A stretch of DNA of 37,893 bases from an uncultured Gammaproteobacteria bacterium. GTDB lineage: Bacteria; Pseudomonadota; Gammaproteobacteria; Arenicellales; JAANXG01. The notes under the pieces were generated by a model. It was not told the DNA's origin, made no database searches, and saw nothing but the letters and a program-made list of their open reading frames with translations. Shown here piece after piece: positions 1 through 37,893 of this stretch (position 1 is the stretch's first letter; each line of letters starts with the position of its first letter). A program made the position numbers and the translations under genes. The stretch covers positions 1-37,893 of the forward strand of contig CAMYKW010000024.1 of the NCBI GenBank assembly GCA_947259175.1. Reading direction: 5' to 3'.

Positions 1-92
1 CATTTTCGGATCTCCCCGCTCGTCGCTTGGAATGATTGGCAATTCCATTCTGGCACATCGATGCCGTAGAGCCGGGGAGGTCCATGTCATTC

Positions 93-99
93 GTTAGGC
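93..99 (+). other. integron core site (GTTAGGC) at left edge of cassette array
   Basis: GTTAGGC is identical to the right-hand core (R') of the two attC sites downstream and lies 8 bases before the first cassette gene. No partner GCCTAAC occurs in bases 1-92. It is therefore the right end either of a longer attC starting outside the window or of an attI site next to an integrase gene further left. Bases 1-92 hold no gene I can support. Confidence 0.6.
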
Positions 100-106
100 T
101 GACAAG

Positions 107-424
107 ATGACTACCCTTACACGAAAAGAGCGGTGGGTGTTCTCAATCATTTTGCCCATGTGCGCATTGATTGTGGGCTACTTTTTGGTTATAGCGACGA
201 CTAACGGTGAGGGCTCTTCGATTGGATTCCGCGCCATTGGCGCACTAATCGCCCTCCCAATAGCCGCAATTGTTACGTTCGTGCTGAACTTCCTCATCGC
301 GTTTTCTCGTGAAGACTCCCGCTTCTCTTCTTTCGTAATCGGAATGGTCGTGCCAGTACTGATTTTCATAGCCGAGTACGTGTATCTATGGCAGGTTTGG
401 AAACAATATCCGAGCATAAGCTAG
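107..424 (+). CDS. small membrane protein of an integron cassette
   Basis: The product has 105 residues and I do not recognise its family. It is hydrophobic, with three predicted membrane-spanning stretches: about residues 12-31, 41-64 (starting after GFRAIGA) and 75-95. A short charged loop (SREDSR) lies between the last two, and lysines and arginines sit at the N-terminus (TRKER), which suggests a cytoplasmic N-terminus. The ATG lies just after the GTTAGGC core at 93-99 and the stop lies 29 bases before an attC site, which is the tight packing of an integron cassette. There is no clear Shine-Dalgarno sequence, and cassette genes often rely on outside promoters. The local base composition looks more AT-rich than in the housekeeping genes to the right, which fits acquired DNA. 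Function unknown. Confidence 0.7.
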   Translation: MTTLTRKERWVFSIILPMCALIVGYFLVIATTNGEGSSIGFRAIGALIALPIAAIVTFVLNFLIAFSREDSRFSSFVIGMVVPVLIFIAEYVYLWQVWKQYPSIS

Positions 425-452
425 TGCTTGTTGGTTCCCTATCGCGATGGCC

Positions 453-542
453 GCCTAACAAGGCGCTGCAGCCGACGCCGGAAAGCGGTCCGGCGCCTTC
501 GGCGGCTCCTTTCCTAGCCGGCGCAGCTGAGCCTGGTTAGGC
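453..542 (+). other. integron attC recombination site 1 (90 bp)
   Basis: The site opens with GCCTAAC (453-459) and closes with GTTAGGC (536-542), a perfect inverted pair that extends to 8 bp (CGCCTAAC/GTTAGGCG). Inside are imperfectly matched second arms (AGGCGCTGCAGC against GCAGCTGAGCCT) with unpaired extra bases, and a GC-rich variable centre. This is the R''-L''/L'-R' layout of an attC site, which folds as single-stranded DNA and is recombined by the integron integrase IntI. Integrase cutting between G and TTAGGC would start the next cassette at base 537. Confidence 0.85.
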
Positions 543-550
543 GTCACGAC

Positions 551-892
551 GTGGCTTCAACGGTACCTGATTCGACTGCGACTAAGCACAAGCGCTGGTC
601 GCAAGCTGTAACCGAGACGAGCAATGCTCTTGACCTTGAAGATGGCGTATTTGCCCTGAAAGACCCGCGCGAAATAGCGCGCTCTTTGAAAAGGTCGGCC
701 GATCGAAGCCAACGCCGCAAGTCAGAACCTTTCCGTTCTGCGATGTCGATGTTAACGTTTTATATTAATCGGGCTGGGAGACATCTTTCGGCGACCCGGC
801 GCGCCCGATTAGACGAGGCGAAGGATGAGCTTAGAGTCCTCTACGGTAGGCCACGGCAGAAACCGCAACATAGGAAGCAGAAGCATAGATAG
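551..892 (+). CDS. DUF3175-type small basic protein, integron cassette gene
   Basis: The protein has 113 residues and is strongly basic. It resembles what I remember of the DUF3175 family: an N-terminal RWSQAVTET segment, a central VFALKDPREIARSLKRSA helix, the signature SEPFRSAMSMLTFYINRAG near residues 58-76, and a Lys/Arg/His-rich tail. The family has no established biochemical role. The GTG at 551 is the only start that keeps the full conserved N-terminus, and it lies nine bases after an attC core. The gene fills the cassette between the attC sites at 453-542 and 905-1002. The family call is from memory of sequence patterns, not from a search. Confidence 0.75.
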   Translation: MASTVPDSTATKHKRWSQAVTETSNALDLEDGVFALKDPREIARSLKRSADRSQRRKSEPFRSAMSMLTFYINRAGRHLSATRRARLDEAKDELRVLYGRPRQKPQHRKQKHR

Positions 893-904
893 GCTCGGTG
901 TGTC

Positions 905-1002
905 GCCTAACCAGCGAATGCAGCGGACGCCTTTACCCGTCACCCCTTTGCATGCGCAAAGGCCGCGCCGGCTTGCGGTCGCCACTGTTTCGGGTGTTAG
1001 GC
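905..1002 (+). other. integron attC recombination site 2 (98 bp)
   Basis: GCCTAAC at 905-911 pairs with GTTAGGC at 996-1002. Between them are a GC-rich body and a short symmetrical segment (CCCTTTGCATGCGCAAAGG) that can form the apical stem. The length and core sequences match attC1, so both sites should be used by the same integrase. With attC1 it frames the DUF3175 cassette (about 537-996). Confidence 0.85.
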
Positions 1003-1048
1003 CAGGACCCCTGAACGGGGGAATGACACCCTTATTGGAGAATCCGTG

Positions 1049-1381
1049 ATGTCCAATCCGATCTACGCCCTAAACCTTTTCAACGTGTCAAACAAGAATG
1101 AATATCTTGCCTATTCACGAAGATCCGCAGAACAGGTTCAGGCACACGGCGGACGCGTGGTCGCATTGGGAAAATTTCGTCAGGCGGCTGCGGGCGATAT
1201 TACGCCACGCAACGTTCTCATTCTGGTCGAGTGGACGTCTATGGAAGCGTTCGATAGTTATTGCAATGATCCTGCCATCGCTGATCTGCATCAACACCGA
1301 ATCGAGGGGACAGACAGATATATCTGGCATCTGTTCGACAAATTGGAGGATCTCAGACCAATTCTCAAGGGCGTGAGCTGA
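1049..1381 (+). CDS. DUF1330-like small protein, last gene of the cassette array
   Basis: The protein has 110 residues and a probable ferredoxin-like dimeric alpha/beta-barrel fold of the DUF1330 type: YALNLFNV opening strand, HGGRVVALGKF second strand, NVLILVEW third strand, then the MEAFDSYCNDP helix typical of this group. No enzyme activity is established for the family. ATG at 1049 is preferred over the GTG at 1046 because GGAG sits 8 bases before the ATG. The gene starts 46 bases after the attC2 core, as a cassette gene would, but no attC follows it. Either its 3' attC was lost, perhaps through the 119-bp element that begins 27 bases downstream, or this is the first non-cassette gene. 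Confidence 0.7.
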   Translation: MSNPIYALNLFNVSNKNEYLAYSRRSAEQVQAHGGRVVALGKFRQAAAGDITPRNVLILVEWTSMEAFDSYCNDPAIADLHQHRIEGTDRYIWHLFDKLEDLRPILKGVS

Positions 1382-1408
1382 GTGCGGGCACGGGGCTATG
1401 AGCGGCAC

Positions 1409-1527
1409 CTAGCCCGCATTTCTCACCAGGCGGCGCCAGGCTTACAATTGACGTTGATTTTTAAGGCAATGTACCGAATCCACTCAATACACAGTGTAAA
1501 GACAGTCACGCCAGAAATGCGGGCTAG
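1409..1527. mobile_element. 119-bp MITE-like element with 15-bp terminal inverted repeats
   Basis: The two ends are a perfect 15-bp inverted pair: CTAGCCCGCATTTCT at 1409-1423 and its reverse complement at 1513-1527. The interior is non-coding and AT-richer. Its left end, together with one extra base on the outside and nine on the inside, recurs exactly at 37795-37819. That points to a transposon family present more than once in this genome, of which this copy is an internally deleted, non-autonomous form. I could not see a clear target-site duplication. The ends remind me of IS1380-type elements, but that is memory and not shown. Confidence 0.6.
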
Positions 1528-1582
1528 AGTCGATGAGCGAGCATTGAGAAACCACCGGTAACGAGCTGGAGAACATCAATAG

Positions 1583-1996
1583 ATGAAAAGATTATCCGTA
1601 AATCCGGTCGATTGGGGCCTTGCTTACAGCATGGATCAAGCTGAAGTCGTCGCCGGCGCGACCAGGCATCTCCGATGCTCGGGTCAAATTTCCGTTGATC
1701 CCGCTCCGGATACCGAGCTCGGTGTGGTCGTCGTATCACCCGATGATCTCAGGGGGCAGATGCAGCATACGCTGCGAAATATCGACTCGGTGCTGGAGGA
1801 GGCCCGGATGGGAAGAGAGAATATTGTCGCGCTCCGATTTTTTGCCACCGACATAGACGAATTTCTGAACAACTACGATGTTTATGCCGAATGGATAGCG
1901 CCTGCCGGAATCCGCCCCCCGCAAAGCCTTATCGGTGTGCAACGGCTTGTTCTTCCTGAACTCATGGTGGAAATCGAAGTTGAAGCCGCCGCCTGA
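1583..1996 (+). CDS. Rid-family (YjgF/UK114) protein lacking the catalytic arginine
   Basis: The 137-residue protein has the Rid trimeric fold markers: CSGQISVDP near residues 32-40, MQHTLRNIDSVLEEARMG in the middle (60-77), and the ending LPELMVEIEVEAAA. Classical RidA enzymes hydrolyse reactive enamines/imines such as 2-aminoacrylate and need an arginine in the motif P-A-R-S. Here the matching segment reads RPPQSLIGVQ, so the arginine position is Q114. This places it with the Rid4-Rid7-type subfamilies, which lack that arginine and have no settled activity. The C-terminal glutamate region is kept. The ATG at 1583 follows a weak GGAG. It lies just beyond the MITE-like element and is transcribed toward the acetyltransferase gene. 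The fold assignment is firm; the reaction is unknown. Confidence 0.85.
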   Translation: MKRLSVNPVDWGLAYSMDQAEVVAGATRHLRCSGQISVDPAPDTELGVVVVSPDDLRGQMQHTLRNIDSVLEEARMGRENIVALRFFATDIDEFLNNYDVYAEWIAPAGIRPPQSLIGVQRLVLPELMVEIEVEAAA

Positions 1997-2074
1997 CAAC
2001 TCCGTGCGGCCGGGTAGACCTACGATGACGCGCGTCGCGTACCACAGCGTTGCGGCTTTCGGCTTAAACAGGCG

Positions 2075-2590
2075 ATGATAACCATACGCCCCGAGCAACC
2101 CGAGGACGGCACTGCGGTGCGGGTTCTCAACGAGACCGCCTTTGGCGAACCAACGGAGGCGACCATCGTGGATTCCATCCGTCACGCATGTCCGGATGCG
2201 GTGTCTCTTGTCGCGGTGGAAGACGGCAGGATCCTCGGTCATATCCTCTTCACCCCGGTGGTGGTATCCGGCGGCGGCAATGTCATCCAAGGCATGGGGC
2301 TTGCACCCATGGCCGTATTACCGCAGCGGCAGCGCCGGGGGATCGGCGCTATGCTGGTCCGGGCCGGAATCCGGGAGATGCGCGAACGGAACTGTCCGTT
2401 TATCATCGTTGTCGGCCATCCGCGGTACTATCCGCGGTTCGGATTTACGCCGGCTTCGCGCTACGGCCTTTTGTGTCAATGGGAAGCTGTTCCTGACGAG
2501 GCATTCATGCTGCTGATTCTCGATGAGTCGGCCATGGCGGGCGTGTCCGGCACGGTGCGATACCGGGACGAGTTTGACCAGGCCATGTAA
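2075..2590 (+). CDS. GNAT-family N-acetyltransferase (YhbS-like)
   Basis: The 171-residue protein is a single GNAT domain. The acetyl-CoA-binding motif A is visible as MAVLPQRQRRGIGAMLVRAG (about residues 77-97), containing the Q/R-x-x-G-x-G/A core. It is followed by PFIIVVGHPRYYPRFGF, which is typical of the YhbS subgroup. The substrate cannot be read from sequence. The gene lies 78 bases after the Rid gene in the same direction and may share its transcript. No terminator or strong promoter is seen between them. Confidence 0.88.
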   Translation: MITIRPEQPEDGTAVRVLNETAFGEPTEATIVDSIRHACPDAVSLVAVEDGRILGHILFTPVVVSGGGNVIQGMGLAPMAVLPQRQRRGIGAMLVRAGIREMRERNCPFIIVVGHPRYYPRFGFTPASRYGLLCQWEAVPDEAFMLLILDESAMAGVSGTVRYRDEFDQAM

Positions 2591-2699
2591 AAGCCGGCCC
2601 GGCCTTCGCAGGCGACCACTTTGCGTCGCGCCTTGACGCCGGCGTTATGATTCCCCGTATCTGGAGTAAGAATGAACTTTCAACATAGGAGATACCCGA

Positions 2700-3023
2700 A
2701 TGCCGCGATACGTTATCGTTTATCTAGGCGGCGATAAGCCGGCGAGCCCGGAAGAGGGCAAGCGGCATTTTGCGAAATACATGGACTGGTTATCTTCGCT
2801 GGGCGAATCGGCTGTCAGTCCCGCTAACCCACTCAAAAACACGACCACGGTAAACTCAGATGGTAGCGTTGCCAGTGGAGGCGCAACCACAATGTCCGGC
2901 TTCACCATCATCGAATCGGAATCCATGGAGGCGGCTTTGTCGATTGCAAAGGCTTGTCCTTTTCTAGATGTTGGCGGTTCACTCGAAGTATCAGAGTTGG
3001 CACAAATGCCAAGCCAAAAATAG
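2700..3023 (+). CDS. YCII-related domain protein
   Basis: The 107-residue protein opens with MPRYVIVYLGGDKPASPEEG and contains KYMDWLSSLG, SGFTIIESESMEAALSIAKACPFL and a closing VSELAQM. This is the pattern of YCII-related (DGPF-type) small ferredoxin-like-fold proteins. Some members are enzymes of halogenated aromatic breakdown, but most are uncharacterised. The start is well supported by AGGAGA seven bases before the ATG. It stands alone between the acetyltransferase and Hsp15 genes. Bases 3024-3204 hold no gene I can support. Confidence 0.8.
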   Translation: MPRYVIVYLGGDKPASPEEGKRHFAKYMDWLSSLGESAVSPANPLKNTTTVNSDGSVASGGATTMSGFTIIESESMEAALSIAKACPFLDVGGSLEVSELAQMPSQK

Positions 3024-3204
3024 TCATATGCATCGTATTCGCCCGGCTGCAAAAAGCGCCGTTAGCATCCACTATGCTTTTGACGTCCAGAGATAGATGT
3101 CCGACATGCCCAATCGAAAGTTGGTAATCGTTCGGCAATTATCGCTTTCATGCTGATACGATTCACCGTGATGAAGGCCTTGGGATTTAGGGAATAGTTG
3201 CGCG

Positions 3205-3606
3205 ATGTCCGGCAGCGGGTCAAAACAAGACAATATGCGGCTGGACCGCTGGCTGTGGGCGGCGCGGTTCTTCAAGACCCGCCAACTCGCCTCGGAAGCG
3301 GTGAAAGGCGGCAAGGTTTACGTCAACGGCAGCCGCGCCAAACCGGCCAAAACGGTGGCGGCTGGTGACGAGCTCGAGATTCGCCGCGGCGCGTATATCT
3401 GGGTGGTGCGCATCGACGCCCTGTCCGAGCGCAGGGGGCCGGCAACCCAAGCAGCCGGCCTCTATACCGAGCACGAGGCGAGCGCCCGCGAGCGCGAGCG
3501 TGTGGCCGGTGAGCGGCGCACGCTGGCGGCGCAGATCATCTACGACCGGGCGCAGCCCTCTTCCCGCGATCGGCGCGCAATGCGCGACAGAAAACGGCGC
3601 CAGTAA
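3205..3606 (+). CDS. hslR: heat-shock protein 15, ribosome-associated S4-domain protein
   Basis: The protein has 133 residues. An S4 RNA-binding domain is clear at about residues 11-65: MRLDRWLWAARFFKTRQLAS, GGKVYVNGSRAKPAK and the GDELEIRRG strand. A basic tail rich in Arg follows (REREREVAGE-like helix, then RDRRAMRDRKRRQ). This is the Hsp15 layout. In E. coli Hsp15 binds stalled 50S subunits carrying peptidyl-tRNA and helps rescue them. ATG at 3205 is the longest start; M11 (3235) sits directly before the domain and is an alternative. Confidence 0.9.
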   Translation: MSGSGSKQDNMRLDRWLWAARFFKTRQLASEAVKGGKVYVNGSRAKPAKTVAAGDELEIRRGAYIWVVRIDALSERRGPATQAAGLYTEHEASARERERVAGERRTLAAQIIYDRAQPSSRDRRAMRDRKRRQ

Positions 3607-3695
3607 TCCTCGCGCGGCATTTCTTACCGTACCGGTTATCCACCCCGTCCCCGGGGCGGCACCTGTGCAGCCATCGCTTGCGCCTGGGAAATCCT

Positions 3696-3720
3696 GTTAC
3701 AAATTGATACCAACCGTTAC
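3696..3720 (-). promoter_or_regulatory. candidate CpxR-type operator: three GTAxC repeats at 10-bp spacing
   Basis: Read on the minus strand, this stretch is GTAAC-N5-GTATC-N5-GTAAC. The E. coli CpxR consensus is GTAAA-N5-GTAAA. Three half-sites with exact helical periodicity, 74 bases upstream of a cpxP-like gene whose neighbours are an OmpR-family regulator and kinase, make this a good autoregulatory operator candidate. A possible -10 (TAGGAT) lies at 3753-3758 with no good -35, as expected for an activated promoter. Confidence 0.5.
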
Positions 3721-3793
3721 CGTTTGGTCAAGAACACGCCGTGGGATGGGGCTAGGATGCAGTCACGACATCACTGATCAATAGGAGAATTCA

Positions 3794-4285
3794 ATGAACA
3801 CCTCAAGCAAGATCCTGATTACCGGCATCCTCAGCGCCGTGCTGCTGGGGGGCGCCGCCCTGGCCCACAACCGCGGCGGCCCCATGGGCGCCGGTTACGG
3901 CGGCGGTGGGCATCACGGTTGGTTTGGCGGCCACCATGGCGGCCAGTTGTTCGATCGCCTCAGCGAGCAACTGGATCTGACGGCGGAACAGGAGACCCAA
4001 CTGGACGCCGTCATGGACAAGATGCGCGATCTGCGTCGCGAGACCCGGCGCCAACGGCGGGAGACGCGCGAGGAGATGTTGGCGTTGCTCGATTCGCCGG
4101 CCCTGGATCAGAACAAAGCGTTGGAATTGGTCACCGGGCATGTGCGCATCGTGGAACAGCGCGCCCCGGAAGTCATCGCCGCCATCGCGTCGTTCACCGA
4201 TGGTTTAACGCCGGAACAAAAGCGCCGGGTGGGCGCATGGTTTGAGCAGCGGATGGCCTCTCGCGGGCCCCGGGGCACACGCTGA
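3794..4285 (+). CDS. Spy/CpxP-family periplasmic protein
   Basis: The 163-residue protein starts with a signal peptide (residues 1-25, ending ALA) followed by a striking Gly/His-rich segment (27-50: GGGGHHGWFGGHHGG). It then has a long basic helical part with an LTAEQETQLDAVMDKMRDLRRE-type repeat and a second LTPEQKRR motif near 136-143, the LTxxQ signature of Spy/CpxP. Such proteins are dimeric periplasmic chaperones or metal sensors, and CpxP inhibits the CpxA kinase. A strong AGGAG lies 8 bases before the ATG. Position directly upstream of the response regulator and kinase suggests it is the periplasmic partner and target of that system. The His/Gly segment could bind metal ions such as Cu, Zn or Ni; this is inference. 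Confidence 0.85.
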   Translation: MNTSSKILITGILSAVLLGGAALAHNRGGPMGAGYGGGGHHGWFGGHHGGQLFDRLSEQLDLTAEQETQLDAVMDKMRDLRRETRRQRRETREEMLALLDSPALDQNKALELVTGHVRIVEQRAPEVIAAIASFTDGLTPEQKRRVGAWFEQRMASRGPRGTR

Positions 4286-4304
4286 TCGCTCCCGCCCCGG
4301 TATC

Positions 4305-4331
4305 GCTCCGCCGGCCGGTCGCCGGCGGAGC
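4305..4331. terminator. 11-bp GC-rich hairpin after the cpxP-like gene
   Basis: GCTCCGCCGGC (4305-4315) and GCCGGCGGAGC (4321-4331) form a perfect 11-bp stem with a 5-base loop. It lies 20 bases after the stop of the Spy/CpxP gene. There is no T-run, so it may be an attenuating or RNA-stabilising hairpin that lets the abundant cpxP message be separated from the regulator genes. Confidence 0.5.
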
Positions 4332-4389
4332 ATGCCGCGCTTAGAACCAACTCGCGCATCGCCGCCTCAAGGCGGTGATATTCAGTTCT

Positions 4390-4407
4390 GATACACTCGC
4401 GTGTATC
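4390..4407. promoter_or_regulatory. inverted repeat upstream of the response regulator
   Basis: GATACAC (4390-4396) and GTGTATC (4401-4407) are perfect 7-bp arms around TCGC. A -10-like TACAAT lies at 4421-4426 without a recognisable -35, so the repeat sits about where an activator or repressor of the regulator-kinase promoter would bind. The binding protein is unknown. Confidence 0.35.
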
Positions 4408-4480
4408 GAAGTTCGACATTTACAATTCCAGGACCGCATACGCTGACACCCGGACGATCGCAAAACCACACACCCTTCGC

Positions 4481-5155
4481 ATGGCCAAGATACTGCTCAT
4501 AGACGACGACGAGGGACTCGCGGAGCCGCTACGGCAGTATTTCAACAAGTTCGATTTGGAGCTTGTCAACGAACTGCATCCGGCTGACGGTATACAGCGC
4601 CTCGCGGCCGGTGATATCGATCTCGTCATTCTGGACGTCATGCTGCCGGATCAGGACGGCTTTCACGTGTGCAAACAAATACGCAAGACCAGCAGTATCC
4701 CCATTGTCATGCTCACCGCCCGGGGGGATGTGATGGACCGGGTGGTGGGCCTGGAAATCGGCGCGGACGATTACCTGCCCAAACCTTTCGAGCCGCGGGA
4801 ATTGGTTGCGCGTATACAGAACGTGCTAAAACGCATCGAGGCTCGCTATCGACCGGGCGAACCGTTGCGTTACGGCGAGCTCGAGATTGATATCGAACGG
4901 CAAAGCGTGTGCATAAACGGCCGCCCCGTTAGCCTCACCACTATGGAGTACCGGCTGCTCGCTCTACTCGCCCGTACCCCGGGAAGAAACTTCACGCGGG
5001 ACGATATCCTGAACGCGCTGAAAGGCGTCGATACCGAGATCTATTCACGCTCCGTGGACATTCTCGTGAGCCGGCTGCGCCACAAGCTGAAGCCCCTCGA
5101 TTTCATCAAGACCGTGTGGGGCTCGGGCTACACCTTCATAGGCCCGGCTACTTGA
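4481..5155 (+). CDS. OmpR/CpxR-family response regulator
   Basis: The 224-residue protein has an N-terminal receiver domain with the acidic pair D8-D9, phospho-acceptor D52 (VILDVMLPD), T79 and K101 (YLPKPFEP). A C-terminal winged-helix DNA-binding domain spans about 125-222 (ELEIDIERQSV, TTMEYRLLALLARTPG, SRSVDILVSRLRHKL, IKTVWGSGYTF). It is a transcription factor activated by phosphorylation, with the adjacent kinase as likely partner. The stop overlaps the kinase start as TTGA, indicating translational coupling. Together with the Spy/CpxP gene just upstream, CpxR is the best analogue, but the true regulon cannot be read from sequence. Confidence 0.93.
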   Translation: MAKILLIDDDEGLAEPLRQYFNKFDLELVNELHPADGIQRLAAGDIDLVILDVMLPDQDGFHVCKQIRKTSSIPIVMLTARGDVMDRVVGLEIGADDYLPKPFEPRELVARIQNVLKRIEARYRPGEPLRYGELEIDIERQSVCINGRPVSLTTMEYRLLALLARTPGRNFTRDDILNALKGVDTEIYSRSVDILVSRLRHKLKPLDFIKTVWGSGYTFIGPAT

Positions 5156-6513
5156 AGCGCTGGTTCACCAAACTCCGCTATTCACTTACTGCACGCTTGA
5201 TGCTGCTGTTCCTGGCGTTCGGCGTCGTCATACTTTTCATACTCAATATCACCATCGGCTTCGCCCTGAAGCATCAATTCGACCGTAACCTGCGACCCCA
5301 TCTCATTCAGTATTTGCATTACGTGCAACAGGAGATCGGCGATCCGCCGGACATCGACCGCGCCAAGGATCTGGCGCAACGCGCGGGCATCGAAATTTAT
5401 CTTCGCGGCCCGGGTATGAACTGGTCGTCCGGCGGCGAGGCGTTGAATCCCACCGATATCCGCTTCCGCCGGCCGCCACGGCGGGCACAGCGCGGGCGAC
5501 ACCTGACGCCTCACCTGCGGCCGTTTGCGATTGGTGACTACCGCGACCGTCTGGTGTTGCGCACCCGTATTGGTGACAACATCGCATACCTGTCGATACC
5601 GAAGCGTTCCGGCCCCGGACACGCCGTCGTCGTCTTGCTCTCGGCAACGGTCGGAGTATTGGCCGCGTTGTTGATAATGTACTGGATGATTCGTCGCCTG
5701 TTTCGGCCGGTGCAAGTGATCAAGGAAATCGTGCAGGGATTTGGTGACGGCGATCTATATCGAAGAATCCAGATCGACCGCAAAGACGAGCTGGCCGATC
5801 TCGGACACAGCATCAATAACATGGCAGACGATATCCAACAAATGCTGGAAGCCAAGCGTCAATTACTATTGGCAGTGAGCCACGAACTGCGTTCGCCAAT
5901 CACGCGGGCGCGCGTCTCTACCGAGTTACTGGATGATTCGAAACTAAAACAAAACCTGGTCAAGGATCTTTCCGAGATGGAAACGCTGGTTGCGGAAATG
6001 CTGGAGACCGAGCGGCTCAACACCCGACACGCCGTGCTCAATCGACGTCCCACACCGGTACGGCAGATGGTGCGTGATATCCTCAGGGACCATTTCTACC
6101 ACCACGATATCCGCACCCAACTGCCGGATGGGGACGTTTACGTAATGATCGACGAACCGCGGGTAAAACTGCTGATCATGAATCTATTGTCCAATGCGGA
6201 AAGGCACAGCGGAGACACTGGGCAGCCTCCCGAGTTGTCGATACAAACGACCGACAAACAATTGCTCGTACAGGTGCGCGATTGTGGTCCGGGAATCAAG
6301 CCGCAAGACGTGCCCCACGTCACCGAGCCGTTTTATCGCGCCGATCCTTCGCGCCGCCGCCAGACCGGCGGTTACGGACTCGGCTTGTATCTGTGCCGCC
6401 TGATCGCGGAGGCCCACGGCGGGCAGCTATCCATTGAAAGCGTTACCGGAGAAGGGACGACGGTCACGGTGGAAATTCCCATCACCACGGAGCAATCCAA
6501 ACAAACCGACTGA
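5152..6513 (+). CDS. CpxA-like sensor histidine kinase
   Basis: Counting from the TTG at 5152, the protein has 453 residues. It has a membrane helix at about 16-38, a periplasmic sensor segment of some 115 residues rich in Arg/Pro, a second membrane helix (about 157-180), a HAMP linker and a HisKA box SHELRSPITRA with H244. The ATPase motifs follow: N-box NLLSNAERHS, G1 DCGPGIKP and G2 GGYGLGLYLC. It senses an envelope signal and phosphorylates the upstream regulator. The TTG start overlaps the regulator's stop (TTGA). An upstream ATG at 5116 would add 12 residues inside the regulator gene and looks less natural. Confidence 0.92.
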   Translation: MKRWFTKLRYSLTARLMLLFLAFGVVILFILNITIGFALKHQFDRNLRPHLIQYLHYVQQEIGDPPDIDRAKDLAQRAGIEIYLRGPGMNWSSGGEALNPTDIRFRRPPRRAQRGRHLTPHLRPFAIGDYRDRLVLRTRIGDNIAYLSIPKRSGPGHAVVVLLSATVGVLAALLIMYWMIRRLFRPVQVIKEIVQGFGDGDLYRRIQIDRKDELADLGHSINNMADDIQQMLEAKRQLLLAVSHELRSPITRARVSTELLDDSKLKQNLVKDLSEMETLVAEMLETERLNTRHAVLNRRPTPVRQMVRDILRDHFYHHDIRTQLPDGDVYVMIDEPRVKLLIMNLLSNAERHSGDTGQPPELSIQTTDKQLLVQVRDCGPGIKPQDVPHVTEPFYRADPSRRRQTGGYGLGLYLCRLIAEAHGGQLSIESVTGEGTTVTVEIPITTEQSKQTD

Positions 6514-6522
6514 GCGACGCCA

Positions 6523-6556
6523 CCGGCGGGAGCGCAGCGTTGGAAGCTCGCGCCGG
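6523..6556. terminator. hairpin between convergent kinase and thrH genes
   Basis: CCGGCG-g-GAGC (6523-6533) pairs with GCTC-g-CGCCGG (6546-6556), ten pairs with one G/G mismatch and a 12-base loop. It fills the 44-base gap between two converging genes, so it can serve both strands. There is no T-run. Confidence 0.45.
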
Positions 6557-6557
6557 C

Positions 6558-7178
6558 TCACGCCCCAGCAGCCAGCGCCGCGGCCGCATCGATAAACGCA
6601 GCCCGCAACTGCGCGTAATCGGAGGTTACCGGAAACTGCGGAAATTGCTCCGCCACATGGTCCGGGGGACAAAATAAAATTCCGCGATCCGCCTCTTTCA
6701 GCATGGATGTATCGTTGTACGAATCGCCGGCGGCGATGATCTTGAACTCCAACTGACGCAATGCCTTGACCGCCTGGCGCTTTTGGTCATCCTGACGCAG
6801 GCGGTATCCCTCGATCCGCCCATGGTCATCAATCAGCAGATAGTTGCAAAACAGGGTCGGCCACTGTAATTGCCGCATCAAGGGCGTCGCGAACTGGTAA
6901 AACGTATCAGACAAAATAAACACTTGACTGCGTTCACGCAGCCAGTTCAAAAATTCAACGGCCCCGGGCAGCGGCGTCATGCCACCGATTATTTCCTGAA
7001 TTTCGGCAAGCCCCAATCCGTTTTCGTTGATGATCGATATACGATGCCGCATCAACTGGTCGTAGTCGGGTATGTCGCGAGTCGTCACCCGCAGCGCATC
7101 GATGCCTGTGCGTTCGGCAACGCAAAGCCATACTTCGGGGACCAATACCCCCTCGAGATCTAAACATGACAGGTACAC
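6558..7178 (-). CDS. thrH: ThrH: phosphoserine phosphatase / homoserine phosphotransferase
   Basis: The 206-residue protein is of the HAD superfamily and closely resembles Pseudomonas ThrH. Motif I is LDLEGVLVPE (D7, with E9 where most HAD phosphatases have Asp), followed by TTRDIPDYDQLM, motif II LSDTFYQF and motif III/IV GDSYNDTSML. ThrH dephosphorylates phosphoserine and can transfer the phosphate to homoserine, so it links serine and threonine synthesis. The only good start is a GTG at 7178, with no clear Shine-Dalgarno sequence. It stands alone on the minus strand between two plus-strand blocks. Confidence 0.92.
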   Translation of the reverse strand: MYLSCLDLEGVLVPEVWLCVAERTGIDALRVTTRDIPDYDQLMRHRISIINENGLGLAEIQEIIGGMTPLPGAVEFLNWLRERSQVFILSDTFYQFATPLMRQLQWPTLFCNYLLIDDHGRIEGYRLRQDDQKRQAVKALRQLEFKIIAAGDSYNDTSMLKEADRGILFCPPDHVAEQFPQFPVTSDYAQLRAAFIDAAAALAAGA

Positions 7179-7330
7179 GAAGGCGACTTTTTAACAAGTG
7201 CGCTTATAAACCACCCGGGCGCGTCACCCTACTGATTTCCCAGGCGCTTTGCAACCGTTGCATTGGGAGAAAATCTGCGGCCATGGCACAATAACGCAGC
7301 CGTCTCGATTCAAGATCAACAGGAGAATGC

Positions 7331-7819
7331 ATGACTATCAAATCCGAACGCCCTGCGGCGTTGCTCGTGTTGCTAGTGGGTTTGTCGCTGGTCGGATGCG
7401 CGTCACTACAACAAGGGCCCGACGAACGCGAACAATTACAGACAAAGGCCGAGGCCGGCGACCGGCTGGCGCAGTATCAGCTCGCCAAGTCGTACTGCTG
7501 CGGCTTCGGTATGCGCACCAGCACCCGCAAGTCCCTGTATTGGCAATGCCGCGCGGCGATTCAGGGTTACGCCCCGTCACAATACGAAATGGGGAACATC
7601 CTTTCCAACTTCTTTGACGACAACGACCGAACCACGGCCTTTGGCGACACGGATTACGTCAGCGCCTATATGTGGTACACCGTCGCGTCGATCAACGGTC
7701 ATGCTCTGGCACTGGAAGTGCGCGACAAACTTGCGCAAAAAATGTCCCGCGATGATGTGATTCGCGGCAAGAGATGGGCCACGCAGTGGAAAAATATTCA
7801 CTGTGAAAATCTGCGATGA
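7331..7819 (+). CDS. lipoprotein with Sel1-like repeats
   Basis: The 162-residue protein has a lipoprotein signal with lipobox LVGC (C23), so it should be lipid-anchored in the envelope. The mature part has Sel1/TPR-like helical pairs: KAEAGDRLAQYQLAKSYCCG, SLYWQCRAAIQGYAPSQYEMGNI and DYVSAYMWYTVASINGHALA. Such repeats are protein-binding scaffolds. A cysteine pair (CC at the end of the first repeat) is unusual. AGGAG lies 6 bases before the ATG. Its stop overlaps the next gene's start (ATGA), so the two are translated together. Specific role unknown. Confidence 0.85.
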   Translation: MTIKSERPAALLVLLVGLSLVGCASLQQGPDEREQLQTKAEAGDRLAQYQLAKSYCCGFGMRTSTRKSLYWQCRAAIQGYAPSQYEMGNILSNFFDDNDRTTAFGDTDYVSAYMWYTVASINGHALALEVRDKLAQKMSRDDVIRGKRWATQWKNIHCENLR

Positions 7820-8775
7820 CCATGCGCGGCGTGTTCCTGGACACCGACACGGTTGATCCGGGTGATCTGGATCTGTCCGGGTTGCATGATTTTCCGATCT
7901 CCTGGGAGACATACGGTACAACATCGCCGCAGCAGACGCTGCCGCGGATAGAACAGGCCGACATCGTGATCTCGAACAAGGTCATGCTCGACCGAGATAT
8001 CCTGTTCGCGGCGCCGAATCTTAAGCTGGTGGTCATCGCCGCTACCGGCACCAACAATATTGACCTGCAAGCGGCCGGGGAACGCCGTGTGGTGGTGTGC
8101 AACGTACGCGACTACGGCACTCCTTCCGTGGTGCAGCACGTGTACGCATTGATTCTGGCGCTGACCACCCGTTTACCGCAGTACCAGCGCGCCGTCCGCG
8201 ACGGGCGTTGGCAGAAGCATCCGCACTTCTGCCTGCTGGACTATCCCATCCGCGAACTCGACAGCCGGACGCTGGGCATCATCGGCTACGGCCACTTGGG
8301 ACAGGGCGTCGCCAAGGTCGCCCCGGCGTTCGGATTGCAAGTAATCGTCGCGCAGCGGCCGGGAGGAAGACCCCAACCCGGACGGACACCGTTGCCGGAA
8401 CTTCTGTCCCGGGCCGACATCGTGAGCCTGCATTGTCCGCTGACCGAGCAGACGAACAATCTTATCGGCGCGCCGGAGTTCGAACTGATGAAAAACGACG
8501 CGATCCTCATCAACACCGCGCGCGGCGGGATCGTGGACGAAACGGCGCTGGTCGCCGCGCTGCGCGAGGGCGCGATCGGGGGCGCCGGCGTGGACGTGCT
8601 GACCCGGGAACCGCCGGCGGACGGGAACCCGCTGCTGGCGGCGGACATACCCAATCTAATCGTCACGCCCCACATCGCGTGGGCAAGCCGCGAGTCGCGA
8701 CAGCGGGTCGTGGACATCGTGGTCGACGATATCCGCGCGTATTTGAACGGCGGGGCGCAGAACGTGGTGGCGTAA
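7816..8775 (+). CDS. D-2-hydroxyacid dehydrogenase (glycerate dehydrogenase-like)
   Basis: The 319-residue protein has the two-domain fold of the family. The NAD-binding glycine motif is GIIGYGHLGQG (about residues 155-165). The substrate arginine lies in NTARGGIVDE, the acidic partner in GVDVLTREPP, and the catalytic histidine in TPHIAWASRESR. It most resembles hydroxypyruvate/glycerate dehydrogenases (HprA), which reduce hydroxypyruvate to D-glycerate with NADH in serine and glycolate metabolism. Exact substrate preference cannot be told. It is coupled to the preceding lipoprotein gene by a 4-base overlap, and a second in-frame ATG lies two codons in. Confidence 0.9.
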   Translation: MTMRGVFLDTDTVDPGDLDLSGLHDFPISWETYGTTSPQQTLPRIEQADIVISNKVMLDRDILFAAPNLKLVVIAATGTNNIDLQAAGERRVVVCNVRDYGTPSVVQHVYALILALTTRLPQYQRAVRDGRWQKHPHFCLLDYPIRELDSRTLGIIGYGHLGQGVAKVAPAFGLQVIVAQRPGGRPQPGRTPLPELLSRADIVSLHCPLTEQTNNLIGAPEFELMKNDAILINTARGGIVDETALVAALREGAIGGAGVDVLTREPPADGNPLLAADIPNLIVTPHIAWASRESRQRVVDIVVDDIRAYLNGGAQNVVA

Positions 8776-8814
8776 TCGCCGGACTCGCCGCCGTTCGACC
8801 AATGGAAAACAGCC

Positions 8815-9999
8815 GTGGGCAGCATCAACTTCATCGTGTTACCGCCGCTTTCGCTGTATGTGCATTTGCCGTGGTGCGAAAGCAAATGTCCGTACTGCGA
8901 TTTCAATTCCCACCCGCTGCGTGGGGAGCTGCCGGAGTCCGCGTACCTCGAAGCGTTACTGTCTGATCTGGAATTTCAACTGCCCGGGGTGTGGGGTCGG
9001 CGTCTGACATCTGTTTATATCGGCGGGGGCACCCCGAGCCTGTTCAGCGTACAGGGCGTGGGGGACCTGCTCGGTGGAATACGCGCGAGGCTGCCCTGCG
9101 CACCGGACCTGGAGATCAGCCTGGAGGCCAATCCCGGCAGCAGCGACGCGGCAAAGTTCACCGGGTTTCGCGAGGCCGGCGTCAACCGCCTGTCAATCGG
9201 CGTCCAGAGTTTCGATACCGCGCTGTTGCAACGCCTGGGCAGGATTCATGACCGCAACCAGGCCCTCGCGGCGGTGCGCGCAGCGCGCGCGGCGGGCTTC
9301 GACAACATCAACCTGGATTTGATGTTCGGTCTCCCCGGACAAAGCGTAGCGCAGGCGGTTTGCGATATCGACACCGCGATCGAACAGCAGCCGGCGCATA
9401 TCTCGTGTTACCAGCTCACCCTGGAGCCGAATACCTGGTTTCACCGTAATCCGCCGCTATGCCCGAACGAAGATGCGATATGGGAGATGCAGCTCGCCGT
9501 ACAATCACGGCTCGCCGCCGCCGGCTATCACCAGTATGAAGTCTCGGCATACGCAAAGAATGGTTTCCGCTGCAGACACAATCTTAATTATTGGCAATTC
9601 GGCGACTATCTCGGTATCGGCGCCGGCGCCCATTCCAAGATCTCCTTCGCCGACCGGGTGGTGCGCAGCATCCGGACCCGGCATCCACAAGGTTACTTGA
9701 CTCCCACCCAGGCGAACCCGAGTGTCGCCAGGTCGTACGAATTGACCGCAGCGGACATCGGGTTCGAGTTCCTGATGAACGCCCTGCGTCTGACGCAGGG
9801 ATTTTCGCCGCGGTTATTCCAGCAACACACCGGTCAAGCCTTGTCGGTGATTTCACCGGCCTTGGGTGAACTGCAGCGCGACGGACTGTTGCTTGTCGAC
9901 GCGCAATGCATAAAGGCCACGGACACGGGCTATCGCCATCTCGATGGGATGCTGCAGCGTTTGTTGCCGGAGTCCACCGACGTTGCATCGCGACGATAG
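8815..9999 (+). CDS. hemW: radical SAM haem chaperone HemW
   Basis: The 394-residue protein carries the radical-SAM cluster motif C21-x3-C25-x2-C28 in WCESKCPYCDFNSH. It also has IGGGTPSL, EANPGS, RLSIGVQSF and the HemW-type C-terminal domain. HemW resembles the oxygen-independent coproporphyrinogen oxidase HemN but is a haem-binding chaperone for respiratory proteins in the bacteria studied. The start is the GTG at 8815; no in-frame ATG precedes the cluster motif. It is followed after two bases by trmL, so both are likely co-transcribed. Confidence 0.92.
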   Translation: MGSINFIVLPPLSLYVHLPWCESKCPYCDFNSHPLRGELPESAYLEALLSDLEFQLPGVWGRRLTSVYIGGGTPSLFSVQGVGDLLGGIRARLPCAPDLEISLEANPGSSDAAKFTGFREAGVNRLSIGVQSFDTALLQRLGRIHDRNQALAAVRAARAAGFDNINLDLMFGLPGQSVAQAVCDIDTAIEQQPAHISCYQLTLEPNTWFHRNPPLCPNEDAIWEMQLAVQSRLAAAGYHQYEVSAYAKNGFRCRHNLNYWQFGDYLGIGAGAHSKISFADRVVRSIRTRHPQGYLTPTQANPSVARSYELTAADIGFEFLMNALRLTQGFSPRLFQQHTGQALSVISPALGELQRDGLLLVDAQCIKATDTGYRHLDGMLQRLLPESTDVASRR

Positions 10000-10001
10000 C
10001 C

Positions 10002-10469
10002 ATGTTCCACGTGGTCCTGTATCAACCCGAGATCCCTCCCAACACAGGGAATATCATCCGGCTGTGCGCCAACACCGGATGTCGTCTGCACCTGATCGAG
10101 CCGCTGGGATTTTCACCCGATGACGCCAAGCTCAAGCGTGCGGGTCTGGATTACGGAGATTGGCAATCGGTCAGCAGGCATCCATCGGTGGCCGAGTTTC
10201 TGCATAACGTCGCATACCAGCGGCTGTTTACGGTTTCCACGCATAATCCCACCCGCTACACCACGCCTCCCTACCGGACCGATGACGCGTTTTTGTTTGG
10301 CCCCGAAACCCGCGGGCTGCCCGCGGCGCTGCGCGACTCGGTGTCCGCAGCGCAACGCATCACCCTGCCGATGCGGCCCAACAATCGCTCGCTGAACCTG
10401 TCGAACGCAGTCAGCATCGTCGTGTTCGAGGCTTGGCGGCAGCTTGGATTCTACCGAGCCGCGCAATAG
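10002..10469 (+). CDS. trmL: tRNA (cytidine/uridine-2'-O)-methyltransferase TrmL
   Basis: The 155-residue SPOUT-class methyltransferase has all three family motifs: NTGNIIRLCANTG near residues 14-26, FGPETRGLP in the middle, and the knotted C-terminal LPMRPNNRSLNLSNAVSIV. TrmL methylates the 2'-O of the wobble base 34 in tRNA-Leu isoacceptors, using SAM. ATG at 10002 is chosen because the family starts MFHVVLYQPEIPPNTGN; a longer reading frame into hemW is not needed. It converges on dsrL. Confidence 0.93.
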   Translation: MFHVVLYQPEIPPNTGNIIRLCANTGCRLHLIEPLGFSPDDAKLKRAGLDYGDWQSVSRHPSVAEFLHNVAYQRLFTVSTHNPTRYTTPPYRTDDAFLFGPETRGLPAALRDSVSAAQRITLPMRPNNRSLNLSNAVSIVVFEAWRQLGFYRAAQ

Positions 10470-10470
10470 C

Positions 10471-10502
10471 GGTTGCCTGCGGCCCGGCCCCGGCAGGCAA
10501 CC
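10471..10502. terminator. hairpin between convergent trmL and dsrL
   Basis: GGTTGCCTGC (10471-10480) and GCAGGCAACC (10493-10502) form a perfect 10-bp stem with a 12-base loop, one base after the trmL stop. As an inverted repeat it can end both the trmL and the dsr transcripts. No T-run follows on either strand. Confidence 0.55.
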
Positions 10503-10540
10503 ACCCCCCGGGCCGGACGTCAGACCCGCTTGCTTCGGTC

Positions 10541-12418
10541 CTAAACTCCCATGCCCATCTGTATGTATCCGGTGGGGCATGCGTCATGACAGATGTGGCA
10601 TCCGGTGCACCGCGTGTAGTCGGTGAACATCACCTGGCCCTTGGGGCGTTTCTTGCTGCGGAAAATCGCCTCCTGGGGACAATACACCCGGCACTGGTCG
10701 CACACGTTGCACTGGCCACAGCTCATGCAACGCGCCGCTTCCGCCAGCGCCTGATCAGAGGACAACGCCGCCCTGATCTCCTTGAAGCCGGTGACCGCCT
10801 CATCGATCTCGATCTCCTTCTCCTCGTTGCGCGGGGCGGGCTCATAATATTCAAGCCGCAGCTCGGTGTGTTTGACCACCGTGCCCATATGGGGTTTTTT
10901 GTACTCCTTGCCTTGCAGATAGGCATCAATCGCGCGCGCGGCTATGCGGCCTTCGCCCACCGCCTTGGAGGAAATTCCCAGACCCAGGACATCGCCGCCG
11001 GCGTAGACACCGGGCTGCGGCGTGGCCTGAATGCTGTTGGCTTCCACCCAGCCCCACTTGTTGGCCAGTTCCGCCATCCCGCCATGCAATTCCGGGCGCT
11101 GCCCGATACCCACCATCACGGTATCGACCGGCAGGGTGTACTCCGAACCCTCGATGGGGACCGGCCTCCGGCGCCCCGACTCGTCGGGTTCACCCAACTC
11201 CATGCGAATACACTCGACGGCGGTTGCGCGTCCTCCCTCGGTAATAAAGCGCACCGGGGCGGACAGATACTCGATGCGTATGCCCTCGGTCTCAGCGGCG
11301 TCAACATCCTCGGAGATCGCCGGCATCTCTTCCCGGGTGCGGCGATAGACGACGACCACCTCGGAGTATTTAGACACCCGCTTGGTCACCCGCGCGGCGT
11401 CCACCATAGTCTTGTCGGAAATCGTATCCTGCACCGCCACTTCCGCCTTAACCGCTTTGTCCAGCTCTTCCTCGTCGACTGCTTGCGCATCCGCGAGGTC
11501 TTCCTCCTCGCGCTTCAAAGTCTGCAGACGCAACGACACCCGCGCGGCGTCGACCGCGCTGTCGCCGCCGCCGATCACAACAACCCGGTTGCCGATCTCC
11601 ACCTCGGCCCCGGTATTGACCCGGTTGAGGAAACTCGCCGCGGTGAATATATTGGCGGACTGCTCGCCGGGCACGCCCATGTCGGCGCCCTTGTGGGCGC
11701 CGCCTGCGATATACACGGCATCGTAGTCTCTGCGCACGTCTTCGAAAGGGATGTCCTCGCCAACCTTGACGTTGCACTTCAGCGTCACACCCAGGTCCAG
11801 GATCTTCTGGATTTCGCCGTCGAGTACATCCTTGGGCAAACGGTAGGGAGGAATACCGTAGCGCAACATGCCCCCCGGGTTTTCGAACGCCTCGAACATC
11901 GTGACCTGATAGCCGCGGCGGACCATTTGATAGGCGGCGGACAGGCCGGAAGGGCCGCTGCCGACGACCGCCACCTTTTGCGTTTTCACTTCATCAGTAA
12001 GCGGCTTCAGCTTGAGATCGTGCTTCAGGCCGTAGTCACCAATGAAGCGCTCCATGTTGTTGATGGCGACCGCGCCATCATCCTTGAACTTACGATTGCA
12101 TTCCGATTCGCACGGGTGAGGGCAGATCCTGCCGTGCACCGCGGGCAGGGGATTCTTGTCGGTCAGGATCTCCCAGGCCTCGGTTAACGCCTGATCGATC
12201 GTTTTTCCGAAAAAATCCGCCTGCTCGATCACCGTAAGATACGCGCGGATGTTCTCACTCGCCGGGCATTTATTGCGGCACGGCGGGAGACGCTGGGTAT
12301 ATACCGGACACTTCCAGCTACGGCCGTTGCGCACTGTGATTTCATCGGCGTCAAAAGGTGCGAGCATGCCCTCGACCTGCTCACGCGTGAAACCATCACG
12401 AAAAATAGTGGTTTCCAT
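10541..12418 (-). CDS. dsrL: DsrL: NAD(P)H oxidoreductase partner of reverse DsrAB
   Basis: The 625-residue iron-sulfur flavoprotein is of the GltD type. N-terminal cluster cysteines are C37, C47, C51, C99, C103 and C107. The FAD motif is GSGPSGLSAA (153-162) and the NAD(P)-binding motif GGGDSAVDAA (283-292). A C-terminal two-cluster ferredoxin domain follows (C570/573/576/580 and C604/607/610/614). In Allochromatium DsrL takes electrons from DsrAB during sulfur oxidation and reduces NAD(P)+. A highly charged insertion of about 55 residues (299-353) splits the NAD(P)-binding domain from the usual VVYRRTREEMPA strand. The gene starts 35 bases after dsrB with AGAGGT upstream. A plain GltD-like paralogue is the alternative, but the ferredoxin tail and dsrAB linkage argue for DsrL. 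Confidence 0.9.
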   Translation of the reverse strand: METTIFRDGFTREQVEGMLAPFDADEITVRNGRSWKCPVYTQRLPPCRNKCPASENIRAYLTVIEQADFFGKTIDQALTEAWEILTDKNPLPAVHGRICPHPCESECNRKFKDDGAVAINNMERFIGDYGLKHDLKLKPLTDEVKTQKVAVVGSGPSGLSAAYQMVRRGYQVTMFEAFENPGGMLRYGIPPYRLPKDVLDGEIQKILDLGVTLKCNVKVGEDIPFEDVRRDYDAVYIAGGAHKGADMGVPGEQSANIFTAASFLNRVNTGAEVEIGNRVVVIGGGDSAVDAARVSLRLQTLKREEEDLADAQAVDEEELDKAVKAEVAVQDTISDKTMVDAARVTKRVSKYSEVVVVYRRTREEMPAISEDVDAAETEGIRIEYLSAPVRFITEGGRATAVECIRMELGEPDESGRRRPVPIEGSEYTLPVDTVMVGIGQRPELHGGMAELANKWGWVEANSIQATPQPGVYAGGDVLGLGISSKAVGEGRIAARAIDAYLQGKEYKKPHMGTVVKHTELRLEYYEPAPRNEEKEIEIDEAVTGFKEIRAALSSDQALAEAARCMSCGQCNVCDQCRVYCPQEAIFRSKKRPKGQVMFTDYTRCTGCHICHDACPTGYIQMGMGV

Positions 12419-12453
12419 TTACCTGATACCTCTTGGTTTTATTATGTTGACAG

Positions 12454-13527
12454 TTAGATCCTGACGTGCGTGGAACGGTTGTAGGTCCACATCGCGTTGG
12501 GGCCGTCTTCAATGTGATACTTGGTAAACGTAAAACCGGTCTTCTCGAAAAACCGTTGCCAGCCGATGCGCTCGATCCACTCGCCGACGCGCTCCCAGTC
12601 CTGGGCGCCCTCGCGATAGGCGTTGAGGATAGTGCGCACCGCCTCGGAGACCTCTGGCCAGCGCGGCGGATTGTTGGGCAAACCCCACACCGCGAGTTTC
12701 ATCAGTGACGGTCCGCCACGGGTATTGGCGCCCTTGCCGCCCACCCAGATGGACAGCGTGTCGGTATCCGCATCGCGGATCTCCATACTGGGACACTGGC
12801 CGTGACAGGCCCCGCAGTACATGCACTTCTCATCCACCACCTCGACGGTCGGGTTGCCGTTCACCACCGAGGGCCGGATCGCCGCCGCCGGACAGATGGC
12901 CACCACCTTGGGCAACTCACAAATCTGCATATTGTTATGATTAATGCGCGGCGCGTGATGGTGCTGCACGATAATCGCGATGTCCGAATGCCGCCCGCAG
13001 TTGATCTGGCAGCAAGAGGTGGAGATCTTCACGCGATTGGGAAAGTTCTCGTTCTCGAACTCCTCGATGAGATCATCCATCAACGCCTTGACTGCGCCGG
13101 CGGCGTCGGTCGCGGGGAGGTTGCAGTGCAGCCAACCCTGGGTATGCGCGATGTTGGAGATCGACGCGCCGGTGCCGCCGATGGGAAATCCCAGTTCGGT
13201 CTTGATCGCCTCGATCAAAGGTTCAATGTCCTCTTCCTTGGTCAAGCTGAATTCCACGTTGGTACGCATGCTGAAACGCAGGAACCCGTCACAATAACGG
13301 TCGGCGATATCGCAGATCTTGCGGACGGTGGTCGGGCTCATGGTGCGCGGCGAGCCGGCGCGCACGGTATAGAGCTTGTCCCCGTTTTCCGCCGTGTACA
13401 CCAGTACCCCCGGCCGGATGCGCTCATGCTCCACCCATTTACCGTAGTTCTTTACCATTGCAGGATGCAGGCACTTGATGTAATCGGGCGCCCCTTGGTC
13501 CCGCGGTGCTAATTTAGTAGCGCTCAT
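12454..13527 (-). CDS. dsrB: dissimilatory sulfite reductase beta subunit (oxidative type)
   Basis: The 357-residue protein shows the sirohaem-[4Fe-4S] ligand region (GWLHC135; SCCQINCGRH with C172/C173 and C177) and an inserted ferredoxin cluster (C235-x2-C238-x2-C241-x3-C245, KCMYCGACHGQC). The typical end is TYNRSTHVRI. With DsrA it forms an alpha2beta2 cytoplasmic enzyme that here should run in reverse, converting DsrC-bound sulfane sulfur to sulfite. GAGGGG lies 9 bases before the ATG. It follows dsrA by 60 bases and precedes dsrL by 35, so all three are one operon. Confidence 0.96.
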   Translation of the reverse strand: MSATKLAPRDQGAPDYIKCLHPAMVKNYGKWVEHERIRPGVLVYTAENGDKLYTVRAGSPRTMSPTTVRKICDIADRYCDGFLRFSMRTNVEFSLTKEEDIEPLIEAIKTELGFPIGGTGASISNIAHTQGWLHCNLPATDAAGAVKALMDDLIEEFENENFPNRVKISTSCCQINCGRHSDIAIIVQHHHAPRINHNNMQICELPKVVAICPAAAIRPSVVNGNPTVEVVDEKCMYCGACHGQCPSMEIRDADTDTLSIWVGGKGANTRGGPSLMKLAVWGLPNNPPRWPEVSEAVRTILNAYREGAQDWERVGEWIERIGWQRFFEKTGFTFTKYHIEDGPNAMWTYNRSTHVRI

Positions 13528-13587
13528 GAATTCTGTCCCCTCAAGCTTCTTGTATATGTGTGCGTGAAAGTTTCATTGGACACGGGC

Positions 13588-14880
13588 TCACCCGGCCGCT
13601 TCGCTGGATTCCGGCTCCCGGTTCCAGACCTTGGGCTGCTGTTCGCTTTCGCCCTCGAAACGGCCCGGCGCCAGCTCCTCGAAGTTGATGTACGGGCTGG
13701 TGCGCGTGGACTGCACCATCCGCGGATCCGGCTCCAGACCACAACCCTCCAGGAAGGTGCCGAGCCCGACGCGGGCGATAAACTCGCCGATGCGTTCATG
13801 GTCCATGCCGTTGTCATTCCAGAATTCCCACACACGGTCGATCAAATCGGTGAGATTCTCGAAGTCCTCTTCGGTCTCCAGCTTTAAAAACGGCACGATA
13901 ACCGAACTCATGGTATCGCCGATTTTCAAGGTGCGTTTGGCGCCCAGGCAAATCGTCACTCCCCGGTCCTTGCCGGGCAACAGCGCCTTGTGCATTACAT
14001 TGATGCAGTGCATGCAGCGCACACAGTTCTCATCATCGACCACCAGTTCCTTACCCTTAAGAGACAGGCAACGCGTTGGACAGCGGGTAATAACGTTATC
14101 GATCACATGTTCAACGCCTTTTTCATCGATATACTCGGCGACCTTTTGCTGGTCGATCTGCATCGGCCCGCGCCAGGTGCCGATGATCGGCATGTCGGAA
14201 CCGATCATGGCGTTGGCGCAGTCATTGGCGCACCCGGAGATCTTGATCTTGAACTTGTACATGAACTCCGGCCGGTGGAGAAAATCTATGTAGTGGTTGG
14301 TGAGACCGCGGGTGGTCTTCATGGTGTCGAAGCAAGCCATTTCACAGCGCGCCTGACCCACGCAGCACTGCAGACTGCGCAGAGCCGCCCCGGACCCCCC
14401 CAGGTCCCAACCGTTGGCCATCAGCTCCTCTGCCGCCTCGAACGTGGACTCGTTGTCGAATCCCAGGGCCAAAGCGTCACCGGTCAAGCCATGGAGCTGA
14501 AGGATGCCCGCGCCGTGGCGCTCACAGATATCGGCCAGATTACGCAGCCGTTCGGTCGAATACACGAACCCGGGAGGCGGAATGACGCGAATGGTGTGGA
14601 ATTCGGCGAGGTCCGGGTATTTGTCCGCTTTGTCCGACAGCCGCGCAATGACCCCGCCGCCGTAACCGGAAACGTTCAACACGGTGCCCGTCCAGTAGTT
14701 CCATCGATTCTCGTAGGACTCCTCGAGTTGATTCAACAACTGGGCGACCTGGGGTTTGGTTTCTGACCACTGTTTCAGGTCGGAGACAAAACTGGGCCAC
14801 GGTCCATCCTCCAACTCATCCAGCAACGGAGTATTCAACCCCGGATTATTCGTTCCTTTCTCGTCTTGTTTGTTCGCCAT
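13588..14880 (-). CDS. dsrA: dissimilatory sulfite reductase alpha subunit (oxidative type)
   Basis: The 430-residue protein has the sirohaem-cluster cysteines C173-x5-C179 (CVGQARC) and C217-x3-C221 (GCANDC), a ferredoxin domain (C267, C271, C286, C289, C292) and the DsrA fold throughout. The start at 14880 is fixed by a perfect AGGAGG seven bases upstream; an in-frame extension to 14964 looks non-conserved. It oxidises sulfur at the sirohaem together with DsrB. The oxidative direction is inferred from linkage to dsrL and from the gammaproteobacterial background, not from diagnostic residues. The DsrA C-terminus carries an extra acidic tail after residue 405. Confidence 0.96.
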   Translation of the reverse strand: MANKQDEKGTNNPGLNTPLLDELEDGPWPSFVSDLKQWSETKPQVAQLLNQLEESYENRWNYWTGTVLNVSGYGGGVIARLSDKADKYPDLAEFHTIRVIPPPGFVYSTERLRNLADICERHGAGILQLHGLTGDALALGFDNESTFEAAEELMANGWDLGGSGAALRSLQCCVGQARCEMACFDTMKTTRGLTNHYIDFLHRPEFMYKFKIKISGCANDCANAMIGSDMPIIGTWRGPMQIDQQKVAEYIDEKGVEHVIDNVITRCPTRCLSLKGKELVVDDENCVRCMHCINVMHKALLPGKDRGVTICLGAKRTLKIGDTMSSVIVPFLKLETEEDFENLTDLIDRVWEFWNDNGMDHERIGEFIARVGLGTFLEGCGLEPDPRMVQSTRTSPYINFEELAPGRFEGESEQQPKVWNREPESSEAAG

Positions 14881-15033
14881 TAACAGCCTCCTACTCAAGC
14901 TGAGCTTATCTATACCCTGAGTGCCGACGCCGGCGTGCGCACGAGGCGCAACCGGGACGGGCATACGTTATCGAAATAGTCATATTGCATTGCAACCGGC
15001 AGGTACCACCGGCACCGCCAAACCCTGGACACA

Positions 15034-15387
15034 CTAGCCGTCGTGCTCGGACGGCAAGGGTTTGGGTAATCCGGCCAATTTACACAACTCGGAAACGGGG
15101 TCGCGGGGAAACAACATGTAAAGAAATTTTTCGTATTGCTTGTGCTCGTGAAACCGGTCTCCAATCATCTTCCCAAGCCGTTGCACCAGCACGTGCATGG
15201 TCGGATGAACTTCGTGTTCCTCGTAGTAATCACGAAAATAGTCGATCAGCCCCACGTGTTCATCCTTCAACTCTATGCCGTCACGGTTGGCGATGGCCTC
15301 CGAGACCTCCTCTGACCAATCCGCTCGATCAACGAGAAAGCCCTCTTCGTCGACCTCGATCAGCTTGCCGCCTACTTCAATCGCCAT
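15034..15387 (-). CDS. DsrC/TusE-family protein lacking the C-terminal CysA
   Basis: The 117-residue protein is a clear DsrC homologue: GGKLIEVDEEGFLVD, WSEEVSEAIA, DYYEEHEVHP, and the C-terminal arm LCKLAGLPKPLPSEHDG. DsrC has two redox cysteines in that arm: CysA, next to last, and CysB ten residues before. TusE keeps only CysA. Here only CysB is present (C102) and the end is PSEHDG. Neither other reading frame restores a cysteine, so this is not a simple frameshift. Without CysA it should not carry sulfur as a DsrAB trisulfide substrate. It may be a regulatory DsrC-like (RspA-type) protein. GGGGGAG precedes tandem ATGs (15390, 15387); the second has better spacing. It is the first gene before dsrA, 153 bases upstream. 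Confidence 0.88.
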   Translation of the reverse strand: MAIEVGGKLIEVDEEGFLVDRADWSEEVSEAIANRDGIELKDEHVGLIDYFRDYYEEHEVHPTMHVLVQRLGKMIGDRFHEHKQYEKFLYMLFPRDPVSELCKLAGLPKPLPSEHDG

Positions 15388-15561
15388 CATCTCCCCCTTA
15401 TACAGAGATTCACCAGTAACAATACCGGCGGTACCATTCTTCTACTGCGCGCGGAACGTCGTCGCCGTCCCCGGCTCCGCCCGCCCAGGGTCAGTACCAA
15501 AAAGCGTATAACCCGGCTTGCCGCGGACATTGAATATGCGCGAATGCGCCAAACGAATCCT

Positions 15562-15590
15562 AATCTACGGTCGTGCGCAGCAGTTTCCAA
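15562..15590 (-). promoter_or_regulatory. possible sigma-70-type promoter for the dsr genes
   Basis: On the minus strand TTGGAA (15585-15590) and TAGATT (15562-15567) are 17 bases apart, each matching 4 of 6 consensus bases. The transcript would have a leader of about 165 bases before the dsrC-like gene. Weak evidence; it is the best pair I found in this stretch. Confidence 0.3.
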
Positions 15591-15627
15591 CGTCGAACAT
15601 TGAACCTGCATCGGCACCGCCCATGAA

Positions 15628-15655
15628 GGCTCGTAATTTACATAGCATACGAGCC
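15628..15655. repeat. 8-bp inverted repeat (operator or gpsA terminator stem)
   Basis: GGCTCGTA (15628-15635) and TACGAGCC (15648-15655) are perfect arms around an AT-rich 12-base spacer. The centre lies about 52 bases upstream of the possible -35 at 15585-15590, a place where an activator could sit. It is also downstream of gpsA on the minus strand and could be its terminator stem, though no T-run follows. Confidence 0.4.
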
Positions 15656-15763
15656 GCACGCCGACTATTGACGTATATCAATTTTGCGGCGGTGAATTGG
15701 CAAAGCGCGGCTCGCGACAGGTACCCCGGCGTGTCATTAAGATCGTTTTTGCCCCCATTAACT

Positions 15764-16789
15764 TTACTCCGCCTTGGGTTCGCGCCTGAATAACTCCTCG
15801 ACCGCCTGTTGCGGCGACCGCTGCCGGTAGATGACCTGATAAACCTGCTCGGTGATGGGCATCTCCACATCCAGGCGCTTCGCCATCACGTACAACTCAC
15901 GCACGGTCTTTACTCCCTCGGCTTCCTGCCCAATCTCGGCAAGCACCTGCTCGAGCGGCTGGCCCTCCCCCAGCCCGATGCCGACGCGGCGATTACGGGA
16001 TTGATCGTCGGTGCAGGTGAGGACCAAGTCTCCCACACCGGTCAGACCCATGAACGTCTGTGGCCTGCCGCCCAGGGCAACGCCCAAGCGGTTCATCTCC
16101 GCCAGCCCGCGGGTGATTAACGCAGCACGGGCGTTGGCGCCGAATCCCAGGCCATCACTGATCCCCGCCGCCACCGCCATGACATTCTTGATGGCGCCAC
16201 CAAGTTGCACGCCGGCTAAGTCCTCGTTGGTGTATACGCGGACACGATCATTGCGCAACCAGGCCGCCACCTTGCTTGCGGTGTGCGGATCATCCGACGC
16301 CACGGTGAGTGCCGTGGGTAGTGCCCTGGCGACTTCGGTGGCGAAACTCGGTCCGGAAATCACCGCCCGTGACGCGCTGGGCCCGAGCAGTTCGCCGACC
16401 ACCTCGCTGAGCAACACGCCGCGCTGTGGGTCAAAGCCCTTGGTACCCCAGGCGACGACCAACTCATTGCGGCCGGAGCGCGCCGTTGCGATGTTCGTTA
16501 TCGTCTCTCGAAACGCGTGACTGGGAACGACTACCAGCAGTTGATCGTTTTCAGTGACCAATCGCTCCAGGTCGCCGTCAACATGAATTGAATCCGGTAG
16601 CGGCACACCGGGGAGATAGTCCCGGTTCTCGCGCCGCGCCGCCAGGCGCGCGACCCGATCACGATCGTGTCCCCACAGGGAAACCCGCATTCCGTTGCGC
16701 GCCAGGAGTATCGCCAGAGCCGTGCCCCAGGAACCGGCTCCCAGCACGACCACGGAGTCTGCCGCCATTGACGGCTCGTGTGGCGACAT
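15764..16789 (-). CDS. gpsA: NAD(P)+-dependent glycerol-3-phosphate dehydrogenase
   Basis: The 341-residue protein has the N-terminal dinucleotide-binding motif VVLGAGSWGTALA (residues 14-26). It also has ISGPSFATEVA, the catalytic-lysine region QLGGAIKNVMAVAAG, NARAALITRGLAEM and GLTGVGDLVLTC. It reduces dihydroxyacetone phosphate to sn-glycerol-3-phosphate for phospholipid synthesis. It follows secB by 26 bases, matching the yibN-(grxC)-secB-gpsA order of E. coli. It is the last gene of that run before the dsr region. Confidence 0.96.
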   Translation of the reverse strand: MSPHEPSMAADSVVVLGAGSWGTALAILLARNGMRVSLWGHDRDRVARLAARRENRDYLPGVPLPDSIHVDGDLERLVTENDQLLVVVPSHAFRETITNIATARSGRNELVVAWGTKGFDPQRGVLLSEVVGELLGPSASRAVISGPSFATEVARALPTALTVASDDPHTASKVAAWLRNDRVRVYTNEDLAGVQLGGAIKNVMAVAAGISDGLGFGANARAALITRGLAEMNRLGVALGGRPQTFMGLTGVGDLVLTCTDDQSRNRRVGIGLGEGQPLEQVLAEIGQEAEGVKTVRELYVMAKRLDVEMPITEQVYQVIYRQRSPQQAVEELFRREPKAE

Positions 16790-16815
16790 GTGTTACAGCC
16801 GACCGCCGCCGCGAA

Positions 16816-17361
16816 TCAGCTGCTCGATTCCTTCTTTTGTTCGGACTGGTGAGGTGTGCTGCTGATCCCGGATTGGTCCCCCTCCGCGGTCTGTTCGCCG
16901 CCGGCGGACGCCTGTTCCCCCATCTGCCGCTGCTTTTGCAGGTACAAGGCCTCGAAATTGACCGGGTTGATGAGCAGCTGTGGAAATCCGCCCTTGGCGA
17001 CGAAATCCGACACCGCTTCGCGGGCGAAAGGAAGCAAGGTGTTAGGACATGCGACTTCCAATGCGAGGGGAAGTTCGTCCTCACTGACGCCGGTAATCTC
17101 AAACACACCGGCTTGCTGCGCTTCGATTAAAAACGTGGTCTGGTCGCCTGATTTCGCGGTTACCGTCATGGTCAGCACGACCTCGTAAAAGCCGTTTTCC
17201 TTGTTCAATACCGTATGCCCGATGCGGATCTGAACATCGATCTTGGGTGTTACGTCGGATTGGACAAATATCTGCGGAGCTTGGGGAGATTCAAAAGAGA
17301 CGTCTTTGAGATATATTTTTCTAATCCCGAAGCTTGCCTGGCTTGTTTGTTGCTCTGTCAT
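16816..17361 (-). CDS. secB: protein-export chaperone SecB
   Basis: The 181-residue protein shows the SecB core: IRKIYLKDVSFESPQAPQIF, VVLTMTVTAKSG, AQQAGVFEITG, CPNTLLPFARE and GGFPQLLINPVNFEALY. SecB is a tetrameric cytosolic chaperone that holds preproteins unfolded and hands them to SecA. The family core ends near residue 150. This copy has an additional low-complexity, Glu/Gln/Ser-rich tail (residues 151-181), somewhat longer than in E. coli SecB. It sits between the rhodanese and gpsA genes in the order expected for gammaproteobacteria. Confidence 0.96.
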   Translation of the reverse strand: MTEQQTSQASFGIRKIYLKDVSFESPQAPQIFVQSDVTPKIDVQIRIGHTVLNKENGFYEVVLTMTVTAKSGDQTTFLIEAQQAGVFEITGVSEDELPLALEVACPNTLLPFAREAVSDFVAKGGFPQLLINPVNFEALYLQKQRQMGEQASAGGEQTAEGDQSGISSTPHQSEQKKESSS

Positions 17362-17383
17362 TGCGGGCTACCTTTGTTTGAGT

Positions 17384-17800
17384 CTAACCTTTTTCCATTG
17401 GAAAATTTTCTTTCTCCCAGGCAAGTAATCCCCCCGCCAGGGTATAGACGCTCTCGAAACCTTTTTTCGTAAGCAACCGGGCCGCGGTGGCAGAGCGGTT
17501 TCCGGCACGGCAGGTGAGCACTACGGTCTTGGTCTTGTTCTTTTCCAGCTTACCGAGATCCCCGGACAGCTTCTTCAATGGGACGTTGATCGAGTTCGGT
17601 ATATGGGATTTCTTATACTCATGGGGCTCGCTGACGTCGACGATGACGGCGTCATCGCGAAGCAATGCGGGCAACTCCAAAGCGCTGACGGCGCGAATCC
17701 CGGAGGCGCGCTGGCGGATAGGCTCCATCAATAACATCACGATTATTGCCGCGGCCATGGCAAATAGGTACCAGTTATCAAGCACGAACTGAGTGGTCAT
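17384..17800 (-). CDS. membrane-anchored rhodanese-like sulfurtransferase (YibN-type)
   Basis: The 138-residue protein has an N-terminal membrane helix (about residues 10-25) and one rhodanese domain with the active-site loop CRAGNRSA, whose cysteine would carry a persulfide, and the family's VDVSEPHEYKKSHIPNSINVP segment. In E. coli the homologue YibN sits in front of grxC-secB-gpsA. Here grxC is missing and secB follows directly (22 bases). An ArsR regulator with a persulfide-sensor-like cysteine pair lies immediately upstream, and the dsr genes are 2 kb away. A role in handling sulfane sulfur is plausible but not shown. Confidence 0.9.
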   Translation of the reverse strand: MTTQFVLDNWYLFAMAAAIIVMLLMEPIRQRASGIRAVSALELPALLRDDAVIVDVSEPHEYKKSHIPNSINVPLKKLSGDLGKLEKNKTKTVVLTCRAGNRSATAARLLTKKGFESVYTLAGGLLAWEKENFPMEKG

Positions 17801-17935
17801 GGAGCAATCTTCAGACTATGAGTGCGGGCAATTGTGGAAACGGCGGGGAGATTACCGGTTATGGACACGGTCAGCAACAGTGACCGGTCCGAGGGGAGCG
17901 GCGGCATCGGGCCACCCCCACGCCGCATCGACCGG

Positions 17936-18298
17936 TCAGAGGTCCGGGGCGGCGCAGAATGCCAGGCGCATGGATTCCATCAGACGCAGAATGCGTTGGT
18001 CTCCGATGCGGTAATAGACCTTGTTGGCGTCTTTACGCGACTCCAGGATTCCCTTGTCGCGCAGGATCGACAGATGTTGCGAGATATTACTCTGCGACGT
18101 ACCGACCATATCCACGAGATCCTGCACGCTGGTTTCTTTGGCGCCACCCAGAATACACAGAATTTTGAGGCGTAGCGGATGCGCCATCGCTTTGAGCGAC
18201 CGCGAGGCGTGATGGATGTCCGCCTCACTGGCGAGTAGCATCTCCGCGGTGCTGTTGCCCGAGGGGGTGTTATCGGCACTGGATTTCGAGCTGCTCAT
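17936..18298 (-). CDS. ArsR-family regulator, candidate persulfide sensor (SqrR/BigR/sHdrR-like)
   Basis: The 120-residue winged-helix repressor has a disordered Ser-rich N-terminus (1-20), AHPLRLKILCILGG (C48 in the second helix), the DNA-reading helix VGTSQSNISQHLSILRDKGI, the wing SRKDANKVYYRI, and a final helix ending RLAFCAAPDL (C115). The only two cysteines are 67 residues apart. In SqrR, BigR and sHdrR the sensing pair is about 66 apart at matching places and forms a polysulfide bridge that releases DNA. Metal-binding ArsR motifs (ELCVCDL) are absent. It is divergent from envC and upstream of the rhodanese gene. Sulfur sensing is an inference from cysteine placement and context. Confidence 0.88.
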   Translation of the reverse strand: MSSSKSSADNTPSGNSTAEMLLASEADIHHASRSLKAMAHPLRLKILCILGGAKETSVQDLVDMVGTSQSNISQHLSILRDKGILESRKDANKVYYRIGDQRILRLMESMRLAFCAAPDL

Positions 18299-18327
18299 AA
18301 AACCACATCCTTACCCATGCGAAGGTC

Positions 18328-18353
18328 TATTAGAAGTCGATTATACACTAATA
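18328..18353. promoter_or_regulatory. inverted repeat overlapping the arsR -10 box (candidate autoregulatory operator)
   Basis: TATTAG (18328-18333) and CTAATA (18348-18353) are perfect 6-bp arms, 14 bases apart, in the 88-base gap between arsR and envC. A perfect minus-strand TATAAT (18340-18345) lies inside the repeat, so a bound dimer would block arsR transcription. A perfect plus-strand TATAAT (18373-18378) for envC lies next to it. Confidence 0.5.
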
Positions 18354-18386
18354 TAGAAAACTTGAAACCTCTTATAATCGCGATCT

Positions 18387-19544
18387 GTGCGGTTTCGAAG
18401 AATTATTCACGGTTTCCTGATATTTGTGGCGGTGGCGCTGTGCGCCCCGCAGGCGTTGGCGCGGTCCGACGAGCACTCGTATAGCGACCAATTACGGCGC
18501 CTGCGGGCCAGGATTCAGGGTCTGACGACCGAGATCGAACGCGACAAGTCGAAGCGCGACGCCACCCGGGACGCGTTGCACGCCAGCGAGCGGCGGATCG
18601 CCGACATCAATGCCAAGCTGCACACGACGCGCAAGCGCCTGGGGGAAAAGAAGCAACGTATCCAGTGGCTCGCAGAGGACCACCAGCGTCACCAGCAGCG
18701 TTTAACCCGACAGACCGAAAATTTCGGCCGGCTGGTATATGCCAGCTACGTCATCGGGCGCCAGGGATACATCAAAATGCTGCTCAACCAGGAGGACCCC
18801 GCCCTGTTGGGGCGCGCCATTGCCTACTACCGCTATTTCGCCCGCGCCCGATCGCAACAGATCGATGAAATCAATCAGACGCTGGAGGCACTGGAGAAAA
18901 CGCAGCAGCGCCTGGATGCTGAACGACGGGAACTTCAACAGCTGGAGACGTCTCAAATCAATAGCCGTAGGGATCTGCAGTCACGCCGTCGTGAACGGGA
19001 ACTTTTGATCAGCCGTCTCAGCGAACGCATCCTTGATCGGGGCGAGGAATTGCAGTCACTGCGTCATAACGAACGCCGCCTGCAACGATTGCTTGACGAG
19101 CTGACGACCATGATGCGGGATATCCCCGCCGAACCGAGGACGGAAATGCAGTTCGGTCGCATGCGGGGAAGACTAAAACTGCCGGTGCGCGGCACGATCG
19201 GGGCACGATTCAACCAGCGTAAAGAGGGGAATATGCGCTGGAATGGGTTGTTTCTCGACGCCCGGGAAGACCAGCCGGTGCGCGCCGTGTTCCACGGCCG
19301 CATCGCGTTTGCCGATTGGTTGCGCGGCTTTGGGTTATTGTTGATCATTGATCATGGTGATGGATACATGAGCCTGTACAGCCATAACAAGGTGCTGTAC
19401 AAGCAGGTTGGGGATTGGGTCGAAACGGGGGAACCCGTCGCCGCCGTGGGATCCAGTGGCGGATTGGCCAAGGCGGGATTATATTTTGAGATCAGGCATA
19501 ATGGTAAACCACGCAATCCGTTGATTTGGTGCGCGGCAAAGTGA
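18387..19544 (+). CDS. envC: EnvC-type murein hydrolase activator (degenerate M23/LytM)
   Basis: The 385-residue protein has a signal peptide (residues 1-25, ending ALA), then a long coiled coil (about 30-235, rich in Glu/Arg/Gln heptads) and a LytM/M23 domain (about 265-385). The first zinc-ligand motif of active M23 peptidases (HxxxD) is replaced by RWNGLFLDA, while LYSHN and LYFEIRHNGKPRNP remain. This matches EnvC, which lacks its own activity and switches on the amidases AmiA/AmiB at the division septum together with FtsEX. The GTG start is 8 bases after a perfect TATAAT and has no Shine-Dalgarno, so the message may be leaderless. Eight bases separate it from the protease frame that follows. 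Confidence 0.9.
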   Translation: MRFRRIIHGFLIFVAVALCAPQALARSDEHSYSDQLRRLRARIQGLTTEIERDKSKRDATRDALHASERRIADINAKLHTTRKRLGEKKQRIQWLAEDHQRHQQRLTRQTENFGRLVYASYVIGRQGYIKMLLNQEDPALLGRAIAYYRYFARARSQQIDEINQTLEALEKTQQRLDAERRELQQLETSQINSRRDLQSRRRERELLISRLSERILDRGEELQSLRHNERRLQRLLDELTTMMRDIPAEPRTEMQFGRMRGRLKLPVRGTIGARFNQRKEGNMRWNGLFLDAREDQPVRAVFHGRIAFADWLRGFGLLLIIDHGDGYMSLYSHNKVLYKQVGDWVETGEPVAAVGSSGGLAKAGLYFEIRHNGKPRNPLIWCAAK

Positions 19545-19596
19545 GCCCGCCATGCAACGTGACCCGAAAACGTCCGAGCGACGGGAGATTAGCAGT

Positions 19597-20916
19597 ATGA
19601 AGAAGTTAGCCCACTATGTTCTTGTATTGGCCTTGGGGGCATCAATTGGGATTGGCGCGACGTTCTATCGCGACGTTCTGGCTGAACGTCACGAGGCACT
19701 GCAGCCATTGCCGCTGGATGAATTAAAGGTATTCACGGAGGTCTTCGGTAAGATCAAAACCGATTATGTCGAAGACGTAAAGGACAATAAGCTCCTGGTC
19801 GACGCGATCCACGGGATGTTGTCGGGCCTGGATCCGCACTCCGCGTATCTGGATCCGGAATCCTTCAAGGAGGTTCGCATCGGCACCGAGGGTAAATTCG
19901 GAGGACTCGGAATCGAGGTCACCATGGAGAATGGCTTTGTAAAAGTAGTGGCGCCGATTGACGACACACCGGCGGATCGAGCGGGACTCAAGGCCGGCGA
20001 TCTGATTACCAGGCTGGACGACACTCCGGTGAAAGGCATGAAGCTGAACGACGCGGTGCGCCGGATGCGCGGTAAACCGAATACCAAAATTAAGCTGACT
20101 GTGGTGCGTGAAGACGAACCGCAGCCCCTGGAGTTCGTATTGACCCGGGCGGTGATCAGGATCACCAGCGTGCGCAGCAGCATGCTGGAGGACGGCTACG
20201 GCTACCTGCGCATCACCCAATTCCAGTCCGCCACCGCCGACAATGTGCGCCGCGAACTGGGCAAATTGAAAAAAGATGCCGGCGGCAAGCTAAAGGGATT
20301 GGTTTTGGACTTGCGCAACAATCCGGGAGGGGTATTGAACGGAGCCGTCGCCGTGAGTGACACATTTCTGCGCAAGGGCTTGATCGTGACGACCAAGGGA
20401 AGAGTCGAGGACTCACAACTCAAGTTCACTGCCACGCCCACCGACTATATCGACAACACGCCGATAGTCGTCCTGGTGAACGGCGGCTCGGCTTCCGCTT
20501 CAGAGATTGTCGCCGGAGCGTTGCAGGATCATAAGCGAGCAATCATTCTGGGAACGAAGACTTTCGGCAAAGGATCGGTTCAGACCATACTGCCAATGAA
20601 CAACGGCGCGGCATTGAAAATTACAACCGCGCGCTACTACACGCCCGGCGATCGTTCCATACAAGCATCCGGCATCGTACCGGACGTCGTAGTGGAGGAC
20701 TTGAAAATTGCCCGTAACGAAACCAACGGTGCGCGGCGCATTCGCGAGGAAGACCTCGCCCGCCATCTCAAGAACGAGAACGGCGACGACGAGGCGGGAG
20801 CCAAAGACGACGATGCGGTCAAGAAAAGACCGTCGATCGAAGACGACTTTCAGTTGCGCGAAGCACTGAATCTACTAAAGGGCGTCAATATCGTCGGCGA
20901 GCAGAGGTCGAGTTGA
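19597..20916 (+). CDS. ctpA: carboxy-terminal processing protease (S41 family)
   Basis: From the ATG at 19597 the protein has 439 residues. It has a signal/anchor segment (KKLAHYVLVLALGASIGIGA), the S41 N-terminal part, a PDZ domain (GLGIEVTMENGFVKVVAPIDDTPADRAGLKAGD), and the catalytic core with the nucleophile serine in NGGSASASEIVAGAL and the general-base lysine in GTKTFGKGSVQT. It cleaves C-termini of periplasmic proteins. The 3' end is a variable acidic tail (NENGDDEAGAKDDDAVKK). An earlier ATG at 19552 would add 15 polar residues ahead of the signal; the later start follows GGGAG and suits a signal peptide better. It follows envC, as often seen in Proteobacteria. Confidence 0.93.
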   Translation: MKKLAHYVLVLALGASIGIGATFYRDVLAERHEALQPLPLDELKVFTEVFGKIKTDYVEDVKDNKLLVDAIHGMLSGLDPHSAYLDPESFKEVRIGTEGKFGGLGIEVTMENGFVKVVAPIDDTPADRAGLKAGDLITRLDDTPVKGMKLNDAVRRMRGKPNTKIKLTVVREDEPQPLEFVLTRAVIRITSVRSSMLEDGYGYLRITQFQSATADNVRRELGKLKKDAGGKLKGLVLDLRNNPGGVLNGAVAVSDTFLRKGLIVTTKGRVEDSQLKFTATPTDYIDNTPIVVLVNGGSASASEIVAGALQDHKRAIILGTKTFGKGSVQTILPMNNGAALKITTARYYTPGDRSIQASGIVPDVVVEDLKIARNETNGARRIREEDLARHLKNENGDDEAGAKDDDAVKKRPSIEDDFQLREALNLLKGVNIVGEQRSS

Positions 20917-20949
20917 ACGGCTGACGCCCCCGGGGGCAGGAGAGCCGTT
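20916..20949. terminator. hairpin between convergent ctpA and the AI-2E-family gene
   Basis: Outer arms AACGGCT (20916-20922) and AGCCGTT (20943-20949) enclose a perfect palindrome GCCCCCGGGGGC (20926-20937). It overlaps the ctpA stop and could end transcription of both converging units. No T-run. Confidence 0.45.
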
Positions 20950-21045
20950 GAGGATTGCGCCCGAGTTGGCGGTTTTGCCGGCGGTCCCCGGTGAGAGCTG
21001 ATCGCAGCTACGCGGCGGGGATTCCCGTACGGCGGTACGCGATGC

Positions 21046-22098
21046 TCATTGGGACAATTGCCTTACGCGCCCATCCTTTGACAGCAGTATGGCGATCGGC
21101 CGTGTACTGTCGAAATTCGCCAGTACGATCATCGAGATGACGGTTATCGGCACACTCAGGAACATGCCGGCGATACCCCATACGCTGCCCCACAACACCA
21201 GGGACAGCAACACCACCAGAGGGCTGAGATTGAGCGAATTGCCCATCAACCGAGGCTCTACAACGTTCCCGACGAGAAATTGCACGCCGGTCAAACCCAG
21301 GGCCACCACAAGAAACGGGTAGGCGTTGTCGAACTGAATCAGCGTCAGCAGCGCCGGAAAAACGGTGGCGATAATGGACCCGATGGTGGGTATATAGTTC
21401 AACAGAAAAATGGTGAAAGCCCAGAATGCGGCGAAATCCACGCCCACCGCCAGCAAGATGCCGTAGCTCAACAAGCCCGTCACCAGGCTCGTTAGAGTCT
21501 TGATCGAAATGTAGGTCTGGATATCGGATTGGATATGGGATAGCAATTCCTCGGTGGATGCACGGTTCTGGGGATCGGCGAACAGGTAATCCAGTTTTCG
21601 GGAAAAGGTCTTTTGTTCCACCAACAAAAAGCCGACATAAATCAGAATCAATCCGGTGTTGCCAAGAAAGCCGGTGAGCGCCGAGACCAACTGTGAGATC
21701 GCCGGGCCGAATTTGATCTGCTCGGTGAATTGACCAATGCTGGGTAGTTGCTGCAGACCGGTCCACGTCATGAACTTGCCCAACATTTTTTCCAGATTGG
21801 CCTTGTACGCGGGCACCGCCTGCGAGACCTGGGCGACATTCGATTGCACCATGTCAACGATTGCTCCCGCAAACACAATGATTGTTATCAAGGCCAATGA
21901 CAAAGTCAGCCAGTTGGTGCTCCGGCCGCCGCGCAACAACCAACGCCCGTAGGTACGGCTCAATGCATTAATGATGTACCAGATCATTATCGCTACCGCG
22001 AACGGCACCAGCAGCGATTTACCGACGGCGAGCACATAAAAAGTCACCACCGTAGCGACAATCGCCAGGGAAATGGACATCGTCCTAGAAGCCGACAT
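21046..22098 (-). CDS. AI-2E-family (PerM/YdiK-type) membrane transporter
   Basis: The protein has about 350 residues and seven to eight membrane helices, with the family's features: an N-terminal pair of helices (SISLAIVATVVTFYVLAVGK, LLVPFAVAIMIWYIINAL), a central amphipathic region, and the C-terminal FLLNYIPTIGSIIATVFPALL and LTGVQFLVGNVVEPRLMGNSLNLSPLVVLL segments. Members export various compounds; the link to autoinducer-2 holds only for TqsA-type proteins. An ATG at 22098 is chosen over a TTG two codons earlier. It lies downstream of the Rieske gene on the same strand and may be the last gene of the SUF transcript, though a role in Fe-S assembly is not implied. Confidence 0.88.
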   Translation of the reverse strand: MSASRTMSISLAIVATVVTFYVLAVGKSLLVPFAVAIMIWYIINALSRTYGRWLLRGGRSTNWLTLSLALITIIVFAGAIVDMVQSNVAQVSQAVPAYKANLEKMLGKFMTWTGLQQLPSIGQFTEQIKFGPAISQLVSALTGFLGNTGLILIYVGFLLVEQKTFSRKLDYLFADPQNRASTEELLSHIQSDIQTYISIKTLTSLVTGLLSYGILLAVGVDFAAFWAFTIFLLNYIPTIGSIIATVFPALLTLIQFDNAYPFLVVALGLTGVQFLVGNVVEPRLMGNSLNLSPLVVLLSLVLWGSVWGIAGMFLSVPITVISMIVLANFDSTRPIAILLSKDGRVRQLSQ

Positions 22099-22170
22099 GA
22101 CCAAAGCTACAGTTGAGGCGAGGACACTTTTTGCCGGTGGGCGGAAGCCAGGTTGCAGCGCTGCGTCGTA

Positions 22171-22497
22171 TTATTCGTCGTCCCACCGATCGTCTCGAAC
22201 TTGCACCGTTTCGCCATGGATGCGGACCGGGAAAATCGCCACCGGTTCATACGCCGGCGGCGCCAGCACGTCACCGGTGCGTAAACAAAATTTAGCGCCG
22301 TGGCGGGGACAGATAATCGTATCGCCTTCCACGCTGCCGCTCGCCAGTTCGGCGCCATCATGGGTGCATACGTCCTCAATTGCCAGAAATTCCCCGTCCA
22401 CATTGAACACTGCAATCGCGACATCATCGACATCCACAACCACATGCTCGCCATTGCTCAGATCGTCTTTACGTACGACATCAATCCAGTCAGACAT
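22171..22497 (-). CDS. Rieske [2Fe-2S] ferredoxin-like protein (NirD/non-haem oxygenase ferredoxin type)
   Basis: The 108-residue single Rieske domain has ligands C44-x-H46 (DVCTHDGAEL) and C63-x2-H66 (IICPRHGAKF). There is no membrane anchor or signal, so it should be cytoplasmic. ATG at 22497 begins MSDWIDV, the usual start for this family; an in-frame extension upstream is not conserved-looking. It lies after sufT in the SUF operon, where many genomes have sufE or sufU. It might be an electron donor for cluster assembly or just a client of it. The acidic tail (RDDRWDDE) is typical of small soluble ferredoxins. Confidence 0.9.
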   Translation of the reverse strand: MSDWIDVVRKDDLSNGEHVVVDVDDVAIAVFNVDGEFLAIEDVCTHDGAELASGSVEGDTIICPRHGAKFCLRTGDVLAPPAYEPVAIFPVRIHGETVQVRDDRWDDE

Positions 22498-22654
22498 GAA
22501 TACACAGGCTCGAACAATACACATTCAACGCCGTCAGTTGGCGACGCAATCAGTCTGCTTCAATGCCGCCCTGGATGCTCAACAATTCGCTGCGTCGAGC
22601 ATGCAAGGGACATAGATGTTCTTCATGGCGCAGATTTCTGCAGCTCGGGTTCGC

Positions 22655-23002
22655 TCACAACAGTCCCAGCTCGAGCTTCGCTTCCTCGCTCATCCTGTCC
22701 TGGTCCCAGGGCGGATCCCACACCAGTTCCACAATCGAGTCTTTCACCCCCTCCACCGATTTCACCGCGTTTTCGACAACGCCCGGGAAGGTCTGCGCCA
22801 CCGGACAGCCCGGCGCGGTCAGGGTCATATCGATGGTGACCACATGCTGATCATCGATATCGATCTTATAGATCAAACCGAGATCGTAAATATTAACAGG
22901 GATCTCCGGATCATAGACGGTCTTCAATGCGTCAACGATACGATCCGACAGGGCGGATGGTGCACCGCTGTCATCACTGCCGGATGTGTTGTGCTCGCTC
23001 AT
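22655..23002 (-). CDS. sufT: SufT: MIP18/DUF59 Fe-S assembly factor
   Basis: The 115-residue protein has the DUF59/MIP18 core: VYDPEIPVNIYDLGLIY (about 29-45), MTLTAPGCPVAQTFPG with the conserved cysteine C66, and the end VWDPPWDQDRMSEEAKLELGL. SufT-type proteins help Fe-S cluster maturation or transfer under high demand. ATG at 23002 is preferred to the TTG at 23014, which overlaps the sufS stop. It begins 8 bases after sufS. A stretch of about 157 bases without a supportable gene separates it from the Rieske gene. Confidence 0.92.
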   Translation of the reverse strand: MSEHNTSGSDDSGAPSALSDRIVDALKTVYDPEIPVNIYDLGLIYKIDIDDQHVVTIDMTLTAPGCPVAQTFPGVVENAVKSVEGVKDSIVELVWDPPWDQDRMSEEAKLELGLL

Positions 23003-23010
23003 GGTTGGGA

Positions 23011-24273
23011 TCAAATCAACATGCTTTTGGCTCGTACGATGCCGTTTATGAACTCGTCAATTTCCTCCCGCGTATTGTACATGCCGATCGACGCCCGCGC
23101 AGTTCCGGGAAGGGCAAAATGCTGCATCACCGGCATTGCACAGTGGTGACCGGTACGAATCGCGATTCCCAGCTGGTCGAGAATGGTGCCGAAATCCGCG
23201 GGATGGGTCCCGTCCACCACAAACGACAGAATGCTGCATTTCAACTCCGCGGTGCCGATGACGCGCAACCCCTCGATCTCCTGGGCGCGCTGCATTGCGT
23301 ATCGCAGGACACTCCTCTCATGGGCCGATATTGCTCCAAGCCCCATGGTCCTGAGGTAATCGATGGATGCCCCAAGACCGATCGCCCCGGCAATGTTCGG
23401 GGTGCCGGCCTCAAACTTGTACGGCAAGATGTTGTACGTCGTCTTCTCGAAGGTGACATGTTCAATCATTTCGCCGCCACCCTGGTAGGGCGGCATCGCA
23501 TCGAGTATGTTCTGTTTCGCGTACAACACGCCGATGCCGGTGGGGCCGTACAGCTTATGACCGGAAAATGCATAGAAGTCGCAGTCCAGGTCACGCACGT
23601 CCACTTGAATGTGGGCGACCGCCTGCGCGCCATCGACCAACACCACGGCTCCCACATCGTGAGCCCGGTGGATCATGCTCTTGACCGGGTTGATCGTTCC
23701 CAGGGCGTTGGATACATGGGTCATCGCCAATATCTTGGTGCGCTCAGTGAGAAGCTTCTCGAATTGCTTCGCAATCATCTCACCGCGTTCATTGATGGGC
23801 ACCACTTTGAGCACCGCGCCGGTTTGTTCGCACAGCATTTGCCACGGCACGATATTGGAGTGGTGCTCCATTTCGGTAACCAGGATTTCATCGCCGTGGT
23901 TGATATTGGCACGTCCGTAACTTTGCGCGACCAGATTAATGGCTTCCGTCGTGCCCCTTACGAATACGATTTCCCTTGCATCATCGGCATGTAAGAATCC
24001 ACGTACCTTTTCGCGCGCCGCCTCGAACGCGATCGTGGCGCGCTCGCTCAGTTCATGCACCCCACGATGGACATTGGCGTTATCGAGGTAGTAATAGCGT
24101 TCCAGCGCCTCAATAACTGAAGCCGGCTTCTGCGTAGTGGCGGCATTATCCAGATATACCAGCGGCCGGCCGTTTACCTCTTGTTGCAGGATCGGGAAAT
24201 CGGCACGTACCCGTTCAATGTCAAAGTCCTGCGGGTCGACTGCCCGCGCCGCGGACACTTCGGCGGGTGTCAT
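23011..24273 (-). CDS. sufS: cysteine desulfurase SufS
   Basis: The 420-residue PLP enzyme has the lysine for PLP in FSGHKLYGP (K240), the substrate cysteine C378 in IRTGHHCAMP and the N-terminal YLDNAATTQKP. It draws sulfur from L-cysteine as a persulfide for cluster assembly; the group II type (SufS) is indicated by the short active-site loop RTGHHCA. Its start overlaps the sufD stop (ATGA), giving translational coupling. No sufE or sufU, its usual partner, is next to it. Confidence 0.96.
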   Translation of the reverse strand: MTPAEVSAARAVDPQDFDIERVRADFPILQQEVNGRPLVYLDNAATTQKPASVIEALERYYYLDNANVHRGVHELSERATIAFEAAREKVRGFLHADDAREIVFVRGTTEAINLVAQSYGRANINHGDEILVTEMEHHSNIVPWQMLCEQTGAVLKVVPINERGEMIAKQFEKLLTERTKILAMTHVSNALGTINPVKSMIHRAHDVGAVVLVDGAQAVAHIQVDVRDLDCDFYAFSGHKLYGPTGIGVLYAKQNILDAMPPYQGGGEMIEHVTFEKTTYNILPYKFEAGTPNIAGAIGLGASIDYLRTMGLGAISAHERSVLRYAMQRAQEIEGLRVIGTAELKCSILSFVVDGTHPADFGTILDQLGIAIRTGHHCAMPVMQHFALPGTARASIGMYNTREEIDEFINGIVRAKSMLI

Positions 24274-25604
24274 GCGGGTTCCCCAACAGGCTTTCCACGT
24301 AGCAGTGTCAGGGTCAAGTGGTGCTCAAGTTCGTCACGAATCGGCTCGATGGCAAAACGATTGATGACGTCTTTGGCGAAGGCGTAAGTCAGCATGCTGC
24401 GCGCTGAATCTTGGTCTATGCCGCGGGATTGCAGATAAAACACCGAGTTCGGATCAAGCTGGCCCACTGTAGCACCATGCGAGCATTTCACGTCATCGGC
24501 ATATATTTCCAATTGTGGTTTGGTATCGACTTCAGCGTCACGTGACAACAACAGATTGTTATTCTGTTGCTGGGCGTCCGTGTGTTGAGCGTCCTGGTGC
24601 ACCACGATACGTCCATGGAATACCGCCCGAGAACGTCCCGTGAGCACGCCCTTGTAAAACTCGTCGCTGGTGCAGTGTGCAACGCGATGGTCGACCTGCG
24701 TGTGGTTGTCGATATGTTGCCTGCCCGCACCGATGTAAAGCCCGTTCATTGTGCTGTGGGCGCCGGTATCACTCAAGGTAACGTGTAAATCCGTGCGCGC
24801 AATGGCGCCACCCATGGCGATATTGTTGGTCGTAACGGTGCTGTCGCGATCCTGATGCACGAAAAGACCGCCCACGTGAAACGCACGGGCGCTCTCCTGC
24901 TGCAGCTTGTAATAGTCCACTTGCGCTGAAGGTCGCGCCACCAGTTCGGTGACTGCATTGGTGAAGTAACGGTCTTGCTGTGCGCAGACGTAGCGTTCCA
25001 GGACGGCGACGCGACTGCCGGTCCCGGCGATCACGAGGTTGCGCGGATAACACACCTGGGGCTGCTCGCCGTCTAACGCGCAGACATAAATCAGTTCGAT
25101 GGGATGCTCCACAGAACAATTGTCTGAGATGCGGATATAGGCGCCGTCGGTTAAAAATGCGGTGTTGAGCGCGGCGAAACCGTGTAATGCATCAGGAACG
25201 AAACGACCCAGCTCAGTCTCCAGCTCGGCAACACCCTGACGCAGCGCATCACTCAAACTCATCACGGTGACGCCATCCGGCAGCTTTTGGAGACGCGACA
25301 AATCCGGAATGAAATGCCCGTTTACGAATACACAACGATGGCTTTCCAGCGCGGCGTGCTCGGGGAGCTCGACACCCGTGACGACGACACCGTCACGCAC
25401 AGCCGTTGCGAAGGGCTGCTTGGCGATCGGGCGTACATTGGTATATTTCCAGTCCTCGTCACGGACCGTGGGAAAGCCGACCTCGCGGAATCTCGACAGT
25501 CCCGACTCCCGAACCCGGCGCACCCAAGGTATGGACCCTCCGGGCAACCCGGATGCGGCCCCCTCGTAGGCATCGACATAGGCCTTTTGTACCGCCTCGA
25601 ACAT
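24270..25604 (-). CDS. sufD: Fe-S assembly scaffold subunit SufD
   Basis: The 444-residue protein of the SufB/SufD family shows GRSRAVFHGRIVVHQDAQHTDAQQQN, the end-domain motif VKCSHGATVGQLD with the conserved histidine, and the C-terminal FYLQSRGIDQDSARSMLTYAF. SufD pairs with SufB and with the ATPase SufC and is needed for iron loading of the scaffold. It begins 6 bases after sufC and its stop overlaps sufS. The family order sufB-sufC-sufD-sufS is fully kept. Confidence 0.95.
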   Translation of the reverse strand: MFEAVQKAYVDAYEGAASGLPGGSIPWVRRVRESGLSRFREVGFPTVRDEDWKYTNVRPIAKQPFATAVRDGVVVTGVELPEHAALESHRCVFVNGHFIPDLSRLQKLPDGVTVMSLSDALRQGVAELETELGRFVPDALHGFAALNTAFLTDGAYIRISDNCSVEHPIELIYVCALDGEQPQVCYPRNLVIAGTGSRVAVLERYVCAQQDRYFTNAVTELVARPSAQVDYYKLQQESARAFHVGGLFVHQDRDSTVTTNNIAMGGAIARTDLHVTLSDTGAHSTMNGLYIGAGRQHIDNHTQVDHRVAHCTSDEFYKGVLTGRSRAVFHGRIVVHQDAQHTDAQQQNNNLLLSRDAEVDTKPQLEIYADDVKCSHGATVGQLDPNSVFYLQSRGIDQDSARSMLTYAFAKDVINRFAIEPIRDELEHHLTLTLLRGKPVGEPA

Positions 25605-25610
25605 GACGAA

Positions 25611-26387
25611 TCAGACCCCGGCCGAAGGCGCAGCCGCGGCGTCGGAGTTCTGCGCCAACCAGGTGTAACCGCGCTTTTCCAGCTCCAATGCCAGGGTCTT
25701 GTCTCCGGACTTTACCACGCGGCCATTAGCCAGGATGTGGACCTTGTCAGGAACAATATAATCGAGCAACCTTTGGTAATGGGTCACGACGATCATGGCG
25801 CGCTGTTCATCGCGCAATGAATTTACGCCGTTGGCGACCACTTTTAGGGCATCGATGTCCAGACCGGAGTCGGTTTCATCGAGTATGGCGAGCGACGGCT
25901 CCAACACCGCCAACTGTAGAATTTCGTTGCGCTTCTTCTCACCCCCGGAAAATCCCTCGTTTACAGAGCGGTGCAGAAACTCCTCTTTCATCTCGACGAG
26001 CTTGATCTTCTCCTTGATCAACTTCAGGAACTCAACCGCTGATATTTCGCTCAACCCACGGTGCTTTCGTACCGAATTCAGCGCCGCCTTGAGCAGGTAT
26101 AGGTTGCTTACACCGGGTATTTCAACAGGATACTGAAAGGCTAGAAAAATCCCTTCGCAGGCTCGCTCCTCAACGGAGAAGTCGAGAAGATTCTTGCCGC
26201 GATAGACCACCTGTCCACCGGTGACGTCATATCCGTCACGGCCCACGAGCACATTGGCAAGGGTACTCTTTCCAGAACCGTTGGGGCCCATGATGGCGTG
26301 AACCTCGCCGGCGCCAACCTCCAGGTCGATGCCTTTGAGAATTGGCTTGCCGTCAACTGCGGCGTGCAGATTATTGATAGATAACAT
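25611..26387 (-). CDS. sufC: Fe-S assembly ATPase SufC
   Basis: The 258-residue ABC ATPase has Walker A GPNGSGKST (K40), the signature region FSGGEKKRNEIL and Walker B LAILDETDSGLDID, with the SufC-type D-loop. The SufBC2D complex uses ATP binding and hydrolysis to open the scaffold for cluster assembly. The start is taken as ATG 26387; a GTG two codons earlier is possible. It lies 88 bases after sufB. Confidence 0.96.
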   Translation of the reverse strand: MLSINNLHAAVDGKPILKGIDLEVGAGEVHAIMGPNGSGKSTLANVLVGRDGYDVTGGQVVYRGKNLLDFSVEERACEGIFLAFQYPVEIPGVSNLYLLKAALNSVRKHRGLSEISAVEFLKLIKEKIKLVEMKEEFLHRSVNEGFSGGEKKRNEILQLAVLEPSLAILDETDSGLDIDALKVVANGVNSLRDEQRAMIVVTHYQRLLDYIVPDKVHILANGRVVKSGDKTLALELEKRGYTWLAQNSDAAAAPSAGV

Positions 26388-26475
26388 AGTCACTCTGATT
26401 CCAACAAAAAGGGGAGCGATCCTGCGTAAAATGGATTGGAGCCTGGTCCGCCCCCGGAACGGGTGTTAAAGGCAG

Positions 26476-27921
26476 CTAACCCACGGCTCCTTCAAGGCTG
26501 ATATCCAACAACTTTTGCGCTTCGACAGCGAACTCCATCGGCAACTCCTTGAACACTTCTTTGCAGAAGCCGTTCACGATCATCGACACCGCGTCCTCTT
26601 CCGACAGCCCCCGCTGCCGGCAATAAAACAGCTGATCGTCGCTGATCTTAGACGTCGTTGCCTCATGTTCCACCTGCGCAGTTGGACTTTTCACCTCCAT
26701 GTAAGGAAAGGTATGCGCCCCACAGCGATCCCCCAGCAACAACGAATCACACTGTGAATAGTTTCGCGCATTGTCCGCCGAATTGAGCACTTTGACCAAA
26801 CCGCGGTATGCGTTTTGACCACGGCCTGCGGAAATTCCCTTGGAGACAATGGTGCTCGAAGTATTCTTGCCGATATGCACCATCTTGGTCCCGGTATCCG
26901 CCTGTTGCCGGTTATGGGTCAGGGCAACAGAGTAGAACTCGCCCACCGAATCGTCTCCCTCGAGCAGCACACTGGGATACTTCCACGTGATCGCAGATCC
27001 GGTTTCCACCTGGGTCCAGGATATTTTGGAGTTTCTTCCGCGGCACGCGCCGCGCTTGGTCACAAAATTGTAGATGCCCCCGCGTCCTTGCTCGTCGCCG
27101 GGATACCAATTTTGCACCGTCGAGTATTTGATCTGGGCGCCCTCCATGGCGATCAATTCGACCACCGCAGCGTGCAGCTGGTTCTCATCCCGCATCGGCG
27201 CCGTACACCCCTCGAGATAACTCACATAGCTTCCTTCGTCAGCGATAATCAGCGTTCTTTCGAACTGACCGGTATTCATCGCATTAATGCGGAAATAGGT
27301 GGAAAGCTCCATCGGGCAACGCACGCCCTTGGGGATATAAACGAAAGAACCATCACTAAACACCGCGGAGTTCAACGCCGCATAAAAATTGTCCCCCGTG
27401 GGAACCACGCTGCCGAGATACTGCTTGACCAGATCCGGGTGCTCTTGAAGCGCTTCGGAAATGGAGCAAAAAATGACCCCGACTTCCGCCAGCTTCTCGC
27501 GAAACGTCGTCTTTACCGAGACGCTATCGAATACCGCGTCTACCGCCACGCCCGCCAATACCTTTTGTTCTTCCAGCGGAATCCCCAGCTTCTCGTAGGT
27601 CTCGAGCAACTTCGGGTCCACCTCATCCAGGCTCTTGGGGCCTTCTTTGTCCTTCGGCGCGGAGTAGTAGCTGATCGATTGGTAATCGATCGGCTCGTAG
27701 TCCACATGCGCCCACTGCGGCTCACTGAGCGTCAACCAGTGTCGAAAGGCATCGAGGCGCCATTCGAGCATGAAGTCCGGTTCACCTTTCTTGGCCGAAA
27801 TCGTGCGAATCACGTCCTCGTCCAGACCTGGAGGCAATGTTTCGGAATCAATCTCCGTGACAAAGCCTTCCTTGTATTCGCGTTTGACTAAACGGTCTAT
27901 GTCACTCGCTGGACTGCCCAT
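26476..27921 (-). CDS. sufB: Fe-S assembly scaffold subunit SufB
   Basis: The 481-residue protein has the SufB N-terminal region ([20 protein letters not shown]), [36 protein letters not shown] and the C-terminal core [24 protein letters not shown] (written in part), where the cluster-building cysteine lies. It is the sulfur-accepting scaffold of SufBC2D. AGGAG lies about 11 bases before the ATG. It starts 36 bases after iscR, so the regulator and scaffold share one message. Confidence 0.96.
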
Positions 27922-27957
27922 CGATATCTTTACTCCTGCCCGGTGCGCGCGCCGGGA

Positions 27958-28431
27958 TTACATGCTGACGCTTGACGTCGGATTGGTGCGCCCCAATTGC
28001 GCGTCCTGGCGCAACGCGCGCTCCTGCACACACGGCCACTCAGTAAGTTCCCCTAATTTGATCTTATCCAGGAATTCATACAATTGCCGGCTCAGGTCTT
28101 TCCACAGCTCATGGGTCAAACACGGCTCTCCGTTCTGACAATCCCCCCTGCCGCCGCAACGGGTCACGTCGACCTTTTCATCGACCGCGACGATGATATC
28201 GGCCACTGAAATATCGTTCGCCGCCAACGCCAAACGATATCCACCCCCGGGACCACGCAGCCCCTTCACCAGTCCCGCCTTGCGCAGCGCGGCGAACAAC
28301 TGCTCCAGGTAGGAAAGCGAGATGTTTTGACTGGTGGCGATGTCGTTCAAGGTGACCGGCCCGGACACCTCGTGGATCGCAAGATCCATCATTGCAGTTA
28401 CGGCATAACGGCCTTTAGTAGTTAGTCTCAT
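27958..28431 (-). CDS. iscR: Fe-S cluster-sensing Rrf2 regulator IscR
   Basis: From the ATG at 28431 the protein has 157 residues, with the Rrf2 winged helix [18 protein letters not shown] and the [2Fe-2S] ligands C92, C98, C104 and H107 ([17 protein letters not shown]). These are at exactly the E. coli IscR positions, which also supports this start over the GTG two codons earlier; AGGAG lies 8 bases before the ATG. Holo-IscR represses its own promoter, so SUF expression rises when clusters run short or demand increases. Here IscR leads a suf operon instead of an isc operon. Confidence 0.95.
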
Positions 28432-28506
28432 GGTCACGACTCCTGCAGTTGCCGCCCAACGGATGCGTCGATGCTACGACGCGAGGCGCCGGGCAGATCA
28501 AGGTAA

Positions 28507-28539
28507 ACTTTAAAATACCTTAGTATTTTAGTCAAGAAT
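28507..28539 (-). promoter_or_regulatory. iscR-suf promoter with overlapping IscR type 1 operator
   Basis: On the minus strand, TTGACT (28530-28535) and TAAAGT (28507-28512) are 17 bases apart. A 25-base segment at 28515-28539 matches the IscR type 1 consensus (ATASYYGACTRWWWYAGTCRRSTAT) at 22 of 25 positions by my alignment. It overlaps the -35 box, as in E. coli iscR, so cluster-loaded IscR should repress this operon. Confidence 0.75.
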
Positions 28540-28638
28540 AATATAAGCACCGTCTAATTTTCTTAATAATCCCCCAGAACGTCAGAGGTAATATATACCC
28601 CCATAGAGATGGGCGCCATAGGTCAAGTCATGGAATCG

Positions 28639-30294
28639 TTACTTTCCGTTTGGCCAGCTCGCCAGCAGCAGCAACGTGCCCAGCCCCCCCAGCATCCAGG
28701 TCGACACCGGCACGTTGTTCAGCATCAACGGCGCGTAGCCGTCCAACGCCGCCAGAATAGCCGCCGCCAACAACAGCACCGCCCCCAGGGTACCGACATA
28801 CTGGCGGCGCTGTCCGCCGACCAAATCCTGCCGCAGGCGCCGCAGCTCGTCCGCCTGCTGTTGGCTGGCGGTCTCGTCGTCGTGCAATTTGCGCAACAGA
28901 CCGTGGGCCAGGGTGGGGATTTCCGGCAACATCCGCCCCCACTTCGGCAATTCACGTTTCAGGCCGTCGCGAAAAGCCAACGGTCCGACTTGTTGCCGCA
29001 TCCAGCGCTCCAGATATGGCTTCGCGGTCTCCCACAAATCCAGCTGGGGATACAGCTGCCGGCCAAGGCCCTCGATATTCAGCAGGGTCTTTTGCAACAA
29101 CACCAGTTGTGGTTGGATCGGCATCTCGAAACGCCTTGCGGTTTGGAACAGCTGTACAACGAGTTTGCCGAAGGAGATCTCACTGATCGGTTTAGCGAAC
29201 ACCGGTTCGCACACCGTCCGAATCGCCGCCTCAAACTCATTAACGCGCGTGTGTGCAGGCACCCATCCCGCATGCAGGTGGGCCTCGGCGACGGCGCGAT
29301 AATCCCGGTTGAAAAATCCAAGAAAGTTTTCCGCCAAGTAGCGTTTGTCTTGATCGTCCAGGGTTCCCATGATGCCGAAGTCGACGGCGCGATATTGCCC
29401 CGACTCGGAGACGAAGATATTCCCCGGATGCATGTCGGCATGGAAAAATCCGTCGCGGAACGCCTGGGTAAAGAAGATCTCGACACCGTCGTGCGCCAGC
29501 TTGCGCATATCGATCCCCGCCGCCTTGAGAGCCGCCATATCCCGAATGGGTATACCGTAGATACGCTCCATGACCATGACTTCCTTGGTGGTAACGTCCC
29601 AGTACACCTCGGGGACATAGATAAGCTCCGAACCCTCGAAGTTGGAACGCAACTGACTGGCATTGGCCGCCTCCCTTCTGAGGTCCAATTCGTCGTGAAT
29701 GGTTTTGTTGTACTCGTCCACTATGTCCACGGGACGCAGGCGCGGACCTTCCTCCCAATAGCGTTCTGCCAATCGCGCCACCGTATACAGCAGGGCCAAG
29801 TCGCGGTCGATCACCTGCTGAATTTTTGGACGCAATACTTTAACCACTACCTCCGTGCCGTCCAGCAGATTCGCGGCGTGCACCTGGGCCACCGACGCCG
29901 ACGCCATGGGTCGCGACTCGAAGGATGCAAAGTGCGTCTCCAGGGGGGCGCCATATGCCTGTTCGATAACCGCCTTCGCCTCATCGCCGGGAAACGGGGG
30001 AACCTGGTCCTGGAGTTTACTCAACTCGGCGGCGATATCCTCCGGCAGAAGGTCCGGTCGCGTGGAAAGCATCTGGCCGAACTTCACGAACACCGGGCCA
30101 AGCTCCTCCAGAGCGGCACGCAGCCGCTCACCGCGCGGCTTTCGCACGGCAGGGCGCCAACGCCAGGGCATTAAATAGGAAACGTAACGGTAAGGACGAA
30201 ACAGATGTAAGGCGACAATCAAATCGTCCAGGCCATGCTTCGCAAACACCTGGCTGATACGCAGGAGTCTGAAAAACTGAGCGGGGCGCATCAT
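28639..30294 (-). CDS. ubiB: ubiquinone-synthesis protein kinase-like UbiB
   Basis: The 551-residue ABC1/ADCK-family protein has the KxGQ motif in FVKFGQMLSTRPDLLP, followed by the kinase-like core (EVVVKVLRP with the nucleotide lysine, ADMHPGNIFV as catalytic loop, AVDFGIMG as metal-binding loop). Two C-terminal membrane helices lie at about 495-545. UbiB is an ATPase that supports ubiquinone synthesis at the inner membrane. Its start overlaps the ubiJ stop by 4 bases. Order ubiE-ubiJ-ubiB is conserved in gammaproteobacteria. Confidence 0.95.
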   Translation of the reverse strand: MMRPAQFFRLLRISQVFAKHGLDDLIVALHLFRPYRYVSYLMPWRWRPAVRKPRGERLRAALEELGPVFVKFGQMLSTRPDLLPEDIAAELSKLQDQVPPFPGDEAKAVIEQAYGAPLETHFASFESRPMASASVAQVHAANLLDGTEVVVKVLRPKIQQVIDRDLALLYTVARLAERYWEEGPRLRPVDIVDEYNKTIHDELDLRREAANASQLRSNFEGSELIYVPEVYWDVTTKEVMVMERIYGIPIRDMAALKAAGIDMRKLAHDGVEIFFTQAFRDGFFHADMHPGNIFVSESGQYRAVDFGIMGTLDDQDKRYLAENFLGFFNRDYRAVAEAHLHAGWVPAHTRVNEFEAAIRTVCEPVFAKPISEISFGKLVVQLFQTARRFEMPIQPQLVLLQKTLLNIEGLGRQLYPQLDLWETAKPYLERWMRQQVGPLAFRDGLKRELPKWGRMLPEIPTLAHGLLRKLHDDETASQQQADELRRLRQDLVGGQRRQYVGTLGAVLLLAAAILAALDGYAPLMLNNVPVSTWMLGGLGTLLLLASWPNGK

Positions 30295-30887
30295 GACAAC
30301 GACGCTTGCAGTCGTAGCACCCTTTGTTCCAATCGATCCGTGGCGGAACGCAATTCATCCACCGCATCCGCGAAGTGAGTCACGCTGGATGACGATGCGA
30401 GAAAACGGGCTTCCTCCTGGAGAAATTCCGAGATATTTCTTTGCGCGGTGTGGTGAGCGTTGCGACGCCAATCACTGAGCCCACGAATCAGATTTCCCGC
30501 CTGATGCGCCGCGACGTCACCGACATACCGTGACAACAACTCCTCCCAGTCGATGTCAACCTCCTCGATAAAACGCCGCAGCCCTTGACCGAGCTCGATG
30601 TCGCCGGTGATCTCCAGCTTGCCCTCGCGAAATAATGTGGCCGGCAGCCCGCTCAAGCCCAGCTGGACAAAGGCAGCGGGCGATCCGCTCAACGTGACAT
30701 CGGGGTCACGTTCCGCTCCACTGATAATCCTGATGCCACTCTCGCCGGGCGACAGGTACAATTTCCGATCCACGCCGAGCAGATCCAGGCAAATGAGCTT
30801 TCCTTCGAATTCCTGGAAACGCTGGAACGCATCCGGGTCCAGACGCAACACGTGGTTCCCGATCGATTCAAGTAAGCTGGCAATCAT
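30291..30887 (-). CDS. ubiJ: ubiquinone-synthesis accessory factor UbiJ (SCP2 domain)
   Basis: The 198-residue protein has an N-terminal sterol-carrier (SCP2) lipid-binding domain (about 15-115, with GKLICLDLLGVDRKLYLSP, VTLSGSPAAFVQLG and EITGDIELGQGLRRFIEEVDIDWEELLS split across strands). A C-terminal helical/coiled-coil part follows (FADAVDELRSATDRLEQRVLRLQASL in outline). UbiJ binds ubiquinone intermediates in the cytoplasmic Ubi metabolon. It lies between ubiE (53 bases) and ubiB (overlap). Confidence 0.92.
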   Translation of the reverse strand: MIASLLESIGNHVLRLDPDAFQRFQEFEGKLICLDLLGVDRKLYLSPGESGIRIISGAERDPDVTLSGSPAAFVQLGLSGLPATLFREGKLEITGDIELGQGLRRFIEEVDIDWEELLSRYVGDVAAHQAGNLIRGLSDWRRNAHHTAQRNISEFLQEEARFLASSSSVTHFADAVDELRSATDRLEQRVLRLQASLS

Positions 30888-30940
30888 GGCATGCTACTCG
30901 CACGTGCTTTTTCATCTGCTCAATCACCCGGATTCACGAG

Positions 30941-31699
30941 CTAAAACTTGTAACCGATGTGTACCGCCACGATTCCGCCGCTCAAGTTGTGGTAATTCAC
31001 ATTCTCAAACCCGGCTGTTTCCATCATCGATTTGAGTTCAGCCTGGGTCGGTTGTTTGCGAATCGACTCCACCAGGTATTGGTAGCTGCCTTTATCACCG
31101 GCCACCAACCTTCCAATTTGCGGTAACACATTGAACGAATACACATCGTAGAATCTACGCAACACTTTCGAAGTGGGGTAGGAGAACTCGAGGATCAGCG
31201 CGCGGCCTCCCGGCCGCAGGCTCCGGTACATGGACTGCAGTGCGGTTTGCTGGCGAGTCACGTTACGCAGTCCAAAGCCGATGCTGATGCAATGAAAACA
31301 GTTGTCCCGAAACGGCAAACGCTCCGCGTCCGCCTGCACATACAATACGTTGCCGACGATGCCGTCGTCGGCAAGCCGCCTGCGTCCTCGGTGCAGCATC
31401 GCATCATTGATATCCGTGGACACCACCAAACCCGAGCTGCCCACCAGACGCGCGAACTTCCTGGTGAGGTCGCCACTGCCCGCGGCGACGTCCAGCACGT
31501 GATGACCGGTTCGAATACCGCTCAGCCCGACCGCAAACTCCTTCCACGCCCTATGCACGCCAAACGACATCAGATCGTTCATCAAATCGTACTTATCGGC
31601 CACCGAACGAAACACCTCCGCCACCAAACGCGGCTTGTCATGCTCCGGAACGTCACGGAAACCGAAATGCGTGGTGTTGTCGCGATTCGCCTCAGTCAC
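30941..31699 (-). CDS. ubiE: ubiquinone/menaquinone C-methyltransferase UbiE
   Basis: The 252-residue class I SAM methyltransferase has the SAM motif [13 protein letters not shown], the UbiE signatures [17 protein letters not shown] and [10 protein letters not shown], and the C-terminal [12 protein letters not shown]. It methylates the benzoquinol ring during ubiquinone synthesis and would do so for menaquinone if present. It starts with GTG and overlaps the DUF971 stop by 8 bases (GTGACTGA), so the two are translationally coupled. Confidence 0.96.
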
Positions 31700-32087
31700 T
31701 GCCCATCATCTCGTCGTAGGATTGCGCTTCCCGTTGATGCCCGGCGTCCGCCAAGCGCTGGAGATAATCCGCCCAGTACTGTTTGCGGTTCACGCCCAGT
31801 TCATAAAGGGTCTGCCAGGAGAATATGCCCGTATCATGCCCGTCGTCGAAACGCAGCATTACCGCATAGGTGCCCACCGGCTCGACGGCAACGATATTGA
31901 CCTTCTCCTTGCCGATTTGCAGGACTTCCTGCCCCGGACCATGACCACGCACTTCGGCGGACGGTGAATAGACGCGCAGGTATTCGCACGGCAACTGAAA
32001 CCGACTGCCGTCGTCGAATACGGTTTCGAGAATCCGCGATTGCTGATGGAGCGTAATGTCGGTTGGTGTTGGTTTTTCTTCAGGCAT
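31692..32087 (-). CDS. DUF971 protein (gamma-butyrobetaine hydroxylase-like N-terminal domain)
   Basis: The 131-residue protein matches DUF971 by its pattern: [66 protein letters not shown] and [11 protein letters not shown]. The domain occurs at the N-terminus of gamma-butyrobetaine hydroxylase and alone in many bacteria, where it may be an iron-sulfur or metal-binding helper. No role is settled. It lies between hemB (42 bases) and ubiE (8-base overlap), so a function near haem, quinone or Fe-S biogenesis is likely; this is inference. Confidence 0.9.
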
Positions 32088-32129
32088 CGGCTGTATAGAT
32101 TGCGCTTGTGTAACGTTGTGTAATCCCCA

Positions 32130-33176
<1,047 letters not shown>

Positions 33177-33223
33177 TTATCGTCTCATTATCCACGAGAT
33201 GCGCAAAGTACCAAATCCGGAAA

Positions 33224-33252
33224 ACTATAAACGACCCCTATCCCGGCACCAA
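33224..33252 (-). promoter_or_regulatory. probable promoter of the hemB-ubi operon
   Basis: On the minus strand TTGGTG (33247-33252) and TATAGT (33224-33229, 5 of 6 consensus) are 17 bases apart. The start of transcription would be about 70 bases before the hemB ATG. It lies in the gap shared with the divergent gene at 33321. Confidence 0.45.
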
Positions 33253-33320
33253 CAGCTTTGATGTCCACAATGCTTGCGGTTTGACGGTAATATGGGAAAA
33301 ATACGCGCCGGAGGCAATCC

Positions 33321-33698
33321 ATGTCCGACATTTTCGATTTTACCGACCCAGAACTCGACACCATAAAAGCCCTTATACAACTGCGGTTCAAAGATGCCGT
33401 GGAACTTCACCTTGCCGACGTCGAATTGCGCCTCGACCCCTCCTCAAACGAGTTAACCGAGTGCTCGGCTGTATTTTGGCAGGCGCGCGAGTGCAGTTTT
33501 GTCGTGGCAAAAACCGCGCCGAACGAGTTTCGCTGTCAGTTTTTCTACGACCCGTCTGATCAGTTCAGCACCGGCCATGACAAATTCAGCGACATCGGCT
33601 CGTGTGTATCCACATTGCTGCAAGTTCAGTCGGATAGCGAGCGCGAACGCGAGGGGGTCTCCTCGGGTTCCACCGGGGCTGATTTGCACTCCAAATAA
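33321..33698 (+). CDS. hypothetical protein, acidic, 125 residues
   Basis: I do not recognise this protein. It has a strong Shine-Dalgarno sequence (GGAGG, 6 bases before the ATG). The N-terminal two thirds look folded (alternating helix and strand: DPELDTIKALIQLRFKDAVE, VELRLDPSSNELTE, SAVFWQARECSFVVAKTA, FRCQFFYD). The tail from about residue 103 is low-complexity (SEREREGVSSGSTGADL). It has four cysteines and no signal or membrane segment. It is transcribed away from hemB and lies 39 bases before the PPi-phosphofructokinase gene, so the two may share a message. Confidence 0.7.
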   Translation: MSDIFDFTDPELDTIKALIQLRFKDAVELHLADVELRLDPSSNELTECSAVFWQARECSFVVAKTAPNEFRCQFFYDPSDQFSTGHDKFSDIGSCVSTLLQVQSDSEREREGVSSGSTGADLHSK

Positions 33699-33737
33699 CC
33701 GCGCCTTCAGTCTAAATCCAAGTAAAAGAGGGAAGTC

Positions 33738-35009
33738 ATGCCGAAAATCAGGCCGAAAAACGCGTTTTATGCTCAGTCCGGCGGTGTCACCGCCGTCATC
33801 AATGCCAGCGCCTCGGGAGTGATTGAAACCGCGCGCAAACACAAGAACAAGATCGGCAAGGTCTACGCCGGGCGCAACGGCATTATCGGCGCCTTGACCG
33901 AGGACCTCATCGATACCAGCGGGGACACGCCTCGCGCGATCGCTGCATTGCGCCACACGCCATCCGGCGCGTTCGGTTCCTGCCGGTACAAGCTCAAGAG
34001 CCTGGAAGAAAACAGACGTCAATATGAGCGTTTGATTGAAGTTTTTGCGGCCCATGATATCGGTTATTTCTTCTATAACGGTGGCGGCGATTCTGCGGAC
34101 ACGTGTTTAAAGGTGTCGCAGCTCTCGGAAACCATGGGTTACCCGATCCAGGCCATACATGTTCCCAAGACGGTTGATAACGACCTGCCGATCACCGACA
34201 ACTGTCCCGGATTCGGCTCTGTCGCCAAATATATTGCCGTGTCCACGCGCGAAGCCAGCTTTGATGTCGCCAGCATGGCCAAGACCTCCACGAAGGTGTT
34301 CATCATCGAGGTAATGGGCCGGCATGCGGGATGGATCGCCGCGGCCGGCGGCCTGGCTTCGAGCGCCGACACCGAAATCCCGATTCTAATCCTGTTTCCG
34401 GAAGTCAAATTCGACCGTAAGAAGTTCATGGGCAAAGTGGACCGGCTGGTGAAGAAACACGGCTATGTTTCGGTGGTGGTATCCGAGGGCGTGAAGGGTC
34501 CTGACGGAAAATTCCTCTCCGATCAAGGCCTGAAGGATGCCTTCGGTCATGCGCAACTCGGAGGCGTGGCGCCGGTGGTGGCGGGCATGGTCAAGCAGGA
34601 CCTGGATTTGAAATATCACTGGGCAGTTGCCGATTACCTGCAAAGGTCTGCACGCCACATTGCGTCCAAAACCGATGTCGACCAGGCTTACGCCGTCGGC
34701 CGCGAGGCGGTCAGGATGGCCTTGAAGGGCGAGAATGCGGTAATGCCCGCCATCAAGCGTGTATCCAATAAACCCTATCGATGGAAAATCGAAAAGGCGT
34801 CGTTGGACAAAGTCGCCAACGTCGAAAAAATGATGCCAAAGAACTTCATTACCCGGGACGGGTTCGGCATCACCGACAAGTGTCGCGAATATCTCGAGCC
34901 GCTTATCAAGGGCGAGGATTATCCTCCCTACAAGAACGGCATGCCGCAGTACATCCGCCTCAAGAACAAGCCGGTCAGAAAGAAACTGAAATCACGATTT
35001 TCGCTGTGA
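33738..35009 (+). CDS. pfp: pyrophosphate-dependent 6-phosphofructokinase
   Basis: The 423-residue phosphofructokinase has both residues that mark pyrophosphate use in place of ATP: D118 in YNGGGDSAD and K144 in HVPKTVDNDLP (ATP enzymes have Gly at both). Catalytic D147 lies in the same TVDND motif, and the substrate-binding MGRHAGWIAAAGGL is present. The reaction is reversible, so it can serve glycolysis, gluconeogenesis and the Calvin cycle (related enzymes also act on sedoheptulose-7-phosphate). GAGGGA lies 5-6 bases before the ATG. A membrane pyrophosphatase gene lies 420 bases downstream on the other strand. Confidence 0.95.
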   Translation: MPKIRPKNAFYAQSGGVTAVINASASGVIETARKHKNKIGKVYAGRNGIIGALTEDLIDTSGDTPRAIAALRHTPSGAFGSCRYKLKSLEENRRQYERLIEVFAAHDIGYFFYNGGGDSADTCLKVSQLSETMGYPIQAIHVPKTVDNDLPITDNCPGFGSVAKYIAVSTREASFDVASMAKTSTKVFIIEVMGRHAGWIAAAGGLASSADTEIPILILFPEVKFDRKKFMGKVDRLVKKHGYVSVVVSEGVKGPDGKFLSDQGLKDAFGHAQLGGVAPVVAGMVKQDLDLKYHWAVADYLQRSARHIASKTDVDQAYAVGREAVRMALKGENAVMPAIKRVSNKPYRWKIEKASLDKVANVEKMMPKNFITRDGFGITDKCREYLEPLIKGEDYPPYKNGMPQYIRLKNKPVRKKLKSRFSL

Positions 35010-35057
35010 GCCGAACCCGGCCCCTGAAGCCGGTTGCCGGCAGATGACATCCACGTT

Positions 35058-35258
35058 ATGACACTGGACAAGGCCCGCGAGTTATTGCAGGTGCAAGCTG
35101 ATTTCGGCGGTTTCTACAATCGCAATTCGGCGCGGTTGATTCTGGCGGAGGTGTACAAGGAACATGGCCAGGCGGCGGTGGACAAGCTGATCAAGGATCT
35201 CAACCTGGGGCCAATTTTCGGCTTCGAGCCCGGCAACCGGTTCGACGCCGTCCGCTGA
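35058..35258 (+). CDS. small conserved-looking protein of unknown function, 66 residues
   Basis: I do not recognise this family. The protein is compact, mostly helical and slightly charged: MTLDKARELLQVQADFGGFY, RNSARLILAEVYKEHGQAAV, KLIKDLNLGPIFGFEPGN. It has no signal, membrane segment or cysteine. ATG at 35058 is chosen; no good Shine-Dalgarno is visible, and a TTG eight codons earlier is possible. It follows the PPi-PFK gene by 48 bases in the same direction, so the two probably share a message; it converges with hppA. A role with either pyrophosphate enzyme would be a guess. Confidence 0.65.
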   Translation: MTLDKARELLQVQADFGGFYNRNSARLILAEVYKEHGQAAVDKLIKDLNLGPIFGFEPGNRFDAVR

Positions 35259-35338
35259 ATCGGGCACGTTAGCTCAACGAACCCGTCCCTGTTGCGGCCA
35301 CGGCGCGCGGGGAATCGGTATCGGGCGTTCACGGAACA

Positions 35339-35366
35339 GACCGCGGCGGATCCTTCCGCCGGGGTC
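35339..35366. terminator. hairpin between convergent pfp unit and hppA
   Basis: GACC-g-CGGCGGA (35339-35350) pairs with TCCGCCG-g-GGTC (35355-35366) around a TCCT loop: 11 pairs with one G/G mismatch. It lies between converging transcripts and can act on both strands. No T-run. Confidence 0.5.
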
Positions 35367-35431
35367 CGCTAATTCGGTATGGGAATCAGCGCGATACCTG
35401 CCTCCGCGTCGGGCCCATTGGGTAGACCGGA

Positions 35432-37441
35432 CTATCCCAGCAACGGCGCTATGACCAGGCTTACGATCGCCATGACGTTGATGAGAATGTTCATCGACGG
35501 TCCCGAGGTATCCTTGAACGGGTCGCCGACGGTATCTCCGACCACCGTCGCCTTATGGGTATCGGAACCCTTACCGCCGAGATTCCCGCGCTCCACGTAT
35601 TTCTTGGCGTTATCCCAGGCACCACCGGCGTTGGCCATGGTCAGCGCCAATAACACGCAACCGAGCAAGGCGCCGCCAAGCATGCCACCCAGGGACTCCG
35701 GCCCGAGCACGAATCCCACCACCACCGGGGCCGCAACCGCCAACACGCCAGGGGGCACCATACGCTTGAGCGCGGCGTCGGTGGCGATTTCAATGCATCG
35801 CGCGTTATCCGGCTGAGCCTTGCCTTCCAGCAATCCCGGAATCTCTTTGAACTGGCGCCGGATCTCTTTGATCATATCGAAGGCCGCGTCGCCCACCGCA
35901 GTCATGGTCATGCTACCGACCAGAAATGGAAAAATACCGCCAATGAACATCCCGATCAGCACCATGGGATTGTTGATCTCCAAACTGAAATCCACTACCT
36001 GGTGAGACACGACTTCGATGTAGGCGGTGATGATGGCCAGCGCCGCCAGCGCCGCAGCGCCGATGGCGAACCCCTTGCCGATCGCCGCGGTGGTATTGCC
36101 CAGCTCGTCCAGCGAATCGGTGATCTTGCGCGTGTCCTCGCCCAGGCCGGCCATCTCGGCGATACCCCCGGCATTGTCCGCCACCGGCCCGTAGGCGTCG
36201 ATGGCCATGGTGATGCCGACGGTGGCGAGCATACCCACCGCCGCAATACCCACGCCGTAGAGTCCCGACAGCTCGCTCGATATGAGGATGATCGCGCTCA
36301 GCGACAGCATTGGCACGACCACCGATTGCATGCCGATGGCCAGACCGGCAATCATTACCGTGGCGGGGCCGGTTTCGCCGCCTTCGGCGATTTTGCGCAC
36401 CGGTTTGCCGGCGGTGTAATACTCGGTGACCAGGCCGATGATGATGCCCCCGATGGCGCCCACCAATACCGACACCCAAACCCGCAGGCTGGCGTCGGAA
36501 ATAGCGATCACCAGGAACGCAACGACGATAAACAGCACCGATGCACCCATGGTGCCGATGCGCAGCGCGACCTCCGGCGACTTGCTGGAATACCGCTGCA
36601 CCAAGTAGATACCGCCGATGGAACACAATATTCCCACTGAGGCCATCATCAGCGGCAGGAACATCAACGTCGATTGCGGTCCCACCAGCTCGATGTCCGC
36701 CGTACCCATGGTCGAGGCAATGGCGATGGTTGCGATCATGGCGCCGCAATAGGACTCGAAGATATCCGACCCCATACCGGCAACGTCACCCACGTTGTCA
36801 CCGACGTTGTCGGCGATAACCCCGGGATTGCGCGGGTCGTCTTCAGGGATTCCCGCTTCCACCTTACCAACGAGGTCCGCGCCGACGTCCGCGCTTTTGG
36901 TGAAAATTCCGCCGCCGACACGGGAGAACAACGCCACCGACGAAGCCCCCATGCCGAACCCGTGGATCACGTGGGCGGTGTGCGGATCTCCGCCAAAGAA
37001 CAGATAAAGCAGTCCCAATCCCAACAGGCCCATGGCCGCTACCGTGAGCCCCATAATGGAGCCGCCGAAAAATGCCACTGTCAGCGCGGCGGGCGCCCCC
37101 TCGTCATGGGCGGCGGTGGTGGTGCGCACGTTCGCCTGAGTGGCGGTGTACATGCCGATGTAACCGGCGCTCGCGGAACACAGAGCGCCGACGATAAATG
37201 CGAAGGCGGTTCGCCAGCCCAGCGGCGAAATAAGTATGAGCAGAATCACCACCGCTGAGAAGATCGCCAGGACCTTGTATTCGCGGCGCATGAACACCAT
37301 CGCGCCAGTGTGTATGGCATCACCGATCTCTACGACTTTGCCGGTGCCCGGGGCGTGCTCCAGGACCATTTGGAAGATCTTGTATGCAGCGAACAGGCCG
37401 CCGATGCCGAGAAGAGTTGGAATCAATGCTTCGAACGACAT
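35432..37441 (-). CDS. hppA: K+-dependent membrane-bound pyrophosphatase (H+ or Na+ pump)
   Basis: The 669-residue protein has about 16 membrane helices. Pyrophosphate-binding motifs are [11 protein letters not shown] (185-195) and [16 protein letters not shown] (211-226), plus a third acidic loop near [14 protein letters not shown]. It couples PPi hydrolysis to ion pumping across the inner membrane. The segment [10 protein letters not shown] has A452 and G455 where K+-independent enzymes carry Lys and Thr, so it should belong to the K+-dependent class. That class includes both H+ and Na+ pumps, which I cannot tell apart here. AAGGGG precedes the ATG by 5 bases. It probably works with the PPi-PFK nearby. 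Confidence 0.96.
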
Positions 37442-37794
37442 AATTTCCCCTTGTTATGCTGGGTGTAGTGGTATTCCGGCGCCGTCTGATGTCGGGTCAA
37501 AGCTACCCCTGGATCATCGGCCTAACATCTTATTTTGTTTACGCGGATTGCAGTGTTTCCGCCGCCGCGCGGAAATATTTCATTAGCGAACCCCGTATCA
37601 TAACCCACTTGACTCGGGCTAATCATCTTTGAGCACGCCGACGGCAACGGTCCGCGGCGGTACTCCGAGTTCGCGCCGCGATGATTACAGGGATTTCAGC
37701 CGGCTGACAATCCCCCCGACGCGATATGGAGTAACCCGCCGGCGCCGGAATCCTCTATCCCCACCGGTCCTGGGCAGCGCGATCCCCGCACACT
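37442..37794. other. 353-bp stretch without a gene, upstream of hppA
   Basis: I see no supportable reading frame. It should hold the hppA promoter on the minus strand; a TTGACC lies in it but no convincing -10 follows at the right distance. It is bounded at the right by the repeated transposon-like end at 37795. Confidence 0.4.
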
Positions 37795-37893
37795 CCTAGC
37801 CCGCATTTCTCACCAGGCGCCCAGCTACTATTCCTGGCACCCCCCGGGATGACTCGTGACGTCAATTCTATGAAGAGACAGCTTAATTTCCTG
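37795..37893. mobile_element. left end of a transposon-like element running off the window
   Basis: The 25 bases at 37795-37819 are identical, in the same orientation, to 1408-1432, the left end of the 119-bp element. After that the two copies differ, so this is another member: either a full insertion sequence with its transposase beyond the window, or a second short form. No matching right end occurs before base 37893. Confidence 0.55.

Follow-up and report, generated by a model that had tools for sequence, protein, structure and literature searches.

The window analysed here, a 37,893-nucleotide stretch of contig CAMYKW010000024.1 from an uncultured gammaproteobacterium (assembly GCA_947259175.1), encodes a second set of dsr genes headed by a DsrC paralog, DsrC*, that has lost CysA, the next-to-last cysteine of the DsrC arm, and kept CysB. 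Tentatively, and with slightly less than even confidence, we read DsrC* as a dedicated non-carrier partner that would dock on, and cap or gate, a second, NADP(H)-linked DsrAB working outside the DsrEFH/DsrMK sulfur cycle.

Profile matches and orthologs place the dsrC* gene at positions 15034..15387 of the minus strand (117 aa). An alternative ATG lies one codon upstream (15390-15034, minus; 118 aa, MMAIEV...); the second ATG, at 15387, is the start common to relatives, and the remaining cysteine is C102 in the 117-aa form or C103 in the 118-aa form. The C-terminal arm, ELCKLAGLPKPLPSEHDG (15037..15090, minus), keeps CysB, has Ser at the CysA column and carries a four-residue extension: where the genome's two-cysteine canonical DsrC, which ends QACKYAGLPKPTGCV, has Cys-Val, DsrC* has Ser plus four residues. 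The absence of any cysteine after C102/C103 sets DsrC* apart from DsrC in the strict sense, which has CysA at the next-to-last position; the CysB of strict-sense DsrC is present, as C102 of the 117-aa form, in 9/9 dsrABL-linked DsrC*. In the alignment, the CysA column holds Ser in the seven window-type proteins and Asp in two distant cassette-linked ones. The original prediction, that this DsrC homologue lacks CysA and retains CysB, was thus borne out. Profile searches assigned the protein to the DsrC superfamily (PF04358, 108.5 bits, cut-off 24.9; TIGR03342, 104.1 bits, cut-off 53.5). AlphaFold predicts a DsrC fold for it (mean pLDDT 86.2) with a disordered arm tip (residues 114-117 below 50), and the top eight Foldseek matches to the model were all DsrC-family chains, the best being Allochromatium vinosum DsrC (1yx3, TMq 0.82). 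Relative to canonical DsrC, DsrC* also has a four-residue insertion in the FHEHKQY region.

The cluster is transcribed in the order dsrC*-dsrA2-dsrB2-dsrL2 and lies between gpsA and trmL. Profiles and alignments identified dsrA2 (13588..14880, minus; 430 aa) and dsrB2 (12454..13527, minus; 357 aa, cluster cysteines kept) as the alpha and beta subunits of a second DsrAB, with curated-model scores of 477.8 bits for DsrA2 (cut-off 392.85) and 442.9 bits for DsrB2 (341.5). DsrA2 is 50% identical to the genome's own canonical DsrA. Aligned to solved enzymes, DsrA2 and DsrB2 keep the sirohaem/Fe-S cluster and KxKxK residues, and the predicted catalytic residues of DsrAB2 are intact. dsrL2 (10541..12418, minus; 625 aa) encodes an iron-sulfur flavoprotein assigned to DsrL-2 by a YRR motif at residue 358, which is absent from the DsrL of the canonical operon. 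We read this motif as NADP(H) specificity; DsrL-2 of Desulfurella amilsii is described as strictly NADP(H)-dependent (PMC7596348).

The complete canonical operon for sulfur oxidation, dsrABEFHCMKLJOPN-type, is on another contig (C39) and includes a two-cysteine DsrC (C39:28867-29187). The original prediction had placed dsrC* as the first dsr gene, which holds for the cluster in the window, but it missed that this is the second dsr cluster of the genome, with a diverged dsrAB and a DsrL-2, and that DsrC* derives from an older family of CysA-less paralogs found mostly apart from dsr genes; the two-cysteine DsrC that it suggested looking for elsewhere does exist. The genome has five PF04358 matches: the canonical DsrC, an RspA-type protein (also on C39), the window gene and two more distant proteins. 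One of these two, on contig C63 (L009:8393-8809), has a cysteine only at CysB (GCKISGLEPPPGSIDTSFGSVQ) and belongs to a different clade from DsrC*.

All orthologs of DsrC* (7/7) end identically, with the frame open in each. Across the 18 arm codons there were no non-synonymous differences in the 21 pairs formed by these seven genomes, while 17 of the 18 codons vary silently; whole-gene dN/dS was 0.023-0.181 (18/21 pairs computable). The arm is evidently frozen under purifying selection. Because an identical arm recurs in separately assembled genomes with silent codon variation, the absence of CysA is not a sequencing error, and a frameshift, an assembly error or a decaying gene is refuted and can be dismissed with near certainty. 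The CysA-less form is likewise conserved beside dsrA in relatives, as the original prediction had proposed to check.

Seven of the 13 family genomes have DsrA2, once as a contig-end fragment, and these seven also carry DsrC*; a two-cysteine DsrC is present in 13/13. DsrC* scored 108-113 bits in the family search, and low-scoring matches of 54-74 bits, some with tails left unread, came from six genomes without DsrA2. A close DsrA2 was found in 6 of 109 genomes of the order, the G005 fragment falling below that cut, and a search of the phylum found DsrC* in 1 of 398 genomes, its own, counted without regard to DsrA. In another search, tails were read for 6 of 36 such low-scoring matches.

Beyond gpsA and secB, genes for a rhodanese-domain protein and an ArsR-family regulator (17384-18298, minus) are conserved with the cluster in the genus; for the regulator, BigR was the second-best model and fell under its cut-off. 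A candidate FNR/Anr-like palindrome, TTGATATACGTCAA (15668..15681, minus), assigned by the FNR consensus, lies 294 bp upstream of dsrC*. The site is weak alone, with at least one such site in 11 of 100 shuffles of the window, and its support is its conservation in 5/5 dsrC*-carrying genomes of the genus. Elsewhere, G011 has a site with one mismatch and L042 and L057 have sites with two; none was found upstream of dsrC* in G007 when up to two mismatches were allowed. A scan for promoters and terminators was uninformative, with two promoter-like sequences against 1.9 expected and two terminator-like ones against 4.9. A plasmid origin of dsrC* was rejected, plasmids yielding only TusE-like matches below 60%, as was a phage origin (6 phage records, all below 60%). 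A CysB-only DsrC is known among phage proteins (1 of 141 phage DsrC; PMC8190135).

Replacement of the assimilatory sulfite reductase by DsrAB2 was also rejected. The four PF01077 matches in G000 are two DsrA and two DsrB; among the 13 family genomes, a further CysI-like protein is confined to G007, which has DsrAB2, and G008, which has no DsrAB at all, and neither DsrAB2 nor a CysI-like match was found in G002, G006, G009, G010 and G012. On this pattern, DsrAB2 is not a clean substitute.

A pattern-based scan of named genomes recovered 29 dsrABL-2 loci, limited to those sharing one of two peptide patterns so that the DsrA2 list is incomplete; G303 came from another search. The 29 loci belong to Gammaproteobacteria, Magnetococcales (including Ca. 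Magnetaquicoccus inordinatus), Nitrospinota, Nitrospirota and Gaiellales SURF_19, and the order is dsrA-dsrB-dsrL wherever all three genes are visible. In earlier reports, rdsrABL-2 sets occur outside Gammaproteobacteria, and UR-1 has two dsrABL copies and one dsrC (PMC7596348, PMC10591310, PMC6783814). In our DsrAB tree, which has a single reductive reference, the canonical DsrAB of the genomes that carry DsrAB2 form a branch of their own (100/100), apart from DsrAB2. A set of 28 rows (93/89, not starred) unites DsrAB2 with SURF_19 'ox', Nitrospinota and Magnetococcales second copies. The same papers call these groups oxidative type or unsettled (PMC7596348, PMC6783814, PMC10591310). The tree was built without duplicate assemblies (L034, L035, L036, L038 and L056), DsrA shorter than 380 aa and G303; L018 and L039 are represented by DsrA only, and G011 (93/84) is not firmly placed. 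Some distant DsrA2 and DsrB2 rows do not match the loose motif patterns used (for example 6/35 for KxKxK with the cluster cysteines and 8/32 for the DsrB CC motif); the window proteins have all of these motifs. A different second dsrAB was seen at L185 (G417:C1:266087-267256), in a one-contig gammaproteobacterial genome whose CysA-less DsrC is located elsewhere; the L185 DsrA shares 68% identity with canonical DsrA1 and 53% with DsrA2.

Nine cassettes carry DsrC*, those of the seven window-type genomes and of the distant Gammaproteobacteria L042 and L057 (tail LPKPLPDGQ), and nine carry a two-cysteine DsrC (L041, G303 (L203), L050, L051, L052, L054, L058, L060 and L062). In L037 the DsrC is cut by the contig end, and no DsrC was found within the fetched flanks of the Magnetococcales loci (8/8) or of some other loci. 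Both dsrM and dsrK lie near 8 of the 9 cassettes with a two-cysteine DsrC (the exception is L060), compared with 0 of the 9 with DsrC* within the flanks seen; a one-sided Fisher test by hand gave ~2e-4, with relatedness ignored and some flanks short. For this comparison L037 was set aside, and the flanks of L033 and L036 were short (8 kb), L033 ending inside dsrA. The DsrC and dsrMK of G303 lie ~12 kb from dsrL, and L053 has dsrMK with no DsrC found. Neither DsrEFH nor DsrMK genes were found alongside the DsrC* cassettes. The disulfide or trisulfide of DsrC is what DsrMK acts on (PMC10504309), so the loss of CysA and the absence of dsrMK fit together. L203 (G303:C246) and L041, which combine dsrABL-2 with a two-cysteine DsrC, dsrM, dsrK and a dsrJ-like gene, resemble a nearly complete second dsr pathway.

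The nine dsrC* loci occupy at least three genome positions: between gpsA and trmL (5 genomes), at a PhsA-like operon (G011) and next to pntAB-mdh (L042 and L057). In G011, unlike the other window-type loci, dsrC* is divergent from dsrA2, and genes encoding a molybdenum oxidoreductase and Fe-S, NrfD-like and rhodanese-like proteins follow downstream of dsrC* on the same strand (L032:1710-6163, minus). The best model for the oxidoreductase was PhsA, below cut-off; these neighbours again tie dsrC* to sulfur oxyanion or sulfane sulfur chemistry. In L042 (2269-6519) and L057 (4764-8792), pntA-pntB-mdh, encoding NAD(P) transhydrogenase and malate dehydrogenase, lies directly upstream of dsrC*-dsrABL2, and in L042 it is followed by sucC. 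The DsrC* proteins of these two loci also have a three-residue insertion giving two extra cysteines (NCAHC or NCAQC) before ELCKL, possibly a metal or disulfide site.

A DsrC tree of 90 rows and 113 columns (midpoint root, many forks unresolved; limited to rows of at least 98 aa, with roughly one in three of the canonical rows L064-L092 retained) placed 24 CysA-less rows in a clade (99/100) separate from canonical DsrC and from RspA-type proteins. The 14 RspA-type rows group in a separate branch (100/96), with DsrC* outside it. The CysA-less clade consists of 15 unlinked gammaproteobacterial proteins and the 9 dsrABL-linked rows as one branch (100/95). The genes of the unlinked members have no dsr gene adjacent and no neighbourhood common across families. 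A profile of the clade matched in 17 of 369 genomes of the class, all 17 with DsrA, which itself occurs in 117 of the 369 (hypergeometric 1.4e-9, relatedness ignored). In the other carriers (16/16), a further DsrC-family match extends as far as the CysA column. Since the clade is confined to DsrA genomes and is mostly unlinked, DsrC* is, judged by this distribution, an accessory paralog that belongs to rDsr sulfur oxidisers and came to be joined to the dsrABL-2 set. The branching of linked DsrC* agrees with the DsrAB2 tree, L042 and L057 being outermost in both, followed by G011, and on phylogenetic grounds the DsrC* line is shown to have been inherited together with DsrABL-2 in Gammaproteobacteria. 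A later swap to a two-cysteine DsrC of the L037/L041/G303 kind is the simplest reading, with the place of G011 (93/84) leaving some room. Two DsrC relatives from Magnetococcales (L148 and L149) have Leu at CysB and tails GLPMPCGCN or GLPMPCRCD.

We compared 46 positions conserved in 38 canonical rows, leaving aside five odd canonical rows (L104, L152, L164, L166 and L167). These positions were kept at 59% in linked DsrC*, 54% in unlinked members and 57% in RspA-type proteins, so linked DsrC* is overall no more canonical than the other groups. Individual positions differ: the arm residue K109 is kept in 9/9 linked, 5/15 unlinked and 0/14 RspA-type proteins, and C102 in 9/9, 11/15 and 0/14, respectively. 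Ser stands at CysB in 4 of the 15 unlinked members of the alignment, and also in L183, a sixteenth member identified afterwards, giving 5/16. W45 is invariant in the canonical, unlinked CysA-less and RspA-type rows and is M, V, I or E in 9/9 linked proteins.

In A. vinosum DsrC, persulfuration occurs only at the penultimate Cys111 and binding to DsrEFH is strongly reduced without it, whereas Cys100, the CysB equivalent, binds no sulfur and is not needed for DsrEFH (PMC3397948). Given this requirement for Cys111, DsrC* is expected to be incapable of both loading sulfur from DsrEFH and forming a trisulfide; the prediction that it cannot be a normal carrier follows from that work and is backed by the dsrMK contrast (0/9 versus 8/9 cassettes). 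Deprived of persulfide uptake, trisulfide formation and cycling by DsrMK, DsrC* may be read as a non-carrier cap or gate of DsrAB2. Retention of the AGLPKP part of the arm points to docking in the cleft of DsrAB. In this scheme the GLPKP arm, which enters the DsrA/DsrB cleft in canonical complexes, would dock DsrC* on DsrAB2 and put Ser-Glu-His-Asp-Gly, not a thiol, near the sirohaem. DsrC* would be unable to accept the DsrEFH persulfide, to form the trisulfide or to be cycled by DsrMK. Capping or gating would reserve canonical DsrC-bound sulfur for DsrAB1 and/or allow DsrAB2, supplied with NADP(H) via DsrL-2, to use sulfite or sulfide in free form, and the lone CysB might serve as a redox-sensitive handle. 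The YRR motif of DsrL2 and the pntA-pntB-mdh genes of L042/L057 support the NADP(H) side. Counted in favour of the cap or gate are also the frozen arm, the joint occurrence of DsrC* and DsrA2 in the family, the single branch of linked DsrC* and its agreement with the DsrAB tree, the dsrMK contrast, the retention of K109 and C102, the DsrC fold, the catalytic residues of DsrAB2 and the A. vinosum work. Against it, one branch of the same gammaproteobacterial DsrAB2 (L041 and G303, with the truncated DsrC of L037) has canonical DsrC in place of DsrC*, which is thus not required by this enzyme in itself. Linked DsrC* also has unlinked proteins as its closest relatives, and its original role therefore need not involve DsrAB2. 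We also count against it the W45 change, the unimproved match to canonical positions overall, the divergent dsrC* of G011 and the disordered arm tip. A broader proposal, that DsrC* uncouples DsrAB from the sulfur-carrier cycle, would make DsrAB2-DsrL2 carrier-independent and NADP(H)-linked, acting on free sulfite or sulfide in either direction, with loss of CysA and dsrMK marking a second Dsr mode in sulfur oxidisers; we consider it rather unlikely.

An alternative is a regulator of gene expression, as proposed for RspA: DsrC* would bind DNA or a transcription factor and sense thiol or sulfur state through CysB, its linkage to dsrABL-2 then being autoregulation. The CysA-less relatives mostly lie away from dsr genes in no conserved neighbourhood and yet only in DsrA genomes (17/17), and dsrC* is first or divergent in its cluster, as is common for regulators; the Ser in 5/16 unlinked members makes the thiol dispensable there. 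A 56-residue part of the model weakly resembles a DNA-bound LexA fold in Foldseek, at a non-significant E of ~0.9. However, the RspA-type proteins are a separate clade with another tail (KGGY), no helix-turn-helix family was among the profile matches of DsrC*, and a DNA-binding role leaves unexplained why CysB and GLPKP are kept in 9/9 linked proteins. We judge such a regulator unlikely, though with an appreciable chance.

The retention of C102 in all linked proteins despite its replacement in unlinked ones would suit a sulfur or redox carrier using CysB alone, through an intermolecular disulfide or persulfide of C102 with DsrAB2, DsrL2 or another DsrC, as would the two further cysteines of L042/L057 (CAHC/CAQC). 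Three points speak against it: the A. vinosum CysB equivalent is reported to bind no sulfur and to be dispensable for DsrEFH (PMC3397948), CysB is modelled at the end of helix 97-104, some ten residues from where a sirohaem-reactive thiol is expected, and the cassettes have no DsrEFH or DsrMK genes. This makes a CysB-only carrier very doubtful. DsrC* could instead be a passenger, travelling with a DsrAB2 that uses the canonical DsrC of the other operon and having an unrelated or marginal role itself. Magnetococcales cassettes, without DsrC in their flanks (8/8), must draw it from elsewhere, and canonical DsrC is available in 13/13 family genomes. Co-inheritance through nine loci at three or more genome positions, an arm under strong purifying selection and the dsrMK loss common to the cassettes tell against this, and we hold a passenger to be quite improbable.

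Two-cysteine DsrC is regarded as the obligatory partner of DsrAB. A conserved CysA-less DsrC with a full DsrABL beside a normal system therefore offers a natural test of DsrC roles beyond sulfur carriage. Since the same genomes hold both kinds of DsrC, calling a dsrC or dsrAB gene is not in itself proof of a working sulfur-carrier cycle. The link between CysA and dsrMK in the cassettes is a prediction checkable in more genomes. Our literature search returned no account of a CysA-less DsrC beside dsrAB; by our rating, and for the literature as searched, DsrC* is a previously undescribed DsrC-superfamily variant tied to a second DsrABL-2 set.

Venceslau et al. (2014) reportedly define DsrC, TusE and RspA, the last being a DsrC-like protein for which the conserved Cys is not needed and which is a proposed regulator. 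DsrC* resembles RspA in being a DsrC relative incapable of the CysA/CysB cycle in dsr genomes, but the proteins with a KGGY tail and no CysB, which we take to be RspA, form another clade. TusE is a tRNA thiolation relay with CysA only. It shares the superfamily and a single arm cysteine with DsrC*, TusE keeping the last and DsrC* the other; with this reversed cysteine pattern and a TusE-model score of 83.9 bits (cut-off 191), DsrC* is not a TusE. DsrD is an allosteric activator of reductive DsrAB, and DsrC* would be like it by hypothesis only, as a small non-carrier protein tuning DsrAB; DsrC* differs in having the DsrC fold and in standing alongside a putatively oxidative-clade DsrAB. With A. 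vinosum DsrC, the two-cysteine carrier of DsrAB (1yx3), DsrC* shares the Pfam/TIGR family, fold, CysB, AGLPKP and a dsrAB neighbour, and differs in Ser plus EHDG for Cys-Val, the four-residue insertion, the changed W45 and a cassette without dsrEFH/dsrMK. The known rdsrABL-2 sets (oxidative DsrAB with DsrL-2A/2B; the Magnetococcales UR-1 second copy, Nitrospinota, Nitrospirota, SURF_19 and CG2_30_53_67) have the DsrAB/DsrL lineage and dsrA-dsrB-dsrL order of the window; what distinguishes the window type is its occurrence in Gammaproteobacteria that keep the canonical operon too, together with a CysA-less DsrC.
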